DNA of 64,000 nt, taken from Cavenderia fasciculata (taxonomy: Eukaryota; Evosea; Eumycetozoa; Acytosteliales; Cavenderiaceae). A program made the position numbers and the translations under genes. A model generated the notes under the pieces. The model made no database searches. It was given only the letters and a program-made list of their open reading frames with translations, and had not been told where the DNA came from. Below, piece by piece: positions 1 to 64,000 of this stretch (positions are counted from its first letter, which is position 1; the number at the start of each line of letters is the position of its first letter). The stretch spans positions 3,782,674-3,846,673 of the forward strand of contig NW_004457729.1 of the NCBI RefSeq assembly GCF_000203815.1, written 5' to 3'.

Positions 1-1809
1 TGTTTCCAATGGGTCTGTCATTTTATTATTATTATTTATGATATATATTGTTATTAGATGTGTTTTGAGTGTATATATGGTTAGATTATATAGAGATATA
101 TATGTATTTACAAAAAAATTGAATTTATATAGATATTTATATTTTGTATATATGGATAAAAACAAGTCTATAAAATTAATTATGACTATGATTTGTTATT
201 TGTTTGTTTGTGTTTGTGTGTTTGTTTGTCAAATCTATTCTTCTTCCCTCTCTGGTGGTTGGTGAAGATGGTAAAAGGAATAGGGTACGAGACAGAACTC
301 TCGTTTGGACTGCGCGCGAATAAATATTGACGAGCGCGAATAATCAACGAGACGAGTGAGACGAGTGATCGAGATTGATAAAGTATAACTTTACTTTTTT
401 GTGAGAACAGTGAACAATGAAGAAATAAAGAGAAGAGATAAATGAAATAAATCTAGATGACGTACGATATGAAAGACGAAAGTGAATGAATGGTTGTTGT
501 GCGCGGATAATAAGATAAATAGAATAAAAAGGGGAAGGAATGAGGAAGATTCTGATGACGAATGTCTTTGGTCTATTTGATTGATTGGTTGGGGGAGGGT
601 GAGGGCGGAGTGCCTCTGCGCTGGCTGTTGGTTGGTAGGTTTAGTTTTTAATTTACAGATTGGTTGGTTGGTCGAAGAGGTGCGTCAGATGTTGATTGGA
701 GAAGGGAGGATCTGGGATTTACAATTTTTTAGTTTCGTTGCAATGCTGGTTGTACAAAGAGAAGATAGATAATGTTTTGTTTGTTTTGTTTGTTCATTAA
801 GAAAGTTGTGTTGTAATAGGTAGGTTTTAAATTAAAGGGGGGGCGAAAACAAGAACAACACGATCATGATGAATGCAAAGAAAGAAGAAGAAAGAGGAAG
901 AAGGAAAAAGGTGTTTGCAGATAAGAAAGCTGTGCTGGCAGAGAGCCTTTCATCTCTCCAACCCGAGAGTCGAGTTGAATGCAATCTAATCAACTAAACT
1001 AAACTCTAAACAACCAACCAAAATTACAAGCACGTAGCTTTGGTTTGCAGAAGAGGGTAGAACAACAATTGAAAGCAGCTGTTGTGGGTGATCACCCCCA
1101 ATTGAAGAGAGAATGATTCTCCAATCGGTAATCCCTAATTATAAAATTTATCCGTTCGCGCAAATCAAACCTTGAGTCAAAACCAAAACAAACTCCTGGC
1201 ATTGCCTTTCGCTCAAAGAGAAGTCCACCAACCATCCTTGTACCCGGGTTTTGGGTCGTCGGTTTTCAAAGAGCAGAGCCCCTACTTGATGATCGGGCAA
1301 CGATTGTCTCGTCTAAGGGCAACCAAACAAGATTATCACGTCATGTTGACTCTTTATCAGATTCAGATCGTTCAACATCATTGTCCTGATTTATCATTTA
1401 TCTATTAAAAGATACACATAAACAAATACGAATTGATGATGATGATGAATGATACAAGTTAGTTTAGTTTCCTCTTAGATGTTATGTTATAATTATAATC
1501 TTTACAACTTACCTTACCTACCACACATGTGTAACCTGGGATTAAAGAGATATTAAATTTATACAAGGTTGAGTAAGTATTTTCATAAACTTGTCAACGA
1601 ATCATTTGTTTATGTGAATAGTAGTAATAGTATTGATGATATAATGATGATGATGAGTAGGATGAAGATACTAAAGAAGATAATATACTTTTGAAAAAAA
1701 TGAAAAGTATAAAATGTAGAGCTATGAGCTTGTGGTAGTCCGGTCATCATCAAAGTCATTCATTCATAAATTTGTGAATCTGTGAGTATCGATATATAGA
1801 TACATAGGA
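1..1809. other. Intergenic, no gene recognised
   Basis: A+T-rich sequence with T/G-rich runs in the first 250 bases and purine-rich stretches (GAGA, GACGAG) at about 290-560. The few open frames (for example near 581-772 and 1172-1408) lack a good start context, splice partners and any recognisable protein pattern. The last 300 bases are the presumed promoter of the monooxygenase gene at 1810. Confidence 0.6.
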
Positions 1810-3735
1810 ATGAAGGAAGAACATGTAAAGGTGTTGGTTGTAGGATCGGGTATTGTCGGCTTGACAACTTCATTATTACTTCATCAACAACAACAACAAG
1901 AAAAAGAAAAAGATAGTGATGATATCGAGTCATCATCAACATCTTCATCATCATTGTCAACATCATCATCGATTACATTTAAAGTAATAGAGAAACATTC
2001 AACATTATGTATGCACCCAAGATCACGTGGATTTAATACTAGGTCAATGGAGATTATTCGATCGTTGGGATTGGAGAGCAAGGTAAAAGAGACGGTTGAC
2101 CAGTCGGTCATACAGAGTACTGGTATCTACTCGGGTCGTACGCTTGTGCAAGCGATTGGAAGAAAGTATAGGTGGTTGAGAAACCCACAGTTACTTGGTG
2201 GATTGGCCGTGTTGGTGTCGATCTTTGGTGCCATCTACTGGGTGCTGCCTGGTGGATGGTTTAGCATATTCATGATTGCATTGGTGTATGTATTGATGCA
2301 AGTGGCTAAAAAGTGGAAACGGTATATCAAAGAGAGTAGTACCTCTTCATTTACTCGTATTACCCAAGATATTATCGAACCTCTATTATACGAGTCTGCA
2401 AAGTCACGTGGCATAGATATAGAATTTAATCAAGAAATGTTAGAGTTGACAAAGATGGATGACAGTGACAGAGATGATAATACAAAGGGTCGGTACAGAG
2501 TATTGGTCAAGGATAGAGTGACGGGTGATGAAAAGGTTATTTGGACTGATTATGTAATTGGATGTGACGGTTCAAAGAGTTTGGTGAGAGAGCAGGTTGG
2601 GATAGGGTTCCACGGAGTCGGAGAGATGACCCAACAACTCAACATTTACTTTCAATCAAAAGCGATGGTTCCGTTGGTGTCGTCGAACCCGCTGTCCATG
2701 TGCTTGGTCGAGAATGACAAGCTGCGTGGGCTATTTGCGTCGGTGAATAGTCGCGATCTTTGGGTGTTGCACGTGTCAATGGGTCGCAACGAGACAGCAA
2801 AGGATTATCCAAAGGAGCGGTGTGTAGAGTTGGTGCGGGCAGCCGTTGGTATCGACACGCTTGTCGTCGACGAGATTAAAGGCGCCATGCCGTGGTGGTC
2901 GACGGTCCGCCTGGCAACAAGATACGGCACACCTGATCGACACGTGTTTTTGGCAGGTGACGCTGCCCATGTCTTTCCTCCATGGGGAGGGTTTGGAGCC
3001 AACGCCGGTATCGCCGACGCACACAACCTTGTCTGGAAGTTGGTGCATGTCATCAATGGATGGAGCGGCGAGGAACTACTAGACACTTATGAGACGGAGC
3101 GACGACCAATTGCACAACGTGCAGCGTCCATCTCTGCCGCCATGAATGACGAGCGTGGATTAATGCGACTCAACACCATCTCAATCATCCCATCCTTCCT
3201 CCAACTCATTCCCTACATGACAGTTGGATACGGATACAATTCAAGTATTATCATTGGAGATGATGACGGGTCATCATTACCTACCCCCAAATCATATGAT
3301 CTATGTGGTCGACCTGGTACTCGTATCCCACACAAATGGATCGATGAAATAGATGAAGAAAAAGTAAAAGAATATGAAGAGGATGGAGAAGAGTTAATTG
3401 AACCAAAATCAACATTGGATTGGGTCGACCCATGCACATACACATTAATAACATTTGGAGAGGATAAAAAGGGGAATAGTTGGGACCAAGTTTTCAAAAA
3501 AGCATTAAAAGAAGAAAATCCTTCCCATTTTAAACGACCAATCAATCATATCAACTACACCAAAGAGACACAATACTTGTTAATTGGTTTAGATTGGAAA
3601 AAAGATTTTGGTTTGGATTATGGCAATGCATTACTTGTCAGACCTGATGGTTTCATTGCATGGAGATCATCTTCAAAAGATCCAATCACCACTGAATTTG
3701 CATCATCCTTGTTATCCATTTTACATTATAAATAA
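1810..3735 (+). CDS. FAD-dependent aromatic-ring monooxygenase with inserted membrane hairpin
   Basis: A single-exon 641-residue flavoprotein of the PheA/TfdB/UbiH (PHBH-fold) hydroxylase group, which use NAD(P)H and O2 to hydroxylate aromatic substrates. The dinucleotide-binding motif GSGIVG lies at residues 12-17, the DG motif (GCDGS) near 252, and the second FAD motif (AGDAAHVFPPWGG) near 382-394, all in the expected order. Two features are odd. A Gln/Glu/Lys then Ser/Asp/Thr stretch (about residues 26-56) splits the first beta-alpha-beta unit, and two hydrophobic segments (about residues 124-165) sit between the glycine motif and the DG motif, where family members normally have a soluble loop. 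The hairpin suggests membrane anchoring. The substrate cannot be told from sequence. The start is the ATG at 1810; the 3' side runs into AATAAATAG. The gene stands alone, 540 bp before the next start. Confidence 0.88.
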   Translation: MKEEHVKVLVVGSGIVGLTTSLLLHQQQQQEKEKDSDDIESSSTSSSSLSTSSSITFKVIEKHSTLCMHPRSRGFNTRSMEIIRSLGLESKVKETVDQSVIQSTGIYSGRTLVQAIGRKYRWLRNPQLLGGLAVLVSIFGAIYWVLPGGWFSIFMIALVYVLMQVAKKWKRYIKESSTSSFTRITQDIIEPLLYESAKSRGIDIEFNQEMLELTKMDDSDRDDNTKGRYRVLVKDRVTGDEKVIWTDYVIGCDGSKSLVREQVGIGFHGVGEMTQQLNIYFQSKAMVPLVSSNPLSMCLVENDKLRGLFASVNSRDLWVLHVSMGRNETAKDYPKERCVELVRAAVGIDTLVVDEIKGAMPWWSTVRLATRYGTPDRHVFLAGDAAHVFPPWGGFGANAGIADAHNLVWKLVHVINGWSGEELLDTYETERRPIAQRAASISAAMNDERGLMRLNTISIIPSFLQLIPYMTVGYGYNSSIIIGDDDGSSLPTPKSYDLCGRPGTRIPHKWIDEIDEEKVKEYEEDGEELIEPKSTLDWVDPCTYTLITFGEDKKGNSWDQVFKKALKEENPSHFKRPINHINYTKETQYLLIGLDWKKDFGLDYGNALLVRPDGFIAWRSSSKDPITTEFASSLLSILHYK

Positions 3736-4273
3736 ATAGAGAGAGAGAGAGTAGTGCAGTGTTATTATTATCTTATCTTTTACTTGACTTTTATAAGATC
3801 ATATGATCGATCTATAGATAGGTTCTAAGGCCTTATCCCTTCCTTTAATTAATTAATATGAGTTGACTCAGTCGACTGAGCTGGGATTTCATACCAGTTT
3901 GATCGGAGTCGCATCGCGGGATAAAAGTATCTCCTTTTCAAAAAAAAAGTTACAAAAAATTAATTTTTTTGGCTTGCGCGCAAAGAAAAGGTATGAGAGT
4001 CGTAGATACTTCATATGAACTTGAAAGATTATATAAATATATATATAAATTATCAAAACACAGTCTATATATATATATAAATATTATAAATATCAATAGA
4101 GAAACAAAGTATATAGTTGGTTGTGTGGAAAAACCAAAGAGTAGAGTAGAGTAATTCATTGTTGTAATAGTAATAGTAGTTAGAGATAGTTAGACAGATA
4201 TTTAATAGTTAAGTTGGAAGAGAAGAAGAAAGTTGTAATATATATATATAATAATAATAGAGATAGAGGAGAG
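3736..4273. other. Intergenic spacer with a 14-bp palindrome
   Basis: No gene. It holds a perfect 14-bp palindrome (CTCAGTCGACTGAG, 3867-3880) inside a short higher-G+C patch (about 3860-3920), then A+T-rich sequence with TATATA runs that leads to the next start codon. Confidence 0.5.
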
Positions 4274-6969
4274 ATGTTTAAAAGAAAATCAATGAGACTA
4301 TCACCTCAAGGGAATTACATATCATTGCCTAGAGGTGGATATGTCGTCAAGTCGGATAGACTGGGGAACATACAGTTTGGAGTGCCACCCGAGACAATCA
4401 AAGATTCGATGGAACTCAAGATTGACGTACCTACCATATACGTGTTTCCAGAGGATCTGTGGGATCGTCGAACAGGTATCAATGCCGCCGAGGCAGAGTT
4501 CCCAGCCTACTTTAACTTTTTCATACTCAAGAGAAAGGTGGCATTTGTGTGCACCAAAGAACAAGAACGTCGTATCAGAGTTGTCTTTCAAGAGACTCTT
4601 TTAGGACCATCAGAATTTAATCAAGGTTTAACTCCACCTATTTCACTAGATAATTCAAATAATACATCAACTTCAACGACAAATAATAGTAATAATAGTA
4701 GTCATAGTGGACATAATAGAACTCATTCAAGAACAGGATCAACAACAACACATAGTGGAGGATCACCATTACGTGGATGTACGGCAGCACATTTATCGAC
4801 CAATGAATTGGTTAGTAAGAATCCATCAGACTTTCTTCAAGAGTTTGCACCTAGCTATCCCATCGAAGAAATACCCAATCTAGAACTAGAATGTAAATAT
4901 TTAAGAACTTTCAACAGTGTAGACGAACTGTTTGACTTTGTATTATTCGATGACAATGGTGTAGCACATCTACCCAAAGGTGTAGAAATCCACTACCTTG
5001 AACAAGAGTCGGCATTCAAGGTGATCCATCGTGCCACCGCCGAAGAACCACTCGAGGAGGATCAAGTCGTCTCATTCCTCCCATCCAAGATCATGTTTCC
5101 AGACATTGTAAATCGAATCTCTACCGATCTATTTGATCCCCCAACATTTGGTATCACAATCATTGGATCAAGTCATGGTTTTGATCCAAAAAAATCAACT
5201 ACCGGTTTTGTTTTATGGGTAAACAAAAGAGGAAGTATGTAAAAAATAGAATAGAATAGAGAATATATATATATAAGATATTAATTATTTCTTTCTTTTT
5301 TAAGTAATGATTGATCCACCATTAAATAGTAGTAATTTTTTATTAAGTCAAGGTGTACCAACTAGAAGAGTGGATCATATTATATTAACGCATTGTCATG
5401 CTGATCATGACTCTGGTACATTCCAAAAGTTGTTGGAAGAGTATCAGATCACTGTTGTAACAACACCAACCATTTTGAACTCATTTTTAAGAAAATACAG
5501 CGCATTGTCCAACCTCAGTGCCGATGTATTGCGTCGACTATTTATCTTTCGTCCAGTCATGATTGGTGAACCCATGACCATTGCTGGTGCAGAGTTTAAT
5601 TTCTTTTATACTATTCATACAATCCCTACTATTTCATTTGAAGTATTTTATGGTGGAAAGAGCGTGTAAGTCAAAACAAAAAAGAAAAGAAAACTATATA
5701 TTTAACTTACTTTATATTCTTTTTTTTTCTAGATATTATTCAGGTGATACATGTTTTGATCCAAGTAGAATTAAAGAAATGCATTCAAAAAATATAATGA
5801 ATACGGCAAGAATGAATTTCTTTTTAAAACCTTGGAATCATACGATTGTGTTGCACGAGGCTGGTGTACCACCCATTCACACGCCAGTCACTGTATTGTC
5901 GGCATTGTCCAACGAGACCAAGAACCGACTGTACTTGGTTCACATATCAGAGCATTCGTTGCCCAAAGAGTCGGGACTCAAGATTGCACGTGAGGGTGTG
6001 GCACACACGCTGCGTTTGGATGTGGCCAAGCAGTCGCACAGCGAAGCAGTCGATATTTTAAAGTTGATGGAGTCGGTTGATATATTCAAGTCGATCCCAT
6101 TGTCGCAGGCCTGCGAGATTCTTCGTACGGCCATGCGAAAGCAGTATGCGGCAGGTACAGTCATCATTGCGCAAGATTCAGAACCTGACGCCTTTTTCGT
6201 GGTGGCGTCGGGTGTTGTCAAGGTGTCGGTTGGCGGTATTGAAAAGAACCTGATTGTAGGCGACTACTTTGGTGAAATGTCGTTGATTATGGGTGGATTG
6301 CGGTCGGCGTGCGTCAAGGCCAACACTGACGTCGAAGTACTCGTCTTTAGCAAAGAAGACTTTTTGTCGATCACACGAAACAGTACCGACTCTATCAACT
6401 TTATCACCAAGTTGTGGGAGATGCGAAATGAAAAGTCGTGGGAGACTATCAACCTCAACAGCGTCTTGATGCGTTGCACCAACTCACAAAAAACCTTTTT
6501 ACAGTCGATTCTGCATAGAGAGCAACTCGAACAGGGACAACACCTCTGGAAACAAGGCGATATCGCCACCTTTGGCTGCTTGGTCGCCGAAGGTGCCCTC
6601 GAAATCCTCGGACACGATTCACTCGAACCTTTTGAAAAGGGTTCTTTTTTAGGAGACACTTCTGCAATGTCTTCCATACCTCCTCTTGAACATAAAACTA
6701 CTGTCATTGCAAAAGAAAATGTAAAATGAAAAAAAAAGAAAAAGAAAAAAGAAAGAAAGAATAATATTAATAATAATAATAATCACTAACACAACACCCT
6801 CCTTTATATCAATTGAATTTAGAGTGTAATATATAAAGTATTAGCAAATGATTTATTTAGATTTTTTGAACATAATCCAGGATTGTATTTGGCATTTTTA
6901 GATACCATGTTTATCGATGCCATCCGAGATGAACAAGTTTATGAATCTATAAATAATTTTACTTATTAA
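4274..6969 (+). CDS. Metallo-beta-lactamase/cyclic-nucleotide-binding protein (GbpA/GbpB phosphodiesterase type)
   Basis: Four exons, 4274-5234, 5305-5665, 5733-6720 and 6823-6969, join in phase to 818 residues. An N-terminal region with an Asn/Ser/Thr-rich insert is followed by a metallo-beta-lactamase domain with the zinc motif HCHADH at residues 350-355 and a downstream YYSGDT aspartate motif. Two cyclic-nucleotide-binding (CNB) domains come next. The first has a recognisable phosphate-binding cassette (GDYFGEMS followed by an Arg). The second is degenerate. This order matches the Dictyostelium GbpA (PDE5) and GbpB (PDE6) cyclic-nucleotide phosphodiesterases, which hydrolyse cGMP or cAMP and are regulated through their CNB domains. 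Other MBL-CNB proteins of unknown activity exist, so catalysis is inferred. I chose the ATG at 4274 (an upstream in-frame TTG is not a likely start). The last exon supplies the end of the second CNB domain and lies outside any long open frame. Confidence 0.85.
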
Positions 6970-7253
6970 ATCAAATTATCCATAATTATTATTTAATTTA
7001 TTATTATTACTCCCGCCCGAAAACAAAACAAACAAAACAAACAAAAGATAAACAAACCAACAAACCAACAAACAAACGAATAACACCAACAGATGACCCA
7101 CCCCCTTACAAAATAAACCAAACCCCCAACGTCCTCTATAAATAATAGATATTTTTTAAATTTCTTTTTTTTTTTACAAGAATTTGCAGACTGAACCTTT
7201 TAAAGTTTATTTATCATTTTTCGTATGTGTCTATAGATAATAATAAATAAGAA
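6970..7253. other. Intergenic spacer
   Basis: Short A+T-rich spacer with A/C-rich repeats (AAACAAAC type) and a poly-T run before the next start codon. No gene seen. Confidence 0.5.
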
Positions 7254-10160
7254 ATGAAAAGAGATAGAGATGAAGATAATGAAGGAGAAGAAGAAGGAGA
7301 AAAAGAGGAAGAGATAAGAGATGATTATACAAAAAAAGAATTGGAGCAATTGTATAAACCACAGGTATTGGAGATATGTTTAAAGTTGGGTTTGAACATG
7401 ACGAATAAGGAGACTAAAAAGTTTATGATTAAAAAGATATTGGCACGTCCTAAACAAATCAAAGAGTATCAAGAGTACAAGGACCACAATCCAATCAACG
7501 ACTATCATCGTGGTGCATTGGAATATGCGTTGCCATGGTTCATCATTCAACGTATTTTGACTGAATCATTCCACATGACCGATGTATGCACTTGTTTGAT
7601 AAAGAGTGATCTTAGAACAAAACAAAAAGAGATATTTGTATATCATCAAGGTGGCAGTGACAGAAACTCTGACAAGAATCTGTTAAAGGTGTTTTATGGA
7701 ACCATGGCATTGTACCCAGACATTCAAAAACACTCACTCAAGCGAGAAGAGATGTGTCCATGCCATCAATTTGGGTATGACTCTGGACACGTACAGCCAT
7801 TTGTACTAGCCAGCGACCCATTCCTCAAACACCACCGCGAAGGGTATAGTTGGAGACGGTCATTGGCACTGCTCTCTAAACGTATATTTACCTTTATCTC
7901 TACGACTCTATTTACCGATATTGTCATTGAACCAAATGGAGACAGTTGGAAACACTTTAAAAACGAACACAATTTGGTTAAAAAGCCTAGATCGGTCACG
8001 TTTGCTCCAACAACTTCAGGCTCCTTCCCAAAAGACAATCATTTTGTCAATGACTTGTTTGAGAATGTCGAAAGAGTCTATATCAAGGGCAACTTTGTCG
8101 TTGAAAAGGTCGATCCTCTTCGTACACTCAATTCATGTGCACCCAAGCTTAACAAGATCGTTTCGTTTTGTCAACCCACCAAAACAGTCTTTAAAACGTT
8201 GCTTACGGTATTTAAAAACCTCACTCACATCAATCTTGCTATGGCTCGTCTCGATGCCTTTGATATCGACAAGATCCCCTCACTGCTACCTCGTGACACT
8301 CCCATTCGCAAGATATTCCTGTCATCTTATTTTAATTGGAATCTGTTGCACGAGGACATTAAAAGCAAGCTCGTTGGTATTTCGGTTTTCCAGAATTCTC
8401 GTAGACGCTACAATAATAATCTTCCAGTCGTCGAATTCAAGTCTGCTGACTTTCCAAGTTTACGACAAATCTATTCGAGTGCACCCAACCTCACACCCAC
8501 CATTCCCGAAACCATCACCAAGGTCACACTGTTTGATTGCACATCGATCGAATACTTTGTAAAGTATTTGAATCTTTCAACCATTCGATTCAACGTTGCC
8601 GATGGTCTAGAAACAATCACCAATCTCAACTTTGCATCAACTTCCTTTACTCGAGTCATTATCTATTCACAAGTTGATATTACTGACAAGGATATTCAAA
8701 AAATGAACAGTAAAGGGTTTACCTATATCGGTTCAACCTTTTCTCCCATTTCAAGAGGTAAAAAGATTCTATTTATTAAATCTTCAAAGTCACCATCAAC
8801 ATCAACATTAAATAATAATGATAATAGAATGGATATTGTTGAAAATAATAATGATAGTAATAATAATAATAATAAGACAATACAACTACCAAATAATATT
8901 ATTTATAAAATAATTGAAATGGTTTGGGAAAAGAGACAATATTGTACATGTGATTATGACGAAGAATTGATTCAAAGATGGTTGAATGAAGGATTTGATG
9001 TATTCCAAGACCAAGACGCAGTGGACCGATACTTTGCACAGAAAAAGACATGTGCCGTCCACTTTGATTACAACAAGCCACATTTACCACTCATCAACAC
9101 GGTGCCAATTTCTAATCGTGCCAAGCTCCAATTGGGACTCATTAGCAAGGGTGTACACCAACACATCAAAAACAACATACCATGCAAAATATTTTTAGAC
9201 AAGTTGCTCGTCGCCAACTTGACGAGTACGACACATCTTGCAGTGCGACCCATTCATGCTATTCGTATATCACAAGATGTCCCACTCGGCCTTGTCTCTT
9301 GTCTCGCCAACGTCACCAAAGCCAAGTTGACACAGAGTTTCAACACATTGAATATATTGCAGCACATGCCTCATTTGCAATCGCTCTCGTTTTCCTTGTA
9401 CTATTATTACGGTGCACACAATACACCACAGTCGCCCAGCGTCACCCAATTGGTGACTCTCAAATCTCTCACCAAACTCGATATCTCCAACCCATACTAT
9501 AATCGTAATACCCATATAACTGGTATTCTCGAAGCCACCAACGAACTCCCATCACTCACCAAGCTCTTTTTGACACAGCGAGATATTGACAAGTACACCA
9601 GTGTGCCTGAAGCGGTCAAACAGCGCCTCACCGCCATCTCGTATGACATACCACACCTCCTCTCTTTGGATATGTTCCCAAAACTCGAGTACTTGCGTAT
9701 TATTCATGCGACCAACTCGGTCAAAGCGCACAACATCAAACTGCCAACCACTGTCACCAAGGTAACCACATCGAATATGATGTTTGATTTCATTGCCAAT
9801 CATCCAAACATCAACACATTGAAACTTAAAACACAATACTATGACACTACTATCCTCAACAAAGCATTGTTGAAGGCATCACGAAACAAAATGTCACATC
9901 TTCAAAATTTATATATTTGTAATAATTATTATTCAAATGCTTTCCAACCAAATATGACACAAAAATATGCTTTCAAAGTCGTTCATTCTATTGGTCAATT
10001 TGAAACTGGTCAAAAACTTTATCTAAAAAGAAAAGATCAAAATGATAATGAAGAGGAAGAAGAAGAGGAAGAGGAAGAAGAAGAAGAGGAAATTGTAGAA
10101 CAACAACAAGATCATGAACATCATCATCATGAACAAGATCATGAACATAAAGAAGAATAA
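7254..10160 (+). CDS. 968-residue protein with two F-box-like/repeat modules, unknown function
   Basis: Single exon with ATG at 7254 and stop at 10160. The N-terminus is acidic and then holds a SAP-like helical segment (about residues 24-65). The body looks like two copies of one module. Each begins with an F-box-like helix (ALPWFIIQRIL near 92 and QLPNNIIYKII near 543) and a Cys-containing stretch, then has a conserved turn of the type LALLSKR / LGLISKG. Each then continues into leucine-patterned repeats with short strands, as in the large dictyostelid F-box/FNIP-like families. The modules are separated by an Asn-rich linker (about 520-540), and the C-terminus is poly-Glu then His/Glu-rich. 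F-box proteins recruit substrates to SCF ubiquitin ligases; here that role is only an inference from the weak helix match. It could instead be a lineage-specific repeat protein. Lone gene between the PDE-like and Ras genes. Confidence 0.7.
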   Translation: MKRDRDEDNEGEEEGEKEEEIRDDYTKKELEQLYKPQVLEICLKLGLNMTNKETKKFMIKKILARPKQIKEYQEYKDHNPINDYHRGALEYALPWFIIQRILTESFHMTDVCTCLIKSDLRTKQKEIFVYHQGGSDRNSDKNLLKVFYGTMALYPDIQKHSLKREEMCPCHQFGYDSGHVQPFVLASDPFLKHHREGYSWRRSLALLSKRIFTFISTTLFTDIVIEPNGDSWKHFKNEHNLVKKPRSVTFAPTTSGSFPKDNHFVNDLFENVERVYIKGNFVVEKVDPLRTLNSCAPKLNKIVSFCQPTKTVFKTLLTVFKNLTHINLAMARLDAFDIDKIPSLLPRDTPIRKIFLSSYFNWNLLHEDIKSKLVGISVFQNSRRRYNNNLPVVEFKSADFPSLRQIYSSAPNLTPTIPETITKVTLFDCTSIEYFVKYLNLSTIRFNVADGLETITNLNFASTSFTRVIIYSQVDITDKDIQKMNSKGFTYIGSTFSPISRGKKILFIKSSKSPSTSTLNNNDNRMDIVENNNDSNNNNNKTIQLPNNIIYKIIEMVWEKRQYCTCDYDEELIQRWLNEGFDVFQDQDAVDRYFAQKKTCAVHFDYNKPHLPLINTVPISNRAKLQLGLISKGVHQHIKNNIPCKIFLDKLLVANLTSTTHLAVRPIHAIRISQDVPLGLVSCLANVTKAKLTQSFNTLNILQHMPHLQSLSFSLYYYYGAHNTPQSPSVTQLVTLKSLTKLDISNPYYNRNTHITGILEATNELPSLTKLFLTQRDIDKYTSVPEAVKQRLTAISYDIPHLLSLDMFPKLEYLRIIHATNSVKAHNIKLPTTVTKVTTSNMMFDFIANHPNINTLKLKTQYYDTTILNKALLKASRNKMSHLQNLYICNNYYSNAFQPNMTQKYAFKVVHSIGQFETGQKLYLKRKDQNDNEEEEEEEEEEEEEEIVEQQQDHEHHHHEQDHEHKEE

Positions 10161-11291
10161 GAGATCTCTAAATAAGATTATGACTATATAAAGAATAATA
10201 AATAAATAAATTAATATTTTTAAAATAGAATAAGTAAAGAAAGAGAGAAAGAGAGAACCCCCACAACCTCAATCCTTCCAAATCAAAGAAAATAAATAAT
10301 GTTTAAAATATGAAGTTATCCTTCCTTAGAAACCAACGGTTCATAATATTAATTAATTTATCACACAATTCCTTTTGGGGAATATATTCACAACAACAAC
10401 AACAAACAAAAAGGGTGTTGGTCCAGCCGTCGACGTCGTAACATAGACAGCAGATAGATAGTGTAGCGAGTGCCCCTTTGTAATATATTTTTAGACATTG
10501 TCCATCGGTAAACAGCTCAATTGTTGAATGGTTTTTGGATGAATGAATTTCATCACACTCTTTTCAAGGGTTTTTTTTTTCTTAACTCATCTTCCTGGCG
10601 CGGGATGTAATAATAATTTTTAAATTTTTGTTTGTGTGTGTTTGTGTTTGTTTGTGTCTCTCTTTGTGTGTGTGTGTGTTTTATCCATCCTTTGTTTGTA
10701 GATAAATTTTCATTGTTCATTTTTTGTTTGTTTTGTTTGTTTATTATTACCCGCCATCAAATAATAATAATTTAATTTATCACTCTCCACTATCTCTCTC
10801 TCTCTCTCTCTCTTTTTGTTTTTTATTGCTGTTGCGTTTTATCCATTTCATTATTCCCCCACACACTATCATCCTCCTACTCTCCTCAATAATATTCCAC
10901 CCCCTTTGCTCCTCGATATCCAATCCAATCCAATCCAATTATTTCTATATTTAAATAATATTAATAATAATTTATATAAATTACATTGCTGTTACAATCT
11001 CTCCTTCCCTCCCTTCCTCACTCACTCTCTTATTCTTATTAATTTAAATCTTAAATTAATCAACTACCATCTACAGTCAGACAATCAATCAATCAATCAT
11101 TCAATAACAGATAGTCTATTACATTTATTATTACTACATACTACTCTTACTATTAATATTTCTATTGTCATCATCAATCTTGAAACATTCCAACCAATCA
11201 CTATCACTTTTTTTTGTTTCAAAATCAAATATTAGTTTTTCGATACATAAACTATTGTATATATATATTTATTTATAAAAGTAATCATATC
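10161..11291. other. Intergenic region upstream of the Ras gene
   Basis: No gene recognised. The region has GT-rich and CT-rich simple repeats (TGTGTG near 10630-10680, CT repeat near 10795-10815, CCAAT-type repeats near 10920), and a strong strand asymmetry (pyrimidine-rich on +). The last 30-40 bases before the Ras ATG are nearly duplicated near 15040-15079. Confidence 0.5.
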
Positions 11292-12105
11292 ATGGCACAA
11301 CCAGCAAACAAGGGATTCCAATCATATACTAGTCAAAAGATAGTAGTTATGGGTGGCGGCGCAGTAGGCAAGAGCGCACTTACCATCCAGTTTATTCAAA
11401 ATCATTTCATAGAGGAATACGATCCAACCATTGAAGATTCTTATAGAAGGTATAGTATATCACAATTTTATATCAATATTTTATACTCTATATTATACTA
11501 GTTGTAGTTTATAGACTAGTATGACGAATACTTGCTTGTTCATCATGATAAAGATTATCTGAAATCAAAAAAAATTGGAATTTGAAAAAAAAAAAACTTA
11601 TAATAATCAATTCTACTTTAGACAATGCCAAATTGATGATGTAACATATTTATTAGATATTTTGGATACAGCTGGACAAGATGATTATTCAGCAATGAGA
11701 GATCAATATATGAGAACTGGAATGGGATTTATTTTGGCCTACGATATTACTTGTCGAGCTACTTTTGAAGAGGTGAGCACATTTGTCGATCAGATTAAAC
11801 GTGTCAAGGATTGTGACTCTTTTCCAATGGTTTTGGTTGGTAACAAGTGTGACCTCGATCGTTCAAGAGAGGTTACCTATAGCGAAGGAAGAGAAATGGC
11901 AAAGGCATTGGGATGCCCATTTTTCGAAACATCAGCTAAGCGAAGATCAAATGTCGACGAAGCATTCTTTGAATTGGTACGAGAAATCAAAAAGGGTCTC
12001 CTCAATTTGAATCGTACCAATAGTAAACTCAACAAAAAGAATACTGTATCAAAATCAATTAAAAAGAGATTTACAAGTTTAATCATTTGTGGTTCATCTT
12101 CTTAA
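11292..12105 (+). CDS. Ras-family small GTPase with non-canonical C-terminus
   Basis: Two exons (11292-11449 and 11622-12105) join at a phase-2 intron to give 213 residues. All Ras signatures are present: P-loop GGGAVGKS, effector region [16 protein letters not shown] switch II, NKCD and ETSAK. The effector and switch sequences ([37 protein letters not shown]) are closest, by my recollection, to Dictyostelium RasB, so a RasB-like paralog is plausible; the N-terminal extension of about 15 residues before the core also fits a divergent paralog. Two things are unusual. The residue equivalent to human Ras Gly13 is Ala, and the protein ends CGSSS, so the only Cys near the end is five residues from the terminus rather than four and there is no proper CAAX box. 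The preceding Lys/Arg-rich stretch (KKRF) is retained. Ras proteins switch between GDP and GTP states to control chemotaxis, growth and endocytosis in these amoebae. Confidence 0.92.
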
Positions 12106-12575
12106 AAGAATAATATTCCAATAATAATAATCATTAATCAATAATAATAATAATAATAATATCATTTTTTTGTATATATATTTAAATACCAACCCTATCA
12201 AACAAAAACCACCTTCAAGAAGAATAACCCTAACCCAACATTATCGATTCCACTATCCAATAATAATAATAATAATAATAATTTACTCTTTTTTTTTTTT
12301 TTAAAACAAAAAATCAAAACACAACCGAATCATCATCCTTCCATCCTTTTTATGTAAATAATCCAAATCCAAATCATTCTCATTTAAATTGGTAAATCAT
12401 TCAAATTTGTTGAATGCAATAATATAATATAATATAATTATTAAAATTCATTTATCTTTAGATTTTAATCATTGTAATAAATAATAAAAACTACCATATA
12501 TACCTGCTATTTTAAAAAAACATGTTTACAATTTATTCTAGTTTGTTTTATTTATATTTATTTATTTACAATTAA
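12106..12575. other. Convergent intergenic region
   Basis: Gene-free A+T-rich spacer between the converging Ras and O-methyltransferase genes, with AAT trinucleotide runs. Presumably it holds both 3' ends; AATAAA-like signals are present but too common here to be diagnostic. Confidence 0.5.
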
Positions 12576-13824
12576 TTATAGGTTGGATACTTTTGAAAGT
12601 ATAATTTGACCAATTGAAAATCCAAATGTCTTTGATATAGTATTGACCTTTTCAACTTTAAAATCAGTTTGAATACATATCTTTTCATAATCACATCCAT
12701 CTCTTTCTTTTCCATCACAAATCATCATCATATCTAAAAAACAAAGTATTTAAATTAAAAAGTTGGTTAATGTATATAAATGTAATTTTTAAGAACATAC
12801 GCATATCATGCCAAACTGCCAATGATGTTTTTTCATTCTTTAAATTTCTTTCTGGTAGAATATCAAGAATGTATATCTTTCCATTTGGTTTAATTGATTT
12901 TGAAACAGTTTGTAGAATCTCAACAATCGATGATTCATTCCAATTATGTAAAACATTCTTGAAAATGTATAAATCAGCCTCTGGAACTGATTCAAAGAAA
13001 CTACCTGCAACATCTTTAAATCTTGAGTCTTGACATGTATTGGTTTTCTTTGTTTTAATAACTGCATCCAAATCAAAATTAATTCCATTTTTAATAATAT
13101 TATTTTTTTTTAATATTTCTTCAATCAACCTATTCACAAATTTAATTGGAAAAAAATAATAATATTAACAATTTAGAAACTTGATTCTTTTTTAATATAA
13201 AAAATAGTTTACATACCATCCTTCACCACCTCCACAATCAACGATTGTATCAAAATGAGAGAAATCACAATGAGAAAGAATAGGACCACCCATTTTTTTG
13301 GTAAATGTTGTCATTGATCGATCGAATATTTCTCTTTCTGTTGGTTCGTTTTCTAAAAGATCCCAATATGACTGATATCCAATTGATGATTGTAAATCTA
13401 ATTTACCGGTTTTGACAGTATCAACAATTGAATTCCATGCATTCATTTGACTTGAACCTCCCAACATTCTAATAACATCACGAATACTATCGTCCTTTAT
13501 GATCATTGAAAGTTGACTATGGGAAAACACACCACTCGACTCGACCATATCTACGTTGGTGTCTGGACTTTCACCGTCAACCTCTTTAAAAACACCAACA
13601 TTGGTGAGAGATCTCATCAATCGGTACAGTTTATCTTGATTGACATTCATTTGATTGGCCAATTGAGAAACATGAATCTTTCCATTGGGTGGAATAAATT
13701 TAGAGATATTTAATTCCGCTGCTGCATACAATACTTTACATTTTCTATATCCATTTACAATATCAAATATTGATTGAATTAGATTTTCTGGATTTATATT
13801 TGAATTGGGAATTGTAGTTTGCAT
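12576..13824 (-). CDS. O-methyltransferase family 2 (DIF/polyketide methyltransferase type)
   Basis: Three exons on the minus strand, 13824-13217, 13129-12801 and 12733-12576, join in phase to 364 residues. An N-terminal winged-helix dimerisation domain (ISQLANQ-type helix-turn-helix; about residues 5-100) is followed by the S-adenosylmethionine-binding fold with the motif VDCGGGEGW split by the first intron. It then has a KNVLHNWNE segment with the catalytic histidine, and the C-terminal MMMICDGKERD strand typical of dictyostelid Omt proteins. The family includes DmtA, which methylates the chlorinated polyketide DIF-1, and several paralogs of unknown substrate; this copy cannot be assigned to one of them. 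I start at the internal Met (13824) because it fits the family length; an in-frame ATG at 13866 would add 14 hydrophobic residues. No polyketide synthase is nearby. Confidence 0.88.
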
Positions 13825-15039
13825 TCTCTTTATGAAATGAAAAAAGAATAGAATGGGAATAGTCAATTAATATTTATATTTAATAAAAGATAATTTTTTA
13901 GTAGTTGGAAAATCTTGGAAATGGTTCAATCCAACATACATAGCACTAGTTTTAAAACTATTTAGATTTAGGAATCTTTGTGGTTTTTAAACTCTTGTTG
14001 AACAACGTCGACGTTTGGTTAAAAGAATCTAAGAGTTTACCGGAATAAGAGTTGAGGAAGTTGTGTGTTTTTTCAAGTAGATCCTTTTTTTTTAGTAATG
14101 GTTACTGTGGAAATACATAAAATAGAAAAAGATAAAGATTAATAGATTAAAAAAAAGTGAATGGTGAATTCACCATCTATGGTTGTTCCTTTCGTTCTAG
14201 GTTGTCAATAAATAACAACATACACTACACATAAACTGTACAAACAAAAAAGTTGTTTAAACTAAAAGAGATAATAAATTTTACCAATTAAAAAATGAAA
14301 ATGAAAACTTGTTCTTTGGTTGTCTTCAGTTTAAATAGTTTCCAAAATCTAATAGATCTGATGGTGGAGTGGATGGTTGCAACTGAAAGAAAGAAAACAA
14401 AAAAAACAAAAAAGTCCTTCTTCTCATTTTAATTGGAACTGGATTTCACTCATTTCATAAATAATTGGTTCAAAATTAGGGGATGATCATGCCAGTCTGA
14501 CCTCATTCTTTCCTATCAACCCCAACTAAACAAACATAGATGGAGAGAGATTAATTAAAATAATTCGATTCTTTGTGAAAAAGTCAATTTTGGTAGTGGG
14601 TACACATTCAGAGTGGTTTGTGGTGCGGGGTTATCATCATTATGATGATATGAACCAATACAAGAACAACAGCAAACAACATATACATATTGTCAAACGT
14701 ATCAACATTTGTTTGATCGATACGAAAAACATCCCATGGAAATATTTTAAGTGTGTATATACCAATGGTTGAAAAAATAGATAACTCGTTCTAAAAAAAA
14801 CTACAACAAAACCATACCATTTAGCAAAGTGTGGATGATGTTATTTACAATCATTTCCATTTCCATTTCTATTTATAAATTCAATTTCGAATTGAATAGG
14901 ATTCTATATACAAAAATACAATGTCATAATAGTATAGTGAGAGGGGGTGACAAGGATTGATTTAAATGAATATATTATTCTTCTTTTTTTTTTGATTGGC
15001 CAACAAATAATTGTAGGATGGAAATAAAAAATATTGTTT
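13825..15039. other. Intergenic region
   Basis: No gene recognised between the O-methyltransferase start and the Ras-like fragment. It is A+T-rich with A-runs and T-runs; the open frame at 14575-14772 has no ATG start and no recognisable pattern. Confidence 0.5.
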
Positions 15040-15117
15040 TTGATCCAATAATTATATATATATATTTATATAAGTAATCATGGCACAACCAGAAAAGAAA
15101 GGATTCCTATCATATAC
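15040..15117 (+). pseudogene. Duplicated 5' end of the Ras gene (fragment)
   Basis: From about 15040 the sequence resembles the leader of the Ras gene (TATATATATATTTAT... TAAGTAATC), then reads ATGGCACAACCAG at 15080 and continues with about 17 codons matching the Ras N-terminus (MAQPEKKGFLSYT against [13 protein letters not shown]) with a few substitutions. Similarity stops abruptly before the P-loop and the frame ends three to four codons later. It therefore looks like a copied promoter-proximal piece of the gene at 11292, inserted just beyond the 3' end of the ComC-type receptor. Confidence 0.8.
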
Positions 15118-15192
15118 TATTGGTTGGATCCAATTTTAATATATATTATATGTATATCATTTGTACAAATTAATTTATTTTATTTTTAATAT

Positions 15193-18100
15193 TTAAAAAT
15201 CATTTTGTTTCATTTCTTCGGAATTGGGTTCATCGGTATCAGTTCTTGTCTTCCACATGAATACAACACCATGACGAAGAGATATTTTGAAAAATGCTTT
15301 TCTTCTAAGTGCAAAGACTGCAATCAATATTGCTGAAGCTCCAACCAAACTAACTACAACTGAAACTGAAATAATAAGAATATCATTTGATGATGATTTA
15401 CACATTCCATCTTCTTGAATTAATATCTAAATAAATAAATAAAATTAAAATATTAATATTAATATTCTCTTTTCTTTTTTTTTTGTTTTTTGTTTTGATA
15501 TTTACAGAAAAATCAGGATCTAAAATACATTGATTTGGACAATAAGGTAAACCAATGCCAACATAAATATATGCTTCAGTTTGATTAATGACACGAGTTC
15601 TTGAAAAGGTACTTCTACCATCAGACAAGACACGATCGATGAATCTGGCATAGAGTACCTTTCCATCTCTCATGATGGTTATGTATTTGATAGTACTTTC
15701 TACCTGGTTGGCTACAATCTCTCCGCTACACTTGGAATCGGTCAGCGAGTAGGATTGGAGCATAATCTCGATACTGTTTGTTGACTTTAGGTATGGCCAT
15801 TGGTTGACGGTCGCCGTCATCTTGAGTGACCCTATATCCATTTCCAAAGGGACACCGGCAAATTCAAAACTGTCTTGTTGGGTGTACTCACGAATCGAGT
15901 AAGACACATTGGTAGAGACAGGGTTCAATCCGTCAAATTGATCGTAGAAATAGGTCCATTGTTTGTAGACGGGTTCGACCGAGCTGCTAAGCGTCCAGTT
16001 TGAAAAGGCAAACTCGCGTACCACCTTGTCGTCAATATCAACCTCTCGGATCCCGGCCACCCTGAATCCAAACTTGATCCCCTCTGACTCTATCTCTGAT
16101 CCATTGACACCGTGTGTAGAGTTGGAGGGAACGACACGGTCGCCGCAAATAGGACCAGTCCACCCGAAATAACACGAGCATCCGCCAACCGCACACACTC
16201 CATTGTCTGAGCAATAACATTGATCGTCACCTTCATACGAGAAGATGCCGAATCGATTCATAACCAATCCAGCCACTGTCAGACGCACGTCCTTGATGCC
16301 CGACCCCGGGGCAATTCTCGAAAAGATGGTAGTCGAGTTGATAAATTCAATGGGACACGACACACCGCCCACCGACAGCGCCACCACTGTAAAGTTCTCA
16401 CCAAATTGTCCAGAGATGGTAAAAGGCCCACCGGTACGAGGTGGCGATGTGATGGCAGTGATCGTTGGAAAGTAACGGATGAATGGGTAGTTGAACGACC
16501 CCTTTTGTCCGTCTCGCACAGTTGCAGTCACCAAATAATAGTTTTCTTCCATATTGGCAGTGTCTGGCAACTTGCACCGTATCAATAGAGTTGGCACGAT
16601 CACTTCGACCTGGCAGATACGCTGTCCCACCGTGATTTGAGCCGGCATCGTCAATCCCTGACCAGAAACCAAAAATACGTAGCCGTTGATGTCCGAGTCG
16701 AAATAAGTCGTTATAGAGTCAATCTTTGGTGGCAACAAACTAATCTGTACGGTCAAACTAGCATTGTTTAGGTCTAAAAAGTATACCTTTAAACTACCAC
16801 TATTAGTTGCATTGACCATTGCAGGAACACTTGATGAAATTTGGAATCTTTTGTTTGGTATCTTGAATTGGACGGCAGCATAGTTGACAAAGAGTGCTGG
16901 GTCGGGTAGAATGCGGTCAGGATAAAACCCTAAATCCTCACCATTGATTTCTATGATTCCAGCACCTGCAGTATACAATGCTGGCTTTGTAATCTTTAAC
17001 GTTGTACATGGTGGTATCACTCCATTGGATGGTTGGTAGTTTGTAAAGCTACTATTTGAAAACATCCCTGCTATTCTTGTATCTCTCAAATGACACGCAA
17101 AACAAGTAGGTAAAGTTCCATTGAAAGAATTACCATCCAATTTTACATACATTGAACAATATGAATTATCAATTGCTCCAATTAATTGGTTACCCCTTAA
17201 ATCTCTATAAAAATAGAAAATAAAAACAAAAGTCAGTAACATAATTCACATTTTTGATTGATAGATTGATTGATTTTTGTTATTACATACAATGTACTAA
17301 CAGATGAAGTTGAAGGGAAAACTGGTAATACTTTGTTGATTCGGTTCCTATTCAATGACAAGAGTTGAATGGATTTTGTGAGAAAGATGGGGAAGGGAAA
17401 GAGATCAGTCAATCCACAATTCTCACAAGTATAAAACTTTAGCTGTGAATGAATGGCAGTTGGATAAACATTGTTACCAAGTCTCTCACTATTTGTAATG
17501 ACAATTGATAACAAATCTGTACAATTTGAATAATTTGGTCTTGTTAAAACTGGATTAAAATTTACATTATTAAATACTCTTTTTAAAAATATATTAAAAA
17601 TAAAAAAAGAAAAGAGTTAATAACAAATTCAAAAGTAGTTATAAACATAAAACATACAAGGCAGTTGGTCTATACCAATTTTCAAACCTTGGGTAATCTA
17701 GCATTCTTTGGGATCCAGCTACATCGTTCATTCTTCTATTAAAGAAAAAATTGTATTAATTAAGATGTTCTATCTATATATCTTCTAAATAGTAGTCAAT
17801 CACTTATTATTGTTGTTGTTGATTTGTTGTTGTAACATACACAAGAGGTAAAGCTAAAGCTCTGGGTAATTCGAAAAATGAAAATGAAGATTGTTGGAAG
17901 TTTTCACCTATATAAATAGACAAATCTGTCAAATTTGGAAAATAGGACATATTTAATATAGCACTCATGGTTCCATAACTAAAAATACAGAGAGAAATAT
18001 ATATATTAGAATTAATATTAATGATCAGATGATAATCGGGGATGACATACAATCTAGTTAATCTCATATTAGCGGTTGTTGTGTAATAAACCTCTCTAAC

Positions 18101-19146
18101 TAGAGTTGGATCAGTCGTGTAGACCATAAGTTGATTCAAAACTGGGAAATTATCCAAGTTTACATTTCCCTCAATTGGATTATTCAATAAGGTTCTTTTA
18201 AAAAAAAAATGATATTATTAATATATTGGATGGAGAAATGGTGGTGGTGTTTATACACATACAATTGAGAGAATGAAGTAACATTACTTGCTTCAAATTT
18301 ACTAATATTACATCTATCACATCTAAAATAAAATTAATAATAATTTTGATTAGTTTAATTACAATTTAATAATGATCATTTGATTTGTTTTTTTCTTACA
18401 CTAAAATTGTAGTGGCTCTAAAAGCATCAAAGATATTTGGAATTAAATCTACATATACATTTGATAGTGTTCTGGTGGTTTTGTTGGTTGCAAAGATGAT
18501 ATAAAAGTTAAAGTTAGATTACTTTGGTAAATAATGAATGGTCCGAGGAATACATACAATTGAGTTAAATTGGTCAAAACGGTTACTGATAATGGTAAAT
18601 GAACCGTTCCACCTCCATCCAATGTTCTATATATTAAAATAATAAATAAATGGTTAGATCGATATAAATATATTATTGATTGATTGATTCATTTAACTTA
18701 CAAAAAGATAACAGTTGTAAAATCTTGTTTACATTGAATGATTGTTAAATTTGCTGTACAAAATGAAGTGTCGTCTGGGTATACCGATTGTAATGAAAAG
18801 GCTGTTCTAATATCAATCAATGCATTGACTTTTTGGATTAAATATATAGATATAAAAAAAAGGAAAGAAAAGGTATTATTAGCAAAAATATTTAGAAAAA
18901 AAATATTTCCTTTATTTCTTTGAGATTTCTCTAACCATCGTCACATGATGACTAATACTAACCTGTTTCAATTGGTAATTGATCTTGTTGTGCATTGCAA
19001 CCAATGATCAATAAAGTGTGTGAATAACAAATAAAAATTAACAAAGATATAAAAAAGTAATAGTAGTTGGGTGGTGTGGTCTTGCCGCCACCACCCCTAA
19101 TATTACTACTACTACACATTGTTGATATACTTTTAAGTTTGTTCAT
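15193..19146 (-). CDS. ComC-type LRR/IPT-TIG/EGF transmembrane receptor, paralog 1
   Basis: Eleven exons on the minus strand give 1030 residues: 19146-18963, 18828-18702, 18626-18558, 18471-18400, 18322-18263, 18194-18051, 17978-17841, 17735-17658, 17578-17291, 17204-15506, 15426-15193. After a signal peptide (hydrophobic segment ending CNAQ), the ectodomain begins with irregular leucine-rich repeats encoded by small exons that nearly all meet at phase-2 introns. One long exon follows with IPT/TIG-like beta domains, an EGF-like Cys cluster (about residues 712-740, CYCSDNGVC...CSC...GPIC) and a conserved beta-rich domain (KFGFRVAGIREV). A single transmembrane helix lies at about 968-991 and a short basic cytoplasmic tail of about 40 residues ends the protein. 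This is the architecture of the dictyostelid ComC/EGF-TIG cell-surface family, linked to cell-cell communication in development. The ligand is unknown. A paralog of 1031 residues lies at 50177-53881 on the other strand. Confidence 0.88.
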
Positions 19147-20177
19147 TCTATATGAATGGTGTATATATATATGTGTATATGTGTATGTGTATATGTATGT
19201 GTGTGGTATTTAAATGATCAGTACGGTTGTATAATTGACAATTGTAATGCTAAAGATATCTTTTTTAAAATTGTTTTATCCAAACAAACTAAAAGGATTT
19301 AAAAGTAGTTGTATATAAATATATGTCTTGTACTACTAGTACTAGAGTCGGAGGAGTAGTCGGAGAAATTAGCAGAAAAGGAATGAGGTGGAGGAGACAA
19401 GTGAGTTTAACTGGTAACCTCCCTAGAAAATGAAAACTACTTAATACTAGTAAACGACTATCGCAATTGTCAGAGAGAGAGTTTTTTTAGATAAAAGGGT
19501 GGCTGATGGTTTTTCGTGCAAGACGAGAGGGCACTTGCGCATCATACCATGCCCCAAACTGAATCGATGTTTTGGATTTTTCGGTTTTTCAAGGAAGAAA
19601 TGAAATCATGATCTTGTTGGGCATCACATGGAACGTATCTTTGCAGCTTCGATTCTAATACCAATTGACTTCCGCGGACAAGGAACTTGATCGTCATATA
19701 TTCGGAGCCATTGATGAGGTGGTTCGATCACTTTTTGAATCATCTTTTGAAATTTCGTTCTGGTTCCTGTCCAGCTCCGATCATCAATACAAAACAAAAA
19801 AGTAGAGAGTACTTACTTGCCAATTCAAGATTGAGTAAATTATTGAGAATCAACCAATGATGATGCTGATGTGTATTCAAGTAAATGAAAGGTAATCAAT
19901 TTATATTATTAGTTTAATAATTCAATTGATATGTTTAAATAAAATTCTAAAGATTATTGCACAAACTATTCATTTTACATTTCTTTCGCAAGTTTGTTGT
20001 TTGTTATTAATATTTTAATAAATAATTTAAATAATTTAGTATATTTTATTCGTTGAATTCTTCATGAAATAATTGGTGTGTATATATGTAAGTATTAATA
20101 CATAATAATATTTTAAAAGTACAATATTGTATTGGTGGTGGAGGATGGAAAGCTATATGTTTGTTTACCCGTCATTT
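19147..20177. other. Divergent/tail intergenic region
   Basis: No gene recognised. It contains TATATGTG repeats just upstream of the receptor start and a somewhat more complex, higher-G+C patch around 19490-19760 in which I find no credible open frame or RNA gene. Confidence 0.5.
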
Positions 20178-21071
20178 TTAAAGACGGTCACCACAACTTG
20201 AACAAAAAGAGGCAGAGGACGAAACGGGAACTTTAGTACCACATTTAGTACAAAATGATTTGCCGGAATGTCCTGTAGAGTGATAACTAGTTGATGGAGT
20301 GGTAGTTGTTACTTTGGTTGTCGTTGTTGTCGATCGGTAGACGGATGGTGAACTCTTGGTTGCACCTACAGTCGACGGACTGCTATGATCAGTTCCACTT
20401 GGTCCAAGTGTAGTTCCAGGTCTTTTATATCCATTATCATAGGATGAGGAATGGCCATGGCTACTACCACTAGTTGTAGTATGGTGACTATGAGGATGAG
20501 TCTTGTGACTAGAACTTGGACTATAACTAGAGGTACTAGTAGTCAAATGACCACTACTATGACTATGACTATGACCACTATGACTATGATGACCAGTACC
20601 ACCATGATTACAATGTTCATGTAAAACACAATGTTGTGATTCAGATTCCAATCTATCCATAAATTTAGTGAACCAGTTTCCACCCTTTTCTTTGTCTTGA
20701 TCTTTCTTTTCCTTTTTATCTTTTTTCTCTTTGTATTCTTTATGCTCTTTATGTTCTTTATGTACTTTGTATTCTTTGTGTGGTGGTGGTGGTGTAGTTG
20801 TGACAACTTTAGTGTCATGATGATAATGGTGATGAGATGTTGGAGTTGGGTTGTGATGAGGATCACCATTGATCTTTTGTGACTTGTGTAGGAATTCATT
20901 GTACTCTTTGTCAGATTTATGTTCTTGTTTCTTAAAGTCGGTGTGTGCGCCATGACCACCGTGGTGATGTTTCTTTGGTTTCTCATAGTTGCCCGATACA
21001 TTAACCGTCATGTATCCTCCGCTTGCACTATTTGCTCCAACTTCTGCTCCTGTACGACGAAAGTCTCCCAT
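20178..21071 (-). CDS. His/Ser/Lys-rich low-complexity protein with C-terminal zinc ribbon
   Basis: Single-exon 297-residue protein. Residues 30-110 are rich in His, Lys and Glu (HHHGGHG, KEHKEHKEYKEKK), and the central part is a His/Ser/Gly/Thr low-complexity region with many SHSHS-type repeats. The last 26 residues form a zinc ribbon with two CxxC knuckles (FCTKCGTK ... FCSSCGDRL). Such DZR-type ribbons occur at the ends of many unrelated proteins, so they do not fix the function. The His-rich tracts could bind metal. No signal peptide or membrane segment is seen. Function unknown. Confidence 0.75.
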   Translation of the reverse strand: MGDFRRTGAEVGANSASGGYMTVNVSGNYEKPKKHHHGGHGAHTDFKKQEHKSDKEYNEFLHKSQKINGDPHHNPTPTSHHHYHHDTKVVTTTPPPPHKEYKVHKEHKEHKEYKEKKDKKEKKDQDKEKGGNWFTKFMDRLESESQHCVLHEHCNHGGTGHHSHSGHSHSHSSGHLTTSTSSYSPSSSHKTHPHSHHTTTSGSSHGHSSSYDNGYKRPGTTLGPSGTDHSSPSTVGATKSSPSVYRSTTTTTKVTTTTPSTSYHSTGHSGKSFCTKCGTKVPVSSSASFCSSCGDRL

Positions 21072-23029
21072 TCTTATTTATATATATTTAGATTCTATTT
21101 ATATTATATAGACTATCCTCTTTCACTCTTTCTCTCTCGCGACAATAGTACAGTACTTTCACCAACAAACAAAAACAAAATAAATGTTGTGTTGGGATGG
21201 ATATTTATTCGAACATTCAGATTTGGATACCCCCAATATCGTTGATCATAAAAACTGCTCGATTCAGATCACATCCTCTCTGTAGATACACATAATACAC
21301 AAGTATTAATCAAATATAAATATATATAAGTATATTGATATATAAGTATTAATCAAATATATATATATATATTGATACTGCTGAACTGAATTCCGAGGGA
21401 TGAAAAGAAGAATATAATAATTTTTTTAATTACTTATTATCGGGGACATGTAAGGTGGGGCGAATGTCGAATCAAAAGCCAGATGACGCAAAAAGAGTAA
21501 AAAAATAAAAATTAATTACAATAAAATTATCTGTTCACATTTCGTGTTACTTACTTTAATTGAGGAGGGATCTTGTAGTTTATTTATCATTTTTATATAT
21601 TCAACAACAACAAGTTTAAACTCTAACTATTATCTATCTATTCAACTTTTATATATATAACTTATTTTCAATTCAAAGATCAATATTTCACTCTAACAGC
21701 AACAATAGAGAGAATCATTTTTCGATACGAGATAAGATTAGAACAAGAAGAAGAAGAAGAAGAGGAAAGAAAGACATAACTGTGTACTGTACATTATTAT
21801 TATTATTAAAGAGCCCCCCCCCCCCCCAATCTAGATTAAATTTTATAAATTGTAAGTTTCGTCAGACCAATCAAAATCTGTCAAATGTCCGACGATGCAA
21901 CATCAACACACACATTCCATGAAGACTCATGCATGGATGATAGTAATAACAATCAATCTTAATTTGTTGGGAGCCAACTTGAAATTCACGAAAATCTGGG
22001 GGTGCATGCAAAGGAAATGAGGTTATAATATAATATATATTATATTTTTACACATTTTTAATATTATTATTATTACGATTGATCACCTCATCCCATTGTC
22101 AACATGGTGCTATCAATTTTCATCTCCTCCTCTTGCTGAACAACAACAACCATTAGCGCAACAAACAATTATCTCTGACTTTTTGGGTGGGTATGTGTCG
22201 GACTTTTACAAGCCTTGCATAAATAGTCGTTAGTAGTACAACAAAAGAGAGAGAGAGATAGATATTTTCAAGACAATTGTAGACACACGAAATTTAAGAG
22301 GGAAAACAGAGTTATTCGGTGTAAAGACAGAACAATCCAACGAATAATAATTTATACTCATAAGATGGGTGGGCAGTGCGTAACATAAATTCCGACAGAT
22401 AGTTAAAATCTTGTTTGTTGCTCCACCCAAGGGTTTATCTTTTTTTTTTTAATTTTCAAGGTACCCCCCATGATGGCACTGTTGGGATCTATTTTCGAGT
22501 TTGGATCACTAACAATCGCAAGTCGGGGAACACACTGCAAAGATCACTTTCAAGCATCGGGCGTGTCCACCCTTCTCATTGTTTTGTCAACGGCTTTACA
22601 TTGGGAGGATTTTTCTTCACACAACACAGGCTTGCTCAATCTCACGAAAGATTCTTCTTCGTTGTCGCAGGTACACCTCTTGCTCTGCTCTTCACACAAA
22701 ACAATTGTTATTTTAAAACTTTTACTTATCTATCTATCTTTTATTTATTTCTATTTTAAACTCTATAAATTTATTTATAATTATTACAACTAATTTGACT
22801 GTCCTCAGATCTGTCTAATTAAGATTTGTTTTATTATTCATTTATTTAAGTATGTTCAAATCAATCAAACTATCAGTCAGATACATACACAACAAGCAAG
22901 CAACAAAAATACAGATAAAAGAGAGTTTGTGATGAAAAGTGTATACTTCACACATGGTCATTGTCATCAATGATAGAGAGAGAGAAGAAGAAGTTCTCAC
23001 TTTTGTATCACTCGATCGTTGTTTGTACA

Positions 23030-23064
<35 letters not shown>

Positions 23065-23714
23065 ATCCATCCCATCCATCCGATCAAAAAGAGTGTGAAC
23101 TTGTTTGTTTGTGTGTGTGATCTACTGCAGTTTCAAATGAAAATGGCAATAATAATAATAATAACAATAATAACAATAATAATAGTTTGAACGGATAGAA
23201 GATGGATGGGAGTTGTTGTTTTGAAAATCACATTAATGATTTACCATCCTATCAATCAATCACACATTTCCTAATATATACATATGAATAGTAATAGGAA
23301 TAATCATTAAATATATATATATTATATTATATTATATTATTACTATTATTCCCTCGCAAAATCATTATCTATATCTACATCATTTAATTTTTATATATTA
23401 TAGTATATAGTATTATTAGATAAATAGTATTTATATATTATATATTAATTAATTAAATTATAGTTGTTCCACTCTTTCCCTTTCCCGACGACACACTCAC
23501 TCAACTCTCAACCTTTATATTATATTTATTATATATTTTGAGAAACAAGACGAATTAAATAATTAATACTTATACCTATTTATTTGGCTATAGAGTTTTC
23601 AATTATTCAAACTACATAAAAAAACAACAACAAAAATAATACAATACAAAAAGAAAGAAATAAGAAATAGAAGAATAAGAACAATTTAAATATCTATATA
23701 TATATTATAAAAAA
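21072..23714. other. Long intergenic region with microsatellites
   Basis: No gene assigned over 2.6 kb. It holds a run of 14 C (21814-21827), which is striking in A+T-rich DNA, a CA repeat (about 23032-23060), ATA/TAT repeats (23300-23460), and one more complex patch at about 22430-22700. In that patch two forward frames stay open for roughly 300 bases. The final 250 bases are A+T-rich and carry oligo-T/A tracts before the NPC1 start. Confidence 0.5.
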
Positions 23715-26700
23715 ATGAAAATACAACCTCTATTTGTGGTAGTATTAGGAATCATCACCTATATGATGATAGTGGTACATGGAGGCAAACCACTGCCAAC
23801 ACCCTCTGATATACACGTTGACATGACACTGTCTGCTACATCATCTGTTCTATCATACAACACAACGACAGGATGTTCAATGGCCGGTGTCGTCCTTCAA
23901 GGTGCTTTCAACTCGAATTTCAGTATTACAACTGCCAAAACTTTCCAACCTTCTCCAGTAAGTAAATTATACAACATTCCATTTCTATGATTTATTATTA
24001 TTTACATTTATTTTATTTTAGGTAGCAGGAGGTATGCCAACAGGAGTTTGTCCATCACATCTTGAATACAATGAAAACAGTTGTTGTGATCAAGAACAAT
24101 TTGGTATTTTGAGTGCACAAATGCAAACTGCCAATACTATTTTTGGAAGATGTCCAGCCTGTATGAACAATCTTTGGGATTTGTGGTGTGCTAGTGGATG
24201 TTCACCCTACCAATCACAATTTATGATTGTTGACAAGACAGCCCCCTACATGTACAACCATGTCAACTATACCAAGGTAGCATTTGCCACCTACATTCTC
24301 GACCCAGTCTATGCCGAAGGTATCTACAACTCGTGTCGTGATGTCATTGCCAATGGCAACGTGCCATTTGCCGCACAGTATCCATCGTACCAAACCTTTT
24401 TCAATGACTTTTTCGGAGGCAATAACCCACAATTTGGCATCAACTTTATATTCGATCCCGTCAATGGCTACAGTTCCAACGTTGCCGTTCAAAATTGTTC
24501 CGAGAGTTGTTCTTGTACCAGTTGTCGTGACCTCTGTTCATTCCCTGGTGAATATGGTGATTTTAGAATGATCAATGAATCAATCATTCCAAATACTTAT
24601 TTATTTGATAAACAGTAAGACTGAAACAAAAGAAAAGAAAAAAAAACAAACATATATATATATATATATATATATTAATTCTAATTAATCTACTTTTATT
24701 TTCCATTTTTAGAGTACCAATATTATCAGTTTGGTTATTATTTGGATATTATTTATTCTTGTTGACATTATTCACAACGATTTCGATTTGGTTGATCAGA
24801 AAGATATTACAGAGAAAGAGACGGTATGTGGCTATTGGATTGGTGTTGATTGTTTTCATTTACATTTCGGCTATTTTCTTGCCCGTCATTTCTGGCATCG
24901 TGCCTACGTCATCGGATACTTGTAATTATCAAATGCCACATGGCCAAGATTGGGCATGTGCATTGGTCATTACATCATTCTCGTATTCGTTGGCCGTACT
25001 TGGTTTGATGGCCTTGTCATCGACCGTGCTCTACTTGAAATACCGCTCCGAGCAACAACGCATCCACTACCAAAACCAACTCAACAATCAGATCCCTTCC
25101 AATGGGTCGATCTACTCGTCACGTCTCGGCGACAAAAAGGGTGGATACCCCAGCCCATTGTTGACGTCGCAAGAGTCGCGTTTCAAGGATATTGGCATGG
25201 ACGACCCATCACTTGTGCAAAAGGCATTCTTTTTGCTCGGTCGTCTCGTGTCTAGATACCCGCTCGTCACCATTGCAGCCTGTCTGGTGTTTACCGGTGT
25301 CTGCTCGATTGGTATCCGCTTTCTTGTCATCGAAGAGGATCCCGTCAAACTGTGGGTCAGTCCCACCAGCAGATCAGCCGTTGAAAAGGAGTACTTTGAC
25401 AGCAACTTTGGTGCATTCTATCGTATTGAACAACTCATCCTTACACCGGTCGACCCCAACGTCACGATTGTCGGTAACAACCAGACCCTGATTGCCGAGC
25501 TTGCGCGACTCGAGATCCAACTCATGAACCTGTCGGCAGTCTATGAAAACGAGACATTAGTGTTGAGCGACCTCTGCTTCCAACCCACTCACAGAGGTTG
25601 TCTCGTCGAGTCAATCACTGGTATCTGGCAGCGTAACCTCGCGTTGATTGGACAGTCTTCGTCCGCCTTCCAGACACAGCTCAAGGGCTGTCTTGGCAAC
25701 CCGCTCAACACCAACTGTATGGACGCTGTAGGTACGCCCGTCAACCCGTCGGTCGTGCTTGGTGGATGGTCTGGTTTGCCTGCCGACGCAGTCAACGCAT
25801 CTGCCTTTGTCACAACCTTCCTCCTCAAGAACCCACCCGAGTTGCTCAACCAGGCCATGGCATGGGAGCAGGTCTGGCTCGACACGGTCCAAGCATACAA
25901 CCGCAACAGCAGCCGTCTTCTCAACGCTGCCTACTCGGCCGAGCGTTCCGTCCAAGACGAACTTTCCCGTGAGAGTGCTGCCGATATTTCAACCATCGTC
26001 ATCTCTTACTCTGTCATGTTTGTCTATGTCTCTATGGCACTTGGCCGTTTCTACCCACGTCCACAACGTTTCCTATCTTATATTATCAACTCTAGATTCT
26101 CTTTGGGTCTCTCTGGTATCTTGGTAGTCGCATCGTCTATCTGTATCGCGGTTGGTCTCTGTTCATTTGGCGGTATCAAGGCAACACTCATCATTTCCGA
26201 GGTCATCCCATTCCTCGTGTTGGCAATTGGTGTCGACAATATCTTTATCCTCGTCAACACGTTTGAGAATCTCTATGTCACTGCCTACGACAGCAATACC
26301 CGGTCGTCTGCCAAACCACCCATTGAATTGACCCTCGCCCGTGCCATGGCCCGTGTCGGTCCCTCCATGGCCCTCGCCTCTCTCTCTGAATCACTCGCCT
26401 TCCTCCTTGGAACCATCACCAAGATGCCTGCCGTCGTCGCATTCTCTGCCTACGCGTCCGTCGCCATTTTATTCGACTTTTTGCTCCAAATCACAGCCTT
26501 TGCCGCATTGCTCGTGCTCGATACCAAGAGATCAGAGTCTCGTCGTATCGACTGTATCCCATGTGTGTCGTTGGATGATGGAGACAATTCCGACGACGAC
26601 GAACCCGAAGTCAACGAGGAAAAGATGCCATTGGCCGCACACGAAGACTACATGTCGACCAACTCATCCTACAACCCCGTCTACAAGAAAAAGGATAGTC

Positions 26701-28097
26701 TTTTAAAGGTCGCCTTTAAAAAGTATTATGCTCCCTTTGTCATGCACCCCATTGTCAAGATTGTCGCCGTCGTCGTCTTTTTGGGCGCCTTCCTCTTGGC
26801 CATCACCCTATCATTTGACCTCCAACTTGGACTTGACCAACGTGTCGCTCTGCCAGGTGACAGCTACCTCCAAGCCTACTTCAGCGAGATGGACGAGTAT
26901 TTAGAGGTCGGACCACCATTCTATATCGTCATTAAGGGTGCCTACAACTACACAGACTTTAACTCACAGAACCTACTCTGTACCATCCAAAATTGTACCG
27001 ACACGTCTGTTGTCAACGTCTACAACAACGCACCGTTTGTGCATCCAGGTGTCAGCTCGTGGCTCGACGATTACATGTCGTGGGCTGCCAACCCATCGTG
27101 CTGCGGTGTCATGCCAGACGGGTCTTCGTGTATCCCCGGTGAGTCGACCAACTGCACCGGCTGCTTTACACTCACCAACGAGGACCGTCCCAACCCACAA
27201 CAATTTGTAAAGTTCCTCCCCACCTTTTTCAACTTTTCAGTCACTCCCGGTGGTTTGTGTCCTGTCACTGGTCTCGCCTATGCATCCGATCTCAATATCC
27301 AAAACGGTTCAACCATCATTGCATCACGTTTCGATGGCTACCATTCCACACTCCGCACACAAAACGATTTTATCAATGCCCTCAAGGCTGCCTATTATTT
27401 GGCCGATCATTTTAGCGATGAATTCTCCATCTTTGTCTACTCTGTCTTTTATGTCTACTTTGAGCAGTATCTTACCATTCAGAGTATCGCTGTCATGGCT
27501 ATTGGTCTCGCTCTTGCCGGTGTCCTAGTCGTCTGTCTCATTCTCCTTGCCAACCCCGTCATCTCACTCCTTGTCGTGCTCTGCGTCGCCATGGTGTCGG
27601 TCGATCTTCTCGGTGTCATGTATCTCTGGAATGTCAACCTCAATGCCGTCTCGGTCGTCAATGTCGTCATGGCCATTGGTATCTCTATTGAATTCTGTGT
27701 CCACGTTGCTCACGCCTTTATCCGTGCCCCCGACACCATGGACAAGTCTGAAAAGGCCAAATACGCCCTCACCGAAGTTGGTAGTTCCATCGTCAGTGGT
27801 ATTTTCATCACTAAATTATTAGGTGTTGTAGTTTTAGGTTTTTCAAAGTAAATATAAACAAAATAGTAGACATTATTGAATGCGTGATGTGATGAATGAT
27901 TATTAATATTTTCTATTTCTATTACTAGTTCTGAAATCTTTAGAGTATATTATTTCCGTATGTATATTTCGATTGTTATACTCGGTGCATTACATGGATT
28001 AGTTTTATTGCCAGTTTTACTTAGTTTCTTTGGATCTGATAAATTCAACTTTTCAAAATGGTGTAAAAAGAATAATCAAGATTCATTGGATGATTAA
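23715..28097 (+). CDS. NPC1-type lysosomal sterol transporter
   Basis: Four exons (23715-23957, 24022-24614, 24713-27847, 27929-28097) join in phase to 1379 residues, close to the 1280-1340 usual for NPC1. A signal peptide (about residues 1-23) leads into the Cys-rich NPC1 N-terminal sterol-binding domain (CCDQEQF, CPACMNNLWDLWC). Then come the first transmembrane helix, the large luminal loop, and the sterol-sensing domain (about 728-885) with the hallmark GVDNIFILV. A second Cys-containing luminal loop and a C-terminal RND-type helix bundle (from about 1195) follow, with NAVSVVNVVMAIGISIEF. NPC1 accepts cholesterol from NPC2 in the endolysosome lumen and exports it. The last short exon encodes the final helix and a hydrophilic tail ending DSLDD; the LLNF-type lysosomal signal of mammalian NPC1 is absent. 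In dictyostelids the substrate is probably the local sterol. No linked NPC2 gene is visible. Confidence 0.95.
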
Positions 28098-28215
28098 ACC
28101 ATTAATTAATAATAATAATAACATTACCTACAACAACAACATAAATTAGTTTGATCAACCAAGTCGGTTGAAAATTATACATATTTCTCCTCTATTCAAT
28201 AAATAATTAATAATA

Positions 28216-28247
<32 letters not shown>

Positions 28248-30300
28248 CATCGAAACTGTAACCGACAATTAAGTTGACCAGTGGTTTGTTTGGATAATAA
28301 TAATAATTGGTAGATGAAAAATGGTTGGATAGGAAATATCCTATCTTGAATATTTTCGAGATCTTCAAAAAAATATAACTACTCAAGCGAGCTGAACGTT
28401 TAAACATCAGATCCAATTAATACTAAATATTAATTGGGATGCATTTCCATATGAATCCAATTCAATTCAAAGTATCCTACTTACTTTGAAGTTGACGAAA
28501 CTAGGACCCAAACCAGTTTAACCAGGTCAGAGAAAAGAATCATTATGATGTTCAATCCCCAATAGGGTTAGAAATATACTATTCAGTCGGTTGATCAGAT
28601 CCAATAGGATATTACTTTCTTTGACCACGGCTATTGTTGAATTGAATCTTTGCTTGCATTAATCACCCATGCCAATTATTGTTAACAACTGCACCTTGAA
28701 TTCAAGGATCTTATTAATCCGCCACAATTATTAATAGATTAATTTAAACAGTCCGTAGAAGAGGATCTTTCATCTAGGCTCTGATCCACACAAGAATCAA
28801 TCAAAAAAAATAGGGGCTTGTTTGCGTTTTGGGGGTGACCTTCCGCGACGAATTTCGAAAACTCGGTTCCTGAGAATAAGTTCGATCAGATGTGAAAACA
28901 AACCAAACCAGAGGAACGTTAAATTTAGAATCAACTCATTCTCAAGCTTTAAGATGGATCTGGCCTTGATATGGTTCTTTTTTTCTTTCGCTTTCTCCTT
29001 CTTCCTTTTACTATGTTTGATGATCGATCTGAGGGAGGGGGCGGGAGAGGGTCAGGGTACGGTATATACTACTCGACTACTGTGCATAAGCTCTCATATT
29101 AGATGAGATCATTGTAATCACAGATCTCATTGTTTTGTCTAGAGCCCACAACCAACAACTAGTCATTGATACGACATTGATGACGAAATGTAGCTCCTGT
29201 GCTGTACACGAGTTCAAGAACTCAGATCAACGCAAACGACCCACCAGAACTATCTTGCCCAATTTTAGCGAAATTCAATCAATTCGAGTTTGGCCCAACA
29301 ACACTGCCGAGTCATGAGGAAACTATTTAAAGGTCAACTCAATTGTTAGATGAATCTCCTCACGAGAATCCCGCCGCCCCAAACCAATTACAATTATAAC
29401 TAGGTCTCTTGTATTATTAAGGCTCATATTTAGAGCACTCTTTTTGACTGACCAACCCTTTTCAGCCTCGCCCTCTCAGGTAAGCTCGCATCTTTTCTTT
29501 ATCTTTGCAACACACCCACCCGCCCCGCGCGCGCCCTCGAGTGTGCGACCAGTGGCGTGGTGCTGGTCTTTCTAAAACATCTTTATTATTTAATATATTT
29601 ATGTTAAATCTAAAAAATCAAACAATGACTCGGTCGACCTAATTACCCATTCCATTTTCAATCACCATCCATCATCTTCACAACACAAATCATTACTATA
29701 TTACAATTATAACATCCACAATACACATTTTTTAATTATCTCTCTCCTCCATCAATCAAATTCAAACATATATATTAAATATACATATATTTCCTTTTCC
29801 TTTTTCAATTATCTCTTTTTTTCCCTTGCCATCCCCCCAATCGAACAGTTATTCTTTTTCTTTTTCTTTTTCTACCAATCTATAATACTCTTTATTAAAA
29901 GTTATAGTTTCCTCTTTTCCTCGCTCATCACTGAATCGCTTCATCAATCTTGCAAATCCAATCTTTTTAAAAAAATCCATTTTTAAAATCTTCCTGACAA
30001 TTTCTAAAACCATAGTTTTTACGGTTTTTTTTCTCAAAAAAGGTAAATCTAAAAATATGCATTCCCCACTCTACTCTGCGCTGTTACCCAGTTTTAGTTT
30101 TTTTTGTTACTTTTTTAATTTTTTCCTCATACTCTAGCCATCACTCACTACAGATTCTCTTTGATCATGGTTAAATAGCGCATGCTTGATAAACTGTGGT
30201 GTCTTCAAATCCCTTTTTTTGTTTCTTTGTTTTTATTTTCTGTGTTTATTGTTTGTCCAATCATTGTCTCTCGTTGAACCACACATGTATAAAAGTCGAG
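28098..30300. other. Gene-poor region, first part
   Basis: No coding gene recognised. It contains TAA repeats after the NPC1 gene, then a stretch (about 28430-29340) of more even base composition that has scattered stops in every frame. G+C-rich patches lie at about 29030-29060 and 29515-29560 (CGCGCGCC), and then it is pyrimidine-rich. Confidence 0.5.
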
Positions 30301-30670
30301 TAGAGTTTTTAAAATATACTACTGACAGAACGTGGCCTAGGGTCATCGTATGTAACCCCTTGCGCAAACGCGTTTAACATGTTTAATCCATGACGGTCTT
30401 CACAGAATACAATCGCGGAAGTGGGCCAGCGCTGCAAAGACACTATTTTTTCGTTTTTCAAGATCACCGTTTCTGCACACCCCTGCCTCTCTGTGTCGCT
30501 GAACCGTAGCACTAGACCATCATCACGATCGTCATAGACTGATGAACCCATGCAAAGGGAACAGGCCCTTCATGACTCGGTTAAATTCTACCGAGTCTTT
30601 ATCCTAGGGGGTACTACACATACAGAGGGCAAGAGGTTCGATTATTTTGTACTTGTTCTTTTTAGATGAT
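30301..30670. other. Higher-complexity island with hairpins and an 80-codon minus-strand ORF
   Basis: This segment differs from its A+T-rich surroundings. On the minus strand an ATG-initiated frame of 80 codons runs 30551-30309 and looks protein-like in composition (no homopolymers), but I recognise no domain. Just beyond its start lies a perfect 8-bp stem (30574-30581 pairing with 30590-30597, 8-base loop), and next to it a 5-bp stem AAGGG/CCCTT. It could be a small gene, a structured RNA, or a remnant of foreign DNA; I cannot choose. Confidence 0.35.
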
Positions 30671-32469
30671 GTGACGCGGTCATAGTGGAATATCTCTGTG
30701 TTGGTTGACCTTTTCTCAACCCTTCAACCTCCAGCCACCACCGTCGTAGTTCATAAAGACATTTAAACTCCAACCTGCCTCAAGCTTCATTCCTCCCCCC
30801 CTATTGTTTACCCTTCTCTTCACCATTTTATTTTCATATTATCTGTCTCCTCCTTTTCTTTGTCTTTTGATCTTTTTTTTTTATTTATTTATTTATTTAT
30901 TTATCATTTTATATTTGTATCATTATCACCATCTTATCTCAACATCAACAACACAAGTTACCAGTAGTAATATTGTATCATTATTCAGCATATCAACAAC
31001 AATCTCACTAGACTAAATAATATCTATCATCCCTCACATTGTGTAGCTTTAATACCACACAGTTCCCCCATCATTCATTTATTTCACATCATTATTGACC
31101 AGGACAAAGGACAGGAGGATCTAGAATCAACCAACACCAACACCAACCAACTGTTAAAAGATTAAAAGGTAATAGTTTTGTTTTACCATAAAAGTATACC
31201 CACTCCAAAACACACATCTCAATCACACCATACCCTTACCCATACCACCTACATACTTGCATACATTATACCTATCAATTTGATCAATTTCCTTTTGTTT
31301 GCATATTTGGTAAAAGATGGAATTAATTAATTTGTCCATTTGCCAACCATCTTTTTATTCCAACCTATCTTTTTTTTGATAAAATTTTATCAAATCCATC
31401 CAAAAACTTGCACATTTTGTAATTTATCTCCAGAGATCTCTTGCAAGATCTTTTCCAACGTCGTTCACTCCCAAAACGATGTTGTCTCTCGAGCGCTATC
31501 TATACATGTATAATATTATGTTTCCATCACAACTCGTAGTATGCTCAATGTTTTATGGCTCTCGAGACATGCGCTTGTCTCGTTGCACCCCCCTTTTTTT
31601 TATGTATTTTTAGCCCCAACATGTCCATTTTGATTGAACCCTCGTCGAACCCTATTTTTTACCTCAACGACCCCATCTAGATACCCTCGTCTCTTGTCTT
31701 TGTTGTCTCTTGTCCCTTTCTCTCTTTTCTTTGCAACTTTTCAGACCAACTTTTCTTTTAATTATACCCTTTTATAAAAGAAAGACGAGTGACACACACG
31801 ATTCATTCCACCACAACCATTCATCATTTTACTTTATTAAATAGAAGATTTAATATATCTTTATACTTATTTATTTATCAATTAACCTTATTTATTTACT
31901 TATTTATTTATTTATTCAAAGTTTTTTTAAAAATTACTTAATTTAGAAATTCAAATTCAAAATTAATTTTCAAAAAAATAACGAACTACTACCACTACTA
32001 TAGTATACTCTACCTAGGCTCTATCCAATAATAATTGTAAGATTCAACAAACCTATTTTTACCTTCTTCTTCAGTTTCGTTGTTTTTTCGTTTTAAAAGT
32101 ATCTTGAAAAAAACCCGCCCAACTCTCTGTATCTTTAATTTTGCTTTGTAGTTTTTTGTCGTTTGCCAATCTCGATTTCATTGTCGATCAAAACATCGAT
32201 CCACCTTTTTCTCTCGACTCTTGTCTTCTTGATATTATCGACCACCACAACAACAACAACAAACAGTCAAAAACAACAACAACAGTCCCAACATGAACGG
32301 TCGATCAATTACCAACGGCTTTCACCGAAATGCTGAATTGAACCATGGACTTTTCAACTGTTTGTTAACCAGACTACTGATCATGTTATCGACATCAGAT
32401 CATCGGGCAACAATCGCAGAAATTAAACAACTTTAAAGCCCGCAAACCAAACAACAACAACATAGATCA

Positions 32470-32509
<40 letters not shown>

Positions 32510-34874
32510 TTGTATGGCACGGTTCAATCGAATGGAAGGGACGAGCCCTTTCATTTTATCGATGCTCCTCCCATGTCTAAAAATACTTTTTTGCAATGTT
32601 GTTCATCATCCATCATCATCATTCATGTTTACCCTACCAATCTTCCAAAGGTATGAAATTATTTCGTTGATTTTGTCTGTTGCATTTCATCGTATCGCAC
32701 AATTACCAATCGTTTCCCACCTTGACAATCGTACCGCTAGCGAGCCGTTTAAGATCCCCATTTTTCACAGACAGATGGGAAGACGGCCTTACGATCAGCA
32801 CCACACCTACACACACACACCACACAGGGCGTCCTCTGTTTGAAACAAAGATTTATTTAATATCATTTCATTTGTTTCGATAATAATAATAATAATTATA
32901 TTCCATTCCAACAACCTGCTTTGCTTGCTAAAACATTTTAAACAACGCTCCAATTATTCTATTATCTCTTGTTTTAAATATAGTTGTTTTTTGGTCCACC
33001 ACCCACGAATTACATTCATCAAATATCTATCTTTCTGTTTTTGTAAATAATATTATTCGATCATTTAATATAATATAAATATAGAGTAAATATAAATAGA
33101 ATAGAGTAAGCATTAATAATAGCATCACCAATCATTGATCAATCTTTTTGTTGTCCCCAAAAAAAACTATATTGTTGTTTTATATTTATAACTCTATCTA
33201 TCTATGGATCGATAGAGTCCAGCGCTGACCAACAAACTACTACTTTTATAAACAAAAGGCGGAGCAAAGGTTAAAATAAGGTCAAGAGATTAGGGGAAGA
33301 TGACAATCTCAACATGTATCTCTGTCAAAAGACGAAAAGGCATCTGGCCCCATTTCCGCGGCGATTGGACCGTGTCTAGCACCTTTGAGGCTATTTCCGC
33401 AATTTAATTTTTTTTTTTTTTGATCAGATATTTTCAAGACTGAGGCTGATCATTGTCATTGGTCAAACCTTCGTCTCTCTAATATGAAACTTTCATTTCA
33501 TTGTTAGAGCCCACACCAGCCAACTCAACTGTTTAAACCTCCGCACCCCCAACCCATCCATCCAACTCAACTGTTTAAACCAACCACTACCCCCACCCCG
33601 CTCTCTCACACACGATTGTTTGTCTGTCAGTGTGTGTTGTGTGTGGTCTTTACCTTTTGTAACGACCGTCATCTACGAAGTTTGATTTAACCCACCGACA
33701 CTATGAAAACGGTGTTTTCGGTGGTTATATACCATGTGAATCATTGTAACAGACGATATTGTATCAAGATGGATGGCAGCGGCACTAGTCACACACACAG
33801 ACACAGACATCAGAGGGATTAGGAGTCAGCATCACAAGTCATCTGACAAAGGGTCTCTCTATCTGTCCAAACCATGAGTGAGTGCGTCATTAAACAACTA
33901 CTCTCTCTATGTGTGCGTGTTGTACTGTTACCAAACTCCTTTGGACAAATAGAGTCGTCTGACGGTTTCAAATGGAATATCTCTATTTGATTGGTTTTGG
34001 AAGGGTGTCTCTAGTGTACACACACACAGAGAGAAATATTAACCGTTCGCAACAACGAATCTGTTTAAACATTCAAGAAATCATTCATTTTCTTTTCATT
34101 TTCATTTTGTATTTCTTCAATATATTTGTTTCATTCATTTCAGTGTTTTGTTTGTACCACTATTGCATTATTATTTATTCTATCATCATCAAAACTTTGG
34201 ACACAAAATATCTTATCTAATTTTGCTGCAAAACCATCTCACCATCGCATCGTTTGTTGGCACCTCCATCTTAAGACTCATCCCCACACAGCCCCCATTC
34301 AATCAATTGATATTAATCGCACTACACATATAAGACATAGATATCTATCTTTTCAGACCAGTCCCCTCCCCCACTAACTAATACTGAAATATCTTCTTTC
34401 TCTATTGTACCATTGCACAACCCTTAAAAATCCTAATCCAATTTTAGCTTCTATACAAATCTATATATCAGGTTCTCATCTCCGCTCAAGGTTTTTTTTT
34501 TTCCTCTCATCTCAAAAACACAATCTGCCATTTTATACCAATCAAATTTCAGGAACCTAATTTAGCTTCCTCAATAATAATAATAATAACATAACTTCAT
34601 CGTCATCAGAACAACAACCATCATTTCATTCATCAACAACTATTTCCTTTTCATCTTTTTCTTCCTTTTCTTTTAATTAAATCATCATCATTATATATAT
34701 CTATATTATCTTTTTCAAAACCTACTACCATATATTTATAGTTTGGTTTTATAATTTGTTATCTATATATAAACGCATCCATACCCTATATACATCCATA
34801 CATACATACACATATCCAATATATATATTATCCAATTTTTCAACCAAAGTACTACTACTACAACTATTAAAAAG
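30671..34874. other. Gene-poor pyrimidine-rich region upstream of the RNA-binding protein
   Basis: About 4.2 kb with no credible gene. The + strand is strongly pyrimidine-rich with many CAAC, CATC and TTTATT repeats, resembling a long regulatory or untranslated leader. It contains an AAT repeat (32470-32508) and two copies of a 20-bp sequence (33520-33539 and 33562-33581) that include the palindrome GTTTAAAC. Several TTTTCAG and TTTTTAG acceptor-like sites are followed by no obvious coding exon. Confidence 0.5.
33520..33581 (+). repeat. 20-bp direct repeat pair
   Basis: Two identical 20-base copies at 33520-33539 and 33562-33581, 42 bp start to start, each containing CAACTCAACTGTTTAAAC. The intervening sequence is C-rich. 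They are too short to name a mobile element. Confidence 0.75.
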
Positions 34875-36789
34875 ATGGGATCTGCAACATCTGAAGATTT
34901 TACTGAAGTAGATGAATGCAATGTTTTTGTTAAATATCTACCATGCGAATATACTGAAAAGGGTAAGTAATGCAAAAACCGATCGACATGGCAACTCAAT
35001 GACATCCATCTACTCTGAACTAATCGAGCCCCGATTTCTTTTTTTTTTTTTTTTTTGTTTTTTTTTTCCCCTTTTCTCTCTTCTTTTTATTATTTAGATC
35101 TTTTCAACTTGTTTCTGCCACATGGATCGATCATCAATACCAAAGTGATGGTCAATACCAAGACTGGAAGTAGTCTTGGATATGGATTTGTCAGATTCTC
35201 TGAGCCATCCAATGCCAAGGACGCCGTTGCCAAGATGAACCGTCTCCAAATCGGCTACAAGACCTTGCTTTGCAAGCTTTCCAAGCCATCCCAAGCCCCA
35301 GTCATCAACCCATCCAACATGGTCGAAGACACTGAGCCAAGAGATCCATCGGCATCCATATACGTCCGTGTCTTGTCACCCACCATCACTGACGCACAGC
35401 TCCGTGCCGCCTTTGAACCATTTGGCGATGTCATTGAGAGCCAGGTACTCATCGACCAGGCCTCTGGCAAGTCCAAGCGTTCAGGATACGTCCGTTTTGC
35501 CAATATCACCGAGTCGACCAACGCCATCACCGTCATGAATGGTAGTTATCATTTGGGTGGTGCTCCATTGATTGTCAGATACTCTTCATCAAGTAAATCA
35601 ACCAAGCAAGCTCAACAAGCTCAACAAGCTCAACAAGCTGTCCAACAACAACAACAAGCTGTTCAACAACAACAACAATTACAACTTCAATATTATCAAC
35701 AACAAAAACATTATTCTTCATCCCAACCACTTATCATTCAACAACATGAACGCCAGACATCTCAAGTCGTTCCACCATCACCAAAACATTCACCACCACA
35801 ACAACGTCAGTATATTCTTGACCATCACCATCACCACCATGGTGGAGCTTCTTCTGCTGCCGCTCAACAAGCTCAACAACAACAACAACAACAACAACAA
35901 CAAACCCAACTTGTATATGAACCAAACCACAATCAATCACAACCAACATACGCTTATATATATGCCGCCGATCATCAAGGATATTATCCTGGTGATCATC
36001 TCACATACGCTGCCCCTTTGGGCTACCACCACCCTCACCACCCACATACCATCCACCAATATATTCCAGTGTCGGCATCGGCCGCCTACCATACTAGCTA
36101 CGACTATGGATCGTCGTCGCCATCACCTCCAGGCTCGCCCACCCACTACCCCAACGGCGCCACATACTCTACCGCCCCACCCACCTACTATATTTATTCA
36201 ACCGCCGCACCACCAACCACCTACTACACCTCAGCTAATAACAATACTAATAATACTAATAATAATCATGTTAATTTAAATTCCAGTACTAACCTTTTAA
36301 ATAATCAACATATAAATGTTTCATCCTCTTCGTCATCCATTTCATCCTCTTCATCCACCCCATCATCTCCACCATCACCCTCTATAAATTATGCCGCCTT
36401 TATTGCCTATCCCTCAAGATCAGTTTCTCCCAATCAACCAACTGACTTTGGAATCAAAAACACTCTCATTTGCACATACCGTTATGATATCGAGTTTTCT
36501 GAACTCTATGAAACTTTTTCAAGATTTGGTTCATTAAAAAGTTTAAAGGTAAATATTAAATATAATATTATTTATTTATATTTATTTTATTAACATTTCT
36601 TTTTTTCTTTTTTATTTCTAGATTAATAATAACAAATTAAACAAATTAAAATGTTTTATTACTTTTATAAATGTTGAAAATGCAGTTAATGCTCAGATGA
36701 TATTGGATCGTAGTAGAATTGGAAATCAAAATATTAGAGTTAAATTCCAATCAGACACTTTACCACAATCACATTCTACCACCTTTTAA
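34875..36789 (+). CDS. RNA-binding protein with three RRM domains and Gln-rich linker
   Basis: Three exons (34875-34962, 35098-36548, 36622-36789) join in phase to 568 residues. RRM1 (about residues 15-93) is split by the first intron: NVFVKYLP gives RNP2 and GYGFVRF gives RNP1. RRM2 (about 115-190) has SIYVRVLSP and SGYVRF. A long linker of poly-Gln, His, Tyr/Pro/Ser-rich and Asn/Ser-rich sequence follows, and RRM3 (about 481-560) ends in the third exon. Two adjacent RRMs, a long flexible linker and a third RRM is the ELAV/CELF-type arrangement, used in mRNA splicing, stability or translation control. I do not assign it to a named ortholog. The low-complexity linker could support condensate formation. 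The unusually long gene-free DNA upstream suggests complex regulation. Confidence 0.85.
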
Positions 36790-37501
36790 AGAGGGTTTGG
36801 TTCCTCTATCCCACTCAACATATATTTAATTGTTGGTTTTTGAAATTCAATCAATCCATAATTTTAACCAATTTTATTATTATTATTAATGAATGACATT
36901 TGAAAAGGTGTCATTATTATAATAGTTGGCCTAATTGGTTATATAATTATTTCCACAAAGTATATTAATCATCAAGTTTGCCATCTCCCATACCATACCA
37001 AATCCATCCAATCACCTTAATGGCTTGCTTATTATCTCTTTCCCCATCCACCATACCCCCACACATACACAATATCATCAACCAAAGTAACATCCCCCAA
37101 CACTCACAGTTCACAGTTCACAGTTCACACCAACAACAATATTATATGCCATTAATCACATATTGTCAATAAATAAAAGAAAAGATATATATATCTTTTT
37201 TGTTTTGACTCTTTTTTTTTAAAACAAACAAACAAAAATATAAATTAAACTAGTTGTCTTTCAATCACACTATAGTATAATAATGTATTTATCCAAGTTG
37301 ATTTGATTTCCATATTCAATACTTTTTTTTTAGATTTAAAAAAATACAAGACAATAGGATTTTCGAGAGTATTTTTTTTTTTAGAAACTAAATTATTAAA
37401 TGTATACAAATAATTAACAACAACAATTGTTATTATTTATTATTATTATGATAATTGTTGTTAGATCTATACTATAATATTACCAATATATTAAAAAAAA
37501 G
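36790..37501. other. Convergent intergenic region
   Basis: A+T-rich spacer between the converging RRM protein and Asn-rich protein genes. It includes three tandem TTCACAG copies near 37107-37127 and A/T homopolymers. No gene seen. Confidence 0.5.
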
Positions 37502-38988
37502 TTATTTCTTTTTTCTATTGTTTTTGGTTGATAAAGATGAACTAGAAGAATTCTGGTTGATTGTTTGATTTGATAATTTTTTAAAAGGTAAATGATTAGA
37601 CGTTGTGGAAGAGGAAGAAATGGGAGGTTGTGGTGGATGAAGAGGTTGTCCTCCAATTTGTTGTTTGGTTTGGTGAGATACACTTGAGCTACTATCAAGT
37701 TTGTTCATAAATATTTGGTTAGACATCATCCAATTCATAATCAATTCCTTGGGTATGGATTGTAATAGTCTATTTCTCGCCTCTAGTTTGTTTGTTAGGT
37801 CTTGTATTTCAGTTTCCCTAGTTTCTATTTTTGATCTAATTAGGTTTTTTTGGAAGGATTCGTTAGTCCTTTTAGAGTCTCTATATCTATCTCTATTTGA
37901 TCATACTTTAATGATTCGATTTCTCCTTTTAATTGATCTACCTGATTAATATTTTCAAGATTCTTTAGTTCATAAAGTGCTCCCAATAAAAAGTGTGATC
38001 TTCTCGATCGGTCGTCTTCATTCTCTTCCATCTCTATATTATAATTATATCCTCTATTATTTAGATTGTTTAATAAAGCATCACATGCTTTTTCTGCTGT
38101 TTTACCATTATTATTATTATTATTGTTATTACTATTGTTATTTGGTGATGATGATGTTGATGTTGTTTTTGAAGTATTTACATTTGTTTCGGTTTGATTT
38201 ATATTATTGTTATTGTTATTGTTTTGTTGCTTTCTTTGTTGTTCTAGTTGACGTTGTTGAAATCGTGTGATAGTCCTCCCACCTCTACTACTGCCATTAT
38301 CATCTTGTTCTTCTTCAGCCATATCAACATCATTATCATCTTTTTCTTCTTCTTCTTCTTGTTCATCTTTTTTAGATTTCAATGTTGTCAATATATCGTA
38401 TATATCGTCATCATCTTCATCATTATCTTGGTTATCAGATACTAACTCATCACCCAACAGATCGAGTAAATCTTGTAATCCAAACATGTTATCGATTGGA
38501 TTCGATGTCGTCGTTGTAGTGGTAGTAGTAGAAGTTGTTGTTGTTTCATCTTGATGGTGATCATCATCTAGTTGAACGAATGGTGGGGAAGAGGATGAAG
38601 GTGTATACGCGTTATTATTATTATTATTATTATTATTGTTGTTATCGTTTGGTGGGGTAGAACATTCCTCTGGAGAGTTGGTGATAGATGATGATGACGA
38701 TAATGATGATGAGTCTCCGTTGACCTTTAGTTTCTTGATTGACCTTTCACCACCATCTTCTTCTTGATGTTTGTTGTTGTTGGTAGTAGAAGAAGATTTA
38801 TCTCCATTACTTGGTGAGACGACGGTATTTCCCTCTTGTTGCATTGGACTGTCAACATCGACATCGACGATAACGATCTTTGCATTCGTATTGTTTGTTG
38901 TTGGTTCATTTTTCTTTGGAGCAGGAGGAGGAGGAGGAGGAGGATGTGATCCCCCTCCTCTATTCTTATTCTTGTTCTTTTTCTTCAT
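37502..38988 (-). CDS. Asn-rich coiled-coil protein, apparently frameshifted
   Basis: The minus-strand frame opens at 38988 and runs 382 codons to a stop at 37840. It holds a Lys/Asn-rich start, a poly-Pro run, poly-Asn and poly-Thr tracts, very acidic Asp/Glu stretches and a leucine-patterned coiled coil at its end (about residues 320-370). The coiled coil and a Ser/Gln-rich tail clearly continue in the -1 frame from about 37850 down to the stop at 37502. The switch point lies at or near a run of seven A on the coding strand (about 37845-37851). A one-base sequence error in the homopolymer, a genuine mutation, or slippage would all explain it. No catalytic domain is recognised; the function is unknown. 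Confidence 0.6.
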
Positions 38989-39362
38989 CTTGTCCAGCGG
39001 CGTCCGGGTTGTATTAATATAGAATATTTAATCTCCGATTATAATCTTGAAGACAACAAAAAAAAAAAAAAAAAAACAAAAACAAACAGAAAGAAAGATA
39101 TGATTATTATATCTATTCCTTTCTTTTCATTATGATTATCAATCTTTGTCTTATTTTTCTTTTGTTCATAATATTAATACCCAAAAGGAAGGAGGAAGAG
39201 AAATGGAAAGCTTGAATAAGAAGAATCTACAGTATGATTTAAAATTTTGATTTATGTACATGATTAATTGGTTTTTGGTTGGTTATCATCGACAATAACT
39301 TTTTGTTGGTATTAATATTATTATTATTATTATTAGGATTAAATTAGATCTAATTTAATCTA
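38989..39362. other. Intergenic spacer
   Basis: Spacer with a long poly-A/T run (about 39059-39076) and TTA repeats. No gene seen. It separates the start of the Asn-rich gene from the 3' end of the E3 ligase gene, both on the minus strand. Confidence 0.5.
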
Positions 39363-42209
39363 TTATGTATGATTGATTCTACATAAACTACAACCAAATG
39401 AATGTTCTTCACCATTTGGTGGATGGGGAACTCCACAACTGCATTTTGGCAATTGATCCTTTGGTGTCTTGACAATGGTTGTACTTTGCGAATGACAACT
39501 ATTACAGAAATGTGTTTTACCCCAACAAAAGAATACTGACATGTTACAACAAAATTTACATTTATATTCACTAGAAATGGAAATTATTAATAAGTAGTTC
39601 AAAGTTCAAAATGATCATTTGATTTGTAACATACATATATTCTTTTCCATGAGTTTTGCAATTATCAGCACCATCACAACTACATCCACCACATAATAAT
39701 TCCTCTGGTTTAAAATCTACATTATTCTCTCCACATGCTTTCTCTCCTCCAAAATATGGTTTCTAAAAAAATAAATTAAAAAGGTTAGAAATAATGATCT
39801 TTTTTTCTTTTTCTAATACTATAGTCATACTTTGCATTTAAAACAAGGGAAAAATGATAGTCTATCCATAACATAACCCTCTTCATCATTGTACCACCTA
39901 CAACTTGGATCTTTCAAGTTGACACCTTTTTCAGGACCTTGTGATTTTAGTCTTTGTAGACCCTTTTCCTTGATGACATTGTATAGATCCATTATTTCGG
40001 TCAGTTCCTTTTTCAGAGCTGGATGTTTAATGTATTTCGGACAAATTGCACACTTCATAAAACCAAATGATATTCTTGAACTATTCCATTTACCTGCCAA
40101 CTTTTTCTTGCAACATTCCAAATGTACAATATGTCCACACTCTAATTGAATACATGGACTACTACCCAATTCTTCAACCCAACAAATATTACAATAATCT
40201 GATGATTTCTAAAAATTAAATAAATAAATAAGTAATCCAATTTTCTTTTCCGATTCTTTTTTGTTTTCTTTTCTTACTTGAGTTTGATTTGCATATGGAC
40301 AATCATCAACTAGACATGGTGGACATTTAGTTTCACCAGAGATACCACAGCAATTATGACCACATGCCAACTTCTTTTTACATGATAGCATGTACTTTTG
40401 CATGCATTCTGGTTGATTACAACATTGATTAGAGAGTGTAGAACAATTACTTGGTTTCAAAGACTGTAGACAATATCTACAATGTTTAGAGGTAGAATAA
40501 TTTTTAAATTGGTCACATGTATACCCAAGATGATATGGTTTTTCAAAACACTCTGAACAAAATACAGTTGTACATTGTAAACATCTAAATCTATATAATT
40601 TCTTATGTTCAATTGCTTGTCTACTTAATTCATTTCCATTTTGATCCTAACAAAATAAAATAAATAAATAAATAAATAAATATATATATATATTTTTGTC
40701 TTTTTGTTTTTTTATAGACTTACATATTCTTTTGCATTATTGTCTTGTGGCGTATTTTGATTATGTTGTAACTTTTCCATTAAAACACTACAATTTGGAC
40801 ATTTGAAAAAGGAATCTTTGTTTGTTGAAATGACCTCATCCAATGATGCACTATCATATTTGGCATATTCTTGATCACTCAACACTTGTTTAATATCTGG
40901 ACTTGATAATGATGCCTTGCAACTCTTGCATTTGATCATTGAAACCTTTTTCATTTCAATCTTTTTCATAATTGATTGATGTAAACATTCTTTACAATAA
41001 ATATGTCCGCATTGCTAAAAATAAATAAATATTTAATATAGATCTATATAAATATATTAATATTATATTATTATTTTTTGTGATATTTACATCTAAAAAT
41101 ATTAAACTTTCAACAGCCAATTGTTTTTGACATTTGACACATTTTGTTTCTAGATCATTGTTGGTTTGTTGTTGTTGTCTTGATTTTTCATGTTCCTCTC
41201 TTTCATTTTCCAACAATTCAAGTACCAATCGTCTATTGTTTTCCTCTTCTTCAACCAATTGAGCACGTCGTTCATCTTCAATTAGTTTACGTGCAAATTG
41301 TAATGATTTGAATTCTTCATCCTCCTCGATATAATAATTATGATGATCTTCCAAATCATAAAAACTATGATTACTTGCATTCATTTCTTGATTAAATGGG
41401 TTTCCATTATTTGTAGAAGAAGTTGAAGTAGTTGATGTAGTTGAAGTTGAAAAAGGATTGAATGGTGGAATACCATTAATATTATTATTATTAAATGGAT
41501 TATTACCACTACCATTATTGTTATTATTATTATTATTATTATTAACAAATGATGATTCTAAACTATTTTTTGTTGTTTGAGTTGGTGTTGAATTATTACT
41601 AGTACTTATTCCATTACTACTGTTATTAGTAGTAGTATTGTTAGTGTTAATGTTGTTGTTGTTGGAACTATGAATATTTAATAAATCTTGTTTAAATAAA
41701 TCCTCTAATAGCTTCTTTGGATTCATTACATTCTCTCCGATACCTCTAATATATTGCCCAAAAAATCCTTGATTGTTGTTTGGTGGAGTAGATGATGCCG
41801 AAGTAGACGTGGATGTTGTCGATGATGACGATGTAGTATTATTTGCACTAGTATAATTTGTTAAATGGTTAGGGTTATTACTTTGATTAGTACGATGTAA
41901 CATTTGAAAAGGTGATGATAGTGTAGCTGCAGCTGCAGCAGTTGTAGTATTGGTAGTTGATGTCGATTGATTGTCTCTTTGTTGTTCATACATAATAGAA
42001 TCGCCTTCTTCGTCGTCATCATCAACATCTATGTGTCGTGACGCAGAATAAGACATGGGAGTGACCGTCTCTTTCGGAATATGCGAGGTGGTAGTGGTGG
42101 TCATTACCTCATCCTCTTTAAAGCAAGCATTGAAATGGTCACCAAACACATTAACCTCAAACGCCAATGCACAGCCCGGGCACTGTATTTGATCAACACT
42201 TGGATTCAT
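39363..42209 (-). CDS. E3 ubiquitin ligase: UBZ-like finger, RING1-IBR and MYCBP2-type RING-Cys-relay module
   Basis: Six exons (42209-41091, 41014-40724, 40646-40278, 40208-39831, 39762-39635, 39570-39363) join in phase to 830 residues. Order: a Rad18/UBZ4-like C2HC finger (CPGC...HFNAC, residues 10-29), long Asn/Ser/Thr linkers, and an acidic helix resembling a MIU/UIM ubiquitin-binding motif then a coiled coil (about 295-350). A RING follows (C357, C360, C375, H377, C380, C383, C402, C405), then an IBR (C445-C514). A Cys/His-rich linker with CGHNCCG comes next. From residue 599 the sequence follows the C-terminus of animal MYCBP2/PHR E3s: CNICW, GHIVHLEC, FGFMKC, RWYNDEEGY, YFGGE, CKTHG, YKCKFCC, THFCNSCH, HPPNGEE, FGCSLC. 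MYCBP2 relays ubiquitin between two cysteines; the likely counterparts are C784 and C822. Ubiquitin transfer to Ser/Thr is therefore plausible but not shown. The RING-IBR plus RING-Cys-relay fusion is the odd feature. Confidence 0.87.
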
Positions 42210-42631
42210 CTCTCTCTCTGTCTCTATATAATATAATATATATATATATCTCTATCTCTGATAATTTAAATCTTTGATTGTCGATGATGATGATGATGAT
42301 ACAAATAATAATAATAATAATAATAAGAAGAAGAAGAAATAATAAATAAGTAAGTAAACAAAAAACAATGGAAAACACCCCTCTCACCTGTACACGGTAT
42401 ATTACATAAATTTATTATCAAAAATTTTTATTCATACTTGGTTTTTCAAGGTCAGTTGTAGTTAGTTAGCAAGATAAGACTAGACTATTATTCTTTTAAT
42501 TCTTTTAATTCTTTTTATTTATTTATTTAACTGTACATATGTTGATATATATATATATATATATCTATATCTCTAATTAAATATATATATATATATAATA
42601 AGATTGATGATGATGATGTATGATGATATTA
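42210..42631. other. Intergenic spacer
   Basis: Spacer between two same-strand genes with TATA repeats, GAT repeats and a TTTATTTA block. No gene seen. The part nearest the E3 ligase start is its presumed promoter. Confidence 0.5.
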
Positions 42632-43501
42632 TTATTCAATTAGGGCAAGAGTCCAAATATTGATAGCATGACTCCTCTCTATACTATAGTATAGTTGAAA
42701 CATTTCAATAACAAATCGAATGGTCGTGTTTGTCATTTGTTCGTAGACGGTTCGTGGAAGAGGAAAGGTGTTGCTTCGGATGTACGATGCTACTACACAT
42801 AGTTGGATGACGGTGATATCGATACTTGCATCTTCTAGGATCATCTGATCGGCATCTTCTTGGTGGGCTATTCGACTAGGCAATCTTTTCATGGCCATTG
42901 AAAAGCAGTGATGGATGACAATAGTCATGATACCAAACACATAGAGTGCATTTAATTGGAGCCACGAGCACATTGGTACAACGGCAACCATCAATACTAA
43001 AAAGGTAGTAAACTGACCTTTTCTTTGGAGCCATGCAACCGGGTCGTTGACAATGACCGATGCAGCTGCAAATGCTGACCATACTGCCAACTTGGCACCC
43101 CAATACATGAATATTGGCAGTGTGCCACACACCAATAGTATCGAGTAGGTTAGATTCCCACCTTGCACCAATATCTCTCCTTTTAATTGTGATGGGATGA
43201 GGTAGAGATGTGATGCCAATCTAAACAAAAGGGATACTAGTTGCATTACCAATACCCACAGTGCTCCTCTATTGACTCTGGGTTGGAGAGGTAATTGGGG
43301 AGCGTGTCTATGGCCATCTTCAATCTCCTCATCAACCTCGCTGTTAATGATTGAACCAAGTGGTACAAACTCTATGTCTTGTTTTGTATTTGGGGGTCTG
43401 ACTTCTCGTCTAATTCTATCAATCAAACAAGCAGCAGTCACCAAGTAAACACCAACCAATGCAACTTGGTAAATTATATATGTTACTAAATCTAAGGTCA
43501 T
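42632..43501 (-). CDS. Multi-pass membrane protein, unknown function (paralog A)
   Basis: Single-exon 289-residue protein. An N-terminal hydrophobic helix (about residues 7-28) is followed by a polar stretch and then at least five more hydrophobic segments. Conserved polar signposts shared with the neighbour at 46960-47784 are MYWGAKL, the block FPLPRT and the end motif NTTIRFVIEMFQLY. I recognise no transporter or enzyme family. The paralog lies 3.5 kb away on the same strand, on the other side of the 642-residue gene. A pair of related membrane proteins around one unknown gene suggests local duplication and possibly a shared role. Confidence 0.7.
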   Translation of the reverse strand: MTLDLVTYIIYQVALVGVYLVTAACLIDRIRREVRPPNTKQDIEFVPLGSIINSEVDEEIEDGHRHAPQLPLQPRVNRGALWVLVMQLVSLLFRLASHLYLIPSQLKGEILVQGGNLTYSILLVCGTLPIFMYWGAKLAVWSAFAAASVIVNDPVAWLQRKGQFTTFLVLMVAVVPMCSWLQLNALYVFGIMTIVIHHCFSMAMKRLPSRIAHQEDADQMILEDASIDITVIQLCVVASYIRSNTFPLPRTVYEQMTNTTIRFVIEMFQLYYSIERSHAINIWTLALIE

Positions 43502-43783
43502 TTTTTGGAAAAGAGATAAAGAGAGAGAGAGAGAGAAAAGTATGGAACAAACAAAGTATAAATAACAAAAAAAAGTAAGAAGGAAAATGGATTAATCAAG
43601 AATAACCCAGCAATTTTTTATTTTAGATTGTCAAGAGATAGATTTAAAAATATTTATTTCTACTACTGTGTGTCCCAAAAAAGTTAGTTTTGATCATTTA
43701 GGAATTATGGTTGGGGAATATGATGTTGAATATTGTTTTTGTTTTTGTTTTGTTGTTGTTGTTGTTGTTGTTGTTTAATAACT
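43502..43783. other. Short intergenic spacer
   Basis: A+T-rich spacer with a GTT repeat (about 43751-43774) just after the stop of the next gene. No gene seen. Confidence 0.4.
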
Positions 43784-46100
43784 TTAGAGTTTCAAGCCAT
43801 CATATAGCTTGTCAAAGAAGATTTCATCGTTTGAAGGATTGAAGAATATATATTTGATACTTGCTAATGTCAACAAGACTGCACCAGCAAAGAGAGCTAA
43901 GGGGCCAGTACAACAGCACCCTTTTATATATATATATATATAAGAAGAATATAAATAAATATTATATAAAATAATTTAATTTAATTTAATAATACTAACC
44001 TCCAAAGATTGCCAATGCAACTCCGATTCCAATACCAGCACTGGCAACATCCAACACCAATGCTCCCATATTTTGAGCCTGAGCATCTTGCACGCAATCG
44101 TAAACACTTTTCAAGGCACTCACTGCGATTAGGAATGGACTGAATCTTGTCGAAACAAATTCGGCCAAATCGGTGGTAAATGCACCTTCCAAGATACCGA
44201 GAACCTTGTCTTTATAGGGTACTTTGTTTAATCCAACTCCAATGAGTTGACCGATAGTCTTGAAAGCCTTTGGAACCACCTTGGTAGCCGACCCCAAATC
44301 AAGCCCTATATTAACAATATCTGCCAAGAAATAGGCCTTGTTATAAGTGTCCAACTTGTCCCAATTGTAAACTGAATAAATGATAACACCAATCTGACAT
44401 GTCTTGAAAGCTCTACCCAACCTATAAATAAAAAGATTAATTTGATAAATATATAATCAATACATTATATATGTTTCAATACAATACCATTTAAAGAATT
44501 TGTCTCTCTTTTCTGCAACATTGAATTGCATTTTGTTCATAATACGTGCTCCAATGTCCTTGAAATATTGTTCGTAACCCTTGGAGAGGTCTGGACCATC
44601 TATACTCTCGAATTGGGTGGCTAGGATAGCCTTTTGAAGGTTAGATACAGCTCCTGCACTTCCTCCCATCACCGCGATTAAATCTTTGCCTATCGTAATT
44701 TGATCAATGTCATCCGCATCTACCTGTTGACAGCTATTTACCTGGTTGATAATAGCTTGGATAGTGTCCTTTATGATCTGACGATTGGTTGGGGTATCCT
44801 TGATGGAATTCTTTTGGTCAATAGTGACAAAGATCGATGACCCAATAATGATATTGATCATATTCTTGGATGTCTCTCCGGTGGGATCAAAGATATCCAG
44901 AATAGCCTTGGCATTGACAATGAAAGCTTGGAATTGTTCGGTGGTTCTTTCCGTATTCATTTTGGTGTGTTTGGCCAAGTTGAATTCATCTTTTAGCTCT
45001 TGCATGTACAAAGGAAGCCAACGTTGAGCATTCTTTTGGAATTTTTGCATCCATTGATTCTTTTCACAAAATGCGTATTTAAACAATAACATTCTTTGAT
45101 GTGCATAGGTATTCTAAATAAATTAAAAGTAGGATAAAACATTAATTTAAATCCTAATTTAATTTAATCTTTTTTTTTTTTTTTTTTTGATAGTTTCATA
45201 CATTGCTAGTTGTACTGGTTTCAAGGAAATGGATTCTTTCCTTGCAAAGATCAGCATTAATCTTTTTAGAGACAGAGTAATTTCCATTGGCAACCATCAA
45301 TGGAAGGTAAAAGAAAGAGTAATAGGAATACCATTTCTGAACATGAATCTCATCACAAATATCCAAACGACGTTGAGTCAAAACCGGTCTAGTAATACCA
45401 AACAATTTTAAGATTTCATTGTTTGGGTCACTATACAATAATACATTTTCTAAAAAGTATTTGTTTGCATTTTCTGCAACAATCTAAAAAACAATAATAA
45501 TATTAATATTAATTGTATCAACCCTGTTACACTGTATATTTTAATACATACATTCTTTCCATCTTCAAAAACAGAAAAGTGTAGGATTATATTTAAACCT
45601 TCTTCGTCTGTCAAAACGCGATCAGGATTAAATGGAGGCATTACGAATGCGGGGTTTGGTGGTGGCAATATGTCGACTGGTTTGGGTGAGGCAATCTTGG
45701 AAACAGCTGGACTCTTGGGTACAAAGTCTGGTAGTTGCTTGGCAGTTCCGGTAGCCTTTCCTGGTAAAGGAGGGACCGGACGTTTCTCATCATTAAAGAT
45801 CTCGTCTGATTTTTTCTTATACTTAATTTAAACAAACAAGTTAGTTAGTTGGTACTTTTGATTGGTTGATTCTATCTATCAGGGTTTATTTGGGGATTGA
45901 ATACAAACCTTTACAAAGAACTTGGCATCTTTAAGCTCGGGTGCCTTTTTGGGTAAAGATGGATTGGGTACATAATCACCTCCAGCTTCTTTGGGTGGAG
46001 GAGTTTGTTTACCAGGGTCCGTAGCTTTAAATACGTCTTCAACAAGGAGACCCGCTGGGAATGGAAGAAAAGATTCTACTATACCTATACCTATATCCAT
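43784..46100 (-). CDS. 642-residue protein with proline-rich N-terminus and glycine-rich hydrophobic C-terminus, unknown
   Basis: Six exons (46100-45909, 45821-45552, 45483-45202, 45113-44488, 44421-44000, 43920-43784) join in phase to 642 residues. The N-terminus (about 1-150) is rich in Pro and Lys with short repeats of the KKAPELKD type. The middle (about 150-450) is predicted mainly alpha-helical and soluble. The C-terminal third turns hydrophobic and ends in two glycine/alanine-rich segments, AGIGIGVALAIFGG and the Cys-starting GCCCTGPLALFAGAVLLTL (about 585-615), then a short polar tail. A hydrophobic hairpin of this kind could insert into membranes. I recognise no family and assign no function. 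It lies between two paralogous multi-pass membrane proteins on the same strand. Confidence 0.75.
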
Positions 46101-46959
46101 TATTATAATTATTAATTATTATTATTATGAATAGTTATATATTTTTAAATAATGAATATCATATTTGTGGTGTCTTTTAAATAGCTGTACTATTCAATAG
46201 TACAGTCAACAATTATATACAATATTATTTAAATTAAATGGTTGAGTTACACGTGGTGAGGTGAGTTGATTGATATGAATATCACCAACAACCGATTGTT
46301 TTAAAAGTCACGTGATGGTCTAGCTTGCAGCCCTCGGGTGATCATTCAATGATCGAGTGACAAGAGCAGTGGTCATTGTGTCTGTTGGACGCCCAACAAT
46401 CAAAAGTGAGATTGTGAAATAAAGGGATCCCTTCCTTCATGTATAAAGATAATATCTATCTTGTGTACTGTACCAACCTAACGCGTTTGACTGTCAATCT
46501 ACTAATTTAACCAAATGGTAAGGAATGAGGGAGACCACGTGATATGTATTTGCACCAACATGTTATATGCTACCCTTCTGCCCAATAACCACAAACATCA
46601 CGTCTTAGACTAGTTTTCACGTGAAAAGACTAATAACGATCGATTGTGCTCTCCGAAAGAAAGTAGTAGGTAGTAGTAGTAGTAGTAGTAGGAGCGTAAT
46701 AACTATTAAACACACAAAAAAAAAAATAGAATAAGAGAAAATTTTTAAATTTGCTTGAAGCTCAGCGAAGCAACATTTTATTTCATTTTATTTCTTTTCA
46801 TTTAACTGTTCATTTATCTATTTACTAGTATATATATATATATAATAAGAGTGATGGATGATGATATTATGATTGAAATCGTGTTTGTCATGTGATCATA
46901 GAGACTGGATTGGATAAGATATAATTTAATTTATTTACATTTAAAAGACTTATTTACAT
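46101..46959. other. Intergenic region
   Basis: No gene seen in about 860 bp. It includes a patch of more even composition at 46240-46630 with several CACGTG-type and ACGTGA words, and a GTA repeat near 46666-46690. The part next to 46100 is the presumed promoter of the 642-residue gene. Confidence 0.5.
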
Positions 46960-47784
46960 TTATGTTGATTTAGATTTCAAAGTTGCCAATGATTGATGAT
47001 CAAAGAATTTTCTTCTTCTAAGCCAAGAGAATATATGATTAGAGTATAATTGGAACATTTCAATGACGAACCGAATGGTAGTGTTTGCCATTTGTTGTAA
47101 TGGAGTACGAGGAAGAGGAAAGGAGATAATTCTAAGATAAGTTGCTACTGCACACACTATAATTACAAGTGAGCAAAACCATGCATCTTGGATAAACTGC
47201 TGGTTTTTGTTGTCGTTGTTATTATTGTTGTTTTTACCTAAATGGAAATATGTGCAAACATTAATGACAAAGGCATAGCAACCAAAAAATGCCAATGTTT
47301 GTAATTCCATTATGAAGAATAGAGGACCCAGAACAAAGAGGGATATGAAAAATGAGATAAAGGTCTGTTTTGAAGACATTGGATCAATTTTGAATCCACC
47401 CAAATAGCCTGAACAAAGGATCAACTTGTTACCCCAATAAAAAAAGATAGAAAATGTCCCAAAGAGCAGTAGGTCTGAGTAAGTAGGGTCTCTTTCTTGC
47501 ATCAAATGGTCGTACGATCCGAGTTGTAAAGGGATCATGTAGATTTGAGATATCAATCGAAACACTCTAGACATGAGTTGAGTAGCCAACCCAAATAATT
47601 CTTGTTTGTTTGTTTTAGGTTGAGCTTGTACACGTGCGTCAGTGGCCTCGTTTATAGTGGTGGGTGTGACTTGTGGTGGAGTAAATTTGGGTGGAGGAGG
47701 AGGAGGACTGCTGTCAACATTGAGTTCTTTCTTGATTGATTGAATTAGACCCCCGACATTACGACTTGATAGAGATATACATAT
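46960..47784 (-). CDS. Multi-pass membrane protein (paralog B), 5' end unresolved
   Basis: An open minus-strand frame of about 274 codons with the same block order as the gene at 42632-43501: LFGLATQLMSRVF, FYWGNKL, FPLPRT and NTTIRFVIEMFQLY. A Pro/Thr-rich linker replaces the acidic one of the paralog. The frame is open only back to a TAA at 47785-47787 and has no in-frame ATG in that stretch that would restore the first transmembrane helix. Either a short upstream exon joins at an acceptor near 47765, or this copy is 5'-truncated. I saw no convincing first exon. Confidence 0.55.
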   Translation of the reverse strand: MCISLSSRNVGGLIQSIKKELNVDSSPPPPPPKFTPPQVTPTTINEATDARVQAQPKTNKQELFGLATQLMSRVFRLISQIYMIPLQLGSYDHLMQERDPTYSDLLLFGTFSIFFYWGNKLILCSGYLGGFKIDPMSSKQTFISFFISLFVLGPLFFIMELQTLAFFGCYAFVINVCTYFHLGKNNNNNNDNKNQQFIQDAWFCSLVIIVCAVATYLRIISFPLPRTPLQQMANTTIRFVIEMFQLYSNHIFSWLRRRKFFDHQSLATLKSKST

Positions 47785-47914
47785 TTATCTCTGCAGATAT
47801 ATATATAAATCTTATATTAATTAATATAATGAATGGAATGAATTGTCGATCGATGGGTGATTATGATGATAATGGTCTGATGATCAACCAAAACGAAGAT
47901 GATTTTAAACAAAA

Positions 47915-48094
47915 GTAGTAGGCTGGAAATTGAATTGAATAGTATCTCTTTTCCAAAGGATGCACAGGACAGATATTTAATTTTTTTACATGAACATGAT
48001 TTTGGGCAAAGTTTGATGGTACCTTGTCAGCACCAACTGCAGGTTTGGTTGTTGTAAAAACACCATACATCAAACAATAAGTCCATCCACCCAT
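47915..48094 (-). CDS. Possible tiny protein (40 residues if spliced)
   Basis: An ATG at 48094 sits directly after an A-run, the usual start context here, and begins MGGWTYCLMYGVF. Unspliced, the frame gives 77 residues to 47861. If a GTAAAA donor at 47989 is joined to an acceptor before 47932 (57-bp intron), the product is 40 residues ending in TTFV. Composition before the intron is protein-like. No family recognised. It might alternatively be a leader exon for the membrane protein downstream, although the phase does not fit at that donor. Confidence 0.35.
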
Positions 48095-48449
48095 TTTTTT
48101 TTTTAAAGTAAAACTTTTCTTTTTTTTTTGTTCAATTTTCCAACATGAAATATCTTCTGGTTAATTAAAAAATCAATTATCGGAGGGGAAAGAGAGTGAC
48201 TTGGTGAGTTTGAGTTCCATCCAAACAATTATTTATTTGTGTATCATATAATATATTATAACCTTACCCCTATTTATTTATTTATTTATTTATTATTGTA
48301 AAATTAGAACAACTTTAAAGTAGATATAGTATTATTACAATTGCAATTACTATATTACAACAACAGATACAACCCATATATCCCCCTCACCCCTTCCCCC
48401 TTCAAAATATATTATATTATTTAACCATTAATCAACATTCAGTAACATC
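48095..48449. other. Divergent intergenic region
   Basis: Spacer between the minus-strand start at 48094 and the plus-strand WH2 gene. T/A runs and TTTATTTA repeats; the C-rich block at 48378-48402 and the following TATAT run are the likely core promoter of the WH2 gene. Confidence 0.45.
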
Positions 48450-48980
48450 ATGGCAACTAGAGCACCACCAAGACCACCAATGATGGGAGGTAAACCCCCA
48501 GGTCCACCACCCCCACCAGGTCCACCACCCCCACCTGCCCCAGCACCTCCAAAGACCCAGGAGCGTTCTGCTTTGCTCTCTTCTATTCACAAGGGTGCCA
48601 AACTCAAAAAGACCAAGACCAACGATCGTTCGGCACCAGTCATGGCTCCAGATAAATCTGGTGGCGGTGGTGGCGGCGGTGCCCCAATGGGAGGCATGCC
48701 ACGTCCCGGTGTCGGTGCCCCACCAATGGGTTTGCCAGGCATGAAGAAACCAGCCGGCTTTGGAGCTCCACCACCATCGGCTGTCAAGCCAGGTCCAGCA
48801 TTCCCACCAAAGCTCCCACCAAAGATTGCTGCAGGTCCACCACCACCATCGGCTGTCAAGCCAGGTCCAGCATTCCCACCAAAGCTCCCACCAAAGATCG
48901 CTGCAGGTCCACCACCACCAGCTGCTGCCGGTCCACCAAAATTTGGTGCCAAGGTTGCTCCACCTCCACCACGTAGATAA
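48450..48980 (+). CDS. WIP/verprolin-like WH2 actin-binding protein
   Basis: Single-exon 176-residue protein. A proline-rich start (PPPPPGPPPPP, profilin- or SH3-binding type) is followed by a WH2 actin-monomer-binding motif at about residues 38-62 (SALLSSIHKGAKLKKTKTND), where LKKT and the following NDRSAP match WIP/verprolin proteins. A Gly-rich linker and more polyproline follow. WIP proteins bind and stabilise WASP and deliver actin to Arp2/3. At 176 residues this is much shorter than yeast or human WIP, and I see no clear C-terminal WASP-binding segment. A 24-residue unit is tandemly duplicated near the end. Confidence 0.85.
   Translation: MATRAPPRPPMMGGKPPGPPPPPGPPPPPAPAPPKTQERSALLSSIHKGAKLKKTKTNDRSAPVMAPDKSGGGGGGGAPMGGMPRPGVGAPPMGLPGMKKPAGFGAPPPSAVKPGPAFPPKLPPKIAAGPPPPSAVKPGPAFPPKLPPKIAAGPPPPAAAGPPKFGAKVAPPPPRR
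48765..48908 (+). repeat. Two tandem copies of a 72-bp coding unit
   Basis: Two adjacent 72-base units inside the WH2 gene, each encoding SAVKPGPAFPPKLPPKIAAG with flanking prolines. The copies are almost identical, with a synonymous ATT/ATC difference, which suggests a recent in-frame duplication. Confidence 0.85.
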
Positions 48981-50176
48981 ATAATAAATAATTCCTCTTT
49001 TTTACACATTATAATAAATATAACAAATACATTTAAACAAACAAACATATTATGATTCTATAAAAAAAAAAAACAATTGATTAATACTCTTAATCATTAT
49101 CCTTTTTGTAAAAGCAAAAAACAAAAGTAAAAAAGTCTTTGTGTATTATATTTGTGTGTAATATAGCACAAGTATTCATTTATTATATTTGATATAAGGA
49201 TCAGAAATCAAGGGTAGAGGTAGGTTCAGAGACAGACTCAAGAATGGGTACACTATTATAATTGAGAAAGAAAGATAAAAAGGTTAATATCAAAATAGTA
49301 AAAGAAAAAGGTAAAGAGAAGAGAGGAAGGTAGTTGGATGTAGTATTAAAGTAGTAGTAGTAACATTCAAAAGATTGTTGTTATTTGTTCAGGGTTTTCC
49401 GCATAATAGTTTGCATCTGCATAATTTCGCTAGGTTCAGGTCTACTTTGTCATCACGCAAATAACAACCAATGAATATGTAATACTACTAATAATAATAA
49501 CTGTCCAACCTTACTATTCCTATCTATCTGTTTTTGTATAACTTACATTAGCCAATGATAATAATGTAACTAAAAAAACGAAACTTTCGTCTCTTTTGTT
49601 GGTTGCCCCCACCAGCAGAAACAACACCAAAAAAAAAAAAACAAATAAAAATTAAAAAATTTTGTCAGATTCTTTTTACACAAGTGTGTAACTCAATGAT
49701 TGATCATTAACTGTCTCTCTGTGTTTATGTGCGATGTAAAGATTGATTCCTACTCCTGTGTCTCTCCACTCCCAACCAATTGAGAAACAACTTGTTCAAG
49801 TAGTACGTGTATGTAAGGTAGTTAGTTAGGTTACTCTTTCTTTATTCTCCGATCAATACAATACGACTACAAAATTAAGATAGATATTTTTTGGTTAGCG
49901 ATATATAAATATCTCATATTTGATGTTGATATTTGATTAGTTTGGTACAATGGTGCCAAAAGGGAGGAGACGGGATTGTTGTTTGATCTTTCCCATTCCT
50001 TCCTTTTCTTTTATTCGAACACTCGAGAGAGACGCACGCATCTTGCTTGTGCATAGGCTTTGTTTCATGCAATCAGATATTGCATTGTAATAAGTAATAA
50101 TAAGTAACAGTAAAATAACATAGAATAGAGAGAGAGAGTTGAATAAGTAATAATAATAATAAATAACAACAAAAGA
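48981..50176. other. Intergenic region
   Basis: About 1.2 kb without a recognised gene: A+T-rich with poly-A runs (49060, 49630), purine-rich patches (49200-49340), and the promoter of the second ComC-type receptor at its end. Confidence 0.5.
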
Positions 50177-53100
50177 ATGTCAAAAAGTATACAATCATTC
50201 ATCATGATTGTACTACCATTGATGGTTGTTACACTACTTTCAATGTTTGGTGGTGTCAATGCTATAGCACAACCCCCACTACTTCCTAATCAATGTATGT
50301 ATTATTATTATTATGATCATTACTATCGGGATTGATTGATCATTTACTAATGGATTTGTCTTGTTTTCTTTAAAAAGTGCCAAAGGTTCAATATTTGGTT
50401 CAACTATTTCAATTACAGAGTCTGTATCCAGACACGGCATCATATTGTCAAGACCCACCACTAGGCCCACACTTTATATGTGTTCCTACCAATATAACAC
50501 AACAATCGATTATGACTCAGATAAATCTTACTGGTACAGGTGTCGAAGTACTCCCATCAAATCTAATTACAAATCAAGATTTTGGTATACTCTTTTCATT
50601 GTTTGTTATCAATTAACTAATCATTCAATCCTTAAACAACCCTCTCTAATTTAATTACCATTTCCAATTTCCCTATTCTACTATAAAACAGATCTTTAAA
50701 AGATGTGATTGTTTCAGATGTATTTTTTAGAGGTGTTTTAAATGCAACTACTGAATTGTATGTAATATTAAATATTAAACTATTAAATAATATTAAATAA
50801 TAATGTTGATATTAATATAGTTTTTTTTTTATACTCTTGATAGTACATGTATAAATTGTAATATTCAATCATTTCCACCACTTAGTAATTCTATGACGAC
50901 TATATTATCCTATTTAAAGTTGGTTGATAATCCTATATCGGGGCCTATCAATATAACAAATAGTCTTTTAGGAAAAATCATCATCTATTCAACCAACACT
51001 TCACATATACGAGACACTAATTTTATTCTTGAAAATACAAACACTGCTTTAAAATATTTGTAAGTATATATATATAAGAAAGAACAATATAATATAATAT
51101 TGATATATCAAATTAATGTGTATTAATACATTATTATCTTTTTATATTCTATAGAGAGATTCAAACCAATACCATTGGTTTTTCAATATCACAAGTTCCA
51201 AATCTTTTATTTTTGTTTGTATCATTCATTCCCATTCCCATTCCATCCATCCATCCATCTTATTTATTTATTTATTTATTTAATTTTTAGGACTATTTAT
51301 TTTGGACCAAATTTTGATATTGACACAATTGATGAAAATTTTAAATATATTGGACATGATCTTAACTTGATGTATGTTGAAGGATTAGAAATATTAATAT
51401 TAATCCCCTTCCCCTATTATTTATTTTATATTATATTAATATATTTATTTAAATTAGTGTATTTAAAGATTTATTTCCAAATCCAATGAAAACCTATTTA
51501 TTCCCAAATATAAATTTAATCAATTGTACAGCCGGGCTTGAATTTTATGATATCAACTTTCAAGGTGCAAAAAATGTAGTTGATCTCTCACAATCACCAA
51601 ATCTTAGAACTTTAACCATTAAAAACTCACCACTACTTGATGATGTTGTTTATCCAGTTGGTGTTGGTAAATTATTTACTTTAATGTATGTTTAACATAT
51701 ATATTTATATTTATATAAAAAATATTCAAACTCTATATAGAATAACTATTTACTTTTATTTTTATTTTTTTTATTAGGACAATATCAAATTGTGGATTAA
51801 AAGGATACCCACAATTTGATGTTTATTTCAAGATGCCAGCAATTATATTAGCGAATAATACCATTTCACAACAACCACCGGTATTGAATGTTTTGGATGT
51901 TGTGCCAGTTTCTGATAATCCGTCGACCATTGATTTCTCACACAATCAAGCAACTGGACACTTGGACAATAGTTGGTGTTATGTTTCATCAGACGTTAGA
52001 AACAACCAATTGAGCGGACCTCTGCCAAACTGTTTTATATGTCATGCAATAAGGGACCCATATATAGCAGCGTCGCTTGAAAACAACCAATTCTCAAATT
52101 GGCCCATTCAAACTGGTCAGAATACAACATGTGATTACCGTGTCATACAACCAATCAATTATATGGAGGGGTCACTCTTTTTGACGCTGTTGGTTGTCAA
52201 TGGAGGATGGAGCCCTTATTTCGAGTCATCGTATTGTCGTTTGTTGTCGTCGCAAATACCCAACTACTCGTATTCGTGCAAGGTGAATGCCTCGATTGCT
52301 AGTCAAATCATGGCACAGGGATACTTGCCCGTGACATTCCCCGACACGCAACAAACTGTAAATATGGCAATCAAGATTGTTCCACCGACTATTGAAAAGG
52401 TTAATCAGTTTGTGTATGGAGGTAGTCAGGTACAAGGGTACGGGTTTATCATCTCGGGCAACGGGTTTTACAATACTCTCAACCTGTCGATCAAGATTGG
52501 CGGCAAACCATGTACCCCGGCAGAACTGGGATTGACCTATGTCACGTGTATAGTGTCACAGCCACTCGACGAAGGCATCAATTTGCTCGTCATGTCATTC
52601 CGTCAATACACCATTACATATGACTTGCGATTTGTACGAATGTATCCGGTTGTGACGGCCGTGTCGTCGCCACCGCGTGTAGGTGGTGTGTTTACAGTGT
52701 ATGGTGTGTTTGGAACCAACCATACTGGCACCCAACTGGCACTAGACGGTGTGCCATGCACTATCACCAACATATCATCAAATATGATAGAGTCTACTAT
52801 AGGGCCGGGTAGCGGTACAAAGAATGTGACTGTATGGGTACAAGGTATTCGCGCAACCTACCGAAACATATTTGTCTACCTCGAAGACATACAAGGATGT
52901 GTTAGTAATTGCTACGGACACGGTACATGCGAGTACTCGACCAGTCTATGCTTTTGCTATGCCGGATACGCCGGCGAGTCGTGTCAGTACAAACGACCCA
53001 ATTTCAACTCGACCATCACACAGTACATCAATAATGGCACGGTCATTCAAAATGGAAACACGCAGTTTGGGTTTAGAGTGGCCGGTATACGCGAGGTCAA

Positions 53101-53881
53101 CTTTATGGGCGACCTTATTCGCGAGTGGGCCATCAACAATCAGTGGAATGTTTCGGCCAAGTACCTAGACAATATCTGGATGTACAGAGTCACCTTTCAA
53201 AATACAATGACACTCACCTACTTTGTCGAAGAGTTTCAAGAACCTGCCAACAGGACATTTGCCGATATTCCCATGTTCCTCGATAAAGGTGCTTTAAAGA
53301 TGACCGTCAATATCACCAACTGGCCGTACCTCTCATCAACCAACAATATCCAACTATTAATTGAATCGTTTTCGATGGGTAACCATAGTTGTGAAGGCAG
53401 TGAAATTGGTCGATCGATTACGACCAACTCTACAGCCAACTCGCTGCAATACATTATGATTGAAAGAAATGGAAAGACTCTTTACGGTAGATTCTTGGAT
53501 CGTGTACTATCAGACAATCGATCAACCTTTTCACAAACGCTTGTTGTCAACCAAACCACTGAAAGTCTATTCGTTGCCATTAATCTTCCCTATGGTACGG
53601 AATTGTTAATTGACCCAGATTTTAGTGTCATCCTATCTCGACCTGATGACATTGACCAAGATGAATGTTCTGCATCCAACAAAAGTGATAGACAATGGGT
53701 TATAGTATCTGTATCTGTAGTGGTATCAGTAGTTGGTGTGTCACTACTCATCATCTCGGTTGTCATTATCAAAAAGAAACTTATCATCTCTTTCCGTAAT
53801 GGATTTAATATTGTATATCGTGGTAATTCAAATGCTTCTTCAAATGAATCAAAATTAAAACCTTTAAATTCTGATCTCTAA
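50177..53881 (+). CDS. ComC-type LRR/IPT-TIG/EGF transmembrane receptor, paralog 2
   Basis: Eight exons (50177-50294, 50378-50600, 50692-50757, 50844-51059, 51155-51214, 51291-51371, 51458-51685, 51778-53881) join to 1031 residues. The first intron is phase 1 and all later ones phase 2, as in paralog 1. A signal peptide (about 1-31) precedes LRR-like repeats in small exons. The large exon encodes the end of the repeats (NNQLSGPLPNCFIC), IPT/TIG-like domains, an EGF-like cluster (about 703-732), the FGFRVAGIREV domain, a transmembrane helix (about 970-992) and a tail of about 40 residues. For exon 2 I chose the GTTTGT donor after 50600 because the nearer GTATAC site would put a stop codon in exon 3. 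Role by family: developmental cell-surface signalling; ligand unknown. Confidence 0.88.
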
Positions 53882-56537
53882 GAACCTATAAATATGTAAA
53901 TAAATAAATAAATAAATAATAATAATATCTTTTTTGTATCTTTGTCATGGTTTTTTTTTTTTGTCAAGGGATCCAATCTCTGTTTTGAAAAACCTATTTT
54001 TAGGAGCAGCCGTCAGAGTTTTGACCATACACAACGGCCTCAAATAAGTTTTCGAGGTTTGCTTGCACATCTGAATTGGTTGGTTGCTTGGTTGTCGAGC
54101 TTATTATCTTATTTTTAAACAAATAGAGAAAAAGAAAGAAACAAACAGATCACCACAATTTCATTATTACATCTTATTATTAACTACTAATTATTATTCA
54201 TCGAAAAAGAAAAGAGAGAGAGCTAATAATAAAAACAGTACAAGTCAGTATTATAGTGTAAGATAGATTTAAATATTGTGTTTCGTTTTTAAAAAAGTTA
54301 CATACATACATGGCTACTAGCATAGACAGATAGAAAGAGAGATAATACAATGAATGTGGAAATAGTTTAAAAAGTTATTTTTAGAACAACTATCTATTAG
54401 TGAGCCCCCTAACGATCATTGTTGTGGGCGGTTGATAAATTTTTAAGAGGAGTAACTTATTTATTTAATCCACTCTTTGATAAAAGGAATGAAGGAAGAT
54501 TGTAGGCTAACCTTTGGAAACAAACAAACAAACATATAAACACATCCATTCATTTCATTTACTACAAGCAGAGATTCCTTTAAAAAAGTGTAAAACAGAA
54601 AGAGAGAGAGAGATAGGTAGATATCAATCTGAAGACAAAGATAGACCGATCGGTTCATCGCCGCCACAAACATTTAACCACTTTTGCCTTCTTTTAAATT
54701 TTTTTCTCTATCGAGGTAGGTGGTGCAAAGGGAGATTTGACGTCAAACAAGTGGCAGATTTCGCTGTTGTTGCCCACCCACACCAACACCTCCTCCAAAG
54801 ATCAAGAAGAAGAATATTTCCCAAAATTGACCTCGAGATAGGATAGGAGCTTAATATTACTCCTCCTCATTCATTTTTATCATCCATTCATATTTTTACA
54901 ATAATATAGATATATACACAGAGATAGAGTTAACTATTTAGAAAGAGATAGAACATACAACATATAAAAAGTCAGTTACACCCATTGTTTTGAACCTTAT
55001 ATTTCTGTCTGCAATTGTTAAATATAGCCCGACCTGCAATCTAGCGGTAGCATCACCATCATCATCATCATCATCATCATCATCATTCATTACTAGCTCG
55101 AGCTCAACTATCAGATGAATTGACAGCAGGTACAACTAATAGCAGTAGCAGTAGCAGTAGAGAGGATAAGAGAGTTTGTGCAACGAACTAACCTACCCAA
55201 CGCAACAATGAATATTTTTCATCAATCAATCAAATAATATTTGTTGTTCGTTGTGGTGGGTGGTTGTGTGTAGTAGTATCTCTTCTCAAAAATATTTGTT
55301 TGTTAGTTGACCACCCACACCTTCCTTCCTTCACCACCTTCACCCTCGTCCAGTGATCAATCAATCAATCATGCTAGAAGCAGCCAGTGTAATTTGGTGG
55401 TTGATGATAATAGTTTTTATTTATTTTATTTCTTTTTTTGCACGTACTATTTTTTTTGATTGATGGATCGTTTGGTTGATTGATCACCAATCAAAAGCGG
55501 GGTGATAATTCAAGTCTGTTTCTACTACTTTTTTTTATTTTTTATTTGGTCACATAAAAGTAAGAAGAAATAATAATAATAATGTCATAGTTGGTTGGAA
55601 AACAAAACAAAGAGAGAGAGAGAGAGAAAGAGAAAAGCTGGATCACCTTGTAATGGAAAATAATATATTATATATACACCCAACAACACCACCAATTAAA
55701 GGGAACATCTATCTCTATCAATCTATCTATCTTTTATTTATCTATCCCATTCATGGAGCACATGACATATTTTTAAAGGGATTGGTCATGATCATATGAT
55801 TATGGTTATGATTATGATGGTCAATCTTTCTTTAGAAAACAGAGTGTAGGGAAACAAGGAAGGAAAGATTAAAGATTAATAGGTAGATAGATATTCTTAA
55901 CAACAAAACACTTTTCTCCTCCTCTAACAACAACAAATTATAATTAGACAGAGTGATTGATTCTGGTTGACAGACTGACAATAGTGGGTGGTTGATTGGT
56001 TGATTGAACCCCCACACATGATGGATGATGTGTGTGTCGCATTTGTCAAACGACATTTTACATCATGTATATAGATCGATATACTTGTCAACAATCTGTC
56101 TTTTCTCCTTCTCTCTCTCTCTCTCTCTTTCTTTCTCTTTCCCACTTTTAAATTATTTACAAACATATCCATATTTTGGAAAGGAAGAAAAAGAAGTGGA
56201 GAGGAGGTTGTGGTTCTTGTTCTTGTTCTTTTGTTGTTGTTGTTATTATTATTTTTTATTACCCTACACTTATATTGTTGCACCCGTCCATCATCAAAAC
56301 ATAGGGATTCTTACTTACTTACTTACTCCTGGTTTCTTTCTTATTCTTTATAATTAATAATAATAACTATAGTAATCAATTAATACCTCAACAAATTTGT
56401 ACCATTACATTAGTCCGATAAATAGATAATATCTAAAATAGAGTCATCCAACAACCACCAACATTAAATCAATTTAATTTAATTTAATTGTAATATTACC
56501 AATTCTTTAATAATAATAATATATAATAATAATAATA
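53882..56537. other. Long intergenic region
   Basis: About 2.65 kb without a recognised gene. Contains GAGA repeats (54600-54615, 55612-55634), an ATC repeat (55050-55084), CT repeats (56110-56145) and GTT/TTC-rich stretches. The open frames here are made of such simple repeats and are not credible genes. Confidence 0.5.
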
Positions 56538-57765
56538 ATGGAACCAAACACAGTAGTTGTAATGCAAGAAGGTATCTTGGATATTGCCAAAAAGTCATCT
56601 TTACATGGATTGAAATTCAAAACTTGTTATGCTCGTTTAGTTCATGGAGCAATCTATATATATAAAACTCAACATGTAAGTTTGCTTAATCAATCACCAA
56701 ATAATGTCAATTGACATCACTCACACTTTTGATTGATTCAGTCAATCAATCAGTTAGTCAGTGATGTTGATGTTGGATGTTGACCTACCCACACCAATTA
56801 TATATACTAATTTGGGTTTGATTTTTTGATCATACATATTTATTTAGGATGATAATTTTAAATGTGTTGATATAGAATTTGCATTGCTTGATACTAATCA
56901 AAATGCAACCACTAGACCAAATACATTTGCCGTTCGCAACTCTTCAAACAAAGTTATATACTTGTCATCAAATAGCAGTTCAGGTAAATATCAACAATAA
57001 TAACAATAACAACACAATAACAATTAATAATTAATTATTAATCAATCATTACTTTTTATGGAATTTATTTTAAATTATTTACAATTGTCAATTTTAGAAT
57101 TTACTCAATGGAGTGAAAAGGTAAAGGAATGTTTAGGTAAAAAGAATAATGCAGGTGCACCAATAGTGGTTGGCAACGGAGAGGTTAAGCGTGAAGGTCG
57201 TACCGATGTATTGTTTAGAGCCAAGAAAAACATTTCTGGCAAGATTGCTGCTAGTGGTGTTGGCAAGAGTGGTCTCAAGAAACTGATTCCCGAAGAGGGT
57301 CGAGACTTGATTTCATCGGTCAAAAAGATTATCAAGCGTGTCTCCAACGAAGAAAAGGCCAACGAGATTGAAAAGAATATCATCAAGATCTTGGTCAAGG
57401 TCTTTTTCCAAATCGATAACAAGACCATCGAGATTCAAGAGTTTGCCAAGGTCGACAAGGCCTTGCGTGAGGCATTCAACCAGTTGGACCGTGCCTTTAG
57501 ATTCTATGGCGTCAAAAAGGGAACCGACCTCTTGCCCATTTTCGACAAGTCGGCTGCCGCCCTCAAAGAGGCTGAGAACGAGGCTGTCACCCTCTTCTCG
57601 CCATACCTCCGTCCACACAACCTCCAAAAGTTAAAGTCTACCTTTGCTTTCCTCGGGTCAGCAGACTTTTTCATCAAGGTCTGGGATGACATGGAAATCG
57701 AAGATGACCTTTTCTTGTTGATCAGTGCTCTCAACAAGTATACACAAATTGAAATTATTAATTAA
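56538..57765 (+). CDS. TIPE/TNFAIP8-like protein with a putative PH-like N-terminal domain
   Basis: Three exons (56538-56675, 56848-56983, 57098-57765) join in phase to 313 residues. The first 115 residues alternate short strands (KTCYARLVHGAIYIYK, KCVDIEFALLD, FAVRNSSNKVIYLSS) and end in a helix with the conserved Trp of PH domains (FTQWSEKVKECL). Residues about 130-305 are all helical, with a pattern (KKIIKRVSNEEKANEIEKNIIKILVKVF ... AFRFYGVKKGTDL ... LFSPYLRPHNLQKL, shown in parts) resembling TNFAIP8/TIPE lipid-transfer proteins, which shuttle phosphoinositides and tune PI3K signalling. The PH call rests on fold-like pattern rather than motif identity. A PH plus TIPE pairing would give phosphoinositide targeting and transfer in one chain. 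Lone gene, no operon-like context. Confidence 0.65.
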
Positions 57766-58377
57766 TCAAATATTCAATAATAATATTATACAAATATTTC
57801 TTTATTTCTTTCTTATAACATTATATACACATAACGAATCATCAATCAAATCAAATCAAATCAATCAAACCAACCATGGAATTGGAAAAATAACAACAAA
57901 AAATAATAATAATAATAATACAGACAATTGACAGACAAAGGAAATTGGACAAGGAAGAGAGAGAAAGAGAGAGAGAGAGAGACACTTATCATTTTACCAA
58001 CTCTTTTTTCGAGTGTTTATATATATCTCATCCCAACTCAATCCAAACAAATCAAATCATATATTTTATGTACAAATATTTCCATTTTTCCCTCCCTCCC
58101 TCCTACCCACTCTCAAAAGATATATGGAATGATGGATGTTAAAGGATGTGGATAACAACAACAACAACACTCTAAAACTAGGTAGTAATAGCCTTTTTCT
58201 ATTTTTTTTTTTCATCTCTCTCACTCTGGATCTCTTGCCAACCAATTTAAAGTCAATTTACGAACAACTATACCATTAATCACCCACCCCCTTAAAAAAC
58301 AAAACAATAAACTTGTAATTATATAGATGTAAAAGAAAACACTAAACACATATAAATAATAATTGTTTATTTTTAAT
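57766..58377. other. Convergent intergenic region
   Basis: Spacer between converging genes with ATCAAATC repeats, a GA repeat (57955-57980) and poly-T. No gene seen. Confidence 0.5.
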
Positions 58378-59352
58378 TTAAATTAAATGTTTAAAACCAC
58401 CAATTCCAATGGCACCAATATAGAAACCACAACCAACACGTAGAGCAGCCAATACTTGATAGTTGAATTGGGAAGTCGAGCTGTAATATCCTTCTTTAAA
58501 GATCTTAAAACTTTTAGGTAATGCCACCAATGTCGATAAAATGAGATTGTTTTGTCCATAGAATGCTAAAAATGTCATTGATACAAAAAATCTAAAATAA
58601 AGAAATATTAATAATAGTTTATATGAAAAATAGATTGTTGTGGATTGAACATACAAAAGAGCAAGGAATGATAAAAATATAATTGAATTTTTCTTTCCAA
58701 GCATAGTAATGATTGTTTTGATTCCAGCTTTTTCATCTTCTTCAATGTCACGATGGTATCCAGCCAAGAAACAGGTGGTGAGGAATATTAGCTGTGGAGC
58801 AAACAGTATCGATTGCATTGGGGTTGGAAGACTATTGGTAAAGAGGCAATGATAGATACCCCAAGTAAAAGTGGCATACATTACAAATGGTATAGGACCC
58901 AAAGCAATATACTTTAGTGGTGTATAGGTACAAGAGTTGAACAAGAGTGACGCCAAGTACATGACAAACATTTTGGCCATCCATTCAGTCTCGCCATGAC
59001 ATAGAGTAGTTAGGTAGAATGTTAAAACAAACATACCAGTAATCGAAAATGCAATGAATCCAAGTAGAGTTGTTACTGATACCACTTCAAATAGTGTTCG
59101 ATCACTTGACGTTTTTGGATCATCTACACCTGTAATATAGTCAATATAAGAATTGATCATATAACTTAGACAATGACCAAAGAATGATACGACACTTAAA
59201 ATACCAAACATGAGTATTGCATTTTCTCTTTGTAAAAATCCACCTTATCCAACTTGTGAACTGGCAATTGCCAATGCCAATGCTTCAGTAGACAACACAG
59301 TTCCATAAACTTTTAGTCTACCTGCCTTGAAATATGATCTAACCATCTCCAT
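58378..59352 (-). pseudogene. UbiA prenyltransferase copy A, one in-frame stop
   Basis: Two exons (59352-58655, 58591-58378) join in phase to 303 sense codons interrupted by a single TAA at 59247-59245, in the block SSQVG-stop-GGFLQREN. The intact copies have Leu there (QVGLSS, QVGLGS), so one base change made the stop. Everything else is intact: about nine hydrophobic segments, first prenyl-diphosphate motif NSYIDYITGVDDPKTSSDR, and second motif YHRDIEEDEKAGIKT. It resembles UBIAD1/MenA-type enzymes that attach a prenyl chain to an aromatic ring in membranes. An ATG after the stop (MFGILS) would give a 277-residue protein lacking the first helix. Either a very young pseudogene, a sequencing error, or a shortened product. 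Confidence 0.75.
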
Positions 59353-59969
59353 TTTTTTTTAACAAATTAATTTATCTTTTAAATAATTATTAATATGAAC
59401 TAATATAAAGAACTGAATCCTAACTACTAGTAGAATAATATAATTAAATTCTTTCATGAGGATGGATAGATGACATCTCTCTCTCTTGGTTTTTTTTTTG
59501 GTAGAGCTATCAAACGGTTCATACATCATCAACCAACCAACCTGTCCGGAATTTTCATCTCTAGATTTTATACTAAATCGGTGTACAGTTTTTATATATT
59601 AATATATCAATGTAATTGAATGGTTTTATTAAATACAATATTGGTGTTGATTTATAGGAGGGAGGGGTAGATTCATATTTTTATATTTAATTTATCTATC
59701 TTTTGTCTCATGAAAGAGCGATTTATTTCATGCAAGCTAGCTTGGAAAGAACAAGAAAATCAGAGTTGATCTTGGCCTTTGGCAATAAAAAAAATAATAA
59801 CATACATCTCTTTCATTACATATGTAGTTGCTTCTTTAAATAGCCTACCACATTATTTTAATGAATAAATTGTGTGTGTGTAGTACAAAAAGAAGATTGG
59901 ATTGGGTGGAATACAATATGTGATTGTGAATAAAAACAAAATAATCAAAAAAGGAAACTTAGTTTCATT
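59353..59969. other. Intergenic spacer in the UbiA array
   Basis: A+T-rich spacer, no gene seen. It includes the promoter side of copy A with poly-A/T before the start, and a TG repeat near 59872-59881. Confidence 0.45.
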
Positions 59970-60105
59970 CAATGTTGTGAAACCACCAATTCCAATTGAA
60001 ATAGAGTAGAGATAGCAACAACTTACAAGAACAAAGATTGTTTGGTAGTGGTTGGATTGTGATCTAGTTCTGTATCACCAGAGTAATATCCTTTTTTAAA
60101 TCTTA
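59970..60105 (-). pseudogene. Remnant of a UbiA last exon
   Basis: On the minus strand the piece begins KKGYYSGDT, matching KRGYYSDST and KEGYYSSTS of the neighbours. It then loses frame, and further on, in another frame, reads YLYSISIGIGGF, matching LYIGSIGIGGGG and FYIGAIGIGGF. This is the last exon of a fourth copy, eroded by indels and a stop. No matching first exon was found nearby. Confidence 0.75.
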
Positions 60106-60373
60106 AAATTAGAATTAAAATTGTTAACTTGAATATTAAAATGGTAAAAGATCTAAAGTAATCTTTTGTTAATAATGATCAAATTAAATTAAATTGGACC
60201 AAAATGTGGTTCTTAATAATAATATTTGTGGCAAGTGAATATCTATCTATCTTGTAATCTAATTTGAGGATGAGGGGTGTGATATTTTATTTGTCTAATA
60301 AAAAGAATTGGAGATTGAAAATGAACGACCAACTGAATAAAAACTGGAGACTGAGACCCAAAGTTTAGATATA

Positions 60374-61374
60374 TTAAAGATAGTTGAAAAGACCACCACC
60401 ACCTATTCCAATTGAACCAATATAGAGATTACAACCCAAACGAAGAGCTTTCATTACTTTCAAGTTGAAATGAGCTGTTGAATCACTGTAATATCCTCTT
60501 TTGAAAGTTCTACATGTTTCTGGCAGAGAAACCAATACTGATAAAAGGAGGTAGTTTTCTCTATTGAGTGCTAAAATGATAGATATTATAAAAAATCTAA
60601 AATATATTTATAGAATTTAGAATATATTAATTTAGGAGTAGAGTATTTTTTTGTTGGTTTGTTTACATACAAAATTGAAAGCGAAAAAATAAATAGGATT
60701 GAATTTTTCTTTCCAAGTAGGGTATTGATTGTTATGATTCCAGCTCTTTCATCTTCATCAATGTCTCGATGGTATCCCGACACTAGACAAATAACTAGAA
60801 TTAATAGAATTGGTGTCAAGAGGAGATAAAACATTTGATTTGGTAATTGGTTGGTCAGCAGACAATGGTAAATGACCGATGTACAAATAGCATACGATGC
60901 AAATGATATTGGACCCAATGCAATATACTTTAGATGTGTATAGGTACATGTATTAAACATGAGTGAAATAAAATATATTACAAACATTTTAGCCATCCAT
61001 TCAGTCTCTTGTCGACCATTACATAGAGTGGTTAGGTAAATGGTTAAAATAATCATAATCGATATGGAAACGACAATGTATCGAAGTAGATTTGCTATTG
61101 ATACCACTTCAAATAGTGTTCGATCAGTTGAAGTCTCTGCATCGTCTACACCTGATACATAGTCAACATAAGAGTTGATCATGTAATAGATACAGTGACC
61201 AAAAAATGATAGGACACTTAAAATACCAAACATCAATAGTCCATTTTCTCTTTGAAAGAATGAACTCAATCCAACTTGTGATTGTGCAATTGCCAATGCC
61301 AATGCTTCCAAAACCAATACTGTTTGATATGCATTTAATCTACTAGCTTTTAAATATGAATTAATAGTTTCCAT
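60374..61374 (-). CDS. UbiA-family prenyltransferase copy B (UBIAD1/MenA-like)
   Basis: Two exons (61374-60671, 60596-60374) join at a phase-2 intron to 308 residues. Multi-pass membrane protein with the two Asp-rich prenyl-diphosphate/Mg2+ motifs, NSYVDYVSGVDD (about residues 70-81) and YHRDIDEDERAGIIT. It also has the family landmark KYIALGPISF. UBIAD1/MenA enzymes attach an isoprenoid chain to a naphthoate or related ring to make quinones; the acceptor here is unknown. Intron position and phase are the same as in copies A and C, showing the array arose by gene duplication. The next gene upstream on the same strand is a hotdog thioesterase whose 3' end lies 296 bp away. Confidence 0.85.
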
Positions 61375-61623
61375 TAAACTTTAATAATATTTCTTATTTT
61401 TTAAACAAATAATAATATTATTTAAATATTTACGTTAACATAATATATACCGTATTTCTTGTAGTCTGGCAAGAAGATTTTAAAAGTTTTACACTACTTA
61501 GGAATCTCTAGATATCTTTTGTATTCTATTATAGTTGGTGGTGGGTTGGGTTGATATAATATTAAATATATTTGCCTCATTTATTACATGTTTGCGTATG
61601 GGTGATGTGTTGTACGTGTGATA

Positions 61624-61670
<47 letters not shown>
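61375..61670. other. Spacer with long TTA repeat
   Basis: A spacer dominated at 61624-61672 by an uninterrupted (ATT)n trinucleotide run that reaches the stop codon of the thioesterase gene. No gene seen. Confidence 0.6.
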
Positions 61671-61674
<4 letters not shown>

Positions 61675-62333
61675 ATTTTAGCTTGAGGAATTGATAAGAA
61701 CTTATTATGTGATCCTTTTGCAATGACACCTCTTTCATTTCTGATGGTAGTGTCTGTAAAAGCTAGATTCTTTCCAATCTTGTATGCACATGATTCAATG
61801 ATAATTGGTTTGCCAGCAGGCGCTGCATTGGCATAGTTAATGACTAAATCAACACTAACACTTGGATTAACCTTTCCACTGAATATAATAATTCCAATTG
61901 AACTTATAATACTATAAACATCATGATATTAATTAATATAAATATAAATAAACTTTGTATTATATTATGTGTATACATACTCTACCAATGTAGCAATTGA
62001 ACCACCATGTAAAGTATTTAAAATATTACATAAATCAATTGGTACTACCATCGTATAAGTAACAGTGCTGTTAAAAAAAATTGTTGTTTTTGGTGAGGAG
62101 GGTTAGTAAAACAATTGTTATTGGCATCATACCATATACATCAATATTTATATAAATAACACATACCTTTTGACAAAGTCAATAGTATCTAATTGAATAT
62201 GTTTCATAAATAGTTTCTCGATAAAGTTTGCAGCTTCTTCCCATTCCCTTAGCATTGTCAACGTTTGTTCATATTTAATCTTATCCTTTGATTCATCTTT
62301 ATAGATTACTTTAATCTCTTTTGTGTTGTTCAT
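61671..62333 (-). CDS. Hotdog-fold acyl-CoA thioesterase (ACOT13/PaaI-like)
   Basis: Three exons (62333-62167, 62067-61981, 61911-61671) join in phase to 164 residues, similar to human ACOT13 (140) plus an N-terminal extension. The hotdog helix signature LNTLHGGSIATLVD carries the HGG motif and the Asp found in PaaI/ACOT13 thioesterases; the strands VNPSVSVDLVINY and IIIESCAYKIGKNLAFTDTTI follow in family order. Such enzymes hydrolyse medium or long-chain acyl-CoA or aromatic acyl-CoA. It lies within the UbiA array on the same strand. Aromatic-CoA hydrolysis just before ring prenylation is a known step order in menaquinone synthesis (DHNA-CoA thioesterase then MenA), so a linked role is possible but unproven. 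Confidence 0.85.
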
Positions 62334-62545
62334 ATTGTTGTATATAAAGTTATTATTATTATTGTTGAAGAGCTCTTCTTCCTTGTAAACAATGACCCAA
62401 GGTTTGACTAGCCCAAGATACTTTCAAAGTTAATAATGAAAAAAACGACACAACAATCGAATGAATAACCCAAAAAAGGAAATACTCGACGTGATTTAAA
62501 AAGAACTATATGTAGATATATATATTTATTTATTTATTTATTTGT
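62334..62545. other. Short intergenic spacer
   Basis: Spacer between the thioesterase start and the 3' end of UbiA copy C, with TATTTATTTATT repeats at its right side. No gene seen. Confidence 0.4.
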
Positions 62546-63545
62546 TTAAATAAGTTCAACACTTGGATTATTTATACCACCTAATCCCAATGAAATAATA
62601 TAGAGGGAACAACCCCAACGAAAAGCGTTCAACATTCTAATATTGAATCTGGCAGAATCGCCATGATACCCCTTTTTATAAAGTTGGCAAACCTCTGGAA
62701 ATGATATCAATGTTGTTAAAAGTAAATAGTTTTGTAAATAGAATGCTAAATAGATTGACATTATAAATACTCTAAAATAATTGTAATAAAAAACATTAGT
62801 ATTTTTGTCTTATAGCGGATTCTTTTGGAACTTACATAAGTGAAAGAGTAAATAAAAAATAAATGGAATTTTTCTTGCCAAGCATAGTATTGATTGTTTT
62901 GATACCAGCTTTATTATCTTCATCAATGTCACGATGGTAACCGGCCATAAGACAATTGGTGAGGAATAGTGTGATGGGAGTTGACAGATAATAAAATAGG
63001 GGACCTGGTAACTGGTTGGTTAAAAGACAATGATAGATGATGGATGTGCATATAGCATACGATGCAAATGATATTGGACCCAGTGCAATATACTTGAAAT
63101 GTGTGTATGATAGAGTATTGAACATGAGTGACATAAAGTAGAGTATAAACATTCTAGACATCCATTCAGTATCCGGACTGTGACACAAAGTGGTTAGATA
63201 GAATGTAAGACCAATCATGATACCAATCGAGACCACAATATATCTAAGTAGAGTTGATACTGATACCACTTCAAATAGAGTTCGATCACTACATGTTTTT
63301 GGGTCATCTACACCTGTAACATAGTCAACGTAGGAATTGATCATGTAATAGATACAATGACCAAAGAATGATATGACACTGAGTACACCAAACATTAAGA
63401 ATGCATTGTCTCTTTGAAAATACGATCCTAGACCAACTTGTACTTGAGCAATTGATAAAGCCAATGTTTCCAAAATGACAACTGTCAAATAAATGGTGAT
63501 TCTACTAGCTTTTAAATATGATTTAACCAGTTCTATTACTCCCAT
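62546..63545 (-). CDS. UbiA-family prenyltransferase copy C (UBIAD1/MenA-like)
   Basis: Two exons (63545-62836, 62771-62546) join at the same phase-2 position as the other copies to give 311 residues. The first motif NSYVDYVTGVDD starts at residue 70 and is followed by a DRTL block shared with UBIAD1. The second motif is YHRDIDEDNKAGIKT, and KYIALGPISF lies between them. About nine hydrophobic helices. It is intact and close to copy B, differing most in the C-terminal tail. Expected role: transfer of an isoprenoid chain from its diphosphate to an aromatic acceptor in a membrane; the exact product is unknown. Confidence 0.86.
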
Positions 63546-64000
63546 ATTTTAACAAATTAATTAATTAATTTATTTAATTAATTAATTAAACTAAACTTTG
63601 ATTTAATTTGAAAAAGTAATTATTAATATAAAGTATATTTATATTTATCATTCATATGAGCTGAATGAATGACTGAATGAATGAATGGATGAAGATCTTT
63701 ATCCAACAAAAATAATAATAATAATTATTATTATTATTAATATGGCGAATAAATTCATTTATTAGTACCACCACTAATCTCCATCTTAATGAATGTTTGT
63801 AGTTTGAAATTCCCAATTTGCGGTTGAAGAGATAAATTAAGGTGTGTGTATCTAAAGATACATATATCTTTGTTGCGTATTATATATTTATATTTTGTAT
63901 TCTCCAAGAAGATCTCAAGATAAGATGAAGAATCTACAGCGACGATACCATACCAACATGTACATGTTGGTTGATTTGATCAACTGTAGTGTGCAGTTGT
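63546..64000. other. Intergenic, window end
   Basis: A+T-rich with TTAATTAA repeats directly upstream of copy C, a GAAT repeat (about 63660-63690) and an AAT/ATT inverted stretch near 63712-63738. No gene seen before the window ends. Confidence 0.5.

Follow-up and report, generated by a model that had tools for sequence, protein, structure and literature searches.

One predicted polypeptide of Cavenderia fasciculata combines an RBR-type RING1-IBR front with an MYCBP2-type RCR module

A gene of Cavenderia fasciculata is predicted to encode a protein in which an RBR-type RING1-IBR is followed, in the same chain, by a complete MYCBP2-type RING-Cys-relay (RCR) module. We put the probability at about 0.7 that this product, as judged from its sequence, is a thioester-forming ubiquitin ligase of the RCR type with an RBR-derived RING1-IBR as its front end. 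As far as a search of the open-licence literature shows, the layout would be a variant not previously described. The gene lies on the minus strand (42209-39363) of the window, by which we mean the whole 64,000-nucleotide stretch analysed here. In the genome searched (31.0 Mb, 21 contigs) the window is C5:3782674-3846673, and the gene is hence called C5. Positions of all features are collected in Table 1.

An earlier note on this DNA had described an 830-residue product, and this was reproduced from six predicted exons that join into one open reading frame; the five introns (76, 77, 69, 68 and 64 bases) are all GT-AG. Its central observation, that a single polypeptide holds an RBR-type RING1-IBR together with a complete RCR module, is borne out, and a second gene of the genome, the C7 paralogue, has the identical order. 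A single C7 exon (L008 2857 to 1694, 388 codons) covers the RING1-IBR linker, the IBR, a PHR-type zinc module and the RING, and ends past the first relay cysteine. As that exon runs uninterrupted, IBR and RCR form one open frame in C7, and the presence of IBR, zinc module, RING and part of the tandem-cysteine (TC) domain in one exon of a gene with the same order makes their union in one polypeptide firm. An artefact of the gene model can be ruled out on this ground, and also because the junction between the IBR and the PHR-type module of C5 falls within exon 3 (residues 471-593).

Table 1. Features of C5, numbered by window position, and of the two related genes, numbered within their loci
Feature	Position	Strand	Details
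Whole C5 gene	39363..42209	-	(UBZ-like)-(low complexity)-(MIU-like helix)-RING1-IBR-(PHR-type zinc module)-RING-TC; 830 aa
C5 exons	42209-41091, 41014-40724, 40646-40278, 40208-39831, 39762-39635, 39570-39363	-	Predicted splicing
UBZ4-like motif CPxC-x11-HxxxC	42123..42182	-	Residues 10-29; pattern only
MIU-like LQFARKLIED	41274..41303	-	Residues 303-312, in acidic stretch before RING1; pattern only
RING1, RBR type	40904..41141	-	Residues 357-410; intron 41090-41015 inside; Lys359 at E2-contact position
IBR domain	40515..40801	-	Residues 445-514; intron 40723-40647 inside; Pfam PF01485 on fragment, and hhalign
PHR-type CRxC/CGHxC zinc module	40299..40481	-	Residues 526-586; common to the genome's PHR orthologue
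RING of RCR module	40041..40193	-	Residues 599-649; aligned with MYCBP2 RING
Tandem-cysteine (TC) domain	39366..39845	-	Residues 715-830, three exons; alignment to MYCBP2
C729, putative first relay cysteine	39733..39735	-	MYCBP2 C4520 by alignment
E740, putative triad acid	39700..39702	-	MYCBP2 E4534 by alignment
C777, putative second relay cysteine	39525..39527	-	MYCBP2 C4572 by alignment
H788, putative triad histidine	39492..39494	-	MYCBP2 H4583 by alignment
C7 paralogue, 742 aa	L008 3947-1405	-	C2-RING1-IBR-zinc module-RING-TC
C8 PHR/MYCBP2 orthologue	L009 2303-9900 + L010 3-1850	-	PHR, APC10/DOC, zinc module, RING, TC; partial assembly

Residues 592-830 of C5 match the crystal chains of the MYCBP2 RCR module with phmmer E values of 1.5e-70 (5o6c) and 5.7e-70 (6t7f), the alignments starting at chain residue 6 or 7 and ending at 262 or 260. 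These two chains were the sole PDB matches at E up to 1. The RING is followed directly by the tandem-cysteine zinc domain (E about 1e-70), and 22 of the 23 cysteines in the aligned 5o6c stretch are cysteines in C5, while the remaining one, C4614, faces an alignment gap adjoining C807. The MYCBP2-type C-terminus seen in the earlier note is thereby confirmed over residues 592-830.

To locate the relay residues, cysteine pairs 52 positions apart (the spacing of C4520 and C4572) were sought in the aligned 5o6c stretch. Four such pairs were found, and only the one at chain positions 143 and 195 also gives Glu at 4534, His at 4583 and Phe at 4573, 4578 and 4586. The mapping uses the MYCBP2 numbers C4572, E4534, H4583, F4573, F4578 and F4586. 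On spacing and on the identities of the five further residues, the relay cysteines of C5 are C729 and C777, and the Cys-His-Glu triad at the second site consists of C777, H788 and E740. C784 and C822 had been proposed as the relay pair; they align instead with C4579 and C4631 of MYCBP2 and presumably bind zinc.

F4573, F4578 and F4586 presumably form the Thr pocket of MYCBP2 and give it its Thr selectivity. At these positions C5 has W778, F783 and S791, so that one of the three is kept. Since the genome's own PHR orthologue keeps just two, we do not hold the Phe cluster to define the RCR family; it bears on substrate choice rather than on the relay. With two of the three changed (F4573 to W778, F4586 to S791), the hydroxyl preference of C5 is uncertain, and it may favour a different acceptor than MYCBP2 does.

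The front of the protein had been read as a RING followed by an IBR, as in RBR ligases, and profile comparisons agree. When residues 356-525 of C5 were searched alone, the Pfam IBR family (PF01485) scored 29.6 bits (cut-off 24.3, E 7.3e-7); a scan of full-length C5 listed no IBR at E up to 1. The IBR of C7 scores 38.3 bits (E 1.5e-9), also over the cut-off. With hhalign, C5 and C7 together were compared with RBRs from five of the genome's 12 other IBR loci; the alignment extends from RING1 through the linker to the IBR, at a probability of 97.3% and E 2.3e-11. In the PDB, RING1 and the linker of C5 match HOIL-1 at E 2.7e-5, with the IBR outside that alignment, and a profile of the two paralogues matches HOIL-1 at E 7.7e-6. 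RNF4, with a plain RING, is a further match to C5 RING1 (E 6e-4, or 0.016 with the two-paralogue profile), and RING1-IBR of C7 alone gave no PDB match at E up to 0.1. C5 thus appears to have an RBR-type RING1 followed by a RING1-IBR helix. The earlier note had proposed profile searches of both parts, and these return RBRs for the one (hhalign, E 2.3e-11) and the MYCBP2 RCR module for the other (phmmer, about 1e-70). We also considered whether RING1 might have been copied from the RCR RING and rejected this, as hhalign gives 14% and E 0.002 for that pairing versus 97% and E 2e-11 for RBRs.

A RING2 (Rcat) with its catalytic cysteine is missing from C5; after the IBR, residues 526-586 form a CRxC/CGH module. 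The same CRxC...CGHxC zinc module precedes the RING in the genome's PHR orthologue, and so the unit common to C5 and PHR is zinc module-RING-TC. The idea that the MYCBP2 part simply stands in RING2's place is therefore not supported: this part comes with a zinc module and a RING of its own, which gives the C5 chain two RINGs. The TC domain as a changed RING2 was likewise tried and set aside. At the sensitivity that few sequences allow, a TC profile of four sequences gave an hhalign probability of 0.4% against RING2 of seven of the 12 other IBR loci and 0.2% against RING1-IBR of five of them, one of the five (L019) having an incomplete IBR.

The residue of C5 RING1 aligned with HOIL-1 V284, which we take to be the valine of CPVC, is Lys359. 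According to the available portion of PMC9834252, V284 contacts F63 of UbcH7, and the change V284A abolishes E2-Ub discharge. RBRs have a hydrophobic E2-contact residue here, before the second cysteine of RING1: among the 12 other IBR loci, the 11 that can be read carry Ile (10) or Val (1), and L013 has no readable start. C5 departs from this pattern in RING1, and its RCR RING keeps Ile601 (CNIC). Because RING1 has Lys359, we infer that the RCR RING loads the E2 and that RING1-IBR acts as a ubiquitin sensor or regulator; in C5 the E2 probably does not bind at RING1. Since the C7 paralogue carries Ile there, the Lys359 argument covers the C5 gene alone, and exclusion of RING1 as an E2 site need not hold across the whole family.

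These observations bear on two other ways in which the chain could work. RING1 could recruit the E2 as in RBRs and hand ubiquitin directly to the relay cysteine of TC, which would then be a substitute RING2, with the RCR RING merely structural. Such a scheme draws on the RBR type of RING1-IBR, on the contact Ile kept in C7 and on the loss of RING2, which leaves TC as the only recognised thioester site, but it must contend with Lys359 in C5 and with a complete RCR RING, from which the match to MYCBP2 continues across the entire RING-TC linker; we regard it as unlikely. Somewhat more doubtful still is a two-stroke ligase, with E2~Ub loaded by RING1 as well as by the RCR RING and with RING1-IBR either bringing a second E2~Ub or extending chains on ubiquitin placed by the relay. 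By inspection both RINGs have a full set of Cys/His ligands, and in C7 both carry Ile at the contact position, yet Lys359 of C5 speaks against it, as does the lack of a RING2 that could take ubiquitin from RING1.

We favour a relay ligase whose RBR front responds to ubiquitin. E2~Ub would dock on the RCR RING, and ubiquitin would pass to C729 and then to C777, which, with H788 and E740, would transfer it to an acceptor, probably the hydroxyl of a side chain. This order (RCR RING, C729, C777, acceptor) is proposed because the two cysteines and the triad are conserved. Less securely, RING1-IBR would not load the E2 in C5, since Lys359 replaces the usual Ile/Val contact. It may serve as a regulatory or ubiquitin-binding platform, like the allosteric ubiquitin site at the RING1-IBR helix of RBRs, and may gate the relay. 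MYCBP2 itself is described in the accessible part of PMC9527308 as using a two-cysteine relay and a Cys-His-Glu triad on Thr/Ser targets, and an excerpt of PMC12664034 reports the C4520S mutant as catalytically inactive. RBRs bind activating ubiquitin at the RING1-IBR helix, an allosteric site, according to the part of PMC9834252 available to us.

The earlier note had also named a UBZ-like finger and a MIU-like helix upstream of RING1. Simple patterns for both do fit (residues 10-29 and 303-312), but a match to a family profile is absent: neither fragment found a Pfam family at E up to 10, in a search whose filters drop most very weak matches. When the 60-residue segment that holds it was shuffled 100,000 times, the MIU pattern arose by chance in 1297 cases. 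For the UBZ pattern, chance occurrences numbered 18 in 100,000 shuffles of residues 1-50 and 104 in 5000 when the entire protein was shuffled. In RNF216 a MIU helix is predicted ahead of RING1, and this helix makes no contribution to allosteric activation (PMC9834252, in the portion available), which weakens the parallel. Going by the motif patterns, a ubiquitin-reading module in C5 is possible.

The C7 paralogue is the best match to C5 RING1-IBR elsewhere in the genome (E 1e-17, the next being 5.5e-4), and it opens with a C2 domain (Pfam E 2.3e-21). From RING1 to TC, 174 of 474 aligned positions are identical between C5 and C7 (37%), and over the aligned stretch the two genes have zero intron positions in common. 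The duplication looks old. Since RING1-IBR is kept in both despite differences at 63% of aligned positions and the lack of a common intron position, it must have persisted for a long period. Ordinary accretion would have an RCR paralogue of PHR acquire a piece of an RBR that plays no special part in catalysis and is retained for scaffolding or localisation. The unlike N-termini, C2 in C7 and low complexity with motifs in C5, do suggest freely shuffled front ends, but a RING1-IBR with its ligand cysteines kept in both paralogues makes accretion of this kind very improbable. We advance only tentatively, from the sequences, the wider proposal that RBR-RCR hybrids form a ligase class of their own, and an old one, in which the RING1-IBR sensor would gate esterification by the relay and ubiquitin, or a ubiquitin-like protein, bound at the front would switch the relay on. 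If this is true, the class would exist in two versions, one UBZ/MIU-like and the other membrane-targeted (C2).

The third RCR gene, C8, is the PHR orthologue, with PHR (E 5e-32) and APC10/DOC (E 3.7e-5) domains over the Pfam cut-offs and an RCC1-like match (E 4.7e-8) that lies below its cut-off (33.2 versus 150 bits). A Pfam scan of C5 listed no RCC1-like, PHR or APC10/DOC domain, and C5 is not a PHR orthologue in this sense. Searching the genome with the C5 RCR gave seven exon matches, distributed over three loci (C5, C7 and C8). With the human TC sequence as query there were five matches, spread over these three loci; neither query found a further TC locus. The IBR family, searched in the same way, exceeded its cut-off in 19 stretches, which belong to 13 loci, including C7. 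C5 and C8 were absent, C5 because an intron splits its IBR. In the window itself, plus-strand genes encode an NPC1-like protein with a sterol-sensing domain and the NPC1 middle luminal domain (24759-27851), a protein with RRM domains (35055-36593) and a ComC-like protein with a TIG domain (51833-53881). ComC-like surface proteins are associated with dictyostelids, and the AT-richness, short introns and Asn-rich stretches point the same way.

Within the RCR, identities are 47% for C5 and human, 48% for C8 and human, 43.5% for C5 and C8, 42% for C7 and human, and 39% each for C5 and C7 and for C7 and C8. In a four-sequence tree, the grouping of C5 with C7 against PHR with human is best (AU 0.84), the alternatives standing at 0.155 and 0.23, differences without significance. 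The earlier note had hoped that such a chain could show how RCR ligases arose. The data do not carry that: TC has no profile similarity to RING2 (0.4%) or RING1-IBR (0.2%) with the few sequences used, a PHR orthologue is present in the same genome, and the four-sequence tree leaves the order of events unsettled. They do suggest that the RCR module and the preceding zinc module move between proteins as a unit. To our knowledge, MYCBP2 has no such RING1-IBR front. Scans seeded with short peptide patterns, which can miss relatives, found no relative in viral contigs or in bacterial and archaeal genomes.

Among the matches listed in open-licence PMC full text, seen as titles and abstract openings, no paper announces an RBR-RCR layout, and the portions of PMC4327156, PMC5666861, PMC12773759 and PMC11354881 available to us make no mention of such a hybrid. 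For Dictyostelium discoideum, the available parts of two of these papers count 10 (PMC5666861) and 8 (PMC11354881) RBR genes; the word MYCBP2 is absent from the main texts of both, and PHR from that of PMC5666861. Two smaller natural proteins with a full relay behind an RBR front would widen the RCR class, and C5 and C7 are compact enzymes for in vitro work. With them one can test whether a relay ligase can be placed under the kind of allosteric control by ubiquitin that is typical of RBRs. An RCR module here stands beside a PHR orthologue in a non-animal genome.

Compared with known systems, C5 resembles MYCBP2/PHR (PAM, Highwire, RPM-1) throughout RING and TC, where it is 47% identical to the human protein over 234 positions and keeps the relay cysteines and triad, and it resembles the genome's own PHR orthologue in the CRxC/CGH zinc module that precedes RING-TC. 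Unlike MYCBP2/PHR, it has RING1-IBR in front in place of the PHR, APC10/DOC and RCC1 domains, and two of the three presumed Thr-pocket phenylalanines are changed. Among RBRs, HOIL-1 (RBCK1) is nearest in the PDB search, the likeness being in RING1, the RING1-IBR linker and the IBR, and the acidic MIU-like stretch before RING1 recalls, as a pattern, that of RNF216 (PMC9834252, available portion). Unlike RBR ligases, C5 has no RING2/Rcat and carries Lys at the E2-contact position of RING1, so that catalysis must lie in TC. The C7 paralogue has the same order of RING1-IBR, zinc module, RING and TC and is 37% identical to C5; it differs in its N-terminal C2, where C5 has the UBZ/MIU-like stretch, in the Ile of its RING1 and in the positions of its introns.
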